In this document: positions 1-64,000 of the stretch, one piece after another
How positions within the stretch are numbered: position 1 is the first letter of the stretch
Layout: every line of letters starts with the position of its first letter
Origin: Natrinema halophilum
Lineage (GTDB): Archaea > Halobacteriota > Halobacteria > Halobacteriales > Natrialbaceae
Length of the DNA stretch: 64,000 nt
Assembly (NCBI RefSeq): GCF_013402815.2
Contig: NZ_CP058601.1
Location: forward strand, 3,410,001 to 3,474,000
Reading direction: 5' to 3'
Made by a program: the position numbers and the translations under genes
The notes under the pieces: model-generated
What the model was told of the DNA's origin: nothing
Databases searched by the model: none
Seen by the model: only the letters and a program-made list of their open reading frames with translations

Positions 1-1217
1 GACCCCAGGGCGGCGAGGACGGTGCCGAAAACGAACGGTACCGCGAAGCCGAATCTGACCAGCACGCCCGAGGAAAGCGGACCGGCGGCGATTCCGTACC
101 CGAAGGCCATCGTAAGGACCGCCAGCTTCGAGCCGGATTCGCCCTCGCCGGCGAGATCACCGGCCAGTGCCAGCGACGGAGCGAATACCATCGCGGCGGC
201 GATACCCTGGAACAACCGGGCGAGAAACATCACCACCGAGGACGTGATGAACCCCTGAATGAGGGTCGTCGGGATCAGAAACACCATTCCTGCGACGATG
301 AACGGCCGACGTCCGTACAGGTCGCAGGCTCGACCGATCGGCGTCTGGAGCGTGACCTGGGCGATGATGAACGCGGCGAACTGGAGCCCGAACCAGGTTG
401 CGCCCTGTTCGAGTCGAGCGTTGACCTCCGGTTGAATGGTTGCAAAGAGCGCGATCGACGTCGCCATGAACAGCGACGCGACGCCGAGCGTGAAAACCGG
501 ATCGAGCAGGTTCGTCCCCGATCGATCGCGGATCGGAATCGAGAGATCAGCACCGGCGTTTGCGACCGTCGACTCGGAGTCGGAGACGAGCACCGTCACC
601 AGAACGTAGCTCGTCGTCGCCGTGATCGTGGCGATGTAGAAGGCGGCGTCGAAGCCCGAGATTGTCACTTTACCGGGGAGGGCGTATGGCCCGAGGTTGA
701 CGACCGCGCCAGCGACCGCCGGCCCGGCACCGAACCCGATCAGGCGAAACGTGTTGTAAACCCCCATGTTTCCGCCGCGGTCTCCCGCCGTCGCGAGTTC
801 GTTTACGAGCGCGACCGACGTCGGGATGATGAACGCGACGCTGACGCCTTGCAACCCGCGGACGACGAGCAGCGAGACGTACGTTTCCGCGAAGACGTAG
901 GCGGCGTTCGTTAGTGCGAGTCCGGCGAGCCCGACCAGAATAAACGGCTTCCGTCGGCCGAGTCGGTCGGACAGTCGGCCGGTAAACGGCTGAAAACTGC
1001 TGTTGAGAAAGCCAAATAGCGAGAGAATGAGGCCGATAATCGTCGAATCTCCGAGGCCGAACGCAGTCCCACCGACGGTGCCGCTTGTCACGTACAGCGG
1101 GATCACGATGATCAGAAACGAGTTGCCGATCCCGTCAGCCATTCGTGCCCCTGCCAGCGCGAGTACTCGTCGATCGACGGCGAACGGGGCGACAAGCCGA
1201 TCCACGACTCTCCGCAT
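1..1217 (-). CDS. MFS transporter, C-terminus cut by window edge
   Basis: Reading from the ATG at 1217 gives an open frame to the window edge with about ten hydrophobic segments. An MFS loop signature (GRLSDRLGRRKP) follows the second helix, and a second copy (TPIGRACDLYGRRP) opens the C-terminal half. This is a 12-helix major facilitator, probably a drug or metabolite exporter; the substrate cannot be told. It is transcribed away from the small gene at 1332, and the 1218-1331 gap holds an AT-rich TATA-like stretch (gattatagttttgaat) that could serve either side. The last part lies outside the window. Confidence 0.85.
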   Translation of the reverse strand, partial: MRRVVDRLVAPFAVDRRVLALAGARMADGIGNSFLIIVIPLYVTSGTVGGTAFGLGDSTIIGLILSLFGFLNSSFQPFTGRLSDRLGRRKPFILVGLAGLALTNAAYVFAETYVSLLVVRGLQGVSVAFIIPTSVALVNELATAGDRGGNMGVYNTFRLIGFGAGPAVAGAVVNLGPYALPGKVTISGFDAAFYIATITATTSYVLVTVLVSDSESTVANAGADLSIPIRDRSGTNLLDPVFTLGVASLFMATSIALFATIQPEVNARLEQGATWFGLQFAAFIIAQVTLQTPIGRACDLYGRRPFIVAGMVFLIPTTLIQGFITSSVVMFLARLFQGIAAAMVFAPSLALAGDLAGEGESGSKLAVLTMAFGYGIAAGPLSSGVLVRFGFAVPFVFGTVLAALG

Positions 1218-1331
1218 CTACCAAAGGTCCGTGGGCCCGTCCGATTATAGTTTTGAATCGAAATACTGTCGGGGATGATAGTCCGTAGCGGGGTCGAAGA
1301 ACTTGAAGCAGTTCGGCACCGTTTCTCGCTC

Positions 1332-1586
1332 GTGAGAGAAATCACACTCAGCCACATCAACAACGTCCTCGCCGACCTCGAGTATCCCGTCACGAACGAA
1401 CAGGCCGCCGCAGATCTCGAGGACGTCACTCTCTTGCTCGCTGACGGCCAGCGAAATCTGAGCACGCTGATCGAACAGAGCGAGAGCGATCGGTTCGAGT
1501 CGACTGACGATCTCGTGACGGAACTGCACAACGTACTCCCGCGAGAAGCCGTCGGTGAACCGTATCAGTCGGAGGGAGAGGGCTGA
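1332..1586 (+). CDS. DUF5789-like small haloarchaeal protein
   Basis: An 84-residue acidic protein with no membrane segment or signal. The order (Tyr-Pro near residue 17, a VTLLLADGQ strand, then the ending LPREAVGEPYQSEGEG) is what I recall of the haloarchaeal DUF5789 family. I chose the GTG at 1332 because the family-like part begins there with REITLSHI; an in-frame ATG at 1275 would add 19 residues that look unrelated. Function is unknown. It lies 75 bp before the transcription factor TFS. Confidence 0.65.
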   Translation: MREITLSHINNVLADLEYPVTNEQAAADLEDVTLLLADGQRNLSTLIEQSESDRFESTDDLVTELHNVLPREAVGEPYQSEGEG

Positions 1587-1661
1587 CTGTTTCGTCCGGT
1601 GACCGATCAACGATCCTAAACGGGTCCCTTAAGTCGTTCGACCTCCGTAACCCCGATACTA

Positions 1662-1970
1662 ATGGAATTTTGCGACGAGTGCGGTTCGATGATGAAAGCC
1701 GACGACGGCATCTGGGAGTGTGGAAGTTGCGGCTTTACGAAGCCCAAAGGCGATGTTTCGAAGTACACTCTCACCGAAGATCAGGAAGCCGGTGAGATCA
1801 TCGAGTCCTCCGAGGAGACGTCGCTGCCCGAGACCGACGCCATCTGCCCGGAGTGTGGCAACGACCGCGCCTACTGGTACATGCAACAGATCCGCTCGGC
1901 CGACGAGTCCGAGACGCGCTTCTTTATTTGCAGCGAGTGCGAGTACAAGTGGCGCGAGGACGACAACTAA
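1662..1970 (+). CDS. tfs: Transcription factor S (archaeal TFIIS-like cleavage factor)
   Basis: A 102-residue protein with two zinc ribbons: C4/C7/C20/C23 at the N-terminus (RPB9-like) and C62/C65/C90/C93 at the C-terminus (TFIIS-like). The acidic pair D81-E82 sits on the tip of the C-terminal ribbon, the residues that enter the RNA polymerase funnel and stimulate cleavage of backtracked transcripts. Length and layout match archaeal TFS. It probably has its own promoter. Confidence 0.93.
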   Translation: MEFCDECGSMMKADDGIWECGSCGFTKPKGDVSKYTLTEDQEAGEIIESSEETSLPETDAICPECGNDRAYWYMQQIRSADESETRFFICSECEYKWREDDN

Positions 1971-2182
1971 CGAAATTTTCCTGATTTCAGTGAGAAGTGC
2001 GCCGAGATTCTGGCACTACTACCGTGAGACTGCAACTTGAAAATTCAACTGGATATTTATTCCCGCTTTCGCTCCAAGCCCCTATATTTACTATAGAGAG
2101 ATAAAATAATATAACAGTTCGCCCCACATCAAATATTACCTATTCAAATAGCGATTAGTTATTGTCGAACAGTAGGTCACAT

Positions 2183-2926
2183 ATGAAAAGAAGAAAATTA
2201 ATCTCAAACGGGATTGCACTCACGGGGATTGGAAGTTTTTCTTCCAACAGTGCGGCGCAATCAAAGGAAGACTACCACAATGGTGATGCTGCTGGTGATC
2301 ATGATGTGGAATTCCTTGGGCTCACTCAGAAAGAGTTGTACTTCCGCTTAAACCAAAGCCGCGGAACGAAATTAAATATAGTAGATAGGGAAACAGGAAA
2401 GGTACGAGTCATAGACCAATCAACTGGTGATGAGGTATTCGGCTATAATCCAAACAGAGGAGAATTACACCAATCTAAAAAATATCCAAAACGAGTCACT
2501 ATAGCAGCGAATGCACCTACCGTAATAGAAAGAGTTGGTTTCGAAAAAACATATCTTGGCTCCTGTGCATTAGGTTGCATGCGACATACATGGAGTGTTT
2601 TATGCGTCGAATTGAACAAGTTTGCATCCACAGTCTCAAAAGCAGTCCTTGTTGGACAAGTGATAAAGGCAATGTTAAAAAAAGCTCCCAAATCAATATC
2701 GAAAATGCTGAAAGATGATTCTGTGGCAGATGCACTAGGTGCAGTGATCAGCGCTGCTGCGGGTAATGTTGTCACGTTTGGTATACTCCGATGGGATCAA
2801 AAAGTACCGTTTGTCCGTGATCAAAAGATGACGTCACAGAAATTTGGCATGACTTCGTGGAAGCCATCTCGGAATGCCGCTGCATTAACAACATATTTTG
2901 CCTACCCCTCACATGCTGGCTGTTGA
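2183..2926 (+). CDS. Exported low-GC protein, halocin-like candidate
   Basis: A 247-residue protein from the ATG at 2183 (an upstream start at 2162 is possible). It opens with KRRKLIS, a hydrophobic stretch and SSNSAAQS, a plausible Tat or Sec signal. The middle has a compact cysteine group (SCALGCMRHTWSVLC) followed by lysine-rich amphipathic segments and a hydrophobic ADALGAVISAAAG stretch; the last residue is Cys. Base composition is far more AT-rich than the neighbours and codon use differs, suggesting transfer. A two-helix membrane protein follows 53 bp downstream. I do not recognise the family; secreted halocin-like peptide precursor is inference from architecture only. Confidence 0.7.
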   Translation: MKRRKLISNGIALTGIGSFSSNSAAQSKEDYHNGDAAGDHDVEFLGLTQKELYFRLNQSRGTKLNIVDRETGKVRVIDQSTGDEVFGYNPNRGELHQSKKYPKRVTIAANAPTVIERVGFEKTYLGSCALGCMRHTWSVLCVELNKFASTVSKAVLVGQVIKAMLKKAPKSISKMLKDDSVADALGAVISAAAGNVVTFGILRWDQKVPFVRDQKMTSQKFGMTSWKPSRNAAALTTYFAYPSHAGC

Positions 2927-2979
2927 TGAATAAGGTGACTACGATAGAGAAATAAAATACTAAAAATGAAACTAATTTC

Positions 2980-3195
2980 ATGAGCAAGGTAGATGACAAC
3001 GGAAAAGATTTCTGGGACCGATTAAAACCACTTATGGGTGCCCCTTTTATAGCGGTGGTACTTGTTTACATAAATTCTACTGTCGTAAACCTATCCGTGA
3101 TCCAGATGGTCGTCTTGGCAGTTATTATCTCTGTTTCACTTCATGAGATCATACCGTCCGTAGTGAAGACGATTCGCGGGAAAAACAGCGCCTAA
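2980..3195 (+). CDS. Small two-helix membrane protein, possible immunity partner
   Basis: A 71-residue protein with a short charged N-terminus (DDNGKDFWDRLK), two hydrophobic helices (about residues 22-38 and 40-58) and a basic tail (KTIRGKNSA). It is AT-rich like the gene before it and lies 53 bp downstream on the same strand, so the two are probably co-transcribed. The layout, an exported peptide gene then a tiny membrane protein, recalls bacteriocin-immunity pairs, but no homology is visible to me. It converges on trmI with 13 bp between the stops. Confidence 0.65.
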   Translation: MSKVDDNGKDFWDRLKPLMGAPFIAVVLVYINSTVVNLSVIQMVVLAVIISVSLHEIIPSVVKTIRGKNSA

Positions 3196-3208
3196 ACCCG
3201 AATCACGC

Positions 3209-4000
3209 TTACTCGTTGCGGGCGATCGTCAGATACCCCGTGTGCCCCACAGGGGCCGTCGAGGGCCTCGAGCCCCGGTCGTCGAATTGCATCTCGCGCT
3301 GGATCGTTTCGCGAGTGGTGACGTTCGAGAGGCCGGCCTCCCGGGCCGCTGTCACGACTTCGCGGGTCGACTCGATGAATGGACTGTAGACAGCGACGAA
3401 GCCACCGTCGACGAGCAACGTCGGTGCGTAGTCGACGATCGACGGCGCGTCGCCGGTGTCGAGCGTGCACACGTCGAACGACGAGGGCTCGAGGCCGTCG
3501 AGGTCCTCGAGTACGTCGCCGGTTCGAACGTCGACGGCGTCGGCGACGCCGCCGAGGGCCATGTTCTCGCGGGCGACGTCGGCGAACTCGGGGTCGCGCT
3601 CGTAGGTCACCACCGATGCACCCGCGCGGGCCATCGACGCGGCGAGGACGCCCGTCCCGGTCCCGGCGTCGAGTACGCGGTCGCCGCGAGCGATTCCCGT
3701 TTCGCCGATCACCAGTCCGATGTCGCGGGGGACCATCGGCGCCCCCGTTCGCTCGAAGTGATGGAAGAGGTCCGGTCCTCGCAGGCGGCGGACGCGAAAC
3801 TCGTCGCCGAGATGCGTCTCGAGAGCATCGCCCGGCCGGACATCCTCGGGGACGTCGAGGACCCCGAGGTCCGTTCCCATTTCGTCGCCGGGTTCGACGA
3901 GGTACTCGCGGTCGCCGCGGACGAGCAGAACTGGACTGCGGTCGCCCTCGCCGGCGGTTTCCGCGGTGACTTCGTCGTCGGCGTCGTCGGGGTCGCTCAC
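3209..4000 (-). CDS. trmI: tRNA (adenine-N1)-methyltransferase TrmI
   Basis: A 263-residue Rossmann methyltransferase. An N-terminal beta domain is followed by the SAM-binding loop [14 protein letters not shown], an acidic residue after strand two (VVTYERD) and a later [10 protein letters not shown] segment, as in the archaeal TrmI family that makes m1A in the T-loop (positions 57/58). The C-terminal part is typical of the family. The start overlaps the end of nac by 4 bp, so the two are translationally coupled. The overlap of a ribosome-associated chaperone and a tRNA modifier fits a translation-linked operon. Confidence 0.88.
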
Positions 4001-4374
4001 TCGAGGGATTCGACGGCAGCGGCGAGGTCGCCGTCGTTGTCTTCCAGGGCCGTGCGGGCCTCCTCCTCGCTGACGTCGGCTCGCATGGCGACGATTTCGA
4101 CGTCGTCGTCGGGGATCGACGATTCGGCGTCGCTGCCAGCAGCGTCACTCCCGCCGACCGAACCGGCCTCGACTTCTTCCGGCGAGCCGATGACCTGGTA
4201 GGTTTCCTGACCGCGGGCGTCCATTTTGGTGACTTCTGCGTTGTTGAACACGAGGTCGTACTCTTCGGTGCGAATGATGACCTCTTCGGCGTCGATGTCC
4301 TCGACGTCGATCCCCATCTGTTCCATCATCTGTTCCATCTTGCGCGGGTTGAGTCCGCCACCTCCTCCGAACAT
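3997..4374 (-). CDS. nac: Nascent polypeptide-associated complex protein (archaeal NAC)
   Basis: About 125 residues from the ATG at 4374, giving the usual archaeal beginning [12 protein letters not shown]; an in-frame ATG three codons earlier at 4383 is also possible. A NAC beta-barrel domain ([16 protein letters not shown]...QETYQVIG) covers roughly residues 20-70. After an acidic linker there is a C-terminal UBA domain ([18 protein letters not shown]). It is expected to bind ribosomes near the exit tunnel and shield nascent chains. First gene of a two-gene unit with trmI. Confidence 0.93.
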
Positions 4375-4524
4375 ACTCGCCACGTCGCCACCGGCACCCT
4401 TTTACTTTGTCGTTCGGCCGACGCGACCCGTTACTGAACAGAAGGGACGGCCGAACGGATTCGATGACCGACGAGTACAACCTTCGCGTTCGTGTAGCGT
4501 GCTATCATTGCCGATGACCTCGAC

Positions 4525-5127
4525 GTGCGACTCGAGTGGCTCGAACTGAAAGATGAGCGACGGACGGGCTGGGTCTGTCGCGGGATCGAGAACTCGGAGT
4601 CGGTGGCGGCACACACGTGGGGGACCGCGACGCTGTGTCTCTTCTATGCGAATCGGGCCGAGGGGGCCGTCGACCGCGACCGGGCCGTTTCGATGGCGCT
4701 CGTCCACGATCTCGCCGAAGCCCGTACGGGAGATTTCGCGACTCGTGCAGACGAGGCGTCACAGCGGGTGTCCGCCGAGGAGAAAGCAGTCCTCGAGCGG
4801 GACGCGATCACCGACCTCCTCAGCCCGTTCGAAAGTCACGAGTGTGCACCCCAGTCGCTCTGGGCGGAGTACGAGGCCGGAGAAACGGCCACCGCTCAGT
4901 TCGTCAAAGTCATGGACCTGCTCGATAACTGCCTCCAGGCGCTGAAATACGAACTGGAGCATCGCTACGACGAGACCGAGACGAGCGATGCGGATTCGCG
5001 GTTCGAGAACCTCGACGAGTTTTTCGCCACGAGCGCTCCCCGCCTCCGGACGGCCACCGGAAACGCCCTGTTCGGGACGATCAAAGCGCGGTACGAGCGG
5101 GCGATCGGTCGGGACTGTCAGTTGTAG
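4525..5127 (+). CDS. HD-domain hydrolase, YfbR/HDDC2-like
   Basis: A 200-residue protein with the HD metal-site layout: H30 (AHTWGT), H61-D62 (VHDLAEARTGD) and a distal aspartate in VKVMDLLDN. This matches the YfbR/HDDC2 group, 5'-deoxynucleotidases. Start is GTG at 4525; the in-frame stop at 4495 and the absence of an ATG between leave little choice, though a non-canonical ATT is possible. The reaction is inferred from the fold; substrate is not shown. Divergent from nac, convergent with the PUA gene. Confidence 0.8.
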   Translation: MRLEWLELKDERRTGWVCRGIENSESVAAHTWGTATLCLFYANRAEGAVDRDRAVSMALVHDLAEARTGDFATRADEASQRVSAEEKAVLERDAITDLLSPFESHECAPQSLWAEYEAGETATAQFVKVMDLLDNCLQALKYELEHRYDETETSDADSRFENLDEFFATSAPRLRTATGNALFGTIKARYERAIGRDCQL

Positions 5128-5171
5128 CCGTCTCGTCATCGCCGTTTCAACCCTGCTCCGGCCCCGTTTCG

Positions 5172-5660
5172 TTACGAGTTCGCCGGTGCGCCCTCGCGGA
5201 CGTTCACCGCCATTCCCGTCTCGAAATCCAGGATCGCATCGGCCGCGAGTTGTGCCGTCCCGACCGCGAGCAACTCGCCGCGTTCGTGGATCACCAGTAC
5301 CTCGTCACCCGGTCGGATCTCCTCGCCGGCTTCGAGGACGAACTTCGCGAAGACGTTCTTTTCGTCGCGGACGAACGGCTCGCTCTCGTCGTCAACGACG
5401 ACGCGATAAGCCGGGGACGGGAGGCCGGCCTCGAGACGGCACCCCCCCTCGAGACCGAGGGTGAATCGCCCATCGGTGCCGAAGGAGACGATCCGGCCCG
5501 TTTCGGCGTGAATCTGTTGTGGCCGACCGGAGGTCGTCCGTTTGATCGTCAGTGATTCCGTCGGCGGGAACAGCGCTTCTCCCGCGCCTGTACCGAACTG
5601 GTAATCCGCGATAATCCGAAGTTCCGGCAGCCCCGCACTCCCGTCCGTTGGATCGCTCAT
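5172..5660 (-). CDS. PUA domain RNA-binding protein
   Basis: A 162-residue protein. The C-terminal half (about residues 80-158) is a PUA domain: VFAKFVLEAGEEIRPGDEVLVIHERGELLAVGTAQL followed in part by DAILDFETGMAVNVREGA. The N-terminal half (FPPTESLTIKRTTSGRPQQI) resembles the stand-alone archaeal PUA proteins related to archaeosine transglycosylase and pseudouridine synthase tails. There is no catalytic domain, so it is probably an RNA-binding accessory for tRNA or rRNA modification. Confidence 0.8.
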   Translation of the reverse strand: MSDPTDGSAGLPELRIIADYQFGTGAGEALFPPTESLTIKRTTSGRPQQIHAETGRIVSFGTDGRFTLGLEGGCRLEAGLPSPAYRVVVDDESEPFVRDEKNVFAKFVLEAGEEIRPGDEVLVIHERGELLAVGTAQLAADAILDFETGMAVNVREGAPANS

Positions 5661-5852
5661 CGGCCGAGATTAGCCCCGGTGGGTCGAAAGCCCTTCGACC
5701 TGACCGCGATAGACGTCGCTCTCGTCGTGGGTCCTGCGTTACGGGCCCACCGCGGCCGGATCGACGGAACTGCCACATCGTCCGGGCATTAATGTGGTGA
5801 TTATCCAGAGATAGTGACTGTTATACTAGTTGACTCGCAATTACCGTCAGCG

Positions 5853-6029
5853 ATGGACGTCACGCAAATCGGTCTCGGGGCCGCCTTGCTCGTTCTTGGC
5901 ACCCTAACGATCGCCGGCCCAGCTACTTTCGTCACGGGACCGTTCGTCTATCTCCTGTCGGGTGCGACGTTGCTCGTTACAGGATATGCGCTCGTGATCG
6001 GTCTCTGGCAGAACCGACGATCGAAGTAG
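5853..6029 (+). CDS. Small two-helix membrane protein
   Basis: 58 residues from the ATG at 5853, with two hydrophobic helices (residues 6-24 and 27-47) and a basic tail (WQNRRSK). A GTG at 5814 would extend it by 13 residues but sits within the likely promoter (tatccagagatag), so the internal ATG is preferred. No family recognised. It faces the NYN gene tail to tail. Confidence 0.6.
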   Translation: MDVTQIGLGAALLVLGTLTIAGPATFVTGPFVYLLSGATLLVTGYALVIGLWQNRRSK

Positions 6030-6102
6030 TGACGACCGGTGGAGGTAGCGGTTCCATTTCGGTCGCTGGCTCGGTCGAGCGCGGTCGTAAGAGACAGTCC
6101 GC

Positions 6103-6600
6103 CTAGAGGAGGAACGTTTCGTGGCGATCGCCGAGGTCGAGGAACGAATCGGCTTCGGCGATCAGTTCCTCTGCCGTCGAGGATTCGAACGCCATCACCT
6201 CGACGCGGACGCCTTCGTGACGCAGATGGGAACACAGCCGCGAAAAATCGCCGTCGCCTGTACAGAGTACGACCGTGTCGACGTGGTTTGCAAGCGTCAC
6301 TGCATCCAGGCTCATTCCGACGTCCCAGTCCGCCTTCTTCGTCCCGTCCGAAAATCGCTTGATGTCCTTGATCTTCGCTTCGAAGCCGATGTCGACCAGG
6401 GCCTCGAAGAAACTCTCCTCTTCCGGTGCCTCAGCGCGGATCACGTACGCGATCGCGCGGGTGAGCTGTCGATCCTGGACGGCCTTCTCGAGCAGAGACG
6501 AGTAGTCGATATTGCGGCTATGGATGCTCTGTGCGGTATGATAGAGATTCTGGGCGTCGACGAGGACGGCGACGCGCTGATCGGGATGGATTTCTGTCAC
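6103..6600 (-). CDS. NYN domain protein (LabA/DUF88, PIN-like)
   Basis: 165 residues from the GTG at 6600, giving TEIHPDQRVAVLVDAQN; an upstream in-frame start at 6669 would add residues that do not look conserved. Acidic residues of the NYN/PIN fold are visible: D in VLVDAQNLYH, D in KADWDVGMSLDA and the pair in LCTGDGDFSRL, spaced as in LabA-like NYN proteins. These are putative metal-dependent RNases; the RNA target is unknown. Complete, no signal or membrane segment. Confidence 0.85.
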   Translation of the reverse strand: MTEIHPDQRVAVLVDAQNLYHTAQSIHSRNIDYSSLLEKAVQDRQLTRAIAYVIRAEAPEEESFFEALVDIGFEAKIKDIKRFSDGTKKADWDVGMSLDAVTLANHVDTVVLCTGDGDFSRLCSHLRHEGVRVEVMAFESSTAEELIAEADSFLDLGDRHETFLL

Positions 6601-6686
6601 GTACGAGAACGTTAGGCGCGAACGTAAAAAATCGCGTCGGTTGATCGTGCCATCACCGGCGTTCGTCAACTCTCGCTCGATCCGCG

Positions 6687-7520
6687 TTACTCTCGAAGTT
6701 TCTCGATTCGCTTTTCGGTCGGCGGATGGGTCGACATGACCCGCTGGATGAGACTTCGATCGGCATTGAAGATACAGAGTGCGTTGACACCGCTGTCGTC
6801 GACGGCGGATTCACGGCCCTCGGCCCCAGCGGAGATCTTCTCGAGTGCGCGGGCGAGCGGATCGCCGCTCCCGATGTACTGGCGTGCATCGTCGTCGGCG
6901 ACGTACTCGCGGTACCGCGAGATGGCCATGACGAACAGCATGACGAGGAGGTTCGCCAGAATCGAAGCGACGTACGCGACGATGAATCCTCCCGGATTAT
7001 CGTCGCCGAGGAAGGCAACGATGAAGAACACGGCGTAGCTGACGACCGTGCCGATCGACTGGCCGAGCACCATCGTGATCGTATCACGGTTCTTCAGGTG
7101 GGCGAGTTCGTGGGCGATTACGCCCTCGAGTTCGTCGTCGTCGAGCAGATTGAGGAGTTCGACCGAAACGACGACGATACCAGCGCCTTTGCGACCAGTC
7201 GCGAAGGCATTTGGAACTCCCATCTCGGCGACCATCAACCGCGGTTTCTCCATGCCCATATCCTCACAGAGCGATTCCGTCATTCGATGAACATGGTCGA
7301 ACTGCGGGTCTTCGGGCATGTCCTGTGCGCCCGCGCTTCGAACCGCGAGCCACTTGCCGAGTTTGTACTGACCGGCCGGCAAGAGGACGATACTCAACAG
7401 GAGTATCGGTATCAGTGAAACGTTAAACGCCGCGGAGATGAACAGTGCTGTGGCCAGATACAGGCCGAAGAGGACGCTTCCGACGACTGCCATCCGCAGT
7501 TGTAGTCCGAGCTTATTCAT
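6687..7520 (-). CDS. htpX: HtpX family membrane zinc metalloprotease
   Basis: 277 residues. Two hydrophobic N-terminal helices (about 10-32 and 34-52) are followed by the M48 zinc site HELAH at 137-141, two further helices (about 150-200), then the third-ligand region SRYREYVADDDA and the family ending STHPPTEKRIEKL. HtpX cleaves misfolded membrane proteins with the active site facing the cytoplasm. Usual length for the family. Divergent from the dap genes. Confidence 0.93.
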   Translation of the reverse strand: MNKLGLQLRMAVVGSVLFGLYLATALFISAAFNVSLIPILLLSIVLLPAGQYKLGKWLAVRSAGAQDMPEDPQFDHVHRMTESLCEDMGMEKPRLMVAEMGVPNAFATGRKGAGIVVVSVELLNLLDDDELEGVIAHELAHLKNRDTITMVLGQSIGTVVSYAVFFIVAFLGDDNPGGFIVAYVASILANLLVMLFVMAISRYREYVADDDARQYIGSGDPLARALEKISAGAEGRESAVDDSGVNALCIFNADRSLIQRVMSTHPPTEKRIEKLRE

Positions 7521-7931
7521 ACCCGGCAGTAAGTCCCCTGTCGTTTAAAGTTCGTTGGAATAGACCGTAAGTAGAATCGGCCTGTATCGGGAACGGAACG
7601 CACGGGGTCACGGACTCCGTTTCCGACCGCGTACTCGGCGTTCTGTGCGAATTGGACCGAAGTCACAACTGATAAGTCAGTTCAGTCGAGTCTACGGCAT
7701 ATGCGCCGCGTCGCTCACTCGACTGTCGATTCCGTCGTGAGCGGCGGCCGCCCTCGTTTTCAGAAACGTAAACGCGCGTGAGAGCGCTCGTGGCGGGTCT
7801 GGCAAACCCGTCTCGGGCGCGGTTCGATCGCGCTCGACTGCGTTCGACCGATCTCCGACTACCCACCGATCGGAACCGATACATCCTACCGATTGGGGGC
7901 CAACACACGACCCAACGACATCACACTCACC
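7521..7931. other. Intergenic region between htpX and dapA
   Basis: About 410 bp without a convincing gene. Short open frames here lack ribosome sites and family features. It must hold the divergent promoters of htpX and the dap genes; the AT-poor sequence shows only weak TATA candidates (for example cgtttaaagttcg near 7540 for htpX). I see no hairpin or repeat of note. Confidence 0.5.
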
Positions 7932-8855
7932 ATGACAGCAATCGACCTTTCGGGCGTCTTTCCGGCGATGTGTACGCCCTTCGACGAGAACGAACGGATC
8001 GACTTCGAAACGCTTCAGACCGACGCTCAGCGGCTCGAGGCCGCGGGCGTCGACGGGCTCGTCCCCGTCGGCTCGACCGGCGAGTCCGCGACCCTGTCCC
8101 ACGACGAACACGTTCGCGTCGTCGAGGCGGTCATCGAGGCCGTCGACGACGTGCCCGTCATCGCGGGGACCGGTTCGAACAACACCCGCGAAGCACTCGA
8201 GCTCTCCGAGCGCGCCGCCGAAGCGGGCGCGGACGGCCTCCTGCTCATTTCACCGTACTATAACAAGCCCGAACAGCGCGGACTGGTCGAGCACTTCCGA
8301 ACGATCGCTGACGCTGTTGACCTCCCGCAGATCGTCTACAACGTCCCCTCGCGGACGGGTCGCAACATCGAGCCAGACACCGCCGTCGAACTCTCGAGCC
8401 ACGAGAACATCGCGGGATTCAAGGCCGCAAGCGGGGATCTGGGCCAGATCGGCGAGATCGCCGAGCGAACGACCGACGAGGACTTCGCCGTCCTCTCGGG
8501 CGACGACGCGCTCACCCTGCCCGTCATCTCGGTCGGCGGGACCGGAACGATCAGCGTCGCCGCCAACATCGAACCCGAACTGACGTGCGCGATGGTCGGC
8601 GCGGCGCTGGACGGCGACTACGAGCGCGCCCGGCAACTCCACCACGAGCTCGGCCCGCTGTTCCGCGAGCTCTTCGTCGAGACCAACCCGATTCCGGTCA
8701 AGGAGGCGATGGAAATCCGCGGCTACGGACCCGCTCGAATGCGGTCGCCGCTAACTCGGCTCTCCGAGGAGTACCGCGACGAACTCGAGGCAGTGCTCGC
8801 GGACGTAGAGCGCGACGCGACCGCGGTCGTCGATGCGTCGGAGGGTGATCGATGA
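7932..8855 (+). CDS. dapA: 4-hydroxy-tetrahydrodipicolinate synthase
   Basis: 307 residues from the ATG at 7932 (the frame is open further upstream, but family proteins begin with this TAIDLSGVFPAM segment). A TIM barrel with the Schiff-base lysine K164 in AGFKAASGD, Y136 in IVYNVPSRTG, and GSTGES at 47-52. It condenses pyruvate with aspartate semialdehyde, the first committed step to diaminopimelate and lysine. First gene of a lysine operon; its end overlaps dapB by 4 bp. Confidence 0.93.
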   Translation: MTAIDLSGVFPAMCTPFDENERIDFETLQTDAQRLEAAGVDGLVPVGSTGESATLSHDEHVRVVEAVIEAVDDVPVIAGTGSNNTREALELSERAAEAGADGLLLISPYYNKPEQRGLVEHFRTIADAVDLPQIVYNVPSRTGRNIEPDTAVELSSHENIAGFKAASGDLGQIGEIAERTTDEDFAVLSGDDALTLPVISVGGTGTISVAANIEPELTCAMVGAALDGDYERARQLHHELGPLFRELFVETNPIPVKEAMEIRGYGPARMRSPLTRLSEEYRDELEAVLADVERDATAVVDASEGDR

Positions 8856-9619
8856 CGGTTCGGCTCGGCGTCACCGGCGCGACTGGCCGGATGGGACGGG
8901 AAGTGATCGCGGCCGCGACGAGCCACGTGGACTGCGAAGTCGTCTTCGCCGTCAACCGCAATCCGACCGACGAAGCAGTCGACGGCATCGAAATCGAGTC
9001 CGCGTCCGAGTTCGACTCGCTGCTCGTCGACCGCGAGCCGACCGTCGTGATCGACTTTACCGGCCCTGAATCGGCCGTCGAGTACGCCGAGGGCTGTGCC
9101 GACGCCGGAGTCGCGTTCGTCACCGGTACGACCGGCTTCGACGACGACGGCCGCGAGGCTCTCGAGGCCGCAAGCGAGGACGTGGCCGTCCTTCACGCGC
9201 CGAACTTCGCCCGTGGAGTACAGGCGCTACTGAACGTCGTCGGCGAAGCGGTACGGAATCTGCCCGGCTACGACGTGGAACTCGTCGAGACTCACCACAA
9301 CGCGAAGCGAGACGCGCCGAGTGGCACCGCGAATCGGCTCCTCTCCGAGATCGAAGCGAACGGAAACTTCACCGAGCGAACGCACGGTCGCGATGGCGAG
9401 GCTCCGCGCGAAGAAGGCGAGATCGGAGTCCACGCGTTGCGTGCCGGCGATATCACCGGCGAGCACGAGATCCTTCTTGCGGGCAACCACGAGGAAGTCC
9501 GCCTCACCCATCGCGCCGAGGACCGCGGGGTCTTCGCAGCGGGCGCGGTCGACGCGGCGATCTGGATCGCTGGACAGAAGGCAGGCAGCTACGACTTTGC
9601 GGATGTGATCGCAGAATGA
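8852..9619 (+). CDS. dapB: 4-hydroxy-tetrahydrodipicolinate reductase
   Basis: 255 residues. N-terminal nucleotide-binding loop GVTGATGRMG, an aromatic FTGPESAVEYAEGC segment, then the substrate/catalytic motif ETHHNAKRDAPSGTA typical of DapB. It reduces the DapA product with NAD(P)H. Overlaps dapA and dapD by 4 bp each (ATGA junctions), so the three are a tightly coupled unit. Confidence 0.93.
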   Translation: MTVRLGVTGATGRMGREVIAAATSHVDCEVVFAVNRNPTDEAVDGIEIESASEFDSLLVDREPTVVIDFTGPESAVEYAEGCADAGVAFVTGTTGFDDDGREALEAASEDVAVLHAPNFARGVQALLNVVGEAVRNLPGYDVELVETHHNAKRDAPSGTANRLLSEIEANGNFTERTHGRDGEAPREEGEIGVHALRAGDITGEHEILLAGNHEEVRLTHRAEDRGVFAAGAVDAAIWIAGQKAGSYDFADVIAE

Positions 9620-10452
9620 GCGCACTCGAGACCGAAATCGACGAGCTGTGGGAACGCAAACAGAACGACGACGTCAGTGCCGATACCGCTGGCGAAGCCG
9701 AATACGCGACGCTGGATGCCTTCCTCGACGCCCTCGAGGACGGCGAGATCCGCGCCGCGGAAAAGCGCGGCGGGGAGTGGGAGGCAAACGAGTGGGTCAA
9801 AAAGGGCATCCTGCTCAATTTCGGCCTGCGGTCGATCGAGCCCAGCGAGTACGGCGGCGTCACGTACAACGACGTGCTCCCGCTCGCGGATTCGAGCGAC
9901 TACGGCGACCGCGGAAGCCGGAACACGCCGGATGGCACGGTCGTCCGCCGCGGCGCGAACGTCGGGTCGGACTGCATTCTGATGAGCCCCGCGTTCGTCA
10001 ACATCGGGGCTCGCGTCGGCGACGGCACCCTCATCGACTCCTGTGACACGGTCGGCTCCTGTGCCCAGATCGGCGACAACGTCAAACTCGGCGCGAACCT
10101 TCTCATCGGTGGCATCTTAGAGCCCGTCGAGAACGCGCCGGTCATCGTCGAGGACAACGTCTCGCTCGGTGCCGGCTGTCGCGTCACGAGCGGGTTCATC
10201 GTCGGCGAGAACAGCGTGGTCGGCGAGAACACCCTTCTGACCCCCCGCATTCCGGTTTACGACCTCGTCGAGGAGGAGGTGCTGTACGGCGAACTGCCCG
10301 CCGATCGACGCGCGTTCACCCGCTTCGTCGAATCGTCGATCGGCGACCACGACCTCTTCGACGGCGGCGCGTACAAACCCGCCGTCGTCGCGACGGATCT
10401 GGAGACGGAGACCCTCGAGGCAACTGAACGCGAGGACGCGCTGCGGGAGTAG
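9616..10452 (+). CDS. dapD: Tetrahydrodipicolinate N-succinyltransferase
   Basis: 278 residues with a hexapeptide-repeat left-handed beta helix (about 95-220, for example NIGARVGDGTLIDS and GDNVKLGANLLIGG) characteristic of DapD. It transfers succinyl from succinyl-CoA, showing that this organism uses the succinylase route. Overlaps dapB by 4 bp. The co-transcribed series is interrupted after it by the toxin-antitoxin pair. Confidence 0.92.
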   Translation: MSALETEIDELWERKQNDDVSADTAGEAEYATLDAFLDALEDGEIRAAEKRGGEWEANEWVKKGILLNFGLRSIEPSEYGGVTYNDVLPLADSSDYGDRGSRNTPDGTVVRRGANVGSDCILMSPAFVNIGARVGDGTLIDSCDTVGSCAQIGDNVKLGANLLIGGILEPVENAPVIVEDNVSLGAGCRVTSGFIVGENSVVGENTLLTPRIPVYDLVEEEVLYGELPADRRAFTRFVESSIGDHDLFDGGAYKPAVVATDLETETLEATEREDALRE

Positions 10453-10565
10453 GCGTGCCACTGGCGGTCGGAGCCCGAGCGAACTGGGGCTCGCAGTCGG
10501 TGTGGGGAAGGTGACGATTTCTGCGGGAGGATTTTGTCTGTTCCCCACGTAGTGGGATCTGGACG

Positions 10566-10813
10566 AGTAAACGGGCTGAAGCCGACGATCGAGGACGAAT
10601 CGTCATCCCGCACGAGATCCGTGAGAAACACGGAGATCGATACCGCGTCGTGGAACTCGACGATCGGGTCGAACTGATCCCGCTGAAAGACGACCCGATC
10701 GAGGGCCTTCGGGACGCCGTTGGTGACGCCTTCGACGACAAATCGTCGACGAAATCAAGCGAGCGGCGCGCGAGGCCGCACGAGAAGACGCGATAGACGA
10801 CGGGCAAGAGTAG
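10566..10813 (+). pseudogene. Frameshifted AbrB/MazE-type antitoxin
   Basis: From about 10566 the frame reads AEADDRGRIVIPHEIREKHGDRYRVVELDD, a swapped-hairpin AbrB DNA-binding domain, and continues to VGDAFDDK near 10750. There the natural ending (VDEIKRAAREAAREDAIDDGQE, stop 10811-10813) continues in another frame; one extra base near 10750-10756 would restore it. No ATG, GTG or TTG occurs in frame between the stop at 10512 and the AbrB core; only CTG at 10521. The gene therefore looks inactivated, or holds sequencing errors. The PIN toxin begins 7 bp after its stop. Confidence 0.75.
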
Positions 10814-10819
10814 TATTCG

Positions 10820-11200
10820 ATGACCTACGCCGATACGGATTTTTTCATCGCACTTGTGAAAGACGACGATTGGCTCCGGGATCGGGCGGCCGAGATCGCC
10901 CTCGAGAACGAGGGGGAGATCTACCCCTCGCGGGCGACGCTACTCGAGTTGCTCGTGATCTCGGACAGGTTCGAATTCGATCGGATGGAAGCGCTTACCT
11001 ACGCGCTCGAGATCGCAGCGGTTCCCGAAGACGAAGACGTCCTGTTGCAGGCGGCGGACTACATGGAGCAGAACGAACTCACTGCGTTCGACGCGTACCA
11101 CGTCGCCTACGCGGACGAAGATCCCCTCGTCTCGTCGGACGAATTGTTCGACGATGCAACGGACAACCGGATCGCAATCGAAGAGAACGAAGTCGAGTAG
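10820..11200 (+). CDS. PIN domain toxin (VapC-like)
   Basis: 126 residues with the PIN acidic cluster: D5/D7 in ADTDFFIALVKDD, E43 in LLELLVISDRF, D91 in TAFDAYHVAY and acidic residues near 107-112. Members cleave RNA, often initiator tRNA or rRNA loops, and are held in check by an adjacent AbrB or RHH antitoxin. Here the partner just upstream is frameshifted while this gene is intact. The pair sits inside the lysine gene series. Confidence 0.85.
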   Translation: MTYADTDFFIALVKDDDWLRDRAAEIALENEGEIYPSRATLLELLVISDRFEFDRMEALTYALEIAAVPEDEDVLLQAADYMEQNELTAFDAYHVAYADEDPLVSSDELFDDATDNRIAIEENEVE

Positions 11201-11250
11201 CCGAGACGGAACCCAAACGCTTGAATCCTCGCGGCGACTTGGAGTCGATA

Positions 11251-12582
11251 ATGACTGACGCTGCGGTTTCGCCCCCCGTCCGTCGTCTTTCAGACTGGGA
11301 CGCGGCCAAACTCGAGTCCCTCGCCAGCGAGTACGGAACGCCACTGTACGTCCTCGATCTCGAACGGGTCCGGGAGAACTACCGGCGGGTCGACGCAGCC
11401 TTTCCCGATGCCGACATCCTCTATGCGGTGAAGGCGAACGCGCTCGGGGCTGTTCTCACGGCGCTTCACGACGAGGGTGCCGGTCTCGAGTGTGCCTCCG
11501 CCGGCGAAGCCAGGCGGGCGCTCGAGGCAGGTGCGTCGGGTACCCACGTCCACTACACGGCAGTCAACCCGCCCGCACGAGACCTCGACTGGATCGTCGA
11601 GGCCTGGTCGGATCAGCCGGGGTTGACGGTCACGGCCGGTTCCGAGGACACGATTTCCCGCCTGGCCGACCGCGGCTACGACGGCCGCCTCTGTCTCCGG
11701 GTCAACCCCGGAATCGGCGCGGGCCATCACGAAAAGGTACAGACGGGTGCGGCCGCGAAGTTCGGCGTCCCGGCAGAACGAGCCATCGAAATCCTCGAAG
11801 ACGCCACAGGTCGCGGTTTCGACGTCGTTGGAATCCACGCACACGTCGGTTCCGGCGTCTCGAGGGACCAACTCGAGGCCCACCGTGAGTTCGTCGCGCG
11901 GATGGGCGACCTGGCACGGGACGTCAGCGATGCGGTCGGAACACTCGAGTTCGTCGATGTCGGCGGTGGCTTCGGCGTGCCATATCGCGAGGACGAGGAG
12001 CCGTTAGACCTCGAGTCGGTCGCGGATGCGACGCGGGCGGCCCTCGGCGAGGTCGATGCTCGGCTCACGATCGAGCCGGGTCGCTACTTCGTCGCCGACG
12101 CGGGCGTCCTCCTCACCGAGGTAAACACGGTCAAGCAGGCTCGAGAGACGACCGTCACCGGCGTCGATGCGGGGATGACGACCTTGCTTCGCCCGGCGAT
12201 GTACGACGCTTATCACCCAATTCGGAACCTGCAGGCGGACGCGGGCACGGTCGCGAACGGGGACGGCGCTGCGGATCTGGATTCGAGTGACGTCCGCTCG
12301 ATCGACGGCAGCGGCCGCGAGACGATTCCACAGACCGTCGCCGGGCCGATTTGCGAGAGTGGCGACCTCTTCTGTTCGGATCGCGATCTTCCGGCGAGCG
12401 AGCGCGGGGACGTCCTCGCTATCGGCAACGCGGGTGCCTACGGCTACGAGATGGCGAGCCACTACAATTCCCGGCCGCGTCCCGCGTCGGTCGTCGTCGA
12501 CGGCGACGCGGTTCGACTCTCACGTCGTCGGGAGACCGTCGACGACATCACTCGGTTGGAGCGCGAGGACCGGACGAAGTGA
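11251..12582 (+). CDS. lysA: Diaminopimelate decarboxylase
   Basis: 443 residues from the ATG at 11251; the frame is open upstream to 10720 but that part is the antisense-like shadow of the PIN gene. PLP lysine K61 in ILYAVKANALG, GGGFGVPY for phosphate binding, and CESGDLF carrying the cysteine of the partner-subunit active site. It decarboxylates meso-diaminopimelate to lysine. The C-terminal half has a low-complexity acidic insertion (around 330-350). Followed by a 29-bp tandem repeat array. Confidence 0.93.
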   Translation: MTDAAVSPPVRRLSDWDAAKLESLASEYGTPLYVLDLERVRENYRRVDAAFPDADILYAVKANALGAVLTALHDEGAGLECASAGEARRALEAGASGTHVHYTAVNPPARDLDWIVEAWSDQPGLTVTAGSEDTISRLADRGYDGRLCLRVNPGIGAGHHEKVQTGAAAKFGVPAERAIEILEDATGRGFDVVGIHAHVGSGVSRDQLEAHREFVARMGDLARDVSDAVGTLEFVDVGGGFGVPYREDEEPLDLESVADATRAALGEVDARLTIEPGRYFVADAGVLLTEVNTVKQARETTVTGVDAGMTTLLRPAMYDAYHPIRNLQADAGTVANGDGAADLDSSDVRSIDGSGRETIPQTVAGPICESGDLFCSDRDLPASERGDVLAIGNAGAYGYEMASHYNSRPRPASVVVDGDAVRLSRRRETVDDITRLEREDRTK

Positions 12583-12610
12583 GGTTGTGCGGTGCGATAA
12601 AACGAGTGAC

Positions 12611-12871
12611 GGTCATCGAGAGCCCAGTCGGCGCGCGTTGGTCACCGAGAACTCAGTCGGCGAGCGATGGTCACCGAGAACTCAGTCGGCGAGCGATGGT
12701 CACCGAGAGCCCAGTCGGTGCGCGATGGTCACCGAGAGCCCAGTCGGTGCGCGATGGTCACCGAGAGCCCAGTCGGTGCGCGATGGTCACCGAGAGCCCA
12801 GTCGGTGCGCGATGGTCACCGAGAACCCAGTCGGTGCGCGATGGTCACCGAGAACCCAGTCGGCGAGCGAC
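12611..12871 (+). repeat. Nine tandem copies of a 29-bp repeat between lysA and dapF
   Basis: Copies begin at 12611, 12640, 12669, 12698, 12727, 12756, 12785, 12814 and 12843 with no spacer. Each starts ggtcaccgag (the first has ggtcatcgag) and contains the 7-bp palindrome-like core ggtcacc followed by a cccagtcgg segment; copies differ at a few positions, with the middle four identical. As 29 is not a multiple of three, successive copies shift frame and all three forward frames stay open. This is a minisatellite in the leader of dapF. Confidence 0.95.
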
Positions 12872-12976
12872 GGATTGAAGGTGGAACCGAACCGAAAGGG
12901 GTACACGACATCGCGGTCGCCGTGAAAACCGTTGGCGGCGACCTCGACGACGAGACACCACCCCAGTGATCGCACG

Positions 12977-13810
12977 ATGACCGTTCCATTCCAGAAGTAC
13001 CACGGCACCGGCAACGACTTTCTAATCATCCATGCGGACGAATACGTCCCCGACCGCGGCGCACTCGCCGAACGCGCGTGCGACCGCGACACCGGCGTCG
13101 GTGCCGATGGCATCCTCTATCTCGCTTTGGAGCCGAAATTCAACCCGCCCCGCGTCGTCATGACGCTCGTCCAACCCGACGGTTCGGTTGCGCCGATGTG
13201 CGGCAACGGCGCCCGCTGCGCCGCCGAGTGGGCGATGGACCGTACGGGAACCGACAGCGTAATGATCGATACGCAGGCGGGAACGCTACGGGCCGATCGG
13301 ACCGACGATGGCGACATCACCATCGAGATGGGTACGGCCACGTTCGACCCGGAAAAGATCCCAGTCGACGCCGACAACCAGGTGTTCGAAGAGGAGATCG
13401 AGGGGCTCGAGGTGACGATGGTAAACACCGGTGTTCCCCATGCCGTCGCGTTCGTCGACGATGTGGACGACGTCGATCTCGAGGCGATCGCGCCGCCCAT
13501 TCGTTACGCTGACGTCTTCCCGAAGGGAACGAACGTCTCCATCGCGAGTCCCAACGGATCGGGCGGCTTCCATCAGCGAACCTACGAACGCGGCGTCGAG
13601 GCGGAGACCGAGTCTTGTGGTACCGGCGCGGTTGCCATCGCCGTCGTCGCGCGCCGACTGGGGCGGACGGATTCCGACCCGGTCGAGGTCTCCCCACCCG
13701 GTGGCGTCTTGCGTGTGAGCTTCAACGAACGCGGAAACGCGACGCTTACCGGTCCCGTCGAACACGAGTTCGACGGCGAAGTCGCCGTCGAGTCACCGAT
13801 CGAGCCGTGA
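12977..13810 (+). CDS. dapF: Diaminopimelate epimerase
   Basis: 277 residues from the ATG at 12977 (MTVPFQKYHGTGNDF). Both catalytic cysteines are present: C75 in MCGNGARC and C214 in ESCGTGAVA. It interconverts LL- and meso-diaminopimelate before LysA. Its stop overlaps the GTG of dapE (GTGA). The 5' leader carries the 29-bp repeat array. Confidence 0.94.
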   Translation: MTVPFQKYHGTGNDFLIIHADEYVPDRGALAERACDRDTGVGADGILYLALEPKFNPPRVVMTLVQPDGSVAPMCGNGARCAAEWAMDRTGTDSVMIDTQAGTLRADRTDDGDITIEMGTATFDPEKIPVDADNQVFEEEIEGLEVTMVNTGVPHAVAFVDDVDDVDLEAIAPPIRYADVFPKGTNVSIASPNGSGGFHQRTYERGVEAETESCGTGAVAIAVVARRLGRTDSDPVEVSPPGGVLRVSFNERGNATLTGPVEHEFDGEVAVESPIEP

Positions 13811-14946
13811 CAGGGGAGAGACGGGACGACACGTTCGATTCGATCGCATTTCTCGAGGAGGCCGTTCAGTACCCCTCTCACGAGGACGTCGGACCGATGC
13901 GGGAGTTTCTGCACGAAACACTCACAGACCGGGGATTGGAGGCACAAATCGACGATGGTGGAAACGTTTTGGCTGCTCGTGGCCCGCCGGAAGCTGATGC
14001 CGAAACCCACGTCGTGTTGAACACGCACATCGATACGGTGTCGCCGCACGTTCCGTTCGAGCGCACCACCGACGACAGTGGTACTGACGCCGTTCGGGGA
14101 CGGGGATCCTGCGACGCAAAGGGGCCCCTGGCGGCCATTCTCTCGGCCTTTTTCACCGTGGAGCCGGTCGACGGTCGCGTGACGCTCGCGATCACGCCCG
14201 ACGAGGAAGTCCTCTCGACGGGTGCGTACGAGCTGGTCTCGGACGAGGACGCGCCGACGCGGAACGCGGACGCGGTGATCGTCGGCGAACCGACCGGTCT
14301 CGACGTCTGTACGGCTGCCAAAGGGCGCTTTCAGGGAACGATTCACCTCTCGGGGGCGAACGCCCACGCGGCAGAACCCGAAACCGGAACCAACGCGGTC
14401 GCGGCGCTGGAACCCGTCCTCGAGTCGATCCGGACATTCGAAGAGCGCGAGGATTCGCCGCCGGCGCATCCCCAACTCGGTGCGGCGACTCTTACCCCCA
14501 CCGTCGTGGAGGGTGGTGAGGCGACCAATCAGGTGCCAGCAGACTGCGCACTGACGGTCGACCGCCGGAGCGTCCCGCCCGAGACGGCCGACGAATTCCA
14601 CGAGTCGCTCACTGCCCACTTGCGAGCCGCGGTTCCCGACGACGTGGACGTCGAATTCCACTTCACCGATCGGCCGACGCCGTTTCTCGAGGCCTGGGAG
14701 ACCGATCCGGACGCTCGAGTCGTCGATGTCCTCGCGGACGCAGCGGGCGGTGACGTCCGCCCGTTCACCGCCGCGACGGAGGCGTCTTACTTCGCCGCGG
14801 ACGCGCCGACGGTCGTCTTCGGTCCCGGCGTCCTCGCCGACGAGGAGGGTGCCGTCGCACACGCCCCGCGCGAATACGTGCGGGTCGCTGACGTGCGAGC
14901 AGCGGCTCGTGCACTCGAGACGACGCTCTCGGAACTACTCGCGTAG
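13807..14946 (+). CDS. dapE: Succinyl-diaminopimelate desuccinylase (M20)
   Basis: 379 residues from the GTG at 13807, which overlaps the dapF stop; the frame is open further upstream within dapF but that part is out-of-frame shadow. M20 motifs: LNTHIDTVSP with metal ligands, RGRGSCDAKGPLA, TPDEEVLSTG with the catalytic glutamate, and a dimerisation domain around HLSGANAHAAEPETG. It removes succinyl to give LL-diaminopimelate. The aminotransferase step (dapC) is not in the window. Confidence 0.88.
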   Translation: MTGERRDDTFDSIAFLEEAVQYPSHEDVGPMREFLHETLTDRGLEAQIDDGGNVLAARGPPEADAETHVVLNTHIDTVSPHVPFERTTDDSGTDAVRGRGSCDAKGPLAAILSAFFTVEPVDGRVTLAITPDEEVLSTGAYELVSDEDAPTRNADAVIVGEPTGLDVCTAAKGRFQGTIHLSGANAHAAEPETGTNAVAALEPVLESIRTFEEREDSPPAHPQLGAATLTPTVVEGGEATNQVPADCALTVDRRSVPPETADEFHESLTAHLRAAVPDDVDVEFHFTDRPTPFLEAWETDPDARVVDVLADAAGGDVRPFTAATEASYFAADAPTVVFGPGVLADEEGAVAHAPREYVRVADVRAAARALETTLSELLA

Positions 14947-15066
14947 CGGAACTCGGCTTCGACCCCACTCGGTTGGTCCCGAACGGTTGTTCGTCGATAC
15001 GTATCACTCGACTTTCACACCGAACGGCTTTGTCAACGGAAGTCCAATTGCGTGTGGGTAAGTACC

Positions 15067-15279
15067 ATGAAAAAGAACGTCGGAGGGATCGATCGCACCG
15101 GGCGTCTCGTCGTCGGCGCGGCGGCTGTGCTGGCCGGTATCGCCGCGTTGATGGGCTTTTGGACGGTCGGAATCGTGACCGCAGTCATCGCCCTCACCAT
15201 CGGAGGAATCCTGTTGGTGACTGGAACGACCCAGAAGTGTCCGATCAACGACGCCGCCGGAATCGATACGACCGAGTGA
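15067..15279 (+). CDS. DUF2892 (YgaP-type) small membrane protein
   Basis: 70 residues from the ATG at 15067: MKKNVGGIDRTGRLVVGAA, then two hydrophobic helices (about 14-32 and 35-52) and a tail with KCPINDAAGIDT. The N-terminal N-x-G-x-x-DR-x-x-R-x-x-VG pattern and the CP motif after helix two are the DUF2892 signature, as in membrane tails of rhodanese-like YgaP. Stand-alone copies are common in haloarchaea; function unproven. Confidence 0.85.
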   Translation: MKKNVGGIDRTGRLVVGAAAVLAGIAALMGFWTVGIVTAVIALTIGGILLVTGTTQKCPINDAAGIDTTE

Positions 15280-15785
15280 ACGTGTCGGCCGTGACGGGTT
15301 CGTCCACGGCGACGAAACCGACCGCGACGACGAACGCACCCGACCAGTCCCGTGACGACTCAGGCCACGTCCCAGCACGTCGACCGTTGGATTCGAAGGT
15401 AATCGGCGGCGTAACGCCGATCGAACCCGCATTACCGAGTGATCAGTTACGAGTGTGCCGTACCGACGGCGCCGACGGTGAACCCACCGTGAGTCCGATT
15501 CCCTCGACCGTACGCGTACCGTCGCCCAGTGTGGAGCGGTGGCTGGGCGTGCCCACGTCAGCGGCTATACTACTGAAATCGGACAGCCTGAACGAGACAG
15601 ACACCGACCGCCCGCGTACCGCGTCTGACTTGCGAATCAGGCGCCCCATCGGTCGCCGCCGCTTGCTCGAGCGCACGCGGTTCCGGTATCACCGTCGACA
15701 GAATATATCTACACGCCCGACTGTAATTGAGCGCCACGACAGTCGATCGTACGCTATCGGTTGTCACCCGGTTTCCGGTCGACCG
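15280..15785. other. Intergenic region downstream of DUF2892 gene
   Basis: About 500 bp with no gene I can support. Open frames on both strands here have arginine-rich shadow composition and no start context. Near 15698-15725 the sequence is locally AT-rich (agaatatatctacacg), which looks like a promoter-type TATA element but points to no recognisable gene. No tRNA-like fold was seen by eye. Confidence 0.4.
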
Positions 15786-17174
15786 TCACTCGGTTATGTC
15801 GTCGACCAGTTCGCCCGCGACGCCGGTGTAGCCCGTCGGCGTCAGCGCGCGGAGGTCCTCGCGGACGTCTTCGTCGACCTCGAGGTCGTCGAACAGTTCG
15901 CGAAAGTCCGCGAGGGTCACGTCCTTCCCGCGGGTGATGGCCTTGACGCGTTCGTAGGCGTCGGCCTGACCCTCGCGCCGGAGGATCGTCTGGACCGCTT
16001 CGCCGATGATTTCGGGGGTGTCCTCGAGGTCGTCGCGCATGACCTGCTCGTTGGGGACGACTTTCGAGAGGCCGGCGGCGGTTTTGCCGTAGCCGATCAG
16101 GCAGTGTGCAAGGGCGCTTCCGATGTTGCGCTTGACCGTCGAATCGGAGAGATCGCGCTGGAGCCGGGAGGTGGTGACGTATTCCGCGAGGAAGGCGAGA
16201 TCCGAATTCGCTTTCGAAAGGTTCCCCTCGCTGTTCTCGAAGTCGATCGGATTGACCTTGTGGGGCATCGTCGACGATCCCGTTTCGCCGTCGACGGCCT
16301 CCTGGCCGAGGTAGCGGTCGGAAACGTAGAGCCACATGTCCAGATCGAGGTCGAGCAGAACGTCGTTCGCTCCGCGAAACGCGTCGAACAGCGCCGCGAG
16401 GTCGTCACAGGGGTTGACTTGCGTCGTCAGTCCCTCGAACTCGAGGCCCAGGCCCGTGACGAAATCCCGCGCGAAAGTCGGCCAGTCGACGTCCGGGTAG
16501 GCGGCGACGTGGGCCGCGTAGGTTCCCGACGCGCCGCCGAGTTTCCCCCGCAGGTCGTCTGTCGCCCGCCGAACACGGCCGGTGGCACGCCCCAGACGCG
16601 ACGCGTAGACGGCCATCTCCTTCCCGAAGGTCGTCGGCGTCGCGGGCTGGCCGTGCGTGCGGGCTAGCATCGGCAAGTCGCGGTGGTCGCGCGCCATTTC
16701 GGCGAGCGTATCGCGGACGTCGTACAGTTCGGGAAGGAGGACCTCGTCGACGGCGTCACGGATGAGCAGTCGGTGAGCGAGGTTGTTTACGTCCTCGCTG
16801 GTCAGCCCGAAGTGGATCCAGGCCGATGCGTCGCTGTCGTCGGGCAGTCGGTGGCGGATGAAGTACTCGACTGCCTTGACGTCGTGGTTCGTCGCCTCGA
16901 AGTCCGCGTGCCCCTCCGTCTCGAGCTTCTTGATCAACTGCGCGTCCTCTTCGGCGAAACTCTCGTAGAGGCCGCGCAGTCGCGTGCGCTCTTCGAAGTC
17001 GAGCGCCAGCGGTGTCGCCTCGAGGTCGGCAAGCGCGGTCAGGTACTCGACTTCGACGCGAACGCGAGCGCGCATGAGTGCGGCCTCGCTCGCGTAGGGT
17101 GACAGCGGTGCCGTCCGGCCGCCGTACCGGCCATCGAGCGGCGAGACGGCGTACAGGGCATCGGTCTCGGTCAT
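15786..17174 (-). CDS. purB: Adenylosuccinate lyase
   Basis: 462 residues from the ATG at 17174 (MTETDALYAVSPLDGRYGG); 20 further in-frame upstream residues look non-coding. Fumarase/aspartase superfamily signature GSSTMPHKVNP, and TSEDVNN and ARTHGQPATPTTFGKE active-site segments. It catalyses two steps of purine synthesis: release of fumarate from SAICAR and from adenylosuccinate. Divergent from the PurN-PurH fusion gene, a sensible purine pairing. Confidence 0.94.
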   Translation of the reverse strand: MTETDALYAVSPLDGRYGGRTAPLSPYASEAALMRARVRVEVEYLTALADLEATPLALDFEERTRLRGLYESFAEEDAQLIKKLETEGHADFEATNHDVKAVEYFIRHRLPDDSDASAWIHFGLTSEDVNNLAHRLLIRDAVDEVLLPELYDVRDTLAEMARDHRDLPMLARTHGQPATPTTFGKEMAVYASRLGRATGRVRRATDDLRGKLGGASGTYAAHVAAYPDVDWPTFARDFVTGLGLEFEGLTTQVNPCDDLAALFDAFRGANDVLLDLDLDMWLYVSDRYLGQEAVDGETGSSTMPHKVNPIDFENSEGNLSKANSDLAFLAEYVTTSRLQRDLSDSTVKRNIGSALAHCLIGYGKTAAGLSKVVPNEQVMRDDLEDTPEIIGEAVQTILRREGQADAYERVKAITRGKDVTLADFRELFDDLEVDEDVREDLRALTPTGYTGVAGELVDDITE

Positions 17175-17350
17175 ACTGGCCGTTGGTCGAGCAGGTCGCA
17201 AAAGCGTATCGAAACCACGGCCCGTCGACGCCACGAGCGTGCATACCTCCGGTCATCGGACTGCGAATAGGGCACGATTAATGCACAGATGTGAATATCC
17301 GGGTGCACGAGACCGCAATCACTTTGCCGCTCGGGGGCGCGGGTTCGACC

Positions 17351-18982
17351 ATGACGCGAATCGCCGGGATGGCCGGCAACCGAGGGCGCAACCTGTTGAA
17401 CATCGCCGACCGCGAACCAGGCGGAGCCGAGTTCGCCGTCATCCTGACCAACGACGAGGATGCGCCGGTGCTCGATGCCGCCGCCGAGCGCGGGATTCCG
17501 ACCGAAGTCGTCCCGCTTGCGGACGGGATGAGCCGGCGCGACCACGAGGCGGCGGTGCTCGAGGCGCTGTCGGATGACGAGTTCGACCTCGTCTGTCTGG
17601 ACGGCTACATGCGGATCCTCTCCGATACGTTCCTCGACGAGGTGCCGACGACGCTGAACGTCCACCCCTCACTGCTGCCGTCGTTCCCCGGCATGGACGC
17701 CTGGGGCGACGCGCTCGAGGCCGGCGTCTCGCTGACGGGCTGTACGGTTCACGTGGTCACGGACGCGACCGACGAGGAAGGCGAGGTCGTCGAGGCGGCG
17801 GTCGACGCCGGTCCGATCGTCACACAGGAGCCGGTCCCCGTCTACGAGGGTGACGACGAAGACGTGTTGAAGGAGCGGGTCCTCTACGAGGGTGAGTTTC
17901 GGGCGTACCCGCGAGCCGTGAAGTGGTTCGCCGAGGGTGCGGTGGACGTCGATACGGAGGCCGGTGACGTTAGCGTCGATGGCGACGCGCCGAGCGCTCC
18001 GGATGCCGAGGGGCTTCCCGCGCGCCGACTCACCGCCAGCGATCGCGCTGACACCCTCCGCTACGGGGAGAATCCGCATCAGGACGCCGCGATCTACGCC
18101 GATTACACCTGCGACGAGGCCAGCGTCGTTCACGCCGACCAGTTGAACGAGGGTGCGAAGGCGCTGTCGTACAACAATTACAACGACGCCGACGGCGCGC
18201 TCAACCTCATCAAGGAGTTCGACGAACCCGCGGCCGCGGTCATCAAACACACGAACCCCGCGGGCTGTGCGACCGCCGATTCGCTGGCCGAGGCCTACGA
18301 GAAGGCCCTCTCGACGGACCCGATGAGCGCATTCGGCGGCATCGTCGCCCTGAACCGGGAGTGTGACGCCGACACCGCCGAGCAGATCGTCGACTCGTTC
18401 AAGGAGGTCGTCGTCGCGCCCGGCTACGCCGACGACGCGCTCGAGGTGCTTTTCGAGAAGGACAACCTCCGCATTCTCGACGTCGGCGAACTGGGGGAGC
18501 GCACGGAGCGATTCACCGAAAAGCCGCTCGTCGGCGGTCGGCTGGTACAGGAGCGCGACCTGCAGTCGATTTCGGCCGACGATCTCGAGGTCGTCACCGA
18601 GCGCGCGCCATCCGACGAGGAACTCGAGACGATGGTGTTCGCGTGGCAGACGCTCAAGCACGTCAAGTCGAACGGAATTCTCTTCGCGGACGGCACCGAA
18701 ACCGTCGGCATCGGGATGGGACAGGTCTCCCGCGTCGACGCGGTCCGACTGGCCGCGATGAAAGCCGAGGAGCACGCCGAGGGCAAGGATGCCGAGGGTG
18801 CGGTCATGGCCTCGGACGCGTTCTTCCCGTTCCCGGACGGCATCGAGGAGGCCGCAGAGGCGGGCATCGAAGCGGTCGTCCAGCCCGGCGGCTCGGTCAA
18901 CGACGAGGACGTGATCGAAGCTGCGGACGAACACGGCATCGCGATGGCGTTTACGGGGCAGCGGAGTTTCAGGCACGATTAG
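17351..18982 (+). CDS. PurN-PurH fusion: GAR and AICAR formyltransferase
   Basis: 543 residues from the ATG at 17351. Residues 1-190 are a GAR transformylase (PurN) domain with VCLDGYMRILSDTFL and NVHPSLLPSFPG (H105). After an acidic linker, residues about 225-543 are the AICAR formyltransferase half of PurH (RYGENPHQDAAIY, SYNNYND, KHTNPAGC, MGQVSRVDAVRLA). The IMP cyclohydrolase domain of bacterial PurH is absent; haloarchaea use a separate PurO. A GTG at 17291 would add 20 residues and cannot be ruled out. This fusion is known in haloarchaea. Confidence 0.92.
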   Translation: MTRIAGMAGNRGRNLLNIADREPGGAEFAVILTNDEDAPVLDAAAERGIPTEVVPLADGMSRRDHEAAVLEALSDDEFDLVCLDGYMRILSDTFLDEVPTTLNVHPSLLPSFPGMDAWGDALEAGVSLTGCTVHVVTDATDEEGEVVEAAVDAGPIVTQEPVPVYEGDDEDVLKERVLYEGEFRAYPRAVKWFAEGAVDVDTEAGDVSVDGDAPSAPDAEGLPARRLTASDRADTLRYGENPHQDAAIYADYTCDEASVVHADQLNEGAKALSYNNYNDADGALNLIKEFDEPAAAVIKHTNPAGCATADSLAEAYEKALSTDPMSAFGGIVALNRECDADTAEQIVDSFKEVVVAPGYADDALEVLFEKDNLRILDVGELGERTERFTEKPLVGGRLVQERDLQSISADDLEVVTERAPSDEELETMVFAWQTLKHVKSNGILFADGTETVGIGMGQVSRVDAVRLAAMKAEEHAEGKDAEGAVMASDAFFPFPDGIEEAAEAGIEAVVQPGGSVNDEDVIEAADEHGIAMAFTGQRSFRHD

Positions 18983-19083
18983 CGCCCTCGAGGGAACGAC
19001 GGTCTCACACGATTGTCTGACAGCGACATAGTGTGAGTCATATATTATTTTGGACTCGTACACATCAAGCGAAAACGTTCGAT

Positions 19084-19269
19084 ATGAAACAGTGCCGGTT
19101 TCTCATGTTACCGGATGAAAACGAAGTCAATCAAAAAGCCGCTATCCACCAATTCGAAGAGACGGCAAAGCCGATAGATTCGGATGTACAGGTCGCAGTT
19201 CTCAATCTCTTCGATCTCGAGGAACGGGTACGAAACGACCATTCCGATGGCGATCAAAACGAGAGATAA
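19084..19269 (+). CDS. Possible small hypothetical protein
   Basis: A 61-codon frame from the ATG at 19084 with a balanced composition (MKQCRFLMLPDENEVNQ...). An AT-rich TATA-like stretch (catatattattttgg) lies about 40 bp upstream. The stop is one base before the ATG of the next small gene, which would suit co-transcription. No family recognised and length is marginal; it may be only the leader of the 19271 gene. Confidence 0.35.
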   Translation: MKQCRFLMLPDENEVNQKAAIHQFEETAKPIDSDVQVAVLNLFDLEERVRNDHSDGDQNER

Positions 19270-19270
19270 G

Positions 19271-19414
19271 ATGGCGAGCCAGCAAGATCAACCAACCCCT
19301 GACGAATTAGAGGACATGGACCCCGACGAGGTTCGTGAGCGACTGCTTCGGTTCATCGTCAAACGGGACATGGATCGTCACCGCGATATCTACGACGCAC
19401 TGGCCGACGAGTAG
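19271..19414 (+). CDS. Small acidic hypothetical protein (47 aa)
   Basis: From the ATG at 19271: a charged helical 47-residue protein ending VKRDMDRHRDIYDALADE, with a DELEDMDPDEVRERLLRF helix. Acidic haloarchaeal composition and a strong hairpin overlapping its stop support expression. No known family. Confidence 0.5.
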   Translation: MASQQDQPTPDELEDMDPDEVRERLLRFIVKRDMDRHRDIYDALADE

Positions 19415-19430
19415 CCTTTTTTGCTACTCG
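19408..19430 (+). terminator. Hairpin with T-rich loop at gene end
   Basis: A perfect 8-bp stem (cgagtagc / gctactcg) encloses a seven-base loop ctttttt. It overlaps the stop codon of the 19271 gene. Archaeal termination relies on T-runs, which here lie in the loop, so this is a plausible terminator or processing site. Confidence 0.65.
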
Positions 19431-19479
19431 AAACCCGCTGGTACTGTCTCAAACTGGTCTATAGTTCACCTCTGGTAAC

Positions 19480-19575
19480 CTACAGCACTTCTTCAGTGAA
19501 TGCCGCGTACTGCTCAGGATCGGCATACTGAACCAGATTCAGCCAGCGAAGCGACTTTGATCTGATTCTGACCAC
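19480..19575 (-). pseudogene. Possible transposase N-terminal remnant
   Basis: A 31-codon frame on the minus strand reads RIRSKSLRWLNLVQY then ADPEQYAAFTEEVL and ends in TAG. It resembles the beginning of haloarchaeal ISH-type transposases as I remember them, but nothing of the catalytic part remains. The surrounding 19431-19833 stretch has no other gene and falls in GC, consistent with an eroded insertion sequence. Confidence 0.35.
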
Positions 19576-19833
19576 AGAAACCACTGATTCAACCCATTAC
19601 GGGAACGGTTCTGAGAGCCCTAGTATGCGAACACTCGACGGCTTCGTTAGATAGCTAAGGTGCAATTATCGAATATGAATGTTTTTGAGCAACAAATTTC
19701 AATATCCTACAATAAGAACTGCGTTATCGACGGTGAAATGGGGATGATAAGGGTTGATTTCTGACACAAGCCAATTGGAAGTTGCAGCAATTGGCCTTGA
19801 AAAACCTCTCCTTGCCCCTGAACCGAGGCACCA

Positions 19834-20007
19834 ATGATATTTGGAACGGACATGACCGAGAAGGAGCGTTGTATTATCGAGACAGCGAGACAGTATCCTA
19901 ATATCAGCAAACAAGCAATAGCGGAGGAGTGTGACACGTCGAAGGGGTATGTCACGGAGACACTCCGTCGCTATGGCGACCCGGGTGATTTTGGTGGGCT
20001 ACTCTGA
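19834..20007 (+). CDS. 57-residue helix-turn-helix protein
   Basis: MIFGTDMTEKERCIIETARQ opens the frame, followed by PNISKQAIAEECDTSKGYVTETLRRYGDP, a winged-helix/HTH core (helix, turn with the ASK-type step, recognition helix GYVTETLRRYG). It ends at TGA 20005-20007, which overlaps the ATG of the membrane hydrolase gene (TGATG), so the two are translationally coupled. An internal Met at residue 7 could also be the start. It probably regulates its own two-gene operon. Confidence 0.7.
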   Translation: MIFGTDMTEKERCIIETARQYPNISKQAIAEECDTSKGYVTETLRRYGDPGDFGGLL

Positions 20008-20501
20008 TGCATCGTGAGGGTCATTTAGGGATCGGACTGCTTCTGTATTCGCCCATCTCCTATCTATTGTTAATTTCCGATGCTCAAATGGGGTGGGGGC
20101 TGGGGCTAGCTGCAGTCTGTTTCTGGGGCTTTGCGCCTGATCTTGACCTCAAATTACCAATTAAACATCGCGGGCCAACGCACACAATCTGGGCCGCTAT
20201 CGGAACTGGATTGATTACTGCGATTGTGGCGATCGGATTCCTCATACTGGGTGTACCTGATACCCAATCAATATCCATATTTGTGGCATGGATAGTACTC
20301 GCGTTTTTTATTGGAGCGCTGGGAGTTGTCGGGCATCTATTGGGTGATGCGATTACTCCGATGATGATTAGACCGCTTCGACCCTATTCGGATAAGAAGT
20401 GTGGATTAAATCTCACAAAGGCAAAAAATGAAACTGCGAACCAAGCACTTCTGGTAACCGGTGCTGGGTTTCTGACAGGGTCGATATTCCTTTCTATATA
20501 G
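20007..20501 (+). CDS. YdjM/DUF457-type membrane-bound metal-dependent hydrolase
   Basis: 164 residues. Early His (MHREGHLGIG), four to five hydrophobic helices, the motif APDLDLKLPIKHRGPTHT and a later GHLLGDAIT, matching the YdjM-like membrane hydrolase family (zinc-type ligands H/D on the membrane face). Function in archaea is unknown. GC is lower than the flanks. A second family member lies at 41698. Confidence 0.85.
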   Translation: MHREGHLGIGLLLYSPISYLLLISDAQMGWGLGLAAVCFWGFAPDLDLKLPIKHRGPTHTIWAAIGTGLITAIVAIGFLILGVPDTQSISIFVAWIVLAFFIGALGVVGHLLGDAITPMMIRPLRPYSDKKCGLNLTKAKNETANQALLVTGAGFLTGSIFLSI

Positions 20502-21070
20502 CCGGGATGAATATCGGAATGCAATTTCTGTATCTTCCACCGAATTTCGATGCATTGAGAGTAGATTGATAGCTGTCCTCGTGCTGACATACATCCCTCG
20601 CGGAGCGAGCTTAGCGAATGTAAGCGACGGCCCGAATTCACATCCCGGCTTCTAAGCGCAACCGCTGCTTCCCATCGAGCGGAGATGGCCTCTCGAGTTC
20701 CTCGAGAGACCCGTTACAACTCCTCATTCTCCCCCACAAGAGTGATCGGTCTCGAGACGATCTAATTCGATAAATTCCGGAACAGGGTGACTTCAATACA
20801 TAGACAATTCCAATAATTATAAGGTATCCTACGGACAGCTTTCGAATGGAAGTTACGCTTCCGAATGCGGGGGCGTACGTGAAATGCCCCGGGTGCTGAG
20901 ACACCCGAAGCGTGGCTTCCAAACTCGTGCCGTTTGCAAGCCATGTTCCACTTGCTTCTACCGAGACATAAACGTCTCGCACGACGGAAGTATCGCTACA
21001 CGAACCGAAAGCGCCACCGCAGTCGCCCGATTGGGAGCCACGACACTCTCCGAGAAGACGGAGGCTCGAG
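20502..21070. other. Intergenic stretch with several hairpins
   Basis: About 570 bp without a supported gene. It holds a short motif ctcgcggagcgag...cttag near 20597, hairpins ggaag/cttcc near 20848-20863 and gggtg/caccc near 20890-20905, and a 6-bp stem cgagac/gtctcg at 20962-20979 with a six-base loop. An AT-rich part near 20800-20830 (caataattataaggt) could be a promoter for the zinc-finger gene. The palindromes look like decayed mobile-element ends. Confidence 0.45.
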
Positions 21071-21304
21071 ATGACCGACGACGAACTGACCGACGGGGAG
21101 CCCTCGAACGACGCTGAGCCCTTGAACGACGGCGAGACCGCAGACAGCGTCCTCGAGCACGTCGAACTGGCACCACCGGCGAGTCGCTCGCAGTGTCCGA
21201 ACTGCGGCGATCCGGTCGCGACGGTCACCTCTCGAGGGCCGCTGGATCACACCGCCGGGCCGTGTGGATGCAGCCTCACGCCCGGGCAGATGAGGCGGCT
21301 CTGA
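21071..21304 (+). CDS. Small zinc-ribbon protein
   Basis: 77 residues: an acidic N-terminus (TDDELTDGEPSNDAEP) and a C-terminal cysteine module CPNCGDPVATVTSRG followed by DHTAGPCGCSLTPGQMRRL. Four cysteines and a histidine could hold one zinc. Typical of the many short haloarchaeal zinc-finger proteins; role unknown. Confidence 0.65.
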   Translation: MTDDELTDGEPSNDAEPLNDGETADSVLEHVELAPPASRSQCPNCGDPVATVTSRGPLDHTAGPCGCSLTPGQMRRL

Positions 21305-21511
21305 GCCGCCTCGCGGTCGATCCACGCTGCCTCTGACACGGCCACCCGCAGCCCCGGTTCTGCGGGGTTGCGAATTCTTTTTGTGCGCCCCCCGATGAAA
21401 TCCGGCGATGGCCGAGGACAAGGGATCGAGGGCCCGCAGAAGATCGAAACCGGAACCGGAATCGCGGTCTCGAGTGGCATCGGACTCGAGATTCAGACCC
21501 AGTATTCAAGC

Positions 21512-22879
21512 ATGATTGCGAATCGCGACCGACTCGCCTCGAGCGAGGCCCGAGACGTCGCCCTCGAGTGCATCGAGGCCGGCATCGAGGCGGGTCACCC
21601 CCGGACGGTCGTACGCGACGCTGTGGCGCTCGAGGGCGATACCCTCCGTGTCGCGGACGCGGCGTACGACCTCCGCGAATACGATGACGTCGTCGTCCTC
21701 GGCGGCGGCAACGCCGCGGCGAACGTCGCCGCAGCGGTAGAAACCGTGCTTGGTGACCGAATCGACGGGGGAGTGGTCGTCACGGACGATCCCGCCGATA
21801 CGGAGCGCGTCGCGGTCCGCGAGGGCGACCACCCGGTACCGAGCGAACGCGGCGTCGAGGGGACGCGTGCGGTCCTCGAAGCGGCGGACGCGGCCGACGA
21901 GGGAACGCTCGTATTGGCGGCGATCACCGGCGGCGGGAGCGCGCTCATGCCCGCACCCGCGGGGGACCTCTCGCTGGCCGACCTGCAAGCGACCACCGAC
22001 GCGTTGCTCGCGAGCGGGGCCGACATCCACGAAATAAACGCCGTTCGGAAACACCTCTCGGCACTGAAGGGGGGTCATCTGGCGCAGCGGGCCGCCCCCG
22101 CCACGGTCGTCTCGTTAATCTTGAGCGACGTCGTCGGAAACGATCTGAGCGTCATCGCGAGCGGTCCTTTGGCTCCCGACGATTCGACGTTCGAAGCGGC
22201 GCGTTCGGTCATCGATCGATACGATATCGACGCGCCCGAAGCCGTCGCTGCTCGTCTCGAGCGCGGTGCGGCCGGCGACGTTCCGGAGACGCCGGGCGTC
22301 GACGATCCCGCCTTCGAACGCGTCTCGAATCACGTCGTCGCCGACGGGATGACTGCACTCGAGGCCGCCCGCGACGCGGCGACCGAGCGCGGGTACGACA
22401 CTCTGATCCTCTCCTCGCGCGTTCGCGGGGAGGCTCGCAACGCGGCCACGACCCACGTCGCGATCGCGGAAGAGGTCCGGGCGACGGAGACGCCGGTCTC
22501 GCCGCCGGCCGTGCTCCTCTCAGGCGGCGAGACGACGGTAACGGTTCGCGGTGACGGCGACGGCGGGCCGAACCAGGAGTTCGCCACGAGCGCGGCTCTC
22601 GCACTCGTTGGTGACAGCGGGGTCGGGGACAGAGACGGAACGGATGGGGAGAACGGACGTGAAATCACGGTCGCAGCGGTCGACACCGACGGCATCGACG
22701 GGGCCACCGATGCGGCCGGCGCGCTGGTCGACGAGCGGACCGTCGACGACCCCGACGGTGCGCGAGCGGCCCTCGCCGAAAACGACGTGTATCCGTACCT
22801 CGAGGCGCGCGAGAACCTCGTTCTGACCGGACCGACCGGGACGAACCTCAACGACCTGCGGGTGCTCGTCGTCGAGTAA
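21512..22879 (+). CDS. Glycerate 2-kinase, MOFRL family
   Basis: 455 residues from the ATG at 21512 (an open frame upstream to 21368 lacks family similarity). The N-terminal domain has VVLGGGNAAANVAAAVE and LAAITGGGSALMPAP; the middle has INAVRKHLSALKGG; the C-terminal MOFRL part has LLSGGETTVTV, GPNQEFATSAALAL and VDTDGIDGATDAAGA. These define class-II glycerate kinases (GckA, DUF4147). It phosphorylates glycerate into lower glycolysis. Convergent with a GntP permease that may import the substrate. Confidence 0.9.
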   Translation: MIANRDRLASSEARDVALECIEAGIEAGHPRTVVRDAVALEGDTLRVADAAYDLREYDDVVVLGGGNAAANVAAAVETVLGDRIDGGVVVTDDPADTERVAVREGDHPVPSERGVEGTRAVLEAADAADEGTLVLAAITGGGSALMPAPAGDLSLADLQATTDALLASGADIHEINAVRKHLSALKGGHLAQRAAPATVVSLILSDVVGNDLSVIASGPLAPDDSTFEAARSVIDRYDIDAPEAVAARLERGAAGDVPETPGVDDPAFERVSNHVVADGMTALEAARDAATERGYDTLILSSRVRGEARNAATTHVAIAEEVRATETPVSPPAVLLSGGETTVTVRGDGDGGPNQEFATSAALALVGDSGVGDRDGTDGENGREITVAAVDTDGIDGATDAAGALVDERTVDDPDGARAALAENDVYPYLEARENLVLTGPTGTNLNDLRVLVVE

Positions 22880-22959
22880 CGCCGCGTTCGGTCCGATCCG
22901 ATTCCGACAGCCGAGAGCGGGAGTCTGCTCCCTTCCGGCAGTCGATACCGAACGGGGCG

Positions 22960-24321
22960 TTAGAAGGCGATTCCCACGACGTTCCGGAGGACGACGATCC
23001 AGAGGATACTCGTAACGCCGAGGACCAGCGTCGCGAGCGTCCAGGCCTGGTAGGCCGTCGACGTTTCCATATCGGTGAACTCCGTGATAATCCAGAAGTA
23101 GGAGTCGTTCGCGTGGCTGACGGTCATACTGCCGGCCCCGATCGCGAGGACGGCGAACACCTTACCGAACTCCGTGTCGAGCCCGAGCGATCCGAGCAGC
23201 GGCGCGACGAGGCTGGCGGTCGTCAGAATCGCAACCGTCGAGGAGCCGAGTGCGGTCTTCATGGCCGCAGCGACGACGAACGCGGCGAACAGTCCGATTC
23301 CGAGGCCGCCCAGCGTGTTGGTGATGAAACTCTCGAGCGGAAGCGAGGAGAGGACTTCGCCGAACGCGCCTCCGGCACCGGTCACGGCGAGGATGACGGC
23401 GGCGTTTTTGATCCCGTCGGAGACCCAGTCGTCGGTGACGGCGCTTTCGAAGTCGGGCACGATGGCGAACGCGATGAAGGCACCGATGAGCAAGGCGACG
23501 GCGGGGTCGCCGAGGAACAGTAACCAGCGCTGGAGTGTGCCGGTGATCAGCTCCGGATTCTCAGCTTCCGGGTAGGCGGCGATCGACCCGATGGCAATGA
23601 GCACGATCGGAACGAGCAACGGCGCGAACGATGCCGCGCGCGACGGGAGCGTGCCGTACTCGGATTTGATCTCGTCGATCGTCATCTCCGGGTCTGGATC
23701 GATGTGGTAGTTCGACGCGACTCTGTCGGCCCACGTCGAGGCGACGAAGACGATCGGGGCACTGACGATGATACCGGCGAGCATCACCAGTCCGATGTCC
23801 GCGCCGATGATCCCGGCTGCAGCGATGGGACCGGGCGTCGGCGGGACGAAGACGTGCGTGATGTAGAGGCCACCCGCCAGCGCCACGCCGAGCGTGGACA
23901 GCGAGAGTCCGGACCGTTCGGCCAGCGATCGGTTCAGTCCGGACAGGATGACGAACCCGGAGTCACAGAACACCGGGATACTGACGAAACTCCCCGTAAT
24001 CGCCATGACTTCCGTCGTGTATTTCTCGCCGACGTAATCGAGGACCGTCTCCGCGATGACGATCGCCGCACCCGAGCGCTCGAGACAGGTACCGATGATC
24101 GTTCCGGCGAGTATGACGATGCCGATGTACCCGAGAATGCCACCGAACCCGTCGGTCACGAGCGAAGCGACGGTGGCCGGATCGAGCCCTGCGGCGAGAC
24201 CGGTCATGTAGGCGGCAATCAGGAGCGCGAGAAATGCATGCAGGTTCAGTGTTGCCGTCGCGACGATGATGAACGCAACCGCCGCGGCGAGCAACAGCAG
24301 TAATGGAAATCCGTCTATCAT
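22960..24321 (-). CDS. GntP family permease
   Basis: 453 residues, about twelve hydrophobic segments. It contains the GntP-type stretches GLAAGLDPATVASLVTDGFGG, FVPPTPGPIAAAGIIGADI (cut here for length by the loop), ALGSSTVAILTTASL and GAGSMTVSHANDSYFWIITEF, all recognisable in gluconate/glycerate permeases. Proton symport of a sugar acid is the family function. Next to glycerate kinase, so glycerate or a related acid is the likely substrate (inference). Two palindromes sit directly upstream of the start. Confidence 0.9.
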   Translation of the reverse strand: MIDGFPLLLLLAAAVAFIIVATATLNLHAFLALLIAAYMTGLAAGLDPATVASLVTDGFGGILGYIGIVILAGTIIGTCLERSGAAIVIAETVLDYVGEKYTTEVMAITGSFVSIPVFCDSGFVILSGLNRSLAERSGLSLSTLGVALAGGLYITHVFVPPTPGPIAAAGIIGADIGLVMLAGIIVSAPIVFVASTWADRVASNYHIDPDPEMTIDEIKSEYGTLPSRAASFAPLLVPIVLIAIGSIAAYPEAENPELITGTLQRWLLFLGDPAVALLIGAFIAFAIVPDFESAVTDDWVSDGIKNAAVILAVTGAGGAFGEVLSSLPLESFITNTLGGLGIGLFAAFVVAAAMKTALGSSTVAILTTASLVAPLLGSLGLDTEFGKVFAVLAIGAGSMTVSHANDSYFWIITEFTDMETSTAYQAWTLATLVLGVTSILWIVVLRNVVGIAF

Positions 24322-24363
24322 GTAATCGATTGCCGATTACGAATCGGAATGAATATTCCGATT
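24322..24363 (-). promoter_or_regulatory. Two adjacent operator-like palindromes upstream of gntP
   Basis: Perfect inverted repeats: gtaatcg / cgattac with a 5-bp centre at 24322-24340, immediately before the start codon, and aatcggaat / attccgatt with a 4-bp centre at 24342-24363. Both share an atcg half-site core. Their place over the leader suggests binding of a dimeric repressor. An AT-rich stretch beyond them (to 24450) would carry the promoter. The rest of 24364-24646 has no gene. Confidence 0.65.
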
Positions 24364-24646
24364 TCGGCGAAAAAATGATTTCATATCTATAGAATAGGAA
24401 CGAATTATACAGTTATAACGCAATGTTTGCGATAACAAATAAATAGGCAAACGTATGTCAAATGTTGGCTAGGGGCGGGGATGACCGCCCGAGCACCGTA
24501 GCGGAATCGTCCTGAGGAATGGGGCTGGTGGCGCGATGGGCTGATACCACGGTGTTCGCAGTCGCTCGACGGAGACGATTTCGTTCACTTCACGCGCCGG
24601 GCGGTTCGAGACTCGAGGCGCGATTGCGCTCGTACGCCGATGCGAT

Positions 24647-25474
24647 TTAGGGTTCAGCCTCCGGCGCGAGCGGATCGATCACACGACAGGCGTTTTTCGA
24701 AAATGCGCGTCGGAGGAGATCCTCCGAGACGTCGAGGGTAAGTATCTCCATGACCGCGACGTTCGGGTGGCAGGCGGGTGCGCCGCTCCCGAAGAATACG
24801 CGGTCGGGGTGTTCGAGCAGGGCCCGCTCGAGTTGTTCACGGTAGCGGACGAAACTCGTCTCGAGGTAACAGTCGTCGTACTCGTCGAGGAGGTCGATCA
24901 TATCGGTCATCAACGACCGGTTCAGCGGATGACCGCCGAACCGACCGACGATGACGGGGAACGAGCTGCCGAGTAACGTTTCAGCCAGCGTCTGGGGGGG
25001 CGCATCGACGCTCCCGCGAACGATCACCGGGAGACCGACGTCCTCGAGAGCTGCGATGACGTCGTCGTCGGGATAGTCGTCAGCGGCTGGGTCGAGAACG
25101 AAGCCGTGAAAGCGGTCGTCGTACGCGAACTTCTCGACGTCACCGGGTGAAGTGTGATGGTCCTCGCGCCGGCTTACGGCGTTGCGGAGGCGTCCCGTCG
25201 CCTTTCGGCCCGGTGTCTCGGTTCCGTTGATCCGGGCGAAGGCGACGAAGGGCCGATCGACGCTTCGCCTGGCAACGCCGTTGTTTGGTGCAAGATAGCT
25301 CGTACCTGGCCGTGACGGCGGGAAAACGATCGACCTGGTGATCCCTGCCTGATGCATCTCGCGCTCGAGCCGATCCGCCGTAATCGTTCGTTTCTGGGGA
25401 GCCCTACTGCCGTCGGTCGGCGGCAGTCGCGTCGCGACGTCGACGACGCGAAATCCGTGTTCCAACTCCAGCAT
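24647..25474 (-). CDS. Amidohydrolase-like TIM-barrel protein lacking the HxH motif
   Basis: 275 residues. The ending GFVLDPAADDY, VIVGRFGGHPLN, YLETSFVRY and VFFGSGAPACHPN follows the order of COG2159 amidohydrolases (ligand His after strand six, GSD-type strand eight). The usual N-terminal D-x-H-x-H is VVDVATRLPP here, and strand-eight Asp is replaced (GSGAP). Either a degenerate relative or a metal-independent binder. Start may be ATG at 25474. It is divergent from the thermosome gene. Confidence 0.7.
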   Translation of the reverse strand: MLELEHGFRVVDVATRLPPTDGSRAPQKRTITADRLEREMHQAGITRSIVFPPSRPGTSYLAPNNGVARRSVDRPFVAFARINGTETPGRKATGRLRNAVSRREDHHTSPGDVEKFAYDDRFHGFVLDPAADDYPDDDVIAALEDVGLPVIVRGSVDAPPQTLAETLLGSSFPVIVGRFGGHPLNRSLMTDMIDLLDEYDDCYLETSFVRYREQLERALLEHPDRVFFGSGAPACHPNVAVMEILTLDVSEDLLRRAFSKNACRVIDPLAPEAEP

Positions 25475-25580
25475 CTACCGGGTGTGTTCCGAGTCAACCC
25501 ATATTTCCCTACCGGCTCCGTCGTCATCCCGTCTGGTGAGGGTTCACATGGACAATCGCAAGACGGAGCGGTGGTTGTAG

Positions 25581-25597
25581 GGAAAGAGTTATATAGA
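25581..25597 (+). promoter_or_regulatory. BRE/TATA promoter of the thermosome gene
   Basis: The stretch ggaaagagttatatagaag carries a purine-rich BRE and the TATA box ttatatag at 25589-25596. The start codon is at 25630, so transcription should begin near 25618-25622, giving a short leader with a gaggaac ribosome-site-like sequence. Confidence 0.75.
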
Positions 25598-25629
25598 AGT
25601 GCTGACGACATGGTTAGTGAGGAACAACG

Positions 25630-27207
25630 ATGGCACAACAGCGACGCATGGGCGGACAGCCTATGTTCATATTGAGCGAGGATAGTCAGCGAACGCAGGG
25701 ACGCGACGCCCAATCGTCGAACATCATGGCCGGCAAGGCCGTGGCAGAGTCGGTACGTACGACGCTTGGCCCCCGCGGAATGGACAAGATGCTCGTCGAC
25801 TCCGGCGGGGATGTCGTCATCACGAACGACGGCGCGACCATCCTCAACAAGATGGACATCGAGCACCCCGCTGCCCAGATGATCGTCGAAGTCGCCGACT
25901 CCCAGGAAGAGGAAGTCGGCGACGGGACGACGACGGCAGCAGTTCTCGCCGGCAACCTGCTGGGCGAGGCCGAAGACCTCATCGAGCAGGACGTCCACGC
26001 GACGACGATCGTCGAAGGCTACCACGAAGCCGCCGAAATCGCCCTCGAGGCGATCGCCGAGCAGGTAGACGAGGCCGACGTCGACGACGAAATCCTGCAG
26101 CAAGTCGCCGAGTCGAGTATGACTGGCAAGGGGACTGGCGGTCTCACGGCCACGTCGCTGGCTGAAACGGTCGTCGAAGCCATTCGTCACGTCGAAACAG
26201 ACAGCGGTGTCGCACGCGACAACGTCACAGTCCACACGCAGATCGGAGCATCCTCGAACGCGACCGAACTCGTCCCTGGAATCATCGTCGACGAAGAACC
26301 CGTCCACGACGCGATGCCCGCGGAAGTTAAGGACGCGTCGATCGCGATTCTGGACGTCGAACTCGATGTCCGTACTGGCGACGTCGACGCGGAGTATGCC
26401 ATCGACTCGATCGATCAACTCAACGCCGCCATCGACGCCGAAGAAGGCGAACTGAAGGGGTACGCCGAAACTGTCGCCGACAGCGGGGCAGACGTCGTCT
26501 TCACCACCGAGGACGTCGCCGACCGCGTCGCTACCGCCCTCGCCAACGAGGGAATCCTCGTCTTCGAGGGTCTCGGCGATAGCGACGCCCGAGAAGTCGC
26601 GTCCGCGACCGGCGCCCGCCGCGTTGGCGCGCTCGAGGACCTCGAGGACGAGGACCTCGGCTCGGCCGATCGGATCCACACCGAGACGTTCGGTGACGAC
26701 GACCTGGCGTTCGTCGAGGGTGGCGCGGCCGCCGAAACCGTCACCGTTTTCGTTCGCGGCGGCACCGAACACGTCGTCGACGAACTCGAGCGCGCCATCG
26801 AGGACGCACTGGACGTCGTCGCGACGGCGCTCGAGTCGGGCGAGGTCGTCCCCGGTGCGGGCGCAACGGAGATAGCGATCGCGGACAAGATCCGTCAGGA
26901 AGCAGCCGGCATCGAGGGCCGCAAGCAACTCGCTGTAACCTCCTTTGCCGACGCGATCGACGTCGTTCCCCGCACGCTCGCGGCGAACACCGGCCAGGAC
27001 CCCATCGATGCACTCGTGGACCTTCGTGCCGCCCACGAGTCAGAGGGTCGGGCGGGTCTGATCACGAGCGGTGACGAGGTTTCGATCGACGATCCGTTCG
27101 ATAACGGCGTCGTCGATCCCGCCGACGTCAAGCGCGAAGCCATCGAGAGCGCGACCGAGGCCGCGACGATGATCGCTCGCATCGACGACGTCATCGCCGC
27201 CGAGTAA
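25630..27207 (+). CDS. Thermosome subunit (group II chaperonin), short-tailed
   Basis: 525 residues. GDGTT at 97-101 (ATP hydrolysis), NDGATIL at 66-72, [12 protein letters not shown] near 45, and the equatorial ending [14 protein letters not shown] with [14 protein letters not shown]. It forms the double-ring cage that folds proteins. It ends IDDVIAAE, lacking the Gly-Gly-Met tail of the main haloarchaeal subunits; together with the length this matches the CCT3-type third subunit of Haloferax rather than CCT1/CCT2 (from memory). Strong own promoter, T-run terminator. Confidence 0.92.
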
Positions 27208-27242
27208 CGCCTCCGTTCGTCCTGCGAGTTTCAACGATCTGC

Positions 27243-27248
27243 TTTTTT
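27243..27248 (+). terminator. T-run terminator after thermosome gene
   Basis: Six T residues in ctgcttttttgtccc, about 35 bp past the stop. T-runs are sufficient signals in archaea; no stem precedes it. Confidence 0.55.
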
Positions 27249-27290
27249 GTCCCGCTTCCCCTGACGAACCCGTCGTGTACGCTGGCCGAC

Positions 27291-27309
27291 AATGTTAAGT
27301 GTTAACATT
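27291..27309 (+). promoter_or_regulatory. Perfect 8-bp inverted repeat upstream of HalOD1 gene
   Basis: aatgttaa / ttaacatt with a 3-bp centre, ending 18 bp before the ATG at 27328. A second small inverted repeat (cattg / caatg) touches the start codon. The position over the probable transcription start suggests a repressor site, possibly for self-control. Confidence 0.6.
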
Positions 27310-27327
27310 TGCTTTGCATTGCGTGCA

Positions 27328-27699
27328 ATGGCCGGCACCGATCCGCGAGAGACCCTGACGCCCATCGGTACCGCGACCGATCGAACGATCTACTACGACG
27401 AAGACCGAGGGACCTACCATACGTGGTGCGATGACGATGCGTACGAACCGGTAAGTACGGCCCTGCTGATGACCGTCTCGTCGGTTCTCGGTGTCGAACC
27501 CGACGATCTCGAGGCGCTTTCGGAGTGCATCGAGCCGGACGCGTTGAACGCGCTCTTCGTCCACTGGCGGGGCGACGAGCCACGCGTTGGGGACGGATCG
27601 ATTTCGTTTACGTTCTCGAAATGTGCGGTGACCGTCAGGTCAGACGGCGAAGTCGTAATCGATCCGACGCGCCGAGCCACGTCGGTGGGAGATGCGTAA
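27328..27699 (+). CDS. HalOD1 (halobacterial output domain 1) protein
   Basis: 123 residues from the ATG at 27328. The domain runs through STALLMTVSSVLGVEPDDLEALSECIEPDALNALF (in two parts) and ends GSISFTFSKCAVTVRSDGEVVI, the HalOD1 pattern found alone or at the end of haloarchaeal signalling proteins. Cytoplasmic, no enzyme motif. Palindromic operator upstream. Confidence 0.85.
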   Translation: MAGTDPRETLTPIGTATDRTIYYDEDRGTYHTWCDDDAYEPVSTALLMTVSSVLGVEPDDLEALSECIEPDALNALFVHWRGDEPRVGDGSISFTFSKCAVTVRSDGEVVIDPTRRATSVGDA

Positions 27700-27872
27700 A
27701 CGCCCACCCACCTCGCTTTCGGCTTCTTCTCGCGAGCCGCAGGCCCCCTCGAATGGTCTCTGGAACGTCGGTCAGCGCTATCGCCGTTCGCTCTCCGAGA
27801 TCGAAGGCTCTACGGAGCGCTGTGAGCCGGCTGTGTCGACAGTGCCGTGACTGCGTCTCCGCGGCCGATCCG

Positions 27873-28763
27873 TCACTCCTCGGCTCGCTCTGCCGACTCG
27901 AGGACGACTCGCTCACCGGTCTCGAGGATGACTCGCTCACCGGTCTCGAGGATGACTCGCTCACCGGTCTCGAGACCGAATGCCTCGTCGCCGCGTCCCT
28001 GATTGACGTCGAGTTCGATCGAGCCGTGGCTCCCGACGGTTGCGAGACGCTCTCCAATTGGGACGTCGGCGAACGTCTCGCCGACTGGAACGACGTCGCC
28101 GTTCGCAGCGATCCGGTCGCAACCCGCGAGGAAGTCGCCCGGAACGTTCGTGATAACGTTGCCGAACCCGTCGACGACCAGCACCTCACCGGTCGCTCGC
28201 CCGTCCTCGATCGACGGCGACGGGAGCTCGAGATCGGCGTCTACCCCGGTCGGTGCGAGATACTCGAGCGAAGAGAGCATCGTGACGTCGACATCGTGGA
28301 CTGCGGCGGCGACCGGCGCGAAGACGTCCCGTCCGTGAAAGGTATTGCTCTTCGGGGGGCGTCGCTCCTTCGAGTCGTGGCCGGATCTCGCGGCCGTCGT
28401 CGGGGCGACCGAATCGACTGCTCGCTCGTCGACGGCGTACGCCTCGAGTCGGTCCTCGTTGCCGCCGGCGAGTCGTCGCGCGGCGGGCAGCAAGACGCCG
28501 TTGTCCGGTCCGACAAGTGCATGATCGCCCGCACGGAGAACGAGTGCGTCCCGATCGGTTCCGACGCCCGGATCGACGACGACGAGATGAGTTGCGGGCG
28601 GAAAGTAGGGGAGGACTTCCCGAAGCCAGAATGCGGCCGCGCGGACGTCCTGCCTGGGGAAGTCGTGGGCCACGTCGACCAGCCTGGCGTCAGTTCGGTG
28701 CAACAACACCCCCTTCATCGCCGCCGGATACGGCGTGCCGAAGTCCGACGCAAGTGTAATCAT
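27873..28763 (-). CDS. SAM-hydrolysing DUF62 enzyme with repeated tail
   Basis: 296 residues. N-terminal ITLASDFGTPYPAAMKGV, DVAHDFPRQDVRAAAFWL, VVVDPGVGT and GPDNGVL, later NTFHGRDVFAPVAA and VVDGFGNVITN: the SAM hydroxide adenosyltransferase/fluorinase superfamily. In archaea these convert SAM to adenosine and methionine. The C-terminus holds three LETGERV(I/V) octapeptide copies encoded by 24-bp tandem repeats. Upstream neighbour on the same strand is nadM, 28 bp away. Confidence 0.9.
   Translation of the reverse strand: MITLASDFGTPYPAAMKGVLLHRTDARLVDVAHDFPRQDVRAAAFWLREVLPYFPPATHLVVVDPGVGTDRDALVLRAGDHALVGPDNGVLLPAARRLAGGNEDRLEAYAVDERAVDSVAPTTAARSGHDSKERRPPKSNTFHGRDVFAPVAAAVHDVDVTMLSSLEYLAPTGVDADLELPSPSIEDGRATGEVLVVDGFGNVITNVPGDFLAGCDRIAANGDVVPVGETFADVPIGERLATVGSHGSIELDVNQGRGDEAFGLETGERVILETGERVILETGERVVLESAERAEE
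27903..27974 (-). repeat. Three 24-bp in-frame tandem repeats
   Basis: Units begin at 27903, 27927 and 27951 (gactcgctcaccggtctcga core), the last two identical and the first differing at one base. They encode successive octapeptides in the tail of the DUF62 enzyme, keeping frame. Confidence 0.95.
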
Positions 28764-28791
28764 AGCTGTCAGTAAGGGCCGGCGATTAAAA

Positions 28792-29310
28792 TCAGCTACC
28801 GTTCGAATCCGTGTCGCTGACCATCTGAATGCGTTCGATGCCGTTCATCTCCTCGACGACCTCGACGACCGCTTCGGGTACGAGCGACTCCCAGTCGCCG
28901 TCGTTGATCATCCGCTCGCGAACCTCGGTTCCCTCGAGGACGTCCCGGTTGAACATCGGTGACTGGCGGATTTCGATGCCGGCTTCCCGGAAGAGCTGGA
29001 CGACCAGCGGATTGTTCGAGTAGGCGACGTCGAAATCGGGACTCATGCTCTGGATGTGGCTTACCCACACCGAGTTTCGCTCTAAGTCCTCGATAGGAAC
29101 GGCGTAGGTCACGAGGTCGTAGTCGACGAGCGACTTCGTGAGCATCATGATCCGCTCGCCCGCGGTAAACGGATTTCGACCGGTGTGTGAGTCGTCGGCG
29201 CTCCCGATACCGAGGACGAGTTCGTCGACGTCCTCGGCGATCTGTTCGACCATATTCAGGTGGCCGTTGTGAAAGGGCTGAAAACGGCCGATGTAAAACC
29301 CCCGAGTCAT
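28792..29310 (-). CDS. nadM: Nicotinamide-nucleotide adenylyltransferase (archaeal NadM)
   Basis: 172 residues from the ATG at 29310 (MTRGFYIGRFQPFHNGHL); an ATG three codons earlier exists. GRFQPFHNGH carries the H-x-G-H nucleotidyl-transfer motif (H14, H17), and the ending NRDVLEGTEVRERMINDGDW replaces the ISSTxxR region. It makes NAD from NMN and ATP. Archaeal-type length. Placed with the SAM hydrolase gene. Confidence 0.92.
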   Translation of the reverse strand: MTRGFYIGRFQPFHNGHLNMVEQIAEDVDELVLGIGSADDSHTGRNPFTAGERIMMLTKSLVDYDLVTYAVPIEDLERNSVWVSHIQSMSPDFDVAYSNNPLVVQLFREAGIEIRQSPMFNRDVLEGTEVRERMINDGDWESLVPEAVVEVVEEMNGIERIQMVSDTDSNGS

Positions 29311-29615
29311 GCCGAACATTGCTCGAGGAGCACGCTTAAGCGTGGCGAGTTCTCAGCGACCCGATGTAGTATCGTTCCCGTCTCGGCCGGTCGAGCGGGC
29401 GAGGTAGGTTCGCTGCCTCGCTGCCCGTTCCTCCGCTCGCTTCGATCCAGCGATCCCGTCACGGTCATTAACGGGTATCCAGTCTGACTAGTGGTGTGTC
29501 CGAATATTCCGAAAATATAGCTCCCGAATCAATAACTGCCGGTCAGTTCTTGATTCCGCCCCTCGACCGCTGTGTCCCTCAGTATCAGCAACTGACACCA
29601 TGCTCCGCATGGAGA

Positions 29616-29623
29616 AAGTATAT
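29616..29623 (+). promoter_or_regulatory. TATA promoter of lonB
   Basis: gagaaagtatatcag has a BRE-like GAAA and a TATA core; transcription would begin near 29645-29650, just before the ATG at 29664. A second AT-rich element (ccgaatattccgaaaatatag, 29508-29525) may be an upstream alternative. The remainder of the 29311-29663 gap has no gene. Confidence 0.6.
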
Positions 29624-29663
29624 CAGTCGCAATCCCCTCGAAACAGATACCGAACAGAGTTCT

Positions 29664-31826
29664 ATGAGTAACGATACGAACGTTGACGACCCTCCTGAAG
29701 ACGTCTCGGACGCGCCTCCCGACGAAGGAATCGTCGAGGAGCAATCCGACCGTCAGGGAGAGCGGTCGCCGCTCGAGGAGGGAGGCGACCGTCGCACAGA
29801 CGTCGACGATCCAACCGACGAGTTCGATCCGTCGTCCGACGAAGCTGACGAAGACGACGACATCGAAACCGTCGACGACCTCGGCAGCACGGTCGAGGTC
29901 GATCCAGGCGTCGAGGTCGACGAGGAGATCGCCGAGGACGACCTCCTCGGCGGCCTCAAGATCGACTCGACGGAGGACATCGAAGTCCCCGATCGACTCG
30001 TCGATCAGGTCATCGGACAGGACGAAGCACGAGATATCATTATCAAGGCGGCGAAGCAGCGTCGACACGTCATGATGATCGGCTCGCCGGGGACCGGCAA
30101 GTCGATGCTGGCGAAGGCGATGAGCCAACTGCTACCGAAGGAGGATCTTCAGGACGTTTTAGTCTACCACAACCCGGACGACGGCAACGAGCCGAAGGTC
30201 CGAACCGTCCCCGCCGGCAAGGGCGAACAGATCATCGACGCCCACAAGGAGGAAGCCCGAAAGCGAAACCAGATGCGCTCGATCCTCATGTGGATCATCA
30301 TCGCGATCGTCATCGGGTATGCGATCCTCTCCGGCAACATCCTGCTTGGCGTCGTCGCAGCAGGGATCATCTGGCTGATCTTCAGGTACACCAGCCGGGG
30401 CACGGACGCGATGGTGCCCAACATGATCGTCAACAACGGCGATCAGCGCGTTGCGCCGTTCGAGGACGCAACCGGCGCCCACGCCGGTGCACTGCTCGGT
30501 GACGTCCGCCACGACCCCTTCCAGTCCGGCGGCATGGAAACGCCGAGCCACGACCGCGTCGAACCCGGCTCCATCCACAAGGCCAACAAGGGCGTGCTGT
30601 TCGTCGACGAGATCAACACGCTCGACATTCGCACCCAGCAGAAGCTGATGACGGCCATCCAGGAGGGCGAGTTCGCGATCACCGGTCAGTCCGAGCGCTC
30701 CTCGGGCGCGATGGTCCAGACCGAACCCGTCCCCTGTGACTTCATCATGGTCGCGGCGGGTAACTTGGACGCGATGGAGAACATGCACCCCGCGCTCCGC
30801 AACCGGATCAAGGGGTACGGCTACGAGGTCTACATGGACGACACCATCGAGGACACCCCCGAGATGCGTCGCAAGTACGCCCGCTTCATCGCTCAGGAGG
30901 TCGAACGCGACGGCCGCCTGCCCCACTTCACCGACGACGCAGTCGAGGAAGTCATCCTCGAGGCGAAACGCCGCTCGGGTCGGAAGAACCACCTGACGCT
31001 GCTGTTTCGCAGCCTCGGTGGCCTGGTCCGCGTCGCCGGCGACATCGCCCGCGCCGAGGATCGGGAGTTTACGACCCGCGATGACGTCCTTCAGGCCAAG
31101 CAGCGCTCGCGCTCGATCGAGCAACAGCTTGCCGACGACTACATCGAGCGCCGCAAGGACTACGAACTGCAGGTCAACGAAGGCGGTGTCGAGGGCCGCG
31201 TCAACGGCCTCGCCGTCATGGGCGAGGACTCGGGCATCATGCTCCCCGTGATGGCCGAGATCGCACCCGCCCAGGGTGGCGGTCAGGTGATCGCGACCGG
31301 CCAGCTAAAGGAGATGGCCGAGGAGTCCGTCCAGAACGTCTCCGCGATCATCAAGAAGTTCTCCGACGTCGACCTCTCGGAGAAGGACATCCACATCCAG
31401 TTCGTACAGGCCGGTCAACAGGGCGTCGACGGCGACTCCGCCTCCATCACGGTCGCGACCGCGGTCATCAGCGCCCTCGAGAACATCCCGGTCGATCAAT
31501 CGATCGCGATGACCGGCTCGCTGTCGGTCCGTGGTGACGTGCTCCCGGTCGGTGGGGTCACTCACAAGATCGAAGCCGCCGCCAAGGCCGGCTGTTCCAG
31601 GGTCATCATCCCCGAAGCGAACGAACAGGACGTGATGATAGAAGAGGAGTACGAGGACATGATCGAGATCATCCCCTGTTCGAACATCAGCGAAGTCCTC
31701 GACGTCGCCCTGATGGGCGAACCGAAGAAAGACTCGCTGGTCGATCGGCTCAAGTCGATCACCGGCTCCGCGTTCGATCAGGGCGCCGTTGGCTCCGCTG
31801 GCGGCTCGAACCCGAGTCCCCAGTAA
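29664..31826 (+). CDS. lonB: Membrane-anchored ATP-dependent Lon protease (archaeal LonB)
   Basis: 720 residues from the ATG at 29664; the open frame upstream lies in promoter sequence. An acidic N-terminus (1-100), Walker A GSPGTGKS at 140-147, a two-helix membrane insertion at about 205-241 between Walker A and B, Walker B GVLFVDEINTL, and the C-terminal Ser-Lys protease with S592 (GDSASIT) and K635 (VTHKIEAA). It degrades regulatory and membrane-near proteins at the inner face. In Haloferax LonB is essential and controls carotenoid enzyme levels (family knowledge). Confidence 0.95.
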   Translation: MSNDTNVDDPPEDVSDAPPDEGIVEEQSDRQGERSPLEEGGDRRTDVDDPTDEFDPSSDEADEDDDIETVDDLGSTVEVDPGVEVDEEIAEDDLLGGLKIDSTEDIEVPDRLVDQVIGQDEARDIIIKAAKQRRHVMMIGSPGTGKSMLAKAMSQLLPKEDLQDVLVYHNPDDGNEPKVRTVPAGKGEQIIDAHKEEARKRNQMRSILMWIIIAIVIGYAILSGNILLGVVAAGIIWLIFRYTSRGTDAMVPNMIVNNGDQRVAPFEDATGAHAGALLGDVRHDPFQSGGMETPSHDRVEPGSIHKANKGVLFVDEINTLDIRTQQKLMTAIQEGEFAITGQSERSSGAMVQTEPVPCDFIMVAAGNLDAMENMHPALRNRIKGYGYEVYMDDTIEDTPEMRRKYARFIAQEVERDGRLPHFTDDAVEEVILEAKRRSGRKNHLTLLFRSLGGLVRVAGDIARAEDREFTTRDDVLQAKQRSRSIEQQLADDYIERRKDYELQVNEGGVEGRVNGLAVMGEDSGIMLPVMAEIAPAQGGGQVIATGQLKEMAEESVQNVSAIIKKFSDVDLSEKDIHIQFVQAGQQGVDGDSASITVATAVISALENIPVDQSIAMTGSLSVRGDVLPVGGVTHKIEAAAKAGCSRVIIPEANEQDVMIEEEYEDMIEIIPCSNISEVLDVALMGEPKKDSLVDRLKSITGSAFDQGAVGSAGGSNPSPQ

Positions 31827-32900
31827 ATGCCACAGTGGGCGACGTTCCTCGGTATCGCAGGCGTCGTCCTCGTGTTGCTACTCGTTTTATCTCACCTGAC
31901 TCAGTCGACGTTTGCCGACGGTGAACGTGAACCGGGTGGCGAGACCGAGACTCGAACCGGTGGGACGGAAAGCACCGGTCGCCACGATACGGAAACTGAC
32001 GCGAACAGTGTCGATGTTGCAGTTGAGTTGCCGCCGCGAAACCGCGACTCCGATCGGGACCCGTTTTCGAAAACGGGCCCGAATCCGCCCGATTCGACGG
32101 ATCGTGACTCCAAAGGAAGCGCTCGAGTCGGCGACCGATCGCCGTCCCAACGCGGGACTTCGGGTGCCGGCGATACCGTCGACGGTGTGGGTCCCGGCCC
32201 CGATCGAAACGCCGACTCGAATCGAGCACGGGACCCGCTCGCTCCGAATGGTGATCATCATCGGCCGAGCGGACGCGGCGGTGGCCCGGAGTCCCTGTCG
32301 ACCGAACTGATTCTCCTGAACGTGGCCCTTTCCCAGGGGCTGTTCGCACTCGTCCTACTCGGTGCGGCGGTCTTTACGGCGATTCCGGCCGCGGCGCTGG
32401 GCATCGAGTTCTCGACGGCCTATCTCGAGAGCGGTCTGGTGTTGGGGACGGTCGCCGGGGGTACGTTCTACGTCGCGAACGAACTCGGCGCGGCGGCGGC
32501 GACGTGGGCCGGTTTCGATCACGACGAGGGCTTGCGAGAACTGCTGGCCCCGGACTCGATCCACGGCTGGTTGCTCCTGCTGTTCGGCATCTTGCCGATT
32601 ATCGCCGTCTTCGAGGAATTCCTCTTTCGAGCGGCGCTGATCGGCGTTCCCGTCGCCGGTTTCGGCGTCTCGCCGTGGCTGCTGGCGGTCGTTTCGTCGG
32701 TGGCGTTCGCGATCGGGCACGGAATGCAGGGATCGGTCGGTGTCATCGTCACAGGTCTCCTCGGGTTCGTCCTCGCGGCCGCCTTCATCGCCACCGAGAG
32801 TCTGCTGGTCGTCGTCGTCGCTCACTACCTCGTTAACGCGCTCGAATTCATCGTCCACGAGGGGCTTGGCATCGAGTGGGCGGACACCCTCGAAGGCTAA
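31827..32900 (+). CDS. CPBP family intramembrane metalloprotease
   Basis: 357 residues. One N-terminal helix (5-25), a long polar region (30-158), then six or so helices. Motif 1 EEFLFR at 263-268, motif 2 His at 298 (IGHGM) and motif 3 His at 333 (VVAHYLVNA) are the CAAX/ABI protease signature. Begins directly after the lonB stop and is surely co-transcribed, so the two membrane proteases may share a quality-control role (inference). The long polar insert is unusual. Confidence 0.88.
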   Translation: MPQWATFLGIAGVVLVLLLVLSHLTQSTFADGEREPGGETETRTGGTESTGRHDTETDANSVDVAVELPPRNRDSDRDPFSKTGPNPPDSTDRDSKGSARVGDRSPSQRGTSGAGDTVDGVGPGPDRNADSNRARDPLAPNGDHHRPSGRGGGPESLSTELILLNVALSQGLFALVLLGAAVFTAIPAAALGIEFSTAYLESGLVLGTVAGGTFYVANELGAAAATWAGFDHDEGLRELLAPDSIHGWLLLLFGILPIIAVFEEFLFRAALIGVPVAGFGVSPWLLAVVSSVAFAIGHGMQGSVGVIVTGLLGFVLAAAFIATESLLVVVVAHYLVNALEFIVHEGLGIEWADTLEG

Positions 32901-32937
32901 GGGATGGGAGTCGATTACAGCGGTAGCGAGGCGAAAG

Positions 32938-32957
32938 CCCACCCGTAAACGGGTGGG
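32938..32957 (+). repeat. Left-end hairpin of the IS605 element
   Basis: Stem of 8 bp with loop taaa, followed by gatgaagcc. Such hairpins are bound by the TnpA Y1 transposase on single-stranded DNA. Confidence 0.75.
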
Positions 32958-33055
32958 ATGAAGCCGACAACTGGGAATCTATCCACACTCGTAGCCACGG
33001 CTGGGGTTGGATGCTTGCATACCATCTTTCGGTGAGCGCTTTCTATATACTGACG

Positions 33056-33496
33056 ATGCCTCGTGGGTTCGACAGGGAACGTACCAGCGTTCACAAACTC
33101 CAGTATCACTTCATCTGGTGTCCGAAGTCTCGCAGGACCGCAGGTCCTGCGGACCTCGCGGAGCTTCGCTCCGCTTAGTACCGTAAATCAGTACTCGAAG
33201 GTGAGGTACGCGACCGTCTCGAAGAACTCATCGAGGAGAAAGCCGACGAACTCGGCTTAGAGATACTGGAGTTGGCGATTCGACCCGACCACGTACACCT
33301 GTTCATCACGGGCGACCCGACGCTTGCCCCGAACAAAATCATGCAACAGGTCAAAGGCTATTCCTCACGCCACCTCCGTGACGAGTTCGACTTCGGCCTC
33401 CCCTCGCTGTGGACGCGCTCGTACTTCGTCTCAAGTGCGGGCGACGTATCCAGCGAGGTTATCGAGGAATACATCGACGCACAAGCAGGTGAGTAG
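33056..33496 (+). pseudogene. tnpA: IS200-type TnpA transposase interrupted by an in-frame amber codon
   Basis: Frame from ATG 33056 reads PRGFDRERTSVHKLQYHFIW then CPK; after a 51-bp insertion that ends in TAG (33176-33178) it resumes YRKSVLEGEVRDRLEELI and continues through RPDHVHLFITGD (the HUH pair) and KGYSSRHLRDEF to DAQAGE. Removing the insert restores a normal-length Y1 transposase of about 129 residues. As it stands the product stops after 40 residues. TnpB begins 2 bp after the stop. Confidence 0.9.
33128..33178 (+). repeat. 51-bp palindromic insertion inside tnpA
   Basis: Two perfect 7-bp hairpins: caggacc / ggtcctg (33133-33149, 3-nt loop) and gcggagc / gctccgc (33158-33174, 3-nt loop), then ttag. 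The length is 17 codons, so frame is kept but a stop is brought in. Flanking codons of tnpA join perfectly without it. Confidence 0.85.
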
Positions 33497-33498
33497 GT

Positions 33499-34653
33499 AT
33501 GCAACGGAACGTCTCGACCACGGTGCGGGTCAAACTCCACTCGCTGACCAATCGGAAAGCCGACCTGCTTTCCCGCGAGTATGAGGCGTTCCAGACCGAG
33601 GTTCACGGCGGAGACGCCAACCTGTACTCTGCGACCGACCAGCAAGCGTCGAAGGTACAACGGCAGAAAGACCCAAACCCCGACACCGAACAACCCGTCG
33701 TCCTTCGCAACGACGTGTTCGACGTGGCCTACGACGAGGACACCGTTCTCTCGTCGTGGTGGGTGCAAGTCCCCGTCTATGACCCTGAGCGTGGACGGGG
33801 CAACTCTATCTGGTGTCCTTCCCACGTCCCTCGGAAGGACGAACAACTCGTCCGCGAAGCCGATGTTCGGGACAGCGAACTGGTGCGCCGTGACGGTGAC
33901 TGGTACGTGCATCTCGTCGTCAAGCGGTCTGTGACCGTGGCCGACGAGTACGACGATGTACTCACCATCGACATGGGCGCACGGTGGGTCGCCACCTGCG
34001 CGTTCATCTCCGACCGCAAGACCACGTTCTACGGCGAGGAAGTGCGTCGTATCCGTGAACACTACAAGCAGTTGCGGAAGTCCATCGGGAAGGCGAAACC
34101 CCGACAGGGACAGCAGGTAGTCGAGCGTATCGGTGACGCCGAGGCACGAAAGGTGGACGACCGCCTCCACAAGATTGCTCGCTCCATTGTGGAAGACGCT
34201 GGGGAACGGAACGCGGTCATCGTCGTGAGCGACCTCGGCGGGATTCGCAAGGACAACGACAAGGGGCGATACGTCAACGACAAGACCCACAAGATGCCGT
34301 TCGCCCGCCTGCTCAACTACATCGAGTACAAGGCTCACGATGCGGGCATCGACGTGCAGTTGGTCGAAGAATACGACACGTCGAAGACGTGCAACCGCTG
34401 TGCCTGCGAGGGCGTCCGAGAGACGCAGGGACGCTTTGAGTGCCCCGAGTGTGGTCTGGACGACAACGCGGACAAGAACGGTGCGCTGAACATCGGCAAA
34501 CGAGCCTTGGGCAAGTTCTCGAAACTGCTGTCTGAGGCGGGGGCTGTACTGGCACAGCCCGAAACGCAGGTCATCGTCCCACGCGATGACGAACCTGCGA
34601 ACCTCTCCGTTTCCGTGGGTTCAACCCCCAGTGGGGGAACCCCACGGCTTTAG
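33499..34653 (+). CDS. tnpB: TnpB RNA-guided nuclease of the IS605 element
   Basis: 384 residues. RuvC-like motifs: D158 (TIDMGARWVA), the second motif IVVSDLGGIR (S244 where glutamate is usual, then D245), and D325 (DDNADKNGALNI). A zinc ribbon C298/C301/C315/C318 lies between. TnpB proteins are nucleases guided by an RNA from the element's right end and help retain the element. Its last codons run into the right-end hairpin, so coding and guide-RNA scaffold overlap. The N-terminal part is shorter and more polar than in the commonest haloarchaeal TnpB. Confidence 0.9.
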   Translation: MQRNVSTTVRVKLHSLTNRKADLLSREYEAFQTEVHGGDANLYSATDQQASKVQRQKDPNPDTEQPVVLRNDVFDVAYDEDTVLSSWWVQVPVYDPERGRGNSIWCPSHVPRKDEQLVREADVRDSELVRRDGDWYVHLVVKRSVTVADEYDDVLTIDMGARWVATCAFISDRKTTFYGEEVRRIREHYKQLRKSIGKAKPRQGQQVVERIGDAEARKVDDRLHKIARSIVEDAGERNAVIVVSDLGGIRKDNDKGRYVNDKTHKMPFARLLNYIEYKAHDAGIDVQLVEEYDTSKTCNRCACEGVRETQGRFECPECGLDDNADKNGALNIGKRALGKFSKLLSEAGAVLAQPETQVIVPRDDEPANLSVSVGSTPSGGTPRL

Positions 34654-34660
34654 CCGTGGG
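34641..34660 (+). ncRNA. Right-end hairpin and probable 3' part of the guide RNA
   Basis: Stem cccacggc / gccgtggg with loop ttta overlaps the tnpB stop codon at 34651-34653. In this family the right end is transcribed as the 3' scaffold of the omega RNA, with the guide read from sequence just beyond (from about 34669). The RNA is inferred from family knowledge; only the hairpin is seen. Confidence 0.55.
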
Positions 34661-34677
34661 AGGATGTCAGTCGAGAT

Positions 34678-35022
34678 ATGAACGCGACTCTAGACCCGGA
34701 AACGCGCTCTCGCGTGATCGTCGGCCTGATTGTCGGCTACTTTGTGGTGGTTGCGTACACGTCGATAACGAACGATCCACTGGCAGCTACCGTCGCAGCG
34801 TTGGGATTCGGTAGCATTGCGATCGTCGTGGGAGTGGCGCTGTACGACCGCGGCGAGAAATCAAACCGAACCCTATCGGTGGCCGCAGCCTGTTTCGTCG
34901 GCGGCGGTCTACTCCAGTTCGTCGCCGTTATCACCGGCGCGGCTCTCGTGGATTTTCTCTCGTCGCTCCTCGTGTTTCTCGGCGTCGGTTGCTACGCCTA
35001 CGCCATCTGGCGTGCGAACTGA
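34678..35022 (+). CDS. Four-helix membrane protein
   Basis: 114 residues with four hydrophobic stretches (about 13-30, 37-54, 66-85, 90-110) and short polar loops. No catalytic motif or family recognised. Starts a few bases after the IS605 right end, so the insertion lies in its promoter region and may affect expression. Confidence 0.65.
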   Translation: MNATLDPETRSRVIVGLIVGYFVVVAYTSITNDPLAATVAALGFGSIAIVVGVALYDRGEKSNRTLSVAAACFVGGGLLQFVAVITGAALVDFLSSLLVFLGVGCYAYAIWRAN

Positions 35023-35130
35023 ATTGCGCTGCACTCGTTCGACCCGTGCGGGCGGTCGACGGAGGGTCCGCCCGATTGCTGGTGCGAACACGCGCAGTCT
35101 CGCCCGTCCGGTTACACGGCTATCGTCCGG

Positions 35131-35520
35131 TCAACGGTGACTACCGTCGCGACTGGACGCGACGGTGCGCCACGATCGAACGGCGGCGAGAACTCCAGCG
35201 AGAAATCCGAGGAGTGTCGCAATCCCGATCGAAATCGTCACACCCGCCTGGAATCCGCCGATGGCGACGACGAGAATACCGAGGAAGGTAACGCCGAACG
35301 TTCCGAGCGCCACCGCGAGCGGCCGACGCGTTCGATCCGTTTCTCGACTGAACAGGAGGACGGTGACCGCGGTCAGGACACCGGCCACTATCCCGGCCGG
35401 AATGCCGACGAAGACGGAAAATTCGATGTACGGCAGCAGTAATTCGGAAACGACGACGAAGACCACGAGAAACGCCGCGATACCAGCCGCGACGGCGTAG
35501 CCGTGCGTTCGAATGTTCAT
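35131..35520 (-). CDS. Four-helix membrane protein
   Basis: 129 residues from the ATG at 35520 (MNIRTHGYAVAAGIAAFLVV). Four hydrophobic helices separated by a basic loop (RETDRTRRPLA). Typical of unnamed haloarchaeal membrane proteins. Convergent with the 34678 gene, tail to tail. Confidence 0.7.
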   Translation of the reverse strand: MNIRTHGYAVAAGIAAFLVVFVVVSELLLPYIEFSVFVGIPAGIVAGVLTAVTVLLFSRETDRTRRPLAVALGTFGVTFLGILVVAIGGFQAGVTISIGIATLLGFLAGVLAAVRSWRTVASSRDGSHR

Positions 35521-35600
35521 AATGAAACAATTCCGATTGGTATGATAACGCAGTAAACGTTCTGGTCGGTTCGGCGTCGCGGAGACTGGTGCGGGCCGAA

Positions 35601-36269
35601 CTAAAACTGCTCGAGTCCGGTCTGTTCGGCCGCCGCGAGAACGGTTTCGCAGGTCGACCACGATTCGCGCGCGAACGGTGGGAGGTCCCCGTGGTCGTCG
35701 ACGTACTCCGTGAGGAACTCGCGGGTGGTCGGATCGCCCGGATAGCCGCTGCCGATCGGCCCGTACTCGTCGTCGAGGGCGGCGACGTGTGCGTCCCGCT
35801 CGACCTTGGCGACGATGCTTGCCGCCCCGACGATCGGCGAATCGTCGTCGGCGCCGTGGCGCGCGTCCACATCGACGCCCTCGAGCGAACACGCCTCGGT
35901 CACGCGGCGTGCGAACCGGTCGGCGTCGGTGTCGCAGGCGTCACAGAGTCCCGGAATCGCCGCAGTCGGCGCGTCCTGCTCGAGATCGGCGACCGCCTCT
36001 TCGATCGCCGTTGCGTGGGCCGCGACGGCCAGCGAGTTCATATCCGTTTCGGGGGCGTCGATCCGTTCGGGCGTGATTTCGGCGACACCGACTGCGATCC
36101 GCTCGTCGTCACGGAGGATCGCCGCCAGTTCCTCGCGTCGGTCCGACGGGAGTCGTTTCGAGTCCCTGATCCCATCCGGGAGATCGGCCGGGTTCTCGAG
36201 GTGAACCGCCGCGGCGAACATCGATCCGAGGGCCGGACCTTTTCCCGCTTCGTCGACGCCGAAGGGCAT
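35601..36269 (-). CDS. rnhB: Ribonuclease HII
   Basis: 222 residues from the ATG at 36269 (MPFGVDEAGKGPALGSM). The active-site D and E of DEAGKG are at 6-7; SKRLPSDRREEL and the third aspartate region (DSPIVGAASIVAKVERDAHV) follow. It removes RNA from RNA-DNA hybrids and single ribonucleotides. Frame is open upstream to 36380 but that part is not family-like. Divergent from the exported hydrolase. Confidence 0.93.
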   Translation of the reverse strand: MPFGVDEAGKGPALGSMFAAAVHLENPADLPDGIRDSKRLPSDRREELAAILRDDERIAVGVAEITPERIDAPETDMNSLAVAAHATAIEEAVADLEQDAPTAAIPGLCDACDTDADRFARRVTEACSLEGVDVDARHGADDDSPIVGAASIVAKVERDAHVAALDDEYGPIGSGYPGDPTTREFLTEYVDDHGDLPPFARESWSTCETVLAAAEQTGLEQF

Positions 36270-36436
36270 AGACGCGTGCTCGAGGGGCGGAGCTAAAATC
36301 GTTGTGAATCGGCCGTTCGGCCTGTACCCGGTTCCCGGTCGAACGGTAATCGACTCTGTTTTCGTCCGATCCCTTCTCATAACTGACTTTGTCTTCGAAG
36401 TAATAATTTAACGGATATTGAACATTAGTAATAAAC

Positions 36437-37645
36437 GTGCTACCGACACGACGCAGACTATTGAGAACAGTCGGAACGGGAGGCCTAACCGCGTTCGGTA
36501 CGACGGCGCTGACCGGGAGCGCGAGCGCACACGAGGCCCTCGAAATCCCGTCTGACTACCTCGAGCAGTACCGAGAGACTGGCGCCAACTGGGGGATGGA
36601 CTGGACGTATCTTGCCGGCATCGGGGCGGTCGAGACCCAGCACGGTCAGTACGAGGACGGCTGTGAAACCTCTTCCGCGGGGGCTCGCGGTCCCATGCAG
36701 TTCATGCCGTCGACGTGGGAGGCGTACGGTGTGGACGGAACCGGCGATGGGACCACAGATATCTGCGATTTCCGCGATGCGATCCCGTCCGCCGCGAACT
36801 ACCTCGAGGCGAACGGGGCACCGGAGAACTGGGACGACGCCCTGTACGCGTACAATCCGCGGTGGTCCTACGTCGAGCACGTCACGGAACACGCCGCCCG
36901 CTATCGCGATCAGTACGGGAGTGGCGACGGCGGTGGTGGCGACACCGGCGGCGGTGGCGGCGAGCGCGCCGAGTTCGGCGACGGTGATCGGATCACGCCG
37001 ACGACCAGTTTGAACACTCGCCATCGGCCGGGCACGGAATCGGACGTCCTCGCCACGATGCAACCGGGATCCGCCGGCGAGATCGTCAACGGTCCCGAAT
37101 CGGCGGACGGATACACGTGGTGGGGCGTCCACTGGCTCGAGAACGATCTCTGGGGCTGGTCGGTCGAACGGTATCTCACGGCCGCGGACGATTCTGACGG
37201 CGGCGGTGGAAGCGGTGGCACGCAGGGGCCCGACTTCACGTGGCCCATCGATGGGTACATCACCTCGCCGTACGGCGATCGGTCCGGCCACCTCGCGGTC
37301 GATTTCGGCAACGATCGAATCGTCGGAACGCCGGTCTACGCGGCGCGCGACGGCGTCGTCGATGTGGTCGGCTACGAAGCGACCGGCTGTGGCAACTACG
37401 TCAAACTCGGCCACGACAGCGGCTACCAGACGATGTACTGCCACCTGAACAGCGTCCGCGTCTCCGAGGGACGGCGCGTCTCGAGGGGCGAGCAACTCGG
37501 TGGGATGGGTGATACGGGCCGGTCGACCGCACCGCACCTGCACTTCACGATCGAACGAAATCGGTCGCATTTGCCGATCCCCGGCGGCGACGGCCGGACC
37601 GTCAACGCGGGCGAGGCGATTCCGCGGGACTACGACGGAATCTGA
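36437..37645 (+). CDS. Tat-exported lytic transglycosylase-SH3-M23 peptidase (murein hydrolase-like)
   Basis: 402 residues from GTG 36437; taataattta at 36401-36410 fits a TATA box for a leaderless transcript. TRRRLLRTVG and a hydrophobic run to SASA form a Tat signal. Residues 40-155: lysozyme-like transglycosylase fold, E66 in GAVETQHG, then SSAGARGPMQFMPSTW and LYAYN. A Gly-rich linker, an SH3b-like domain (about 180-250), a second linker, and an M23 endopeptidase at 265-385 with H285, D289, H336 and H369 (HLHF). All catalytic residues are in place. These activities attack bacterial murein, which haloarchaea lack; the closest look is to actinobacterial secreted hydrolases, so transfer is likely. 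Role as an antibacterial weapon is inference. Confidence 0.88.
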   Translation: MLPTRRRLLRTVGTGGLTAFGTTALTGSASAHEALEIPSDYLEQYRETGANWGMDWTYLAGIGAVETQHGQYEDGCETSSAGARGPMQFMPSTWEAYGVDGTGDGTTDICDFRDAIPSAANYLEANGAPENWDDALYAYNPRWSYVEHVTEHAARYRDQYGSGDGGGGDTGGGGGERAEFGDGDRITPTTSLNTRHRPGTESDVLATMQPGSAGEIVNGPESADGYTWWGVHWLENDLWGWSVERYLTAADDSDGGGGSGGTQGPDFTWPIDGYITSPYGDRSGHLAVDFGNDRIVGTPVYAARDGVVDVVGYEATGCGNYVKLGHDSGYQTMYCHLNSVRVSEGRRVSRGEQLGGMGDTGRSTAPHLHFTIERNRSHLPIPGGDGRTVNAGEAIPRDYDGI

Positions 37646-37742
37646 CGTGGGCGGCGCGCGGTCCGCGACCGCTTCCCGGTCGCCTCTCCGACGATACGAG
37701 CGTCCCGAGTCGCTGGACGGACTCCGAATTGGTTCGATCCCG

Positions 37743-39092
37743 TTAGCGCTCGTCCGGTTCGTCTCTGAGGTACGCCTCGAGTTCGAACGGATCGTCTTCC
37801 CCTTCGACGCCGGTCACGTCCAGCGCCGTTACCTCTGCGTCGGTCTCGAGCAGCCCCGCCAGACTCGGTTCTGTTCGGCCGTCGTCGCTGCTTATGAGCT
37901 CCTTAACGTATAGGCCGCCCTCGCCGTGGAGTCGTACCTCGGCCTCCGTCGGTTCCCGAAGGTCGCCGTCGATATCGTACACCGTCCGCTCGCGGGTGAG
38001 GCCGGCCCGACGGTGGTCGACTCGCTCGGGTGTGTACTGATCGACTGTCGTCCCCTCGAGTTCGGCGAGCGCCGCGTCGAATGCGGCTTCGTCGATCGGG
38101 TCTTCGAACGTGACGTCGGCCCGGTAGCGCTTGCTCGCGTCGTGTTCTTTGACTCGTTCGACCATCTCGTGGGTCGCAAGCTGCAGTCCCTCGACTTCGA
38201 CTGCACCGTCGGCAGCCTCGTTGATCTCACGCTCGAGCGCTGCGGGATCGGGGTCGCGCTTTCGGGGCCGTTTGACTTCGAGAACGAACGGCCGGCCGTC
38301 GCCGAGCATGCGGGCGTCGACGTCTTCCCGGCCCGCGCCGTGGAACGTTCCGTCGTCGCCGTTCATAGCGTCGACGACGTGGGGTCGGACGACCTGTTCG
38401 ACGCTGGTGTCGTACATGTAGCCCGAACCGCCGCAGTAATCGCACGGTTCCTCGCCGCCGTCTCCGAGCTGGACGCCGCTGCCCCCACACTCTCGACACG
38501 GCCATTCCGTCTGCGGGATGTGCCGCTCGAGTTTGCGATAGCGACCGTAGACGAATGCGGGGTTGATTTGCACGTCGACTGCGTGGCTCGTGACGGATTC
38601 GGATTCGACGGCTTCGAACGGTTCGAACCCATCGAGGTCGACGATTGCGAGGACGTCGGGTCGGTCGAAGTCGACGTCGGTCCCCGTTTTCGCGCCGACG
38701 CGCCGGCCGACCTCGCGGTTGACTTCCCGCTTGATCGACTCGCCGACGTCCGGATCGAGGCCCGCGTCCTCTCGGAGCAGTCGTTCGTTTTCCTCGACCA
38801 GCGGCGGGACGCGCGTCCCGACCTGATAGGTGGCGAATGCGATGCCCTCGAGGGCATCGACGATCGTCTCGGCGATGGCGTCGAAGGTGCCACAGTATCC
38901 CTCGCAAACCCAGCAGTCCGCAGGGCTGGTGGGATCGAAATCCTCGTCATCGGCCAGCGCGACAGTGGTCCGTAGCGCCCGGCCGCGCGCTGCGTTGGTC
39001 AGCCCGAAACTCCGCTCGGCGAACGGCCGCCCGAGACAGGAGTCACAGACGGCCCCGGTTGCGAGTAACGCGCGAGCGTCCTCCGTAATCAT
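37743..39092 (-). CDS. pus10: tRNA pseudouridine synthase Pus10
   Basis: 449 residues from the ATG at 39092 (MITEDARALLATGAVCDSCL). N-terminal CDSCLGRPF and CWVCEGYC cysteine pairs of the THUMP-containing part; two CxxCGGSG motifs (CRECGGSG, CDYCGGSG) around 215-245; catalytic aspartate in ARMLGDGRPFVLEVKRP. Archaeal Pus10 makes pseudouridine 54 and 55 in the T-loop; TrmY at 42361 then methylates position 54. An open frame runs much further upstream but has no homology. Confidence 0.92.
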   Translation of the reverse strand: MITEDARALLATGAVCDSCLGRPFAERSFGLTNAARGRALRTTVALADDEDFDPTSPADCWVCEGYCGTFDAIAETIVDALEGIAFATYQVGTRVPPLVEENERLLREDAGLDPDVGESIKREVNREVGRRVGAKTGTDVDFDRPDVLAIVDLDGFEPFEAVESESVTSHAVDVQINPAFVYGRYRKLERHIPQTEWPCRECGGSGVQLGDGGEEPCDYCGGSGYMYDTSVEQVVRPHVVDAMNGDDGTFHGAGREDVDARMLGDGRPFVLEVKRPRKRDPDPAALEREINEAADGAVEVEGLQLATHEMVERVKEHDASKRYRADVTFEDPIDEAAFDAALAELEGTTVDQYTPERVDHRRAGLTRERTVYDIDGDLREPTEAEVRLHGEGGLYVKELISSDDGRTEPSLAGLLETDAEVTALDVTGVEGEDDPFELEAYLRDEPDER

Positions 39093-39248
39093 ATCTCGGG
39101 AATCGGGGGGCCGCGGGTAACACGTTTTCCCTTCGCAGGACGGACGACGAAAGCAGCGTTCGCCCGCGACCGGTGATCGACCACCGCCCCTTGAATATGC
39201 CGGCTGTTTGCCCGGAGGTTCAAATGGATGGCGTTCGATCCCCGGGTT

Positions 39249-40358
39249 ATGAACGATTCTCGACTGGATCGGCGGTCCTTTCTCGCGGTCGCGAGCGCCG
39301 GTCTCGCCGGCGCGGTCGCCGGCTGTTCCGAACCTCAGGCCGACCGTTCGATCGAGGGCGGTTCCTCGTACAACATCGACCGGGACAATCTGGCAAAGGG
39401 ATCGGCGTTTACCGATCTCTACAACGCGATCATCGAATCGGTCACGCAGGTTCGCGTCTTCGGCATTCAGAACACAGAGACCGGCACAGAGGGGCGCGGA
39501 CAGGGGTCGGGCTTCCTCTACGATGATAGCCACGTCATAACCAACGACCACGTCATCGCTAACGGGACGGCAGCCGACCTCCAGTACATCACCGGCGACT
39601 GGACTGGCACCACGCTCGTCGGCCGCGACTATTACAGCGACCTGGCCGTCCTCGAGGTCGATCACGTCCCCGACTCGGCCGAACCCTTATCGTTTACCGA
39701 CCAACGGCCGGTCGTCGGCCAACAGGTCGCAGCGATCGGCAATCCCTACGGCCTCGAGGGGTCGATGTCCGCGGGGATCGTAAGCGGCGTCGATCGGACA
39801 CTCCAGCTTCCGCAGCGCCAATTTTCCTATCCGAACGTCATCCAGACGGATGCCGCGGTCAATCCAGGCAACAGCGGCGGTCCACTCGTCGACCTCCGGG
39901 GATCGGTCGTGGGTGTCATCAATTCCGGTGGCGGTGACAACATCGGATTCGCGATTTCTGCAGCCCTCGCCGAGCGCGTCGTCCCGTCGCTCATCGAGTC
40001 CGGTTCGTACGAACACTCCTATATGGGTATCGGACTCAGAACAGTCGATCGACTGATCGCCGAAGCGAACGACCTTGCGGAGGCGACCGGCGTCATGGTC
40101 ACCGCCGTCGTCAACGACTCGGCCGCCGACGGCGTTTTGCGACCGGCCTCGCGCTCCGTTCAGCGACGGGGCGAATCGATTCCCGTCGGGGGCGACGTCA
40201 TCCTCGAACTGAACGGCAATTCGATTCCCGATCGCCACGCACTATCCACGTTTCTCGCGCTCGAAACTAGTCCCGGAGAAACGCTCACGGTTCGCCTTCG
40301 GCGAGACGGACAATCGATTACGAGAGAATTGACTCTCGATGCTCGTCCACCGAGATAA
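39249..40358 (+). CDS. HtrA/DegP-like serine protease lipoprotein
   Basis: 369 residues from the ATG at 39249. RRSFLAVASAGLAGAVAGC is a Tat signal with a lipobox (C26), so it is anchored outside the membrane. Trypsin-like triad H101 (NDHVIANG), D131 (SDLAVLEV), S209 (NPGNSGGPLVD), then a PDZ domain (about 260-360). It probably degrades or refolds damaged extracytoplasmic proteins. An in-frame start at 39228 would spoil the signal. Confidence 0.92.
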   Translation: MNDSRLDRRSFLAVASAGLAGAVAGCSEPQADRSIEGGSSYNIDRDNLAKGSAFTDLYNAIIESVTQVRVFGIQNTETGTEGRGQGSGFLYDDSHVITNDHVIANGTAADLQYITGDWTGTTLVGRDYYSDLAVLEVDHVPDSAEPLSFTDQRPVVGQQVAAIGNPYGLEGSMSAGIVSGVDRTLQLPQRQFSYPNVIQTDAAVNPGNSGGPLVDLRGSVVGVINSGGGDNIGFAISAALAERVVPSLIESGSYEHSYMGIGLRTVDRLIAEANDLAEATGVMVTAVVNDSAADGVLRPASRSVQRRGESIPVGGDVILELNGNSIPDRHALSTFLALETSPGETLTVRLRRDGQSITRELTLDARPPR

Positions 40359-40684
40359 TCGGTGCCGAGGGTACGCTGCAGTAGTTGCGTCGATACCACA
40401 CCTCCTATTTCGAATACAAATACAAAAAATGAAATAGAATGAAATGACTGAAGATACGCATAAATTCGTCGTTATGCCCGCCGTGAACTCGTTTTTCGGT
40501 CGGTTTCGTTCATAGCGGCATCGTACACATCGGGACTCGTGGCGTTCTTTTTAGAGTGATTGAAACGTATGAATTGTGCCGGACCCGGATACTATCGTTC
40601 GGGTTCGTCGCATTAGATACTCGATAACAATAGTATCAGATCCGGTAGCACTGCTCAGCGCGAGTATCCGTCGCCTGATAACGT
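40359..40684. other. Intergenic region, AT-rich
   Basis: About 325 bp with no gene. AT-rich runs near 40410-40450 (atacaaatacaaaaaatgaaatagaatgaaat quoted in part: atacaaaaaatgaaatag) and 40610-40640 (cgataacaatagtatcag) are promoter-like; the second would serve the DUF7511 gene. Confidence 0.4.
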
Positions 40685-40876
40685 ATGACCGACGCCGACG
40701 TTCACACATCCGATAGCGAGGAACCGACGTACGAGTTCGACCACGTCACGGTCGAAAACGATCACGCTCCGAACGAGTGTGCGATCTTCCCGCACGATGT
40801 CAGCGAAGACGTACTCATGACCACCTGGATTTCGGCCCACGACGACTCGTTCGTCGACCTCGAAACGATGCGCTAA
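40685..40876 (+). CDS. DUF7511-like small haloarchaeal protein
   Basis: 63 residues. After a disordered acidic N-terminus comes EFDHVTVENDHAPNECAIFP and VLMTTWISAHDDSFVDLETMR, which I recognise as the conserved haloarchaeal family annotated DUF7511. Function unknown. Eight bases before the next small gene. Confidence 0.75.
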   Translation: MTDADVHTSDSEEPTYEFDHVTVENDHAPNECAIFPHDVSEDVLMTTWISAHDDSFVDLETMR

Positions 40877-40884
40877 CCCCTACA

Positions 40885-41070
40885 ATGCACTTGAGTCCCT
40901 CCGTCACCGCAGTCGGCTTCTGGCTCGGCACCTTCTTGCCAGTGGTCTATTTGCCCGTCATCGTCGCGGGAATCGATTCGATGAGCCGCCTGTCGCTCTT
41001 CGTTGGTCTCTTGCTCGTCCACGTACTGGCACTCGTCGTCGGTCATGATTATTCGGGATCTCGGTCGTAG
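40885..41070 (+). CDS. Two-helix membrane protein (61 aa)
   Basis: From the ATG at 40885. Two hydrophobic helices (6-29 and 34-52) and a short polar tail (GHDYSGSRS). Follows the DUF7511 gene by 8 bp, so probably co-transcribed. No family recognised. Confidence 0.6.
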   Translation: MHLSPSVTAVGFWLGTFLPVVYLPVIVAGIDSMSRLSLFVGLLLVHVLALVVGHDYSGSRS

Positions 41071-41175
41071 CAACCACCGCTTTCGCGCGACTCCGGGCTC
41101 TCTCATCACTGCGGACGTACGGCAGTGGCCGGCAAACCACCGACTTCGTTTCAACTCGTGATGTATAGAACCGAA

Positions 41176-41187
41176 AGGAATATATTT
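41176..41187 (+). promoter_or_regulatory. BRE/TATA promoter of a leaderless zinc-protein gene
   Basis: ccgaaaggaatatatttcgg: the TATA core tatattt lies about 25 bp before the ATG at 41209, so the transcript should begin at the start codon itself. This decides the start of the 52-residue gene. Confidence 0.7.
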
Positions 41188-41208
41188 CGGATCGTTGGTC
41201 GTCTCTCC

Positions 41209-41367
41209 ATGCGTACTCGCTGTCCACTCTGTCGTCGATCTCTGTCGGGCGACACACAGCGGTGGTGTCGATGCGGTAAAACGATGGATTCGGACTGTTA
41301 CCACGCCCACGACGACTGGTGTGCCGTCGATGGCGCCGAGGCCTGGATCGGCGCGCTCGAGCGGTAG
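41209..41367 (+). CDS. Small cysteine-rich zinc protein (52 aa)
   Basis: MRTRCPLCRRSLSGDTQRWC then RCGKTMDSDCYHAHDDWC: six cysteines and two histidines in two CxxC-like groups, a zinc-binding RING-like treble arrangement. No family name known to me. Leaderless promoter as described; convergent with the next zinc-finger gene. Confidence 0.65.
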   Translation: MRTRCPLCRRSLSGDTQRWCRCGKTMDSDCYHAHDDWCAVDGAEAWIGALER

Positions 41368-41380
41368 GCAGACGAGAGCG

Positions 41381-41566
41381 TTACTCGGTCGACGCCGTCC
41401 ACACCTGCGCCCGCGGCGTACCGCAACTATCACAGACGACGGCCCTGTTGTTTTTGTACCGACTCTGCTCGAGTTGTCCCTCCGCACAGCTCGGACACGG
41501 CTCCCCCTCGAGAATCGCGAGCAACCGCCCTTTTCCGCTGGTCTGTGTTGTCTCCGATTTCGCCAT
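41381..41566 (-). CDS. HVO_A0556-type zinc finger protein
   Basis: 61 residues from the ATG at 41566. Layout GRLLAILEGEPCPSCAEG, YKNNRAVVCDSCGTP and the ending AQVW: two CxxC pairs of a zinc ribbon, matching my recollection of the HVO_A0556 family of haloarchaeal micro-proteins. Frame is open further upstream but family proteins start here. Confidence 0.75.
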   Translation of the reverse strand: MAKSETTQTSGKGRLLAILEGEPCPSCAEGQLEQSRYKNNRAVVCDSCGTPRAQVWTASTE

Positions 41567-41697
41567 ATAGTCACTCCATACCGGTGATACTGGAAACGGT
41601 TGGCCATGCCTATGCAGCGTGCAGTGGCCGTGGCCGTGTGCCGGCAGGGAATCACGAGCCGAAGCATCTATGCCCGCAACCGCAGTAGGCAAGCAGG

Positions 41698-42255
41698 ATG
41701 TGGCCCTGGGGACACCTCGCCGTCGCCTACGTGCTGTATTCAATCGCCGTCCATCGCCAGTTCGGCCGATCGCCTCGGGCCGTCCCGACGATCGCGCTGG
41801 CGATCGGTTCCCAAACGCCCGATCTGATCGACAAACCGCTCGCGTGGAACTTCGGGGTGCTGCCCGGCGGCCGAACGTTCGCCCACTCGCTTTTCGTCGT
41901 CGCGTTCCTCGTTCCGGTCGTCATCGTCGTCGCGGATCGACTCGACGGTCGAATGGTCGGCGCCGCCTTCCTCGCCGGCTATTGCTTGCACCTCCTCGCT
42001 GACGTCCCCCCGGCGTTCTTCTCGGGAACGTTCGAGGCTGCTGCCTTCCTTCTGTGGCCGGTCCTCGAGCAGCCGCCCGAAGCCCCCGTCGCCGGCATTT
42101 TCGACGCGATCCTCCACTATTACGAGTTAGGGACCTACGAGTGGGTCCAGTTCGGTCTCTTCGCCGTCGCCATCGTAGCCTGGTATCTGGACGGGATGCC
42201 CGGGCTCGGACTGGTACGGACGTCGCTCGAGCGCCGACTCGGCGTCGGTTCGTGA
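41698..42255 (+). CDS. YdjM/DUF457-type membrane metal-dependent hydrolase
   Basis: 185 residues. H6 (MWPWGHLAVAY), PDLIDKPLAW, GRTFAHSLF and GYCLHLLADVPP give the H, D and H ligands of the family among about five helices. Same family as the 20007 protein but GC-rich and longer, so native rather than recently acquired. Function unknown. Confidence 0.85.
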   Translation: MWPWGHLAVAYVLYSIAVHRQFGRSPRAVPTIALAIGSQTPDLIDKPLAWNFGVLPGGRTFAHSLFVVAFLVPVVIVVADRLDGRMVGAAFLAGYCLHLLADVPPAFFSGTFEAAAFLLWPVLEQPPEAPVAGIFDAILHYYELGTYEWVQFGLFAVAIVAWYLDGMPGLGLVRTSLERRLGVGS

Positions 42256-42360
42256 TCGCGGGCCGTGACCGACGATTTCCGCCTGGTCGTGTCACTGCGG
42301 CTGGGTCGATCCGCTGTATCGAACCGTGGCGGCTATCCCGTCGGCAGCCTTCCTTTCGAT

Positions 42361-42963
42361 ATGCGCCAGTTCGTCCTCCTCGGTCACGACGTTCCGACGA
42401 CGCCCGATTTCTCACTCGACGACCTCGCCGGCGGAGCCGGTCGCCTCGACGCGCTCTGCCGATCTATCACCGCCGCGTTCGTCACCTCCCACGGCATTCG
42501 CGAGTCCGTTCGCGTCCACCTCGTCGTACAGGACACACTCACGATATCCTTCGACGGGCGCGACCTCCAACGGCTCAATCCCGACGAGCGAAGTACCGCC
42601 GCACTCGTCCGGAACGCACTCGAGCACCGCGACGACGCAATCGGTTCCCTCCCAGCCGAACCGAGCCCCGGTGTCGAACTGTATCGGCGCGGTTTCGCAG
42701 GAACGCTCGAGGCAATCGCCGACGACGGCCCCGTCATCCAACTTCACGAGAACGGCGAAGCGATAGTCGACGTCGGGACTGAGGGGCTCGCGGCCCCGAT
42801 CTTCGTGCTCTCCGATCACCGGGATTTCACCGACGACGAAGCAGCGTTGCTCGACGACGTCGCCGACCGTCGTCTTCGACTCGGCCCCGAACGGCTGCAC
42901 GCCGATCAAGCGATCACCGTCGCTCACCACTTCCTCGACACGGACGGTTACGAGCGGTTTTGA
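42361..42963 (+). CDS. trmY: tRNA (pseudouridine54-N1)-methyltransferase TrmY
   Basis: 200 residues from the ATG at 42361 (MRQFVLLGHDVPTTPDF). SPOUT-class fold with the knot region IFVLSDHRDFTDDEAALL and LGPERLHADQAITVAHHFLD. It methylates pseudouridine 54 made by Pus10 (gene at 37743) to m1-pseudouridine. Frame open upstream to 42265 without homology. Confidence 0.92.
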   Translation: MRQFVLLGHDVPTTPDFSLDDLAGGAGRLDALCRSITAAFVTSHGIRESVRVHLVVQDTLTISFDGRDLQRLNPDERSTAALVRNALEHRDDAIGSLPAEPSPGVELYRRGFAGTLEAIADDGPVIQLHENGEAIVDVGTEGLAAPIFVLSDHRDFTDDEAALLDDVADRRLRLGPERLHADQAITVAHHFLDTDGYERF

Positions 42964-43065
42964 GGTGAAAACTGTGCTCGGCTCGAGGGGGCGAATCGCC
43001 CGCCGGCGTCAGCAGATGGAGGCTTTCGGAAGCGTTAAACGACCGGCTGTGCACACTAGAAACGC

Positions 43066-43138
43066 GGGCCGGTGGGGTAGCTTGGTATCCTTCGGCCTTC
43101 GGGTGGCCGTAACCGCAGTTCGAATCTGCGCCGGCCCA
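43066..43138 (+). tRNA. tRNA-Pro (anticodon CGG)
   Basis: Acceptor gggccgg pairs with ccggccc plus discriminator A. Anticodon stem cggcc / ggccg closes the loop ttcgggt with CGG at 34-36. T stem cgcag / ctgcg holds ttcgaat. 73 nt, CCA not encoded, no intron. No integrase or obvious att repeat in the next 180 bp. Confidence 0.93.
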
Positions 43139-43321
43139 CTTTTCCCGCATCTCAAAACCGTAAGCGACAGCGAATGGCTTGCGATGCGGGGGAAATTGAT
43201 CCAAGCAGGTTCGAGCAGGGAAGTCACAGCCCGCGTAGCGAAGCGAGCAGGACTGTCTTCCCGTGTTCGAATTGTCCGCAGTTTCTGCACGGTAGCGCAA
43301 TCCTATCCTTGGAATCGTCGC

Positions 43322-43531
43322 TCATACTCTCTCCTGACCACCTCGATAAATGATGTATGAGATAAAGAACCAGCAATATGCGATCGCACCGCCAGTCGTC
43401 AGGGGTGAACGTCCAGCGATGGCGATAAAGAGGATGAGTAGCGGGCCGACCAATAACAGCGAATCAAAGACGCGGTCTTCGGCACCTGCCTCGAGGGGAT
43501 CGTCGACGATCGGGAGATCATCGAGGCTCAT
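43322..43531 (-). CDS. Small two-helix membrane protein linked to trkH
   Basis: 69 residues from the ATG at 43531. Acidic N-terminus (SLDDLPIVDDPLEAGAEDR), then two hydrophobic helices with a short GRSPLTTGG loop. Its start overlaps the trkH stop by 4 bp, so it may be an accessory of the potassium transporter (inference). Confidence 0.65.
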   Translation of the reverse strand: MSLDDLPIVDDPLEAGAEDRVFDSLLLVGPLLILFIAIAGRSPLTTGGAIAYCWFFISYIIYRGGQERV

Positions 43532-45078
43532 TGGTATAGCCCTCCACGACTGAAGATCGTCCGAAGCGTCACCAGAACGGGGATGATCTCGAGGCGGCCG
43601 ATCCACATATTGAACATAAACGTGACCTTCCCAACTGCCGGTAGTGAGTCAGGGCCAGTGATCCCCGACGAGAGCCCGACGTTGCCCTGCGCGCTGGCAA
43701 CCTCGAAGATCACGTTCTCGAGGGCGTACTCGCCTTGTGGGAGAACCAGCAGGAGTACGAACAGCCCGAGTCCGAGGAAGACGAACCAGAGGAGCCCGAT
43801 GATCGCCGCTTCCTCGAACTCTTGGCGCATTTCTTGGTCGTTGAGCCGCCGACCGTTGATTTCTAATCGCCGGACGGCCGTCGTCGGATAAAAGATGTCG
43901 GCGATACGAAACCGAATCCCCTTCAGCAGCGTGAGCGCCCGGATGAGCTTGATTCCGCCGACCGTCGAGCCGGCCGCACCGCCGACGATCATGCCGAACA
44001 CCACGGTGAGCTGTGCCTGGGCCGGCCACCGGCCAAGCGCCACGTTGGTCGCGTCGACGGCGGTCTGGAAGCCGGCGCAGGTCGCCGCCGAGATGAACTG
44101 GAACGAGCCGTACCGAAACGCCGCGAACAGCGATTTGTACGTTCCGCTGACGTAGACGAGCGCGGTGAGCGCGAGCGTCCCGGCACTCATGTAGATGAAC
44201 ACCCATCGCGTCTGGAGGTCCGCATAGAAGTTTCGCAGGTCGCCCTGGAGGATGAGGTAGTGGACGGGGAACGCGATACTACCGAGCATCATAATCGGCA
44301 GGAGCGCGAAGTCGATGGCGGCGCTGTCGTAGGTGGCGATCGAGTTGTCGGTGATCGAGAACCCGCCGGTCGACAGACCAGTCATCGCGTGGTTGATCGC
44401 GCCCCATAGCGGCATGCCGACGACCCAGAGCAGGAGGATCGAGACGAACGTAAAGAGGATGAAGATCCACCAGATGGTCTGAACCGTCGAGACGACGCTC
44501 GGATGGATGCGCTCGGACCGTGCTTCGCTCTCGTAGAGGGTCAACGAGCCGCTGCCGGGGCGGGCGAGGATCGCCGTCGTGAGGACGATTACGCCGACGC
44601 CGCCGACCCACTCGATGAACGAGCGCCACCACTGCAGCGTGCGCGGCAGCACCGCTTCGTTGTCGGTCATCGTCAGCCCGGTCCCGGTGAAGCCGCTCAT
44701 GCTCTCGAAAAGCGCGTTCAGCGGCTCGGTAAACGCCGCGAGCGTCTCCGTCTGCGACGGCGTCTCGACGACTGGCAGCCCGAGTTCGACTGTCCACGCG
44801 ATCAGGAGGAAAGGGAGCGATCCGAAGACCGCGACGAGCAGCCAGCCGGTTGCGGCGATGATCATCCCGTGTAATTTCCCGGGCTGGGTCGCTTCGCGAA
44901 ACTGCGACGTCAGCGCAAAGCCGATACCCAACGGAAGCAACCCAGAGACGATCAGCGCCGGGATCGCCCAGTATTCGTCCCAGACCAGCGGCACCAGTAG
45001 CGAGACGAACAGCAGTCCGGACAGCGCCTCGAGCATCCGCCCGAGATCCCGGCCGATCGTTTCCATCGCTTCGTTCAT
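43528..45078 (-). CDS. trkH: Potassium uptake protein TrkH
   Basis: 516 residues, about ten to eleven helices with four P-loop selectivity filters: ESMSGFTGTGLTM, MTGLSTGGFSI, AATCAGFQTAV and AQGNVGLSSG, the SKT superfamily pattern. It takes up K+, needed in bulk by salt-in haloarchaea, under control of the TrkA ring. The last gene but one of the block; overlaps the small membrane gene. Confidence 0.93.
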   Translation of the reverse strand: MNEAMETIGRDLGRMLEALSGLLFVSLLVPLVWDEYWAIPALIVSGLLPLGIGFALTSQFREATQPGKLHGMIIAATGWLLVAVFGSLPFLLIAWTVELGLPVVETPSQTETLAAFTEPLNALFESMSGFTGTGLTMTDNEAVLPRTLQWWRSFIEWVGGVGVIVLTTAILARPGSGSLTLYESEARSERIHPSVVSTVQTIWWIFILFTFVSILLLWVVGMPLWGAINHAMTGLSTGGFSITDNSIATYDSAAIDFALLPIMMLGSIAFPVHYLILQGDLRNFYADLQTRWVFIYMSAGTLALTALVYVSGTYKSLFAAFRYGSFQFISAATCAGFQTAVDATNVALGRWPAQAQLTVVFGMIVGGAAGSTVGGIKLIRALTLLKGIRFRIADIFYPTTAVRRLEINGRRLNDQEMRQEFEEAAIIGLLWFVFLGLGLFVLLLVLPQGEYALENVIFEVASAQGNVGLSSGITGPDSLPAVGKVTFMFNMWIGRLEIIPVLVTLRTIFSRGGLYQ

Positions 45079-45203
45079 GCGTTACTTACTCCTTGAGCCG
45101 AGTTCGTGTTTGATCTGAGCTTTTGAGTGCTTGCTCGAGCCACGACAAGCCTGATGTCCGCTTTGGTCGCGAGAGACAAGCCACTCGCTTTCTGTCCCAT
45201 ATA

Positions 45204-45890
45204 TCAGTATACTCTATCTTCGGGATGGCCGAATATGTCGGTGAGGTCGGGCGTCGCTCCGAAGCCCGAATAGACAGTGAGCAAATCGTCGACTTCGATC
45301 CGTGTACTTCCCTGCGGAGTGAGCGGTGGATCCTGTCCGTCGCGTTCAATCGCGACGACCAGCACGTCATCGGGAAGGAGATCCTCGTCGGCTGTTTCAC
45401 TGAGGGTTTTGCCGGCGATCGGTGCGTTCTCGGTGACGCGAATCTCGAACACTTCTGCCCGGTCGCCGATGCGCATGTAGTCAACGATCGCCGGCCGGGC
45501 AACTGCTCGGTACAGATACTCGGCGATGAGTTCTTGGGGGTTTTCCATCGTGTTGACGCCGATCTGGCGGAACACATTCATGTGTTCAGGATCGTGGACG
45601 ACTGAGACGATTGCCGGCACCTCGTATTCCTGAGCGAGCAAACTGACCATGATGTTAGTCGCATCCCGATCGGTCGTGCTAATCAGCCCGTCGGCTTGCT
45701 CAATACCAGCGTCCGCGAGCACGTTGTTGACCGTTGCATCCTCGTTGAGGACCATGCAGTCGTATTGGCCAGCGACGTGGTCGGCACGTTTCTCGTCGCG
45801 CTCGACCACGACGACTTCGTTACCAGAGCGAGTCGCGATATCGATGAGCGGCATTCCGATGTCCCCCGCACCGACGATGACGATATACAT
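45204..45890 (-). CDS. trkA: Potassium channel regulator TrkA
   Basis: 228 residues. RCK_N domain with the nucleotide loop VGAGDIGMPL and acidic VVVERDEK (about 1-125), then RCK_C (about 140-220, VFEIRVTENAPIAGKTLSE). It binds NAD(H)/ATP and gates TrkH. Lies 125 bp from trkH and 6 bp from the APC-Usp gene. Confidence 0.93.
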   Translation of the reverse strand: MYIVIVGAGDIGMPLIDIATRSGNEVVVVERDEKRADHVAGQYDCMVLNEDATVNNVLADAGIEQADGLISTTDRDATNIMVSLLAQEYEVPAIVSVVHDPEHMNVFRQIGVNTMENPQELIAEYLYRAVARPAIVDYMRIGDRAEVFEIRVTENAPIAGKTLSETADEDLLPDDVLVVAIERDGQDPPLTPQGSTRIEVDDLLTVYSGFGATPDLTDIFGHPEDRVY

Positions 45891-45896
45891 GGAAGC

Positions 45897-48233
45897 TCAC
45901 ACCTCCAGCCGACGCGCGAGCGCTTCTCCAATCGACATCGGCGATTCCTCCGGCCCACGAGCCATGACGACCGTTCCCGCCGCATGCTCACCGACGCTCT
46001 CGGGGAGCGAGCCGAATATGGCCTGCGAGATTGTGTTGTCCCGCGTTGCACCCACACAGATCGTATCGTACTCATCTGCGGCGTCGAGGATTGCCTGTTC
46101 GACATCGTCGGCGACGTCGACGTGTGTGTCGTACGTCATGTATTCGATTCCTGCCTGTTGTGCCAACTCGTCGATCAGCGCTTCACCGCGCTGGACGGGA
46201 TCTTCGTCACTCCCGTCGGTAGCCGGCGGTTGGACATTGAACAGTGTGAGCGACGCATTCTCGGCAGCGGAGACGAACTCGGCAGCGCGTTGCGCGGCAA
46301 CCGGCGCGTGCGGCCCCTCGCCGGCAAGGACCATTATGTCCCCCTCGGCACGGCCGCTGTCCGGACCGAGTTTCACGAGCGTCGCGTCACACGTCGCACG
46401 ACCGATGACCGGATCGATCGTTGAGCCGAGGACGTGATCGCGGGTACTTCGCGTCCCCTGCCAGCCGACGAGCACGTGATCGGCGGCCTCATCCTCGATG
46501 ACATCGAGAATCGCCGACCCGGCGTCTCGACCGACGATCGCTCGCGTCCGTAAGCCGACGTCGAGACCGGCCGCAATATCTCGGGCGGCGTCGAGGAGTT
46601 GCTGCTGTCGTTCGACGCGCTCCTCTTCGAACGCGAGATCCTGTGACAGCGAGGTCTGTTGGGGGACTTCGATGACGTTCACCGCGATGACTTCGGCGTT
46701 ATCCGCGTCGTGGGCGTGTGCACTGGCAGCCGCCATGCGAAGGAGATCGCGTTCCGTCTCTGGGTTCGCGACGGGAACGACGACCCGGTACTGGCCGTTT
46801 CCGTCCGCGACTGGCGTCGGCTCGGGTGCGATCGCTTCGCCCAGCAGGCTCTCGCTGAGCGCTCGGTCGCGGGCGTAGAAGCGGTACCAGAGGACCCCTC
46901 CGAGGACGATAACGGTGCCGATAGCACCGACGGGCGTCGGGGTAACCGGCAGTGAGAGACGAACACCGGCCACGCCCAGTTCCGCGGGCACCCACTCAAC
47001 TGACATCTGGAATAGAACCGCCAGACAGGCGATCGCTCCGACGATCGGCACGATCGGGTAGACGAGACCGGGAATCCGGAACGAGGGATCGTAGTCGTCG
47101 GGGTCAGCTCGCCGCAGCACGACGACGGCGACGTGAACGAGCGCGTAGGTGACGAGATACATGAAACTCGCCACCTCCGCGAGCGTCCCGACGCCGACGC
47201 CGATCGCGATCAACGCGAGCGTGATGATGCCCGTCGCGGTGATCGAGCGATATGGCGTTCGGAATCGGTCATGGACCTCGTTGAGCCAGTTGACCAAGAT
47301 CCGGTCGCGACCCATGGCGAAGTTGACCCGCGCGGCTGAGAGGATCGACGCGTTTGCGCTCGAGACTGTCGCCAGAACGGCACCGACGATCATGAGGAGC
47401 GCACCGAGCGGGCCGAAGAACACCTCGGCCACGTCTGCGACGGGAATCGGCGACGAGGAGAGGACCTCGATCGACAGCGTCCCTGTCGAAACGAACATCA
47501 CGCCAACATACATCAGAGTCGGTGTGACGACTGACGCGATCATCGCCAGCGGAAGGTTCCGACTCGGATTCTTGATCTCTTCGGCACTGGTCGCGATGAC
47601 TTCGAATCCGATGAACGTGACGTAGACCGTGCCGATCGTCGCCGCGACCGCCGGCCAGCCCTCAGGATTGAACTCGCCGAGGGTCGGTCCGCTAAGGATC
47701 CCGAGTCCGAGGAACGCGAAGATGAGTCCGACAAGGGTGAGGACGATCACGTTCTGCAGGGCCCCGGTCTCCTTGACGCCGTAGTAGTTGACGGCCGTCA
47801 GAAACGCCGCCATCACCAGTGCCGCGACCGTGATTCCGACCTGACCCCAACCGGCAAGGAAGCCCACGTACTGGCCGAGTCCGGGCAGGAGGTACTGGCC
47901 GAACCCGATCATGTAGAACGCCGACGCGAAGGTCAGTCCGGCCCACATTCCCCAGCCGATGATGCTGCCGAAGAACGGCCCGAGCGCGCGATTGACATAG
48001 TAGTAACTCCCGCCCGCTTTCGGCATTCCGGTGGCCAGTTCGGACAGCGAGAGTGCAGCCATCAGCGAGATAGTGCCGCCCAAGAAAAACGATATCATGC
48101 TCGCTGGTCCGGCTTGATCGGCCGCGATGCTCGGCAGGACGAAGATCCCGGCACCGATCATCGTCCCGAGACCGATCGTGTACGCCTCGAGAAAGCCGAG
48201 ATCGCGAGCGAGTTCCTGTTCGCCGCTACTCAT
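45897..48233 (-). CDS. APC family permease with two C-terminal Usp domains
   Basis: 778 residues. Residues 1-440 hold twelve helices of an APC transporter (GLGTMIGAGIFVLPS near the first helix, GFEVIATSAEEIKNP in the middle). Residues about 480-615 and 625-765 are two universal stress protein folds (VVVPVANPETERDLLRMA, MVLAGEGPHAPVAAQRAAEF). This fusion is common in haloarchaea. Substrate probably an amino acid; nucleotide binding by the Usp parts may gate it (inference). Next to the Trk genes. Confidence 0.9.
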   Translation of the reverse strand: MSSGEQELARDLGFLEAYTIGLGTMIGAGIFVLPSIAADQAGPASMISFFLGGTISLMAALSLSELATGMPKAGGSYYYVNRALGPFFGSIIGWGMWAGLTFASAFYMIGFGQYLLPGLGQYVGFLAGWGQVGITVAALVMAAFLTAVNYYGVKETGALQNVIVLTLVGLIFAFLGLGILSGPTLGEFNPEGWPAVAATIGTVYVTFIGFEVIATSAEEIKNPSRNLPLAMIASVVTPTLMYVGVMFVSTGTLSIEVLSSSPIPVADVAEVFFGPLGALLMIVGAVLATVSSANASILSAARVNFAMGRDRILVNWLNEVHDRFRTPYRSITATGIITLALIAIGVGVGTLAEVASFMYLVTYALVHVAVVVLRRADPDDYDPSFRIPGLVYPIVPIVGAIACLAVLFQMSVEWVPAELGVAGVRLSLPVTPTPVGAIGTVIVLGGVLWYRFYARDRALSESLLGEAIAPEPTPVADGNGQYRVVVPVANPETERDLLRMAAASAHAHDADNAEVIAVNVIEVPQQTSLSQDLAFEEERVERQQQLLDAARDIAAGLDVGLRTRAIVGRDAGSAILDVIEDEAADHVLVGWQGTRSTRDHVLGSTIDPVIGRATCDATLVKLGPDSGRAEGDIMVLAGEGPHAPVAAQRAAEFVSAAENASLTLFNVQPPATDGSDEDPVQRGEALIDELAQQAGIEYMTYDTHVDVADDVEQAILDAADEYDTICVGATRDNTISQAIFGSLPESVGEHAAGTVVMARGPEESPMSIGEALARRLEV

Positions 48234-48286
48234 CTGTCAACACCTCTCGCGATCGACGCTGCCACTGTTCGGTCGTGGCTCTCCCG

Positions 48287-48709
48287 TCAACCGTCATCTG
48301 TGACTTCCTCCTCCTGAAGTGCAATAACGGGTCGATCAGCCTCCGTGATCAGTTTCAGCGCTTTATCTCCAGAGAGGAACTGGACGACGCGACTGCCGCC
48401 GCGGGGCCGAAACGCGATCGCGCTGGCATCGACGTCCGCTGCGAAATCGATGACGGCATCGACGACGCTTCTCGAGTACAAGATTTCCTCCTGTACATCG
48501 GGGATGAGTTCACGAAATGCAGCGAACGCATCTGCCGCCCTTGATTCTGCCTGCTCGAGCGGTAGCTTATCGGGAGCGCCGTCACCCTTTTCGACGACAT
48601 GGACGACTGTTATCTGATCGAATCGATGCCGTTTGAGGACCGTCGCCGTGGCGCGGGCGTCGTCCTCATCGGCGACTGGCACCACCGCGTGCTCCGTGAG
48701 TGAGTGCAT
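48287..48709 (-). CDS. Universal stress protein (UspA)
   Basis: 140 residues, a single Usp Rossmann-like domain: start [17 protein letters not shown], middle [13 protein letters not shown]. The usual G-2x-G-9x-G ATP loop is [18 protein letters not shown]. Same strand as the APC-Usp gene, 53 bp upstream of it. Confidence 0.88.
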
Positions 48710-48715
48710 CGTCGG

Positions 48716-49066
48716 TCACCCTTCATCATGGACGTCGCCCAGAAACGCCCAGTGTAACGTTTCCTCCCCGTCCGGGTGTCGCTCCCGCGTTACGTGGTAG
48801 AGCGAAACGGGTTTCGAATCTCCCTCTCCGTGATTCGGTGGACGGTGTTTGACGAGAGTGTAAATCCCCTCATCTTCGATATCGATGACCTCACCGGTTG
48901 CTTCCTCGCGGATCTGTTCCTCGATCGGTGGCTGGCTCGACTCGAGCAGCTGATCGACGTACTCACGTACTGCGTGAAGTTCCGGCGACTCGAGCGTGTC
49001 GAGTTCCTCGATGAGGGCCGCCGGGAGTCGCTCCGTGGGCGATCGTTTATCGTCCGAGTCAGGCAT
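48716..49066 (-). CDS. Conserved hypothetical protein (116 aa)
   Basis: A helical N-terminal half (LPAALIEELDTLESPELHAV) and a beta-rich C-terminal half (VIDIEDEGIYTLVKHRPP, SLYHVTRERHPDGEETLHWAF). I recall similar proteins beside haloarchaeal transport and stress genes but know no name. Six bases upstream of the Usp gene, so first of the stress/transport block. Confidence 0.65.
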   Translation of the reverse strand: MPDSDDKRSPTERLPAALIEELDTLESPELHAVREYVDQLLESSQPPIEEQIREEATGEVIDIEDEGIYTLVKHRPPNHGEGDSKPVSLYHVTRERHPDGEETLHWAFLGDVHDEG

Positions 49067-49298
49067 ACATATGTCCCTGTCGCGGATAGCAAAATAAATT
49101 CCGCTGAAGGTTGCGATTCGTTTGTTAATTTTGAATAATCTTGTGTATCGTTCGATGTCACGAAAAGACAGTCTATCCCTCGAAATCGTCGGTGTTGTAT
49201 CGAGCCACGTAGGGTATCAATGGCGACGAGGACAGGTTTCTCACCAAGAACCAAAGATAACTTAAATGTAGCTGGGGAACCAATTACGGGGTATAAGT

Positions 49299-50042
49299 AT
49301 GACCCGGGTGATCGATGACGTTGACGAGCAGATCCTGTATTATCTCACGCGAGAGGCTCGACATACGTCAGCACCGGACATCGCCGAGAAGGTGGACGTC
49401 TCTCCGCCGACGGTCCGGAATCGAATTCGCCGACTCGAAGAAGATGGTATTATCAACGGTTATCACGCGCACATTAATTACGAACGGGCGGACGGTCGAC
49501 TGACGAATCTCTTTATTTGTAGCACGTCGGCGACCGACCGACAGGAGCTGGCCCAGCGGGTACTTGACGTTCCAGGCGTCATCAACGTCAGGGAGATTAT
49601 GACGGGGAAGGGTGATCTCCAAGTCAAAGTTATCGGGACGGACACCGATGACCTCACGCGCATCGCGCAAGATATCACCGCCCTCGGAATCGAAATCGAC
49701 GATGAAGGACTCGTTCACCGAGAATACTTCCGCCCGTACGCGCAGTTCGGCCCGCGAGAAAAAGAGCCAATCTCGCCAGTAACCGGTGTCGCGGGCCTTT
49801 CCGGGGACGCAGATGTCATCGAAGTCATCGTCAAAGACGGGGCGCCGATTGCGGGCAAGACGCTCCAACAAGCGAATGAAGAGTGTCTCATCCCATCGAG
49901 CGTTCTAGTCGTAAGGATCGACCGGGACCATCAGGCCATCACTCCGACGGGGGAGACGATAATCGAAGTAAACGACTTCGTGACGGTCCACTCGCGGTCA
50001 GGAATCACTGATGATACCTTGGCGGTTTTCACCGGTGGATAG
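49299..50042 (+). CDS. Lrp/AsnC-type regulator fused to an RCK_C domain
   Basis: 247 residues. HTH_AsnC at 5-55 (VDEQILYYLTREARHTSAPD, VSPPTVRNRIRRLEEDGII), an AsnC-like ligand part at 65-140 and an RCK_C/TrkA_C fold at about 170-245 (VIEVIVKDGAPIAGKTLQQA, VRIDRDHQAITPTGET). The RCK_C part resembles that of TrkA three genes away. It faces the Trk/APC/Usp block divergently and is its likely regulator, perhaps sensing the ligand RCK_C binds (inference). Confidence 0.88.
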   Translation: MTRVIDDVDEQILYYLTREARHTSAPDIAEKVDVSPPTVRNRIRRLEEDGIINGYHAHINYERADGRLTNLFICSTSATDRQELAQRVLDVPGVINVREIMTGKGDLQVKVIGTDTDDLTRIAQDITALGIEIDDEGLVHREYFRPYAQFGPREKEPISPVTGVAGLSGDADVIEVIVKDGAPIAGKTLQQANEECLIPSSVLVVRIDRDHQAITPTGETIIEVNDFVTVHSRSGITDDTLAVFTGG

Positions 50043-50342
50043 TTACTGAAAGCGGTATCCTGCTTTTCTAATTGGCCAAGTGGCTTGCTCCCCTCCTGCT
50101 TGCGCTCATCTTTGCACTGTAACCGTCAGGGAGCGTAATCTTCCTCCGGGGGTCACACGTCGAGAAAACCGGTTTCTCAAATATGCACACGAGACAGAAA
50201 CCGTCGTGTGCATATCGATCCTCGATCTCGCAACCCGGGCCCGGAACTCCTCTAACAGATTGATAGAAACACCCCGATTATGGGCGATATTCCGGGTTGA
50301 GACGCTACCGATTCGAGGCAGGCAACCCCTCGGTACCGCCAG
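50043..50342. other. Intergenic region between two regulators
   Basis: 300 bp between the ends of the Lrp-RCK gene and the HTH-10 gene (convergent). I see no gene, tRNA or repeat; a short ttttctaattgg stretch after the Lrp stop may end transcription. Confidence 0.4.
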
Positions 50343-51077
50343 CTACTCGGCCGCCGGTTCGGTCTGATTCGTCCGGTCGACTTGCAGCGGATTTCCCGCC
50401 GACGTTGCGGTGACCAATCGCAAGAACTGCCCCGCGTTCGTCAGGAGTTTGTTCTCAGCCTTCCGCAGGTGTTCTTCGTACGTTGAACGAGCGACGGCGG
50501 TCTGATCTGCCAGCTCGCGGAGCGACGTCTTCCGCGGTTGCTCGTAGTACCCGCGTTCCAGCGCCAGCCGAAGCGCCGCTAGCTGTCGCTCTGTCGCGTC
50601 TTCGAACAACTGATCGACCGGGGCCAACATACTGTGTGGGATCTGCTGTTCCGTCATCGCCGTCTTCGAGAGCACCTCGACGTCGCGATCAGCCTCGAGA
50701 TCGCGGAGGAGGTCTCGAACGTCGGTCTCGGAAAACGCGATAACCGTGTAGTGCTCCCATCCCTGTCGGTGAATCGTCGGCGGCTGGTACAGGCAGTTGT
50801 ACTCCTCGAACCGTTCGATGATGGAGTCCTCCAACGAACAGAGACACGACTGTGTGACGACGTGGAGCCCGGACTCGTCGATCGATTTGTGAAGGACCGT
50901 TCCTATCTGGTCGATTGCGTCGAGTAAATCGTCAGTCGGCGATTCTGCGGACGTGATCTCGATCACCTGACAGTCGCTCAGATACCACTCGCGGATCGTG
51001 AGATCCGGATGATGTTCCGAGATTTCTCGGTACGGGCAGTCGTGTTTGACCCGGAACGAGGCCTCGTACAAGCTCAT
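50343..51077 (-). CDS. HTH-10 (Bat-type) transcription regulator
   Basis: 244 residues from the ATG at 51077; ATGs at 51119 and 51131 would add a few residues. An N-terminal sensor part with no named motif (SLYEASFRVKHDCPYREIS) and the HTH-10 domain at about 180-235: ATERQLAALRLALERGYYEQ, TSLRELADQTAVARSTYEEH and LRKAENKLL. Divergent from the MBL-like gene and MFS gene, which it probably regulates. Four cysteines (CP, DC, CLC) in the sensor part could bind metal or react with sulfur species (inference). Confidence 0.85.
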   Translation of the reverse strand: MSLYEASFRVKHDCPYREISEHHPDLTIREWYLSDCQVIEITSAESPTDDLLDAIDQIGTVLHKSIDESGLHVVTQSCLCSLEDSIIERFEEYNCLYQPPTIHRQGWEHYTVIAFSETDVRDLLRDLEADRDVEVLSKTAMTEQQIPHSMLAPVDQLFEDATERQLAALRLALERGYYEQPRKTSLRELADQTAVARSTYEEHLRKAENKLLTNAGQFLRLVTATSAGNPLQVDRTNQTEPAAE

Positions 51078-51166
51078 ACGTGGACAGACGGTCCGAACGG
51101 AATTAATGGTGCCGGTCATGTCTGGCATCACCTATATTCTAACACGCTTCGTATCGGGAAACACTG

Positions 51167-51856
51167 ATGGCAGAGAGATGCCCGGAGTGGCTGAGTGAGC
51201 GATTACGAGCCGACGGAGACGGTCCGCTCGCGCTCGATATCCGCCTCGAGGCGGATGTCGACGACCGCCACATCCCGAACGGTATCGACGACGATGACTG
51301 CGATGAGCTACCTGACGATCACGACGCGACGAAGGGTACACTCGCTACCGACCCAACGGCCCTCGAGGACGGCCAGACCGCGCCCGTCGGCCAGTTCGAG
51401 ATCATCTCCGCGCCCGGACGCGATGAGGGGTGCGTCTCGTTCGATATCGACGGTGCGGGGCTACTGACGGGCGAGATGGGCTTCCAGGGGAGGATGGGCC
51501 GCGTCTATCTCGGGGTCGAGGCCGGCATCGAAGAATCCGACACCGAACAGAATGCAGCGACGCTCCACGAGCACCTCCAGCGGCTACTGGAGCGGCCGAA
51601 TGACGCGGTGGTTCTGCCGGCGCACGAACCATGCTCACCCGAGACGCCGGTGTACGCGGCCCTCGCTGCGGTCAGCGAACGGGCTACGGATCTCGGTCGT
51701 GGCCGTGCGGGATTCGTCGGAAAGTCCGTTTCGCTCGTCTCAGATCATGCGCCGAGTTTCGAGCGGCTCACTCGATCGAACGTGGGGCAGGAATCGGTTC
51801 CGGCCGATGAACTGGTTGTCCCGGAACTGTGCCCTCGCAACGGCGTAGCGGGGTAA
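51167..51856 (+). CDS. Degenerate rhodanese/metallo-beta-lactamase chimera
   Basis: 229 residues. Residues 20-50 look like the opening of a rhodanese (LALDIRLEADVDDRHIPNGI); from about 60 the sequence jumps into the second half of an MBL hydrolase (VGQFEIISAPGRDEGCVSFD, GAGLLTGEMGF, AVVLPAHEPCSPETPVYAAL). The H-x-H-x-D-H metal site is missing, the HTxG ligand is APGRDEG and the bridging Asp is Glu, so it should be inactive. It seems the product of an internal deletion in a sulfur-dioxygenase-like fusion. Frame is intact and codon use normal, so it may still be made. Confidence 0.7.
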   Translation: MAERCPEWLSERLRADGDGPLALDIRLEADVDDRHIPNGIDDDDCDELPDDHDATKGTLATDPTALEDGQTAPVGQFEIISAPGRDEGCVSFDIDGAGLLTGEMGFQGRMGRVYLGVEAGIEESDTEQNAATLHEHLQRLLERPNDAVVLPAHEPCSPETPVYAALAAVSERATDLGRGRAGFVGKSVSLVSDHAPSFERLTRSNVGQESVPADELVVPELCPRNGVAG

Positions 51857-51860
51857 ATCG

Positions 51861-53150
51861 ATGACTGCGGGAACTGAACTCGAACAGGGAATCCGCGAGC
51901 ACCTGGGGCAATTTACACTGCATATCCTGTTGGTGTTCGCGACCGGGTTGACGATCGGGTCCGAGCGCGCCGTCGTGCCCGTGCTCGGTCGCGACGTGCT
52001 CGGCGTCGAATCGCTGTTTGTCGTGGGGTCGTTCGTCGTTTCGTTCGGCTTCGTCAAGGCGCTGCTCAACCTCTATGCCGGCAAGTGGGGCGAGGAGTAC
52101 GGCCGAAAGCCGGTCCTCGTCCTCGGATGGGCAACCGCGTTACCCCTTCCGCTCATCCTCATTCTCGCCCCGAGCTGGGGCTGGATCACGGTCGGGAACG
52201 TCTTGCTGGGTATCAATCAGGCGTTGACCTGGAGTATGGCGATCAACGCGAAGATCGATCTCGCGGGCCCCGACCAACGCGGACTCGCAGTCGGCATCGA
52301 CGAGGCGTTTGGCTACACCGGCGTCGCAGTCGGCGCGTGGGTTACGGGCGTCATCGCTGGACAGACGAGTCTCCGGCCGGAACCGTTTTACTTCCTCGGA
52401 GCGGTCGTCGTGCTGGCGTTTCTCGTTTCGATCTTCCTGATCAGGGAGACCGTCCAGTATGCACAGGCCGAAGCTGACGACGATCACCACGACGCGGATC
52501 TCCCGTTCAACGAGGTACTGAAGCGGGCGACCTACGGCGACCGGACGCTGTTCGCTGCCGCGCAGGCAGGCCACATCGAGAACTACGTGGATACGCTGTT
52601 CTGGATCGCGGTGCCGCTGTATCTCACAAGTCGGGGACTCGGCATCGCCGCAGTCGGTATCGTCGTCGGCGTCCACAGCGCGATGTATTTCCTGCAAATT
52701 GTGACGGGAGGACTTGCAGACCGTATTGGCCGCCGTCCGCCGGTGATCTGGGGGATGTTCATCGCGGGAGCCGGCGTCCTCGGAATGGTATTCGTCGACG
52801 GGTATCTCCCGTGGACTGTGCTGGCCGCTGTCTCCGGAGTCGGCATGGCGCTACTGTATCCGAACTTGATGACCGTACCAGGCGATGCCGCTCACCCGAC
52901 GTGGCGGTCGGCAGGAATGGGCGTTTATCGGATGTGGCGGGATTCCGGCTACGGAGTCGGCGCAATCCTGATCGGGCTCTCGATGGAGTTCGTACACGCC
53001 GAGGCCGCGTTCTACATGACCGCAATTCTGATGTTCGTCTCGGGGGCGGTCGTGTACGTCTGGATGGAAGAGACGCATCCCGACTTCGGGACCCACAAGC
53101 CACCTGCCCCTGCGACAGAACCGGCCACTCGAGCGGTGTCCGAGAAGTGA
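51861..53150 (+). CDS. MFS transporter
   Basis: 429 residues with twelve helices. Motif A-type loop AGKWGEEYGRKPVLV after helix two and TGGLADRIGRRPPVI after helix eight. Four bases after the chimera gene, so one operon. Substrate unknown; the sulfur-linked neighbours suggest a sulfur compound or toxic anion (weak inference). Confidence 0.88.
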   Translation: MTAGTELEQGIREHLGQFTLHILLVFATGLTIGSERAVVPVLGRDVLGVESLFVVGSFVVSFGFVKALLNLYAGKWGEEYGRKPVLVLGWATALPLPLILILAPSWGWITVGNVLLGINQALTWSMAINAKIDLAGPDQRGLAVGIDEAFGYTGVAVGAWVTGVIAGQTSLRPEPFYFLGAVVVLAFLVSIFLIRETVQYAQAEADDDHHDADLPFNEVLKRATYGDRTLFAAAQAGHIENYVDTLFWIAVPLYLTSRGLGIAAVGIVVGVHSAMYFLQIVTGGLADRIGRRPPVIWGMFIAGAGVLGMVFVDGYLPWTVLAAVSGVGMALLYPNLMTVPGDAAHPTWRSAGMGVYRMWRDSGYGVGAILIGLSMEFVHAEAAFYMTAILMFVSGAVVYVWMEETHPDFGTHKPPAPATEPATRAVSEK

Positions 53151-53203
53151 ACCCGGCGTGAAGGGTGAGCAGGATACTCGCTCGCCCGATGGCCAATCGC
53201 TTC

Positions 53204-53263
53204 GCATTCGTCTTCGCTACGGCGCATTCGTCTTCGCCACGGCGCATTCGTCTTCGCCACGGC
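53204..53263 (+). repeat. Three 20-bp tandem repeats after the MFS gene
   Basis: Units begin at 53204, 53224 and 53244 (gcattcgtcttcgccacggc; the first has one change). They lie within the 53151-53577 gap, which otherwise holds T/C-rich low-complexity sequence (ctctttt, cgttctcg runs) and no gene. Confidence 0.85.
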
Positions 53264-53577
53264 GTTGACGCACGCGCGTATCGGTCACTTCCTGCCTGTC
53301 GCTCGTTTTCCTCGCACCCTTCGTTCTCTCATCGGTCTCTTTTCTTCGTCCGCTGTCTCGGTCCGGTCGTTCTTGCCCTTCGTCTTCGCGTTTTGCCCCT
53401 TACCCTCTCGATCTCCCCGCCTCTCGCGTCGCGATTCACCGCTTCGTTCTCGATCCGATTCGTCGCTACAGCCCTCTTCGATACCCGGAATTCGCGTGGT
53501 TCTCCGTGCGTTCACCTGCTTTCCCCGACCGACGAACGTATTAGATATCGTGTGGCGAACTGTCTCTGATAACTTCG

Positions 53578-53949
53578 GTGACAGACCAGCTTTGCGAACG
53601 ATTCGAAGACCGGTTTGGTAGCAAACTGCGTAGCGTTAGCTGCTGTGAAGGCGACGAGAACGAGATAGTATACATTCGCGAGGACGACACGGATCATTAC
53701 GCGACGGGCGTTCGGAAGCGGGTTTTTCGAGAGGCCCGGCTTGAGGCGATCGGGAATGACCAACAAGAGTCGATGTATACGCATGGTAAACTGTAGCGTG
53801 TGGCTCGATGGTTTGCGGAAGCGACGGAACTCCATTATATCATGGGCGAAACTAACGGAGTAATGGTTGCGGTTGACGCTGGGGCGATCGACGACATCCG
53901 TGAAATAGTGGATTTATCTCTCGATGCTGACTCCAAATACGACGGCTAA
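53578..53949 (+). pseudogene. DUF7522-like gene interrupted by an amber codon
   Basis: GTG 53578 starts TDQLCERFEDRFGSKLRSVS and runs to SMYTHGKL, where TAG stands at 53794-53796. The same frame then continues as a normal protein (RWFAEATELHYIMGETNG, MVAVDAGAIDDIREIVDLSL) to TAA 53947-53949. The joined product has the haloarchaeal DUF7522 layout as I recall it. One base change would restore it. Function of the family unknown. Confidence 0.75.
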
Positions 53950-54135
53950 TCGGCGATGCTCTCGCGATATCGCGGGTTCTACCGTCGACATCCAATCGTA
54001 GTACGGTCAGCTGCTAACGCCTGCCACAGTACATATGAGGACCACCACTGCGCACACTACAACCGAACCAACTCATCGATCTCCGCTTTGAGACAATAGC
54101 CCTCCAACAAACGACTCAGCGCCGGCGTGAAACGC

Positions 54136-54330
54136 TCACGGTTCCCGTCGCGTGTACCCCTGACGAGTCTCCAGGATCACCTCGAGCGCTTCCAGGGGTT
54201 CATCGTTCTCGAGATAGCCGGTGACGTCGTCGATAATTCGGCCCGGCAACAGATCTCGCTCGATGTATTCAGAAGCGACCGCTTCGGCTAGACCTTCTAT
54301 GGTTTTCCTGCGCCACTTCGTCTCGGTCAT
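54136..54330 (-). CDS. Small helical hypothetical protein (64 aa)
   Basis: TETKWRRKTIEGLAEAVASE followed by YIERDLLPGRIIDDVTGYLE and a helical ending. Acidic/basic helices with no membrane segment; an ordinary haloarchaeal composition. No family known. It stands alone in an otherwise gene-poor stretch. Confidence 0.5.
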   Translation of the reverse strand: MTETKWRRKTIEGLAEAVASEYIERDLLPGRIIDDVTGYLENDEPLEALEVILETRQGYTRREP

Positions 54331-54706
54331 TCTACCGAAAGGAGACTTGCAGCACCAAAGAAACTACTGGCCATAGCTAATGGAGTCGGTAACGTGATTG
54401 TGGCACGGGGCGCTCCGTGTCCTCGCGAAGAGACAGACAGCGACGGGAAGACTCGATACGAGAATGGAACCGGCTCGTTTCCCCAATTACGAACCGTTAG
54501 TTCTCTGTCGCGGCCCAGTATTGGCACGCAGTGCATTTCGAGTTCCATGCTCGTCGTGTGCGGTTACTGGGTCTCGACACCGGCGTCGAACTACGACCAC
54601 GAGATAGACCGAGGTGAGAATCCGGAGCCCCGTGATCACGGTCGTTCACGCCACGGAAGCATCCGCGTGGAGTGAAGTTCCAGCAGCCTTCGTGGGCATG
54701 AGTCGC
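54331..54706. other. Gene-poor stretch
   Basis: About 375 bp. A 73-codon minus-strand frame (54327-54548) overlaps the 64-residue gene by 4 bp but has no family features or start context, so I do not call it. No repeats or hairpins of note. Confidence 0.4.
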
Positions 54707-55219
54707 TTAGTCTCGGTACGCGTGAGTTACTTCTACCTTCCCGAATGCGCTGTCGTGGACGACGTACAGATCCCGCGGCGAATACCCGTGGAAGGTCACC
54801 GTCGCCTCGTACTCGGCCATCGGAGCCTTCTCGGCCGAGCACTCTCCGCAGTTGCGCATGCGGTCGAGAGTCGATCCGTCGTCCGTCCGCAGTTCGAGCA
54901 CGACCGTATGATCGTCCGTCCTGCCGAAGACGGTTGGCTCGACGGAGTGACACGACGTATCAAGCGGCATCGTTCCGTCGACGTGAACGATCGTCGGTCC
55001 GTCGAACGTGACGTTCGCCGTCGACTCGACCGGGCGACACTCCGGGACGCCGACCGAAAGGTCGGTAGTCACGTCGGGGCCGTCGGAGTCGTCACCGAGT
55101 ACGCGGCTGCACCCGGCGAATCCGCCGGTCCCGGCCGCCGATCCGATCGCGGCGAACACCGATCGGCGTTCGATGCGTGTCGCGTCAGTGCCGTCACGTC
55201 CTCGCGTTCGATCAGTCAT
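54707..55219 (-). CDS. Tat-exported lipoprotein of unknown function
   Basis: 170 residues. IERRSVFAAIGSAAGTGGFAGC is a Tat signal (twin Arg at 18-19) ending in a lipobox cysteine. The mature part has a SCHS and a NCGECSAEKAP group and ends in a beta-rich VTFHGYSPRDLYVV segment. No named domain. Its first bases overlap the end of the chemoreceptor remnant. Confidence 0.75.
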   Translation of the reverse strand: MTDRTRGRDGTDATRIERRSVFAAIGSAAGTGGFAGCSRVLGDDSDGPDVTTDLSVGVPECRPVESTANVTFDGPTIVHVDGTMPLDTSCHSVEPTVFGRTDDHTVVLELRTDDGSTLDRMRNCGECSAEKAPMAEYEATVTFHGYSPRDLYVVHDSAFGKVEVTHAYRD

Positions 55220-55572
55220 CCCCGATCACCCTGAACTGGTGGTCCGTCGCGTCGGGATCACCGGTCTCGAACCGATTCATCGCGTCGGTCAAGAGCGTCG
55301 CTCGTTCGGTGAGATCGTTCGCGCTGTGGGAGACATCAGTAAGCGTGCTCGTCTGTTCTTCGACGGCCGCAGCGACGGTTTCCGCTTCCGAGGCGGCCTC
55401 GTCGCTGATATCCGTCGCTACCGCCACGGCATCGACGACGTCTTCGATCGATTCCGCCTGCTGTTCGGTCGCGTCTCGGATCTCCCGTATGCCTTCGTTT
55501 GTCCGTTCGGTGTGGTCTGCGATGTCGTCCAGTGCAGTCGCAGCGTCTCTGACTGACCCCGCCTGTTCGGAG
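55212..55572 (-). pseudogene. C-terminal remnant of a methyl-accepting transducer
   Basis: About 120 codons read ISEQAGSVRDAATALDDIAD, TNEGIREIRDATEQQAESIE, AASEAETVAAAVEEQTSTL and NRFETGDP, the distal coiled-coil of haloarchaeal Htr transducers after the signalling tip. No tip hairpin, HAMP or membrane part is upstream; the frame enters unrelated sequence near 55573 that runs into the rhodanese gene end. No start codon. A deletion or rearrangement remnant. Confidence 0.8.
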
Positions 55573-55623
55573 ATGCGGGATTGCGATGGGCTGTGGACCG
55601 AGTTACCGAAGCGCCAGCATCCG

Positions 55624-55998
55624 TTATCGGAGATTCCAGACCAGCGACCGTATTTTGTATCCCAGCGATCCGTTCTGATAGCCGGTCCATCCGCTCATGC
55701 CGCCCGTCAGCGTTGCCGCGTCGTATCCCTCGTCATCGAGCAAACTGGTCGCCCGTTTGGCGACCATGCCCATCTTGCATACCACGACCACTTCGGCATC
55801 CCTCGGGATCTCATCGAGCCGATCTCGCAGCGTCGATTCGTCGCCGCGGCGCAGATCGCCGTAGACGGGAATATTATGGCTGTTCTCGATGGCTTTCGAC
55901 CGGTAGGCCGACTTCGGGCGAATGTCGAGGAGAAAGAGATCTCCTCTCGATGCCGCCTCGAGGCGCTCGTCGAGTTCGTTCGGGCGGATACCGCTCAT
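55624..55998 (-). CDS. Rhodanese-domain sulfurtransferase
   Basis: 124 residues from the ATG at 55998. CH2A LLDIRPKSAYRSKAIENSHN, then the catalytic loop VVVCKMGMVAKRA with Cys, and the ending LTGGMSGW. A complete single-domain rhodanese. It stands between the transducer remnant and FEN-1, and may belong to the same sulfur-related patch as the 51167 chimera. Confidence 0.85.
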   Translation of the reverse strand: MSGIRPNELDERLEAASRGDLFLLDIRPKSAYRSKAIENSHNIPVYGDLRRGDESTLRDRLDEIPRDAEVVVVCKMGMVAKRATSLLDDEGYDAATLTGGMSGWTGYQNGSLGYKIRSLVWNLR

Positions 55999-56168
55999 TG
56001 GTGTTGTATTGTAGCAAGCACACAAAACCGTAACGTTTCGGGCGTCCCGGCGACGGTCGACTGTGGAGACGGATACCGCGTTGCACCATCGAACCACCTC
56101 GCTACGCCAGCGGTTCACCGCAAGTGTGGCCGTCCGTTTGAAATCGAATACCGATCACGGCCCGCTGG

Positions 56169-57146
56169 TCACGTCCAGCGATCGAGTCCCGTTTGCGTGA
56201 CGCTCTCTTCGATTCGCTCGAAGCCGCGTTCGACTTCTCCGGCGTGGATTTCCCAGTCGTCGGTGACGTAGTCCTTCGCCGCTTCGAGGTCCGGATCGAG
56301 CGATGCGTCGAACTCGTAGTCGTCGGTCACGTCGGGGTCGCGAAACAGCTGTCGAATGCGGTCCCCGTACTCGATGTGGGCACCGCGATCTTCCAGGACG
56401 CTCCAGAGATCGCCGTGCTCGGTAATCGCCGCGATAGCCGTTTTGGGGCCGATTCCCGACACGCCCTCGTTGAAGTCCGTCCCGATGAGGATCGCCGCGT
56501 CGATCAACTGCTCTCTAGTGAGTTCGTGGTGATCGAGGGTGGCCTCCAGATCCATCAGTTCGGGATCGCCCTTGCTCGTCAGTTGACGCAGCGTGAGGGG
56601 GGCCCCGAACAGCAGGGCGTCGTAGTCCTCCGAACCGACGTAGTCGGCGTCGCCTCGTTTGGCCATGTGGGCGGCCTGTGCCTCCCCTTCCGCGGGCGCT
56701 TCGACGATCGGCACGTCGAGCAGCCGAAGGAGTTCCCGGCTGGTTTCTTGAATCGTCGACGTCAGCCGCTGGGTTCGAGACTCGAGCTGGGCGATCGCGA
56801 CCTCGTCGCCTTCCTCTCTTGCGGTCTCGAGTTGCTCCTCGTAGCTGCGGCGTTGTTCGCGACGGGACTCGATCTCGTCGGCTTTGAGTTCGGACGGACC
56901 GCCGTCGAAAACCATCACCGGCGTGACGTCGTTTTCGAAGAACTTGGGTAGTCCCTGGACGATCCCGACCAGATTGGCAACCTCGGTTCCGTCCGCGGTC
57001 GTATACGTGTCGCTGTTCGTCCACTTGACCGTCGTGGTCAGGTAGCGGTAGAGCCAGTTGTGCGCATCGACGGCAACGACACCGTCGATGTCGTCGAACG
57101 GAATCTCCTCGATGACGGCGATGTCCCGAAGTGCAGCGTTTCCCAT
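56169..57146 (-). CDS. fen: Flap endonuclease 1
   Basis: 325 residues from the ATG at 57146 ([17 protein letters not shown]). Acidic metal residues in [43 protein letters not shown] and [12 protein letters not shown]; the helix-hairpin-helix [13 protein letters not shown]; the usual PCNA-binding tail is replaced by TQTGLDRWT, a plausible variant PIP. It removes 5' flaps in Okazaki-fragment processing and repair. Confidence 0.93.
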
Positions 57147-57415
57147 TGGAGACCGTTTGGGACGACTGGGATTTGAATCGTTGGCTTCCCGATCGGATTC
57201 GCGGTGCAAGCTGGTCTTTCGTGACTTCTCGGTCGTTTCCCTCGAGCGATACGCCGTTCGTGTTCGCTCCGTCGGATCTGTCCATCGTTCGACTGGGGGA
57301 TGTTCGGTGACTTTCCTGGCGGATTAGTCTATCTGTGTGCGAAAAATGAAAACTGAGTGTCAATTTACGTCCGGGCGGAATCCCCGTCGGGGACGTCGAC
57401 AACCGACCACCGCGA

Positions 57416-59341
57416 TCAGTCGTCACCCGAGACCGCCACACCGCCCTCACCGCTGACGCCCGTTCCGGGGCCGATATCGATGCCGAGTTCGTCGAGTTTC
57501 TCGTCCGGGACGACGCCGTCGACCCAGCCGCGGTGCTCGTAGTACTCTTCTTTCATCTCCTCGAGTTCGCAGTACTCGCCTTCGCTCGCGCCCTGTCCGT
57601 GGATTCCGTCCTCGAGGAAGCGGGCGGGTAGCGAGTCGTCAGCGCCGTCGAAGCCATTGAGGTTGTTGTAGTAGCGCTCTAAGTTGTAGACTCGTTCCCC
57701 GGCCTCGAGGAGTTCCTCTTCGGTGACGTCACGGCCGGTCATCCCGTTGTACTGCAGGACGTATTCTTCGATGCCCTCGGCGAAGGCGTTGAACTTGCAG
57801 ATGTCGAAGGAGTCGCTGATGGCGTGTAGGTCCTGGAATTGGGCAGTGAGTTCGCCCTTCCCCTCGTACTCGTAGGGATCGACCTTCTCGGGAATACCGA
57901 GGATCTCGGCGGCGGGCGTGTAGCCTCGCAGGTGGCAGGCTCCGCGGTTCGAGGTGGCGTAGCCGATGCCCATGCCTTTCATGCAGCGAGGGTCGTAGGC
58001 GGCGATCGTCTGTCCTTTTACCGCAAGCGAGTTCTCGTGGGCGTCTTTTCGGTCGGCGACCCGGCGCGGCCCCTCGGCCAACAGGTCGGCGAAGTCGTCC
58101 TCGCGCCGAGCGATCCGCTCGATCATGTCGATCATCGTCTCGGTGTCGCCCCAGTCCAACTCCCCGACGCCCTCGAGTTTGCCCTCCTCGGTCATCTCCA
58201 TGGCCATCGCCATCATGTTGCCCGTATCGATGGTGTCGACGCCCATGTCGTTACAGCGCTCGATCATGAGGGCGACTGCATCGCGGTCGGTGTGACCGGA
58301 GTTGGGTCCGAGCGCGTACGCCGATTCGTACTCGTAGGATTCGGTTCGGACGTTCATCTCCTCGCCCTTGTGCATCGCCGTCACTTCGACTTCCTTCTTG
58401 CAGGCGACCGGACAGGAGTGACACGTCGGTTCGTCGACGAGGATGTTCTCGCGGACGTTTTCGCCTGAGACGCGTTCGGCGTCTATGTCGGCGCCCTCCG
58501 CCTCGCGCATGCTTTCGGTCGACGTGTAGCGGCCGTTTTTCGTCGGGAGGCCATCCATCTCCTCGCCGATGTTCATCAGGACGTTCGTCCCGTACATCGA
58601 GAGCCCACCCTCGTTGGGTGCGGTGACCTCCGACTCCTGGATAGCCTGCATCGCCTGTTGATGGCCCTCCTGGAACGTCTCCGGATCGGCTGGCTTGGGC
58701 ATCTTCGTGGTGGACTTGACGACGACCGCCTTGAGGTTCTTCGACCCCATCACACAACCGGTACCGCCCCGACCCGAGGCGCGGTCGTCTTCGTTCATAA
58801 TGCAGGCGTACTTGACGCCGTTCTCGCCGCCGGGACCGATCCCCATGATGCTGAGGTTCTTCCCGTAGGAGCCCTCGACCTCTTCTTCGATCGTATCGCG
58901 AGTTTCGTGGAAGCCGTTCCCCCAGAGGTGGGACGCGTCCCGGAGTTCGACCTCGCCATCCTCGACGACGGCGTAGACTGGTTCGTTGGCCTCTCCCTCG
59001 AAGAGCAATCCGTCGAAGCCGGCCCACTTGAGGCGGGCACCCGACCAGCCGCCGTGGTGGCTGTCGGTAACTGTGCCGGTCAGCGGCGACTTCGTACAGA
59101 CGGCGATCCGGCCGCTCATCGTCACCTGCGTGCCCGACAACGGCCCGTTCATGAACGCAAGCAAGTTGTCGGGTCCGAGCGGATCGACGTCCGGCCCCTG
59201 ATCGAAGACGTACTTTACCCCGAGACCGCGCGCACCGATATACTTCTTCGCGTCCTCGTCGTCGATCGACTCGTACGCGATTTCCTCGTCCGAGAGGTCG
59301 ATGCGAGCCACCCTGTCCTGAAATCCACCGAATTCGGTCAT
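57416..59341 (-). CDS. Aldehyde:ferredoxin oxidoreductase (tungsten/molybdenum type)
   Basis: 641 residues. N-terminal AOR domain (GARGLGVKYVF, FMNGPLSGTQVTMSGR, GRGGTGCVMGSKNLKAVV) binding two molybdopterins, and the Fe4S4 cysteines C307, C310, C314 (CHSCPVACKKE) with a later partner near NRGACHLRGY. It oxidises aldehydes to acids and reduces ferredoxin in the cytoplasm. Haloarchaeal length and monocistronic. An 18-bp palindrome lies 57 bp upstream of the start. Confidence 0.93.
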   Translation of the reverse strand: MTEFGGFQDRVARIDLSDEEIAYESIDDEDAKKYIGARGLGVKYVFDQGPDVDPLGPDNLLAFMNGPLSGTQVTMSGRIAVCTKSPLTGTVTDSHHGGWSGARLKWAGFDGLLFEGEANEPVYAVVEDGEVELRDASHLWGNGFHETRDTIEEEVEGSYGKNLSIMGIGPGGENGVKYACIMNEDDRASGRGGTGCVMGSKNLKAVVVKSTTKMPKPADPETFQEGHQQAMQAIQESEVTAPNEGGLSMYGTNVLMNIGEEMDGLPTKNGRYTSTESMREAEGADIDAERVSGENVRENILVDEPTCHSCPVACKKEVEVTAMHKGEEMNVRTESYEYESAYALGPNSGHTDRDAVALMIERCNDMGVDTIDTGNMMAMAMEMTEEGKLEGVGELDWGDTETMIDMIERIARREDDFADLLAEGPRRVADRKDAHENSLAVKGQTIAAYDPRCMKGMGIGYATSNRGACHLRGYTPAAEILGIPEKVDPYEYEGKGELTAQFQDLHAISDSFDICKFNAFAEGIEEYVLQYNGMTGRDVTEEELLEAGERVYNLERYYNNLNGFDGADDSLPARFLEDGIHGQGASEGEYCELEEMKEEYYEHRGWVDGVVPDEKLDELGIDIGPGTGVSGEGGVAVSGDD

Positions 59342-59374
59342 AGTAATCGTTCCCTTTTATCTACGACGGCCAGC

Positions 59375-59415
59375 TTGTTAGGTATTAACAACCGGGTGTA
59401 ACCGGTACCGGTTAC
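59375..59415 (-). promoter_or_regulatory. Palindromes upstream of the AOR gene
   Basis: A perfect 18-bp palindrome gtaaccggtaccggttac at 59398-59415 and a ttgtta / taacaa inverted repeat with a 5-bp centre at 59375-59391, both within 75 bp of the AOR start at 59341. They probably flank the promoter and look like dimeric regulator sites. Confidence 0.65.
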
Positions 59416-59577
59416 GGACGATATGGACCTCGTCCTGAGCGACGATCGGGGGGAACTGACCGCGAACTCGGTCGAACGGGTTCGGAGACGTGCGCGTTTT
59501 CTACCACCGCAACCGCCGGTACTCGACGCGAAACCACGGCGATGGGTCGAGAACGAAACTGCGAGCCGATGGCGCGA

Positions 59578-59763
59578 CTATAACAATAAGGCGACAACGG
59601 CGAGGATGATGAATATGAGGACGAAAATCCGCGCGATCTCCATTGAGACCCCAGCAACGCCGCGGGCGCCGACCGCGGCCGCGACGATCGCGAGGATGAA
59701 GAAGATGATCGCCCAGTACAGGAAGCCACCACCAGTCTGCAGCGGCGTCACGAACGGAAGCAT
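59578..59763 (-). CDS. DUF1328 small membrane protein
   Basis: 61 residues from the ATG at 59763. Two helices: FLYWAIIFFILAIVAAAVG and ARIFVLIFIILAVVALLL, with the GARGVAGVS loop between them, the DUF1328 signature. A GTG five codons earlier is possible. Function unknown; often stress-induced in bacteria. Confidence 0.85.
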   Translation of the reverse strand: MLPFVTPLQTGGGFLYWAIIFFILAIVAAAVGARGVAGVSMEIARIFVLIFIILAVVALLL

Positions 59764-59875
59764 AGGCCCGACTCCCACGAACAGCCATATAAACGGCAGC
59801 GACCGTCCGTGACCGTTTGTCGGTCTAGGCGGGGGCTACAGGTTTTGAGCGGTGAACGTAATCGGTACGCGGACG

Positions 59876-61768
59876 TTACGTATCACCGAAAAACGCACGG
59901 CAGAGTTTCGCCTCGGCCGTCCGCAGGTGTTCGTGAAAGGTCGGTCGCGATACCCCCATCGATTGGGCGAGTTCTTCGCCGGTCGTCGGGCGAGGCCACT
60001 CGAAGTAGCCGCCGAGGTAGGCCCGCTGTAACGCGCCGAACTGGCGGTCAGTTAGCGTCTCCTCCAGGCGGGCCGCGAACTCCTGTCTGGTTTCGCCGTC
60101 GCGCTCGCGCTGTCTGAATGAGACGATATCGGTTCCCGCGTAGCGATCTTCGACGGCTTCGACGATCGAGCGGACGTTCGCCGATCGGGGAATCTCGACG
60201 GTGACGCGGGCCCGGCCGTCCTCGCTTTCGATCGCCTGCGTGCGGGTCCCGCGCTCGGAGAGCCAGCCGACGAGGTCATTCGCGCCGCTCAGTTCGACGA
60301 GACATCCGTCGTCGCGCTCGACGACGATGCGACAGTCGACGTCCGATAGATCCGCCGCAGCCTTCACGAGGTCGTCGGCGTTCGCCCCGGTTGCGGTAAA
60401 CAACGACGATGTCTCGTCGCCGGTGCGGTGAACCGATCGGCGATACTCGAGCCGACAGTCAGCTTCCGCGGAGAGGGCGACGGGTGCCAGAGACTGATCC
60501 GTCAACTCGAGTTCGACGGCGACGACGGCGTCGGTCGCGAGGACGCGGCTGGTTTCGCGCGCGTTGATCCCGCTGGCAACCGCACGGGCGAGCGCCGAGA
60601 GGATCACGGTTTCGCGGTCGTCGACGGCCCGGTCCCGGTCCGTCCGGACCGTCAACACGCCGTACTCGATGTCGTTATACGACAGCGGGAACGCGGCGCG
60701 TGTCGTCCCGTCATCGGTATCGACGGCTGGCCGAGCCGACGCGAGCGTTTCGGTAGCGGGATGGGCAGCATCGATCTCGATACTGTCCGCCTCAGGGTCG
60801 GCTCCCGCACTCGAGCGAACGTCGATCGTCCCGGTCGCGGGATTTCGTTCGCCGATCCAGACCCCTTGGTAGCCGTTTTCTTCGGCGATCCGCGTACAGA
60901 CCTCGGCCTCGAGTTCCGAGCGGTCGGTCGATCCGGCGACGACGGCGGTGACGTCCTGGATCAGTCCCTCAACGCGGTCGAGGATGTACTCGAGTTCTTC
61001 GGTTCGGCGCTCGAGCGCGAGTTCGGCCTCCTTGCGCGCAGTAACATCGTTCTGGAAACCGACGTAATTAGTCACGCGACCGTCCTCGTCGCGGACGGGT
61101 GCGATCGTTACCTCGTTCCAGAACTCGGTGCCGTCCTTCCGGTAGTTCTTCAGTTCGACGGTGACGGGCCGCTCGTCGTCGATCGCCGCCGCCATTTCGG
61201 CTATCGCGTCCTCGTCAGAGTCCTCGCCCTGCAGGAATCGACAGTTTCGACCAACTATTTCGTCAAATTCGTACCCGGTAATTTCTTCGTACGCCTCGTT
61301 GCCGTAGACCAGGGGATTGTCCTCGCGTCCGGGATCGGAGATAGTGATCCCAACCGGTGCTTCCTCGAGGGCGCGGTCTTTGACCTGGCGATCACTCGGC
61401 CCGTTCAGTGAGCCGTCAGTCTCGTCGGTGTCGGCACCGGCCTCGCGACGGTCGAACGTGATCGTTGCACCGTCGGCTCCGCGGTGGATCCGCGCGTTCC
61501 TCCCGTTGGCTTCGAAATCGATCCGGCGTGCGGTGCCGACCGTGGTTTCGTTGATAGCCGTCGCGAGACGATTCCATCTCGCACCCAGTGCGGTCGCTGC
61601 GTCACGATCGGAGTCGCCGATTTCGAAGGCCTTTCTGGCGGCCTCGTTCGCGAACGTGATCGATCCGTCGGTAACTGCCACCACCGGATCGACGACGTAC
61701 TCGAGGGCACGTGCAGCTCCATCCGTCTCGGTGATGTCGCTACCGTGCTCCGCGTCGGCATCGTTCAT
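59876..61768 (-). CDS. LOV-GAF-HTH10 regulator (putative blue-light sensor)
   Basis: 630 residues. An N-terminal PAS (20-110), then a second PAS at about 132-250 with the LOV signature GRNCRFLQ at 173-180, photoactive C176, and the flavin contacts N207 (NYRKDG), N217 (FWNEV) and Q238 (GFQND). A GAF domain (about 265-400), a Bat-type domain and HTH-10 (about 570-625, LTDRQFGALQRAYLGGYFEW, SRPTFHEHLR). All residues for FMN-cysteinyl adduct formation are present, so it should sense blue light and regulate transcription. Targets unknown. Confidence 0.9.
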   Translation of the reverse strand: MNDADAEHGSDITETDGAARALEYVVDPVVAVTDGSITFANEAARKAFEIGDSDRDAATALGARWNRLATAINETTVGTARRIDFEANGRNARIHRGADGATITFDRREAGADTDETDGSLNGPSDRQVKDRALEEAPVGITISDPGREDNPLVYGNEAYEEITGYEFDEIVGRNCRFLQGEDSDEDAIAEMAAAIDDERPVTVELKNYRKDGTEFWNEVTIAPVRDEDGRVTNYVGFQNDVTARKEAELALERRTEELEYILDRVEGLIQDVTAVVAGSTDRSELEAEVCTRIAEENGYQGVWIGERNPATGTIDVRSSAGADPEADSIEIDAAHPATETLASARPAVDTDDGTTRAAFPLSYNDIEYGVLTVRTDRDRAVDDRETVILSALARAVASGINARETSRVLATDAVVAVELELTDQSLAPVALSAEADCRLEYRRSVHRTGDETSSLFTATGANADDLVKAAADLSDVDCRIVVERDDGCLVELSGANDLVGWLSERGTRTQAIESEDGRARVTVEIPRSANVRSIVEAVEDRYAGTDIVSFRQRERDGETRQEFAARLEETLTDRQFGALQRAYLGGYFEWPRPTTGEELAQSMGVSRPTFHEHLRTAEAKLCRAFFGDT

Positions 61769-61872
61769 AGCACTCTCTACGATGTGACGACTAAGAACCG
61801 TTGTGATCGGAAGATGGCCGTCGTCGGCGAGCAGGCTAGCATGTTATATGTTGCCACGTCATAGTATAACAC

Positions 61873-62064
61873 ATGTCAGTGCATCGGTCGCCGTTCGAAC
61901 GACTGCGAGAGAAGTTCGACGAATCGGAGTTACGCTGTCCGGAGTGCGGTTACGTCGATACCGAGGGCGGCTGGCGCGTCACGACCTCGGGTGGCCGAGT
62001 CCAGTACCAGTTCGTCTGTCCGTCCTGCAGCGCCGTCGAGACCAGAGAGGTCCGACTCGAGTAG
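61873..62064 (+). CDS. HVO_0649-type zinc finger protein
   Basis: 63 residues: SVHRSPFERLREKFDESELR, then CPECGYVDTEGGWRV and FVCPSCSAVETREV. Two CxxC pairs form a zinc ribbon. Matches my recollection of the HVO_0649 family. An AT-rich tatgttgccacgtcatagtataa precedes the start. Confidence 0.8.
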   Translation: MSVHRSPFERLREKFDESELRCPECGYVDTEGGWRVTTSGGRVQYQFVCPSCSAVETREVRLE

Positions 62065-62328
62065 GTTCTGATCGTGGTCGTGGTCGGGTCGGGTCGCCTC
62101 TCGGTCTCTCGAGGGAACGTACGTGTGTTTTGGTCGACAACCGGAGGTTTCGTCGCGAGTTTGCGGGTAACCCGACGCTTGAGCGTCCGTCGATCGCCGG
62201 AAGCCGCGATGGGACCGCCCTCGTTTTCGAGGCGAAATCGCGAAATCGGACATAACGGTTGTTTTCCCTGAGATAATCTCGTAACAGTCATCCCGTTTTA
62301 GCCCGAGAACCGCTGTACGTCGGGCTGC
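62065..62328. other. Intergenic region before the secreted repeat protein
   Basis: About 260 bp, no gene supported. A gataatctcgtaacagtc stretch near 62272-62290 is the likely promoter of the secreted protein. Confidence 0.35.
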
Positions 62329-63552
62329 ATGGTTTCACGACCGCGAACGATCGGTGTCGCGTTTGTCGCGCTCCTGGTCACGCTTTCGGGGGGTCCCGCC
62401 CTCGCTGGTGCGACTACGGCCGCAGACGGCGACTCCGGAGACATGGGCGAATCGGAACCGAGCGCAACGCTTCAGAACGTACAGGTCGACACGCTCGAAC
62501 TCGAGAATCTTACTGTTCAGAACGCCACGATCGAAGAACTCACCGTTCAGCAGTTGAACGTGCAGGGCGACACGGATCTTCAGCAGCAGCTAAACGAAAC
62601 GAACGGGAACCAGTCGGCAGCGAATCAATCTACGGGCAATCAGACGACTCAGCCGGTGACGATCTCGGACGCTTCGTTCGAATCGCTGTCGCTCGAGAAC
62701 GTCTCCCTCGCAGAACTCGGCGGCGGTGAAAACGAGAGCATGGCCGACAACGAGACCGACGGCGGCGAAGTCGGCGACACCAACGAGACCGAGAACGAGT
62801 CCGAGACGGGCCTCCAGCAGGTGATCGACGAGAACGCGAGTAACGTCTCCGTCCAGAATCTGACGATCGAGTCCATGAACGCGGATCAACTGACGATCGA
62901 GGACTTGACTGTCGAAGAAGGTGGCGACGGCGGCGGTATCCTCTCCGGCATCTCGGACTTCATCGGCGGCCTGTTCGGCGGTGGTGGCGGTGACGGCGGT
63001 GACGGCGGTGACGGTGGTAATCAAACGAACGCCACCGCGACCGACGGAAACGAAACCACGCAGGAAATCGAATCATTGACCATCGAACAGTTCGACGTCG
63101 ACGACGTCACGTTCGAGTCCATGACCCTCGGTACCCTCGAGACTCAACAGGCTGGCAACGCGACGCAGAACGATACCGCCGGCAACGCGACGCAGAACGA
63201 TACCGCCGGCAACGCGACGCAGAACGATACCGCCGGCAACGCGACGCAGAACGAAACCGCTGGCAACGCGACGCAGAACGAAACCGCCATGGCAGACAAC
63301 GAAACGACCGAGAACGCTACCGAAACGACCACGGACGGTAACGAGACGGCGATGGGCGAGACGATCCCCTCGGTCTCCGCAGGGTCGATGACGGTCGAAA
63401 ACAGCACCGCCCAGACACTCACCCTCGGCGAAACGCAAGGGCTTGAGCAAGCCCTCCAGCAACAAGCCGGCGGCGGGGCAAACGAGACCGAAAACCAGAC
63501 CGACGGCGGAGCAAACGAGACTGGCGGCAACGCAACGAACGAGACGGGCTGA
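62329..63552 (+). CDS. Secreted sequon-rich repeat protein
   Basis: 407 residues. Signal peptide (PRTIGVAFVALLVTLSGGPA, cleavage near ALAGA). Segments such as LELENLTVQNATIEELTVQQ, SFESLSLENVSLAEL and VQNLTIESMNADQLTIEDL repeat a short strand pattern like a beta-helix. A Gly/Asp linker follows, then five NATQN(D/E)TAG units and a Gly/Asn tail. It has very many N-x-S/T sites, so probably a heavily N-glycosylated surface or secreted protein. No anchor seen. Function unknown. Confidence 0.8.
   Translation: MVSRPRTIGVAFVALLVTLSGGPALAGATTAADGDSGDMGESEPSATLQNVQVDTLELENLTVQNATIEELTVQQLNVQGDTDLQQQLNETNGNQSAANQSTGNQTTQPVTISDASFESLSLENVSLAELGGGENESMADNETDGGEVGDTNETENESETGLQQVIDENASNVSVQNLTIESMNADQLTIEDLTVEEGGDGGGILSGISDFIGGLFGGGGGDGGDGGDGGNQTNATATDGNETTQEIESLTIEQFDVDDVTFESMTLGTLETQQAGNATQNDTAGNATQNDTAGNATQNDTAGNATQNETAGNATQNETAMADNETTENATETTTDGNETAMGETIPSVSAGSMTVENSTAQTLTLGETQGLEQALQQQAGGGANETENQTDGGANETGGNATNETG
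63154..63288 (+). repeat. Five 27-bp in-frame tandem repeats
   Basis: Units at 63154, 63181, 63208, 63235 and 63262 (ggcaacgcgacgcagaacga core), each encoding a nonapeptide with two N-glycosylation sequons. The first three share the final Asp codon, the last two have Glu. Confidence 0.95.
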
Positions 63553-63616
63553 GGACCGAGCGGTCTCGCTGGTCCGCCACAACCGGCCCGCAAACCGAAC
63601 GCAGTTCGCTATTTCG

Positions 63617-64000
63617 TTATTTTTGAGTCGAATCGCGCTTCGCGTCGAACAGCCCATAATACGAGATGGCAAGTACTGTCCGGCCGTCACGGATATCACC
63701 GTCGGCTACCGAATCGGTCAGGTCTTGGAGGGACACCTCTGTCGGTCGGATGCTCTCGTTGTGATCGAGTCGTTGTTCCGCGGTCGGTCGACATCCCTCC
63801 GCGACGAAAAAGTGTAAGCGGCTGTCGGCGATCCCGTTTGCCGGCTCGACGGTCACCAGTGGCTCGAGACTCTCGGCCTCGTAGCCGGTCTCCTCGGCTA
63901 GTTCCCGACGGGCCGCGGCCTCGAGATCGCTGTCTTCGGGTTCGATGCCGCCGACGGGGAGTCCGCGGTTGATTCTGGAGACGGCTTGCCGCCATTCATC
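63617..64000 (-). CDS. NUDIX hydrolase, N-terminus cut by window edge
   Basis: The open frame runs to the window edge. NUDIX box GGIEPEDSDLEAAARREL followed by AEETGYEAE; the first Glu of the consensus is Asp here, the RELxEETG core is intact. The ending VLAISYYGLFDAK is as in ADP-ribose-type pyrophosphatases. Substrate unknown. Confidence 0.82.
   Translation of the reverse strand, partial: DEWRQAVSRINRGLPVGGIEPEDSDLEAAARRELAEETGYEAESLEPLVTVEPANGIADSRLHFFVAEGCRPTAEQRLDHNESIRPTEVSLQDLTDSVADGDIRDGRTVLAISYYGLFDAKRDSTQK

Follow-up and report, generated by a model that had tools for sequence, protein, structure and literature searches.

In the window, a 64,000-nucleotide stretch of the Natrinema halophilum genome, a gene for a predicted exported peptidoglycan hydrolase lies between rnhB and pus10 and combines an SLT and an M23 domain with an SH3b-like module (Table 1). 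Three Pfam models exceed their gathering cut-offs in the protein: Peptidase_M23 (PF01551; aa 285-378, E=5e-27, 94 bits against a cut-off of 28.7), SLT_2 (PF13406; aa 76-140, E=9e-16, 58.4 bits against 24.3) and SLT (aa 76-140, E=3e-6, 27.1 bits against 21.3). An earlier note on this DNA had named both catalytic domains, and the residues that it picked out are in place. E66 is conserved in 17 of 17 archaeal SLT relatives and aligns, in a weak alignment, with the GVETRWG segment of Slt35, and the M23 zinc and catalytic set (HxxxD, His, HxH) is complete with H285, D289, H336 and H369, as listed in the note, and H367, the first histidine of HxH, which had been left out. Among M23 relatives, H285, D289, H336 and H367 are each found in 29 of 29 and H369 in 26; an Asp takes the place of H369 in three of the 29 haloarchaeal SH3-M23 domains, which may reflect altered metal binding or misalignment. 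The N-terminus, in which TRRRLLRT is followed by a hydrophobic stretch and ASA at aa 29-31, reads as a Tat signal, in agreement with the note, and the protein is acidic (pI about 4.4).

Table 1. Features of the hydrolase gene and its flanks, in window coordinates
Feature	Coordinates	Strand	Remarks
rnhB (RNase HII)	35601..36380	-	Housekeeping gene on one side of the insertion site
TAATTTAAC, TATA/BRE-like candidate promoter element	36404..36412	+	Ends 24 nt upstream of the start codon
Bifunctional SLT-SH3b-M23 predicted exported peptidoglycan hydrolase gene	36437..37645	+	402 aa, GTG start
Tat-like signal peptide, aa 1-31	36437..36529	+	TRRRLLRT ... SASA, read from sequence; RR invariant in SLT-SH3 relatives
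SLT/MltB-like lytic transglycosylase domain, aa 36-158	36542..36910	+	Catalytic E66 (codon 36632-36634)
SH3b-like putative wall-binding module, aa 180-247	36974..37177	+	Flanked by Gly-rich linkers
M23 (LytM-type) zinc endopeptidase domain, aa 265-402	37229..37642	+	H285, D289, H336, H367, H369
pus10	37743..38969	-	Flanking housekeeping gene; adjoins rnhB in congeners without the hydrolase gene

This is a real gene under purifying selection, since an intact orthologue, 84% identical, occupies the same site in a congener (G012), the pair gives a dN/dS of 0.20 overall (SLT 0.10, SH3 0.16, M23 0.26), and its GC3, at 0.80, is the same as in rnhB and pus10. Upstream, a TTTAAC core is kept in the window genome (G000), G012 and G017 while the bases around it differ, and the element listed in Table 1 may serve as the promoter.

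In a structure model of the full-length protein the SLT domain is mostly above pLDDT 90, and the SH3 module and linkers take no confident fold (mean pLDDT 58); the M23 domain was therefore modelled separately, giving pLDDT 93 and pTM 0.88. The best PDB matches of the M23 model are all M23 peptidoglycan hydrolases (9gy1, DipM, Csd2, ShyA and LytM). The structure prediction that the earlier note had proposed as a check thus supports the SLT and M23 parts at the level of fold and catalytic residues.

The rnhB-pus10 junction in the genus

The gene is carried between rnhB and pus10 by 4 of 29 congeners, the window genome included, and is intact in G000 and G012. The copy in G017 has no usable start codon and an in-frame stop ahead of the HxH motif, and the copy in G023 has lost a large internal part and has a damaged frame; as two of the four carriers have only a broken copy, the gene is dispensable. 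No trace of it was found in the other 25 of the 29, most of which have rnhB directly beside pus10; at a few loci the flank that was compared stops short of pus10, and no copy was found where the protein search covered them. In a tree of rnhB-pus10, G000, G017 and G023 form one group from which G012 is separated, though support is weak, so that the carrier species may have gained the gene once or more than once and losses may vary in number accordingly.

Two other reading frames were noted near the gene. A TnpB-like frame with a Cas12f1-like TNB domain and a weak OrfB_IS605 match lies 1.8 kb upstream at 33499-34653 (+), and a trypsin-like/PDZ (DegP-like) serine protease with an RR motif and a Cys lipobox-like site is encoded at 39228-40358 (+). 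Elsewhere in the host genome, at about 1953.2-1954.6k of C1 (L144:5234-6565, minus strand), a protein with Amidase_2, two SH3 modules and a Tat-like start is predicted to be a second exported wall hydrolase. Another M23 protein, unlike the first and with what look like membrane segments, is encoded at C1:3559.5k (L148:4763-6406, minus strand), and weak M23 relatives are common across the genus.

The SH3 module and its gene arrangements

The SH3b-like domain described in the earlier note stands by way of its homologues, which score as high as 61 bits with SH3_3 (PF08239; cut-off 27), and not by its own score, as the window copy gives no match even at E<=1. On its likeness to these modules, the domain is taken to be real and part of a conserved haloarchaeal family. 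What is new here is the occurrence of this SH3b module, by profile match, in 19 of 86 genera of Halobacteria (47 of 391 genomes), fused to SLT, M23, Amidase_2, glucosaminidase and once to GH18, with domain types confirmed by Pfam on examples. Neither the main text of PMC12352652 nor literature searches gave any report of an SH3b family from haloarchaea. Counted by genome, the module is linked to Amidase_2 in 36, M23 in 23, SLT in 8 and glucosaminidase in 6; SLT itself occurs in 8 of the 391 genomes, plus one fragment, and is SH3-linked in all eight. Single-enzyme architectures comprise SLT-SH3, SH3-M23, Amidase_2-SH3(n), SH3-Amidase_2 and glucosaminidase-SH3, and double enzymes comprise SLT-SH3-M23 (the window genome and G012), glucosaminidase-SH3x2-M23 (L205), Amidase_2-SH3x2-glucosaminidase (L206) and Amidase_2-SH3x4-glucosaminidase (L199, L203). 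By a simple rule applied without a control set, RRxPhi and a hydrophobic stretch precede the first domain in 91 of 101 SH3 proteins. The single GH18 case is a glycosidase fused to two SH3 modules behind a Tat-like signal (L209:521-2194, plus strand), and two 855-aa proteins of Actinarchaeum-type haloarchaea (L018:4002-6569 and L025:4005-6572) carry an alpha/beta hydrolase domain (DUF900), Amidase_2 and four SH3 modules.

Tat-SLT-SH3 and Tat-SH3-M23 are neighbouring genes, running in the same direction with a gap of 40-53 nt, in four genomes of Halocatena type (Halocatena pleomorpha, H. marina, H. salina and isolate YIM A00010). The H. salina pair sits on a 532-kb plasmid, and in H. marina the pair is followed by a third gene, SH3-Amidase_2. 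Because both halves exist in Halocatena as adjacent separate genes, the window gene has the look of two such genes fused at the SH3 segment that they share; recombination of the two SH3 copies would have deleted what lies between the genes, along with the second signal, to leave SLT-SH3-M23 with one SH3 module, and fusion of two adjacent haloarchaeal genes would explain this domain order. Fission of a fused gene into the pair is possible, and would need an extra SH3 copy and signal to be gained.

The SH3 segments are alike within genomes. At the DNA level, the aligned modules of the tandem pair share 94% of their bases in both YIM A00010 and H. salina; the figure is 86% for H. pleomorpha and 80% for H. 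marina. In Haladaptatus halobius, where the SLT gene and the M23 gene do not lie together, their modules are 93% identical. Mean SH3 identity is 85% within a genome across enzymes versus 76% between genomes for the same enzyme. The SH3 tree (68 codons, low internal support) groups by genome more than by enzyme: 16 changes suffice for 12 genomes, with none of 200 shuffles as low, and 16 changes are needed for 5 kinds of enzyme, with 21 of 200 shuffles as low. This likeness could stem from recent duplication instead of gene conversion. The odds appear evenly balanced that the module is a swappable cassette, homogenised within each genome, through which recombination repeatedly builds single- and double-enzyme antibacterial proteins, that of the window included.

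Ancestry of the domains

In the SLT tree, the domains from archaea fall into a single clade (98/94) whose nearest bacterial rows are Rubrobacter (Actinomycetota), followed by Streptosporangiales-type actinobacteria, with supports from 88/63 to 97/71, and plasmid records independently put Rubrobacter first among bacteria. This placement, moderately supported, makes one old transfer of SLT from bacteria likely; the affinity to Rubrobacter is a lead, since the bacterial SLT relatives come from plasmid records and from a single scan by patterns, which favours the motifs of the query. The actinobacterial transfer proposed in the earlier note therefore keeps its SLT part. Import of the whole architecture from Actinomycetota is not supported: an SH3 module of this kind was found in none of the sampled bacterial SLT relatives, their M23 domains branch elsewhere in the M23 tree, and the order of domains is accounted for by local fusion. 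Actinobacterial proteins that likewise join two catalytic domains (M23-SLT in Intrasporangiaceae, SLT...M23 in soil actinobacteria) differ in order or linker, have no such SH3 module and carry M23 domains of other branches.

Within the archaeal SLT domains, the window protein and that of G012 fall inside a group with Halocatena-type genes (95/99). In the M23 tree the two belong to an archaeal clade of 14 rows (96/93), where they join three of the four Halocatena-type genes with lower support (85/86); other members of the window's family are found in another part of this clade. With Halocatena genes as nearest relatives, the gene was probably last passed from one archaeon to another, once it had been assembled in archaea. 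As far as these trees and gene orders indicate, it was in archaea that the two enzymes were joined in one architecture, with an SLT domain that is nearest to Rubrobacter at moderate support.

Target and role of the protein

Haloarchaea have no murein, and a producer of such an enzyme would for that reason need no immunity to it. We favour, at a probability of about 0.8, a secreted bifunctional peptidoglycan hydrolase that acts against bacterial walls and arose in Halobacteria by SH3 fusion. The protein would be exported folded through Tat and adapted to salt, and its SH3b module would dock on bacterial sacculi, where the SLT domain, with E66 as acid/base, would cleave glycan strands and the zinc M23 domain would cleave peptide cross-links. 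A single molecule could break both dimensions of the wall of nearby bacteria, freeing nutrients, removing competitors or both. Its gene would have formed inside Halobacteria when a Tat-SLT-SH3 gene fused with its Tat-SH3-M23 neighbour, SH3-SH3 recombination being the simplest way, and ended up in the rnhB-pus10 junction of the genus. This reading draws support from the confident SLT fold and the confident M23 fold that matches M23 peptidoglycan peptidases, from the catalytic residues and purifying selection, from the split genes of Halocatena type and the SH3 identities and trees, and from an M23 domain related to that of a bactericidal archaeal protein (PMC12352652). It is weakened by an SH3 module that lies below any Pfam threshold and is not confidently folded in the window protein, by the broken copies in two of four carriers, and by the outer membrane of halophilic diderm bacteria, which would protect them. 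The module may also bind GlcNAc polymers in general, as one relative joins it to GH18.

Killing of bacteria by archaeal hydrolases is not a new idea, and the earlier note had mentioned it. Two haloarchaeal Tat-signal hydrolases published in 2025, Woldo (J2ZZK6) and Danwoldo (J2ZJU5) of Halogranum salarium B-1, kill the halophilic bacterium H. halodurans, and a catalytic mutant of Woldo has no effect (PMC12352652); an archaeal GH25 muramidase with antibacterial activity had been reported earlier (PMC4241558; PMC12356512). Woldo and Danwoldo are likewise modular and have a homologous M23 domain, but each has one catalytic domain with two PG_binding_1 domains and neither SLT nor SH3b (PMC12352652). 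The SLT-SH3b-M23 protein is a distinct variant. NCBIfam model NF052336, which looks like the Woldo model, scores 165 bits against the window protein, below its cut-off of 500 and over the M23 part only; members of this family are about 40-43% identical to the window's M23 domain, and a full match occurs in only 3 of the 391 Halobacteria, versus 47 for the SH3 module. Modular archaeal hydrolases are defined in PMC12352652 by a Pfam catalytic domain, a Pfam wall-binding domain and bactericidal activity. Both catalytic domains of the window protein pass in Pfam, but its binding domain, homologous to SH3_3, falls below the cut-off, so that a screen of this type would probably miss the protein. More distantly, the SLT domain shares the motif SAGAxGPMQFMPSTW, the catalytic Glu and the fold with MltB/Slt35-type lytic transglycosylases (PF13406), from which it differs as a short single domain that is archaeal, predicted to be exported and fused to SH3b and M23. 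The M23 domain shares HxxxD, the third His, HxH and the fold with endopeptidases of the LytM, lysostaphin and zoocin A type, but has no targeting domain of the lysostaphin or zoocin type, its N-terminal SH3b being common to other haloarchaeal hydrolases.

Bacterial walls, the target suggested in the earlier note, are the most sensible substrate for a protein of this composition, and archaeal relatives do kill bacteria (PMC12352652). Whether it would serve as a weapon is a separate matter, because a secreted hydrolase with broad bond coverage could also digest the peptidoglycan of dead bacteria as food. Such scavenging, named as a possibility in a 2025 primer (PMC12356512), would suit a nutritional accessory gene that is patchily present and lost, and the GH18 relative carries the same SH3 module; we hold scavenging without killing possible but less likely than not, since archaeal proteins of comparable design (M23 plus binding domain, and glucosaminidase) kill live H. 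halodurans (PMC12352652). Purifying selection in the producer would also be expected of an enzyme that remodels the producer's own surface polymer, be it S-layer glycan or exopolysaccharide. One binding module shared by SLT, M23, N-acetylmuramoyl-alanine amidase and glucosaminidase argues for peptidoglycan over an S-layer polymer, and most of the 391 Halobacteria are without the gene family, as 25 of 29 congeners are without the gene, which makes own-surface remodelling improbable. More improbable still is a remnant or recruited viral lysis or entry enzyme: the M23 domain matches phage endolysins and tail proteins, but the neighbours are housekeeping genes and the protein has its own Tat-like signal. 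Phage origin found no support in phage records, none of which covers 80% of the protein, or in viral contigs, where a pattern search gave no match.

As a bacterial-wall hydrolase, the protein would represent a second kind of archaeal wall-cutting enzyme beside the Woldo type, with another binding module and two predicted activities per chain. Module recombination offers a testable route by which archaea may build wall-cutting proteins, and the SH3-linked family provides a set of salt-tolerant candidate antibacterial enzymes.
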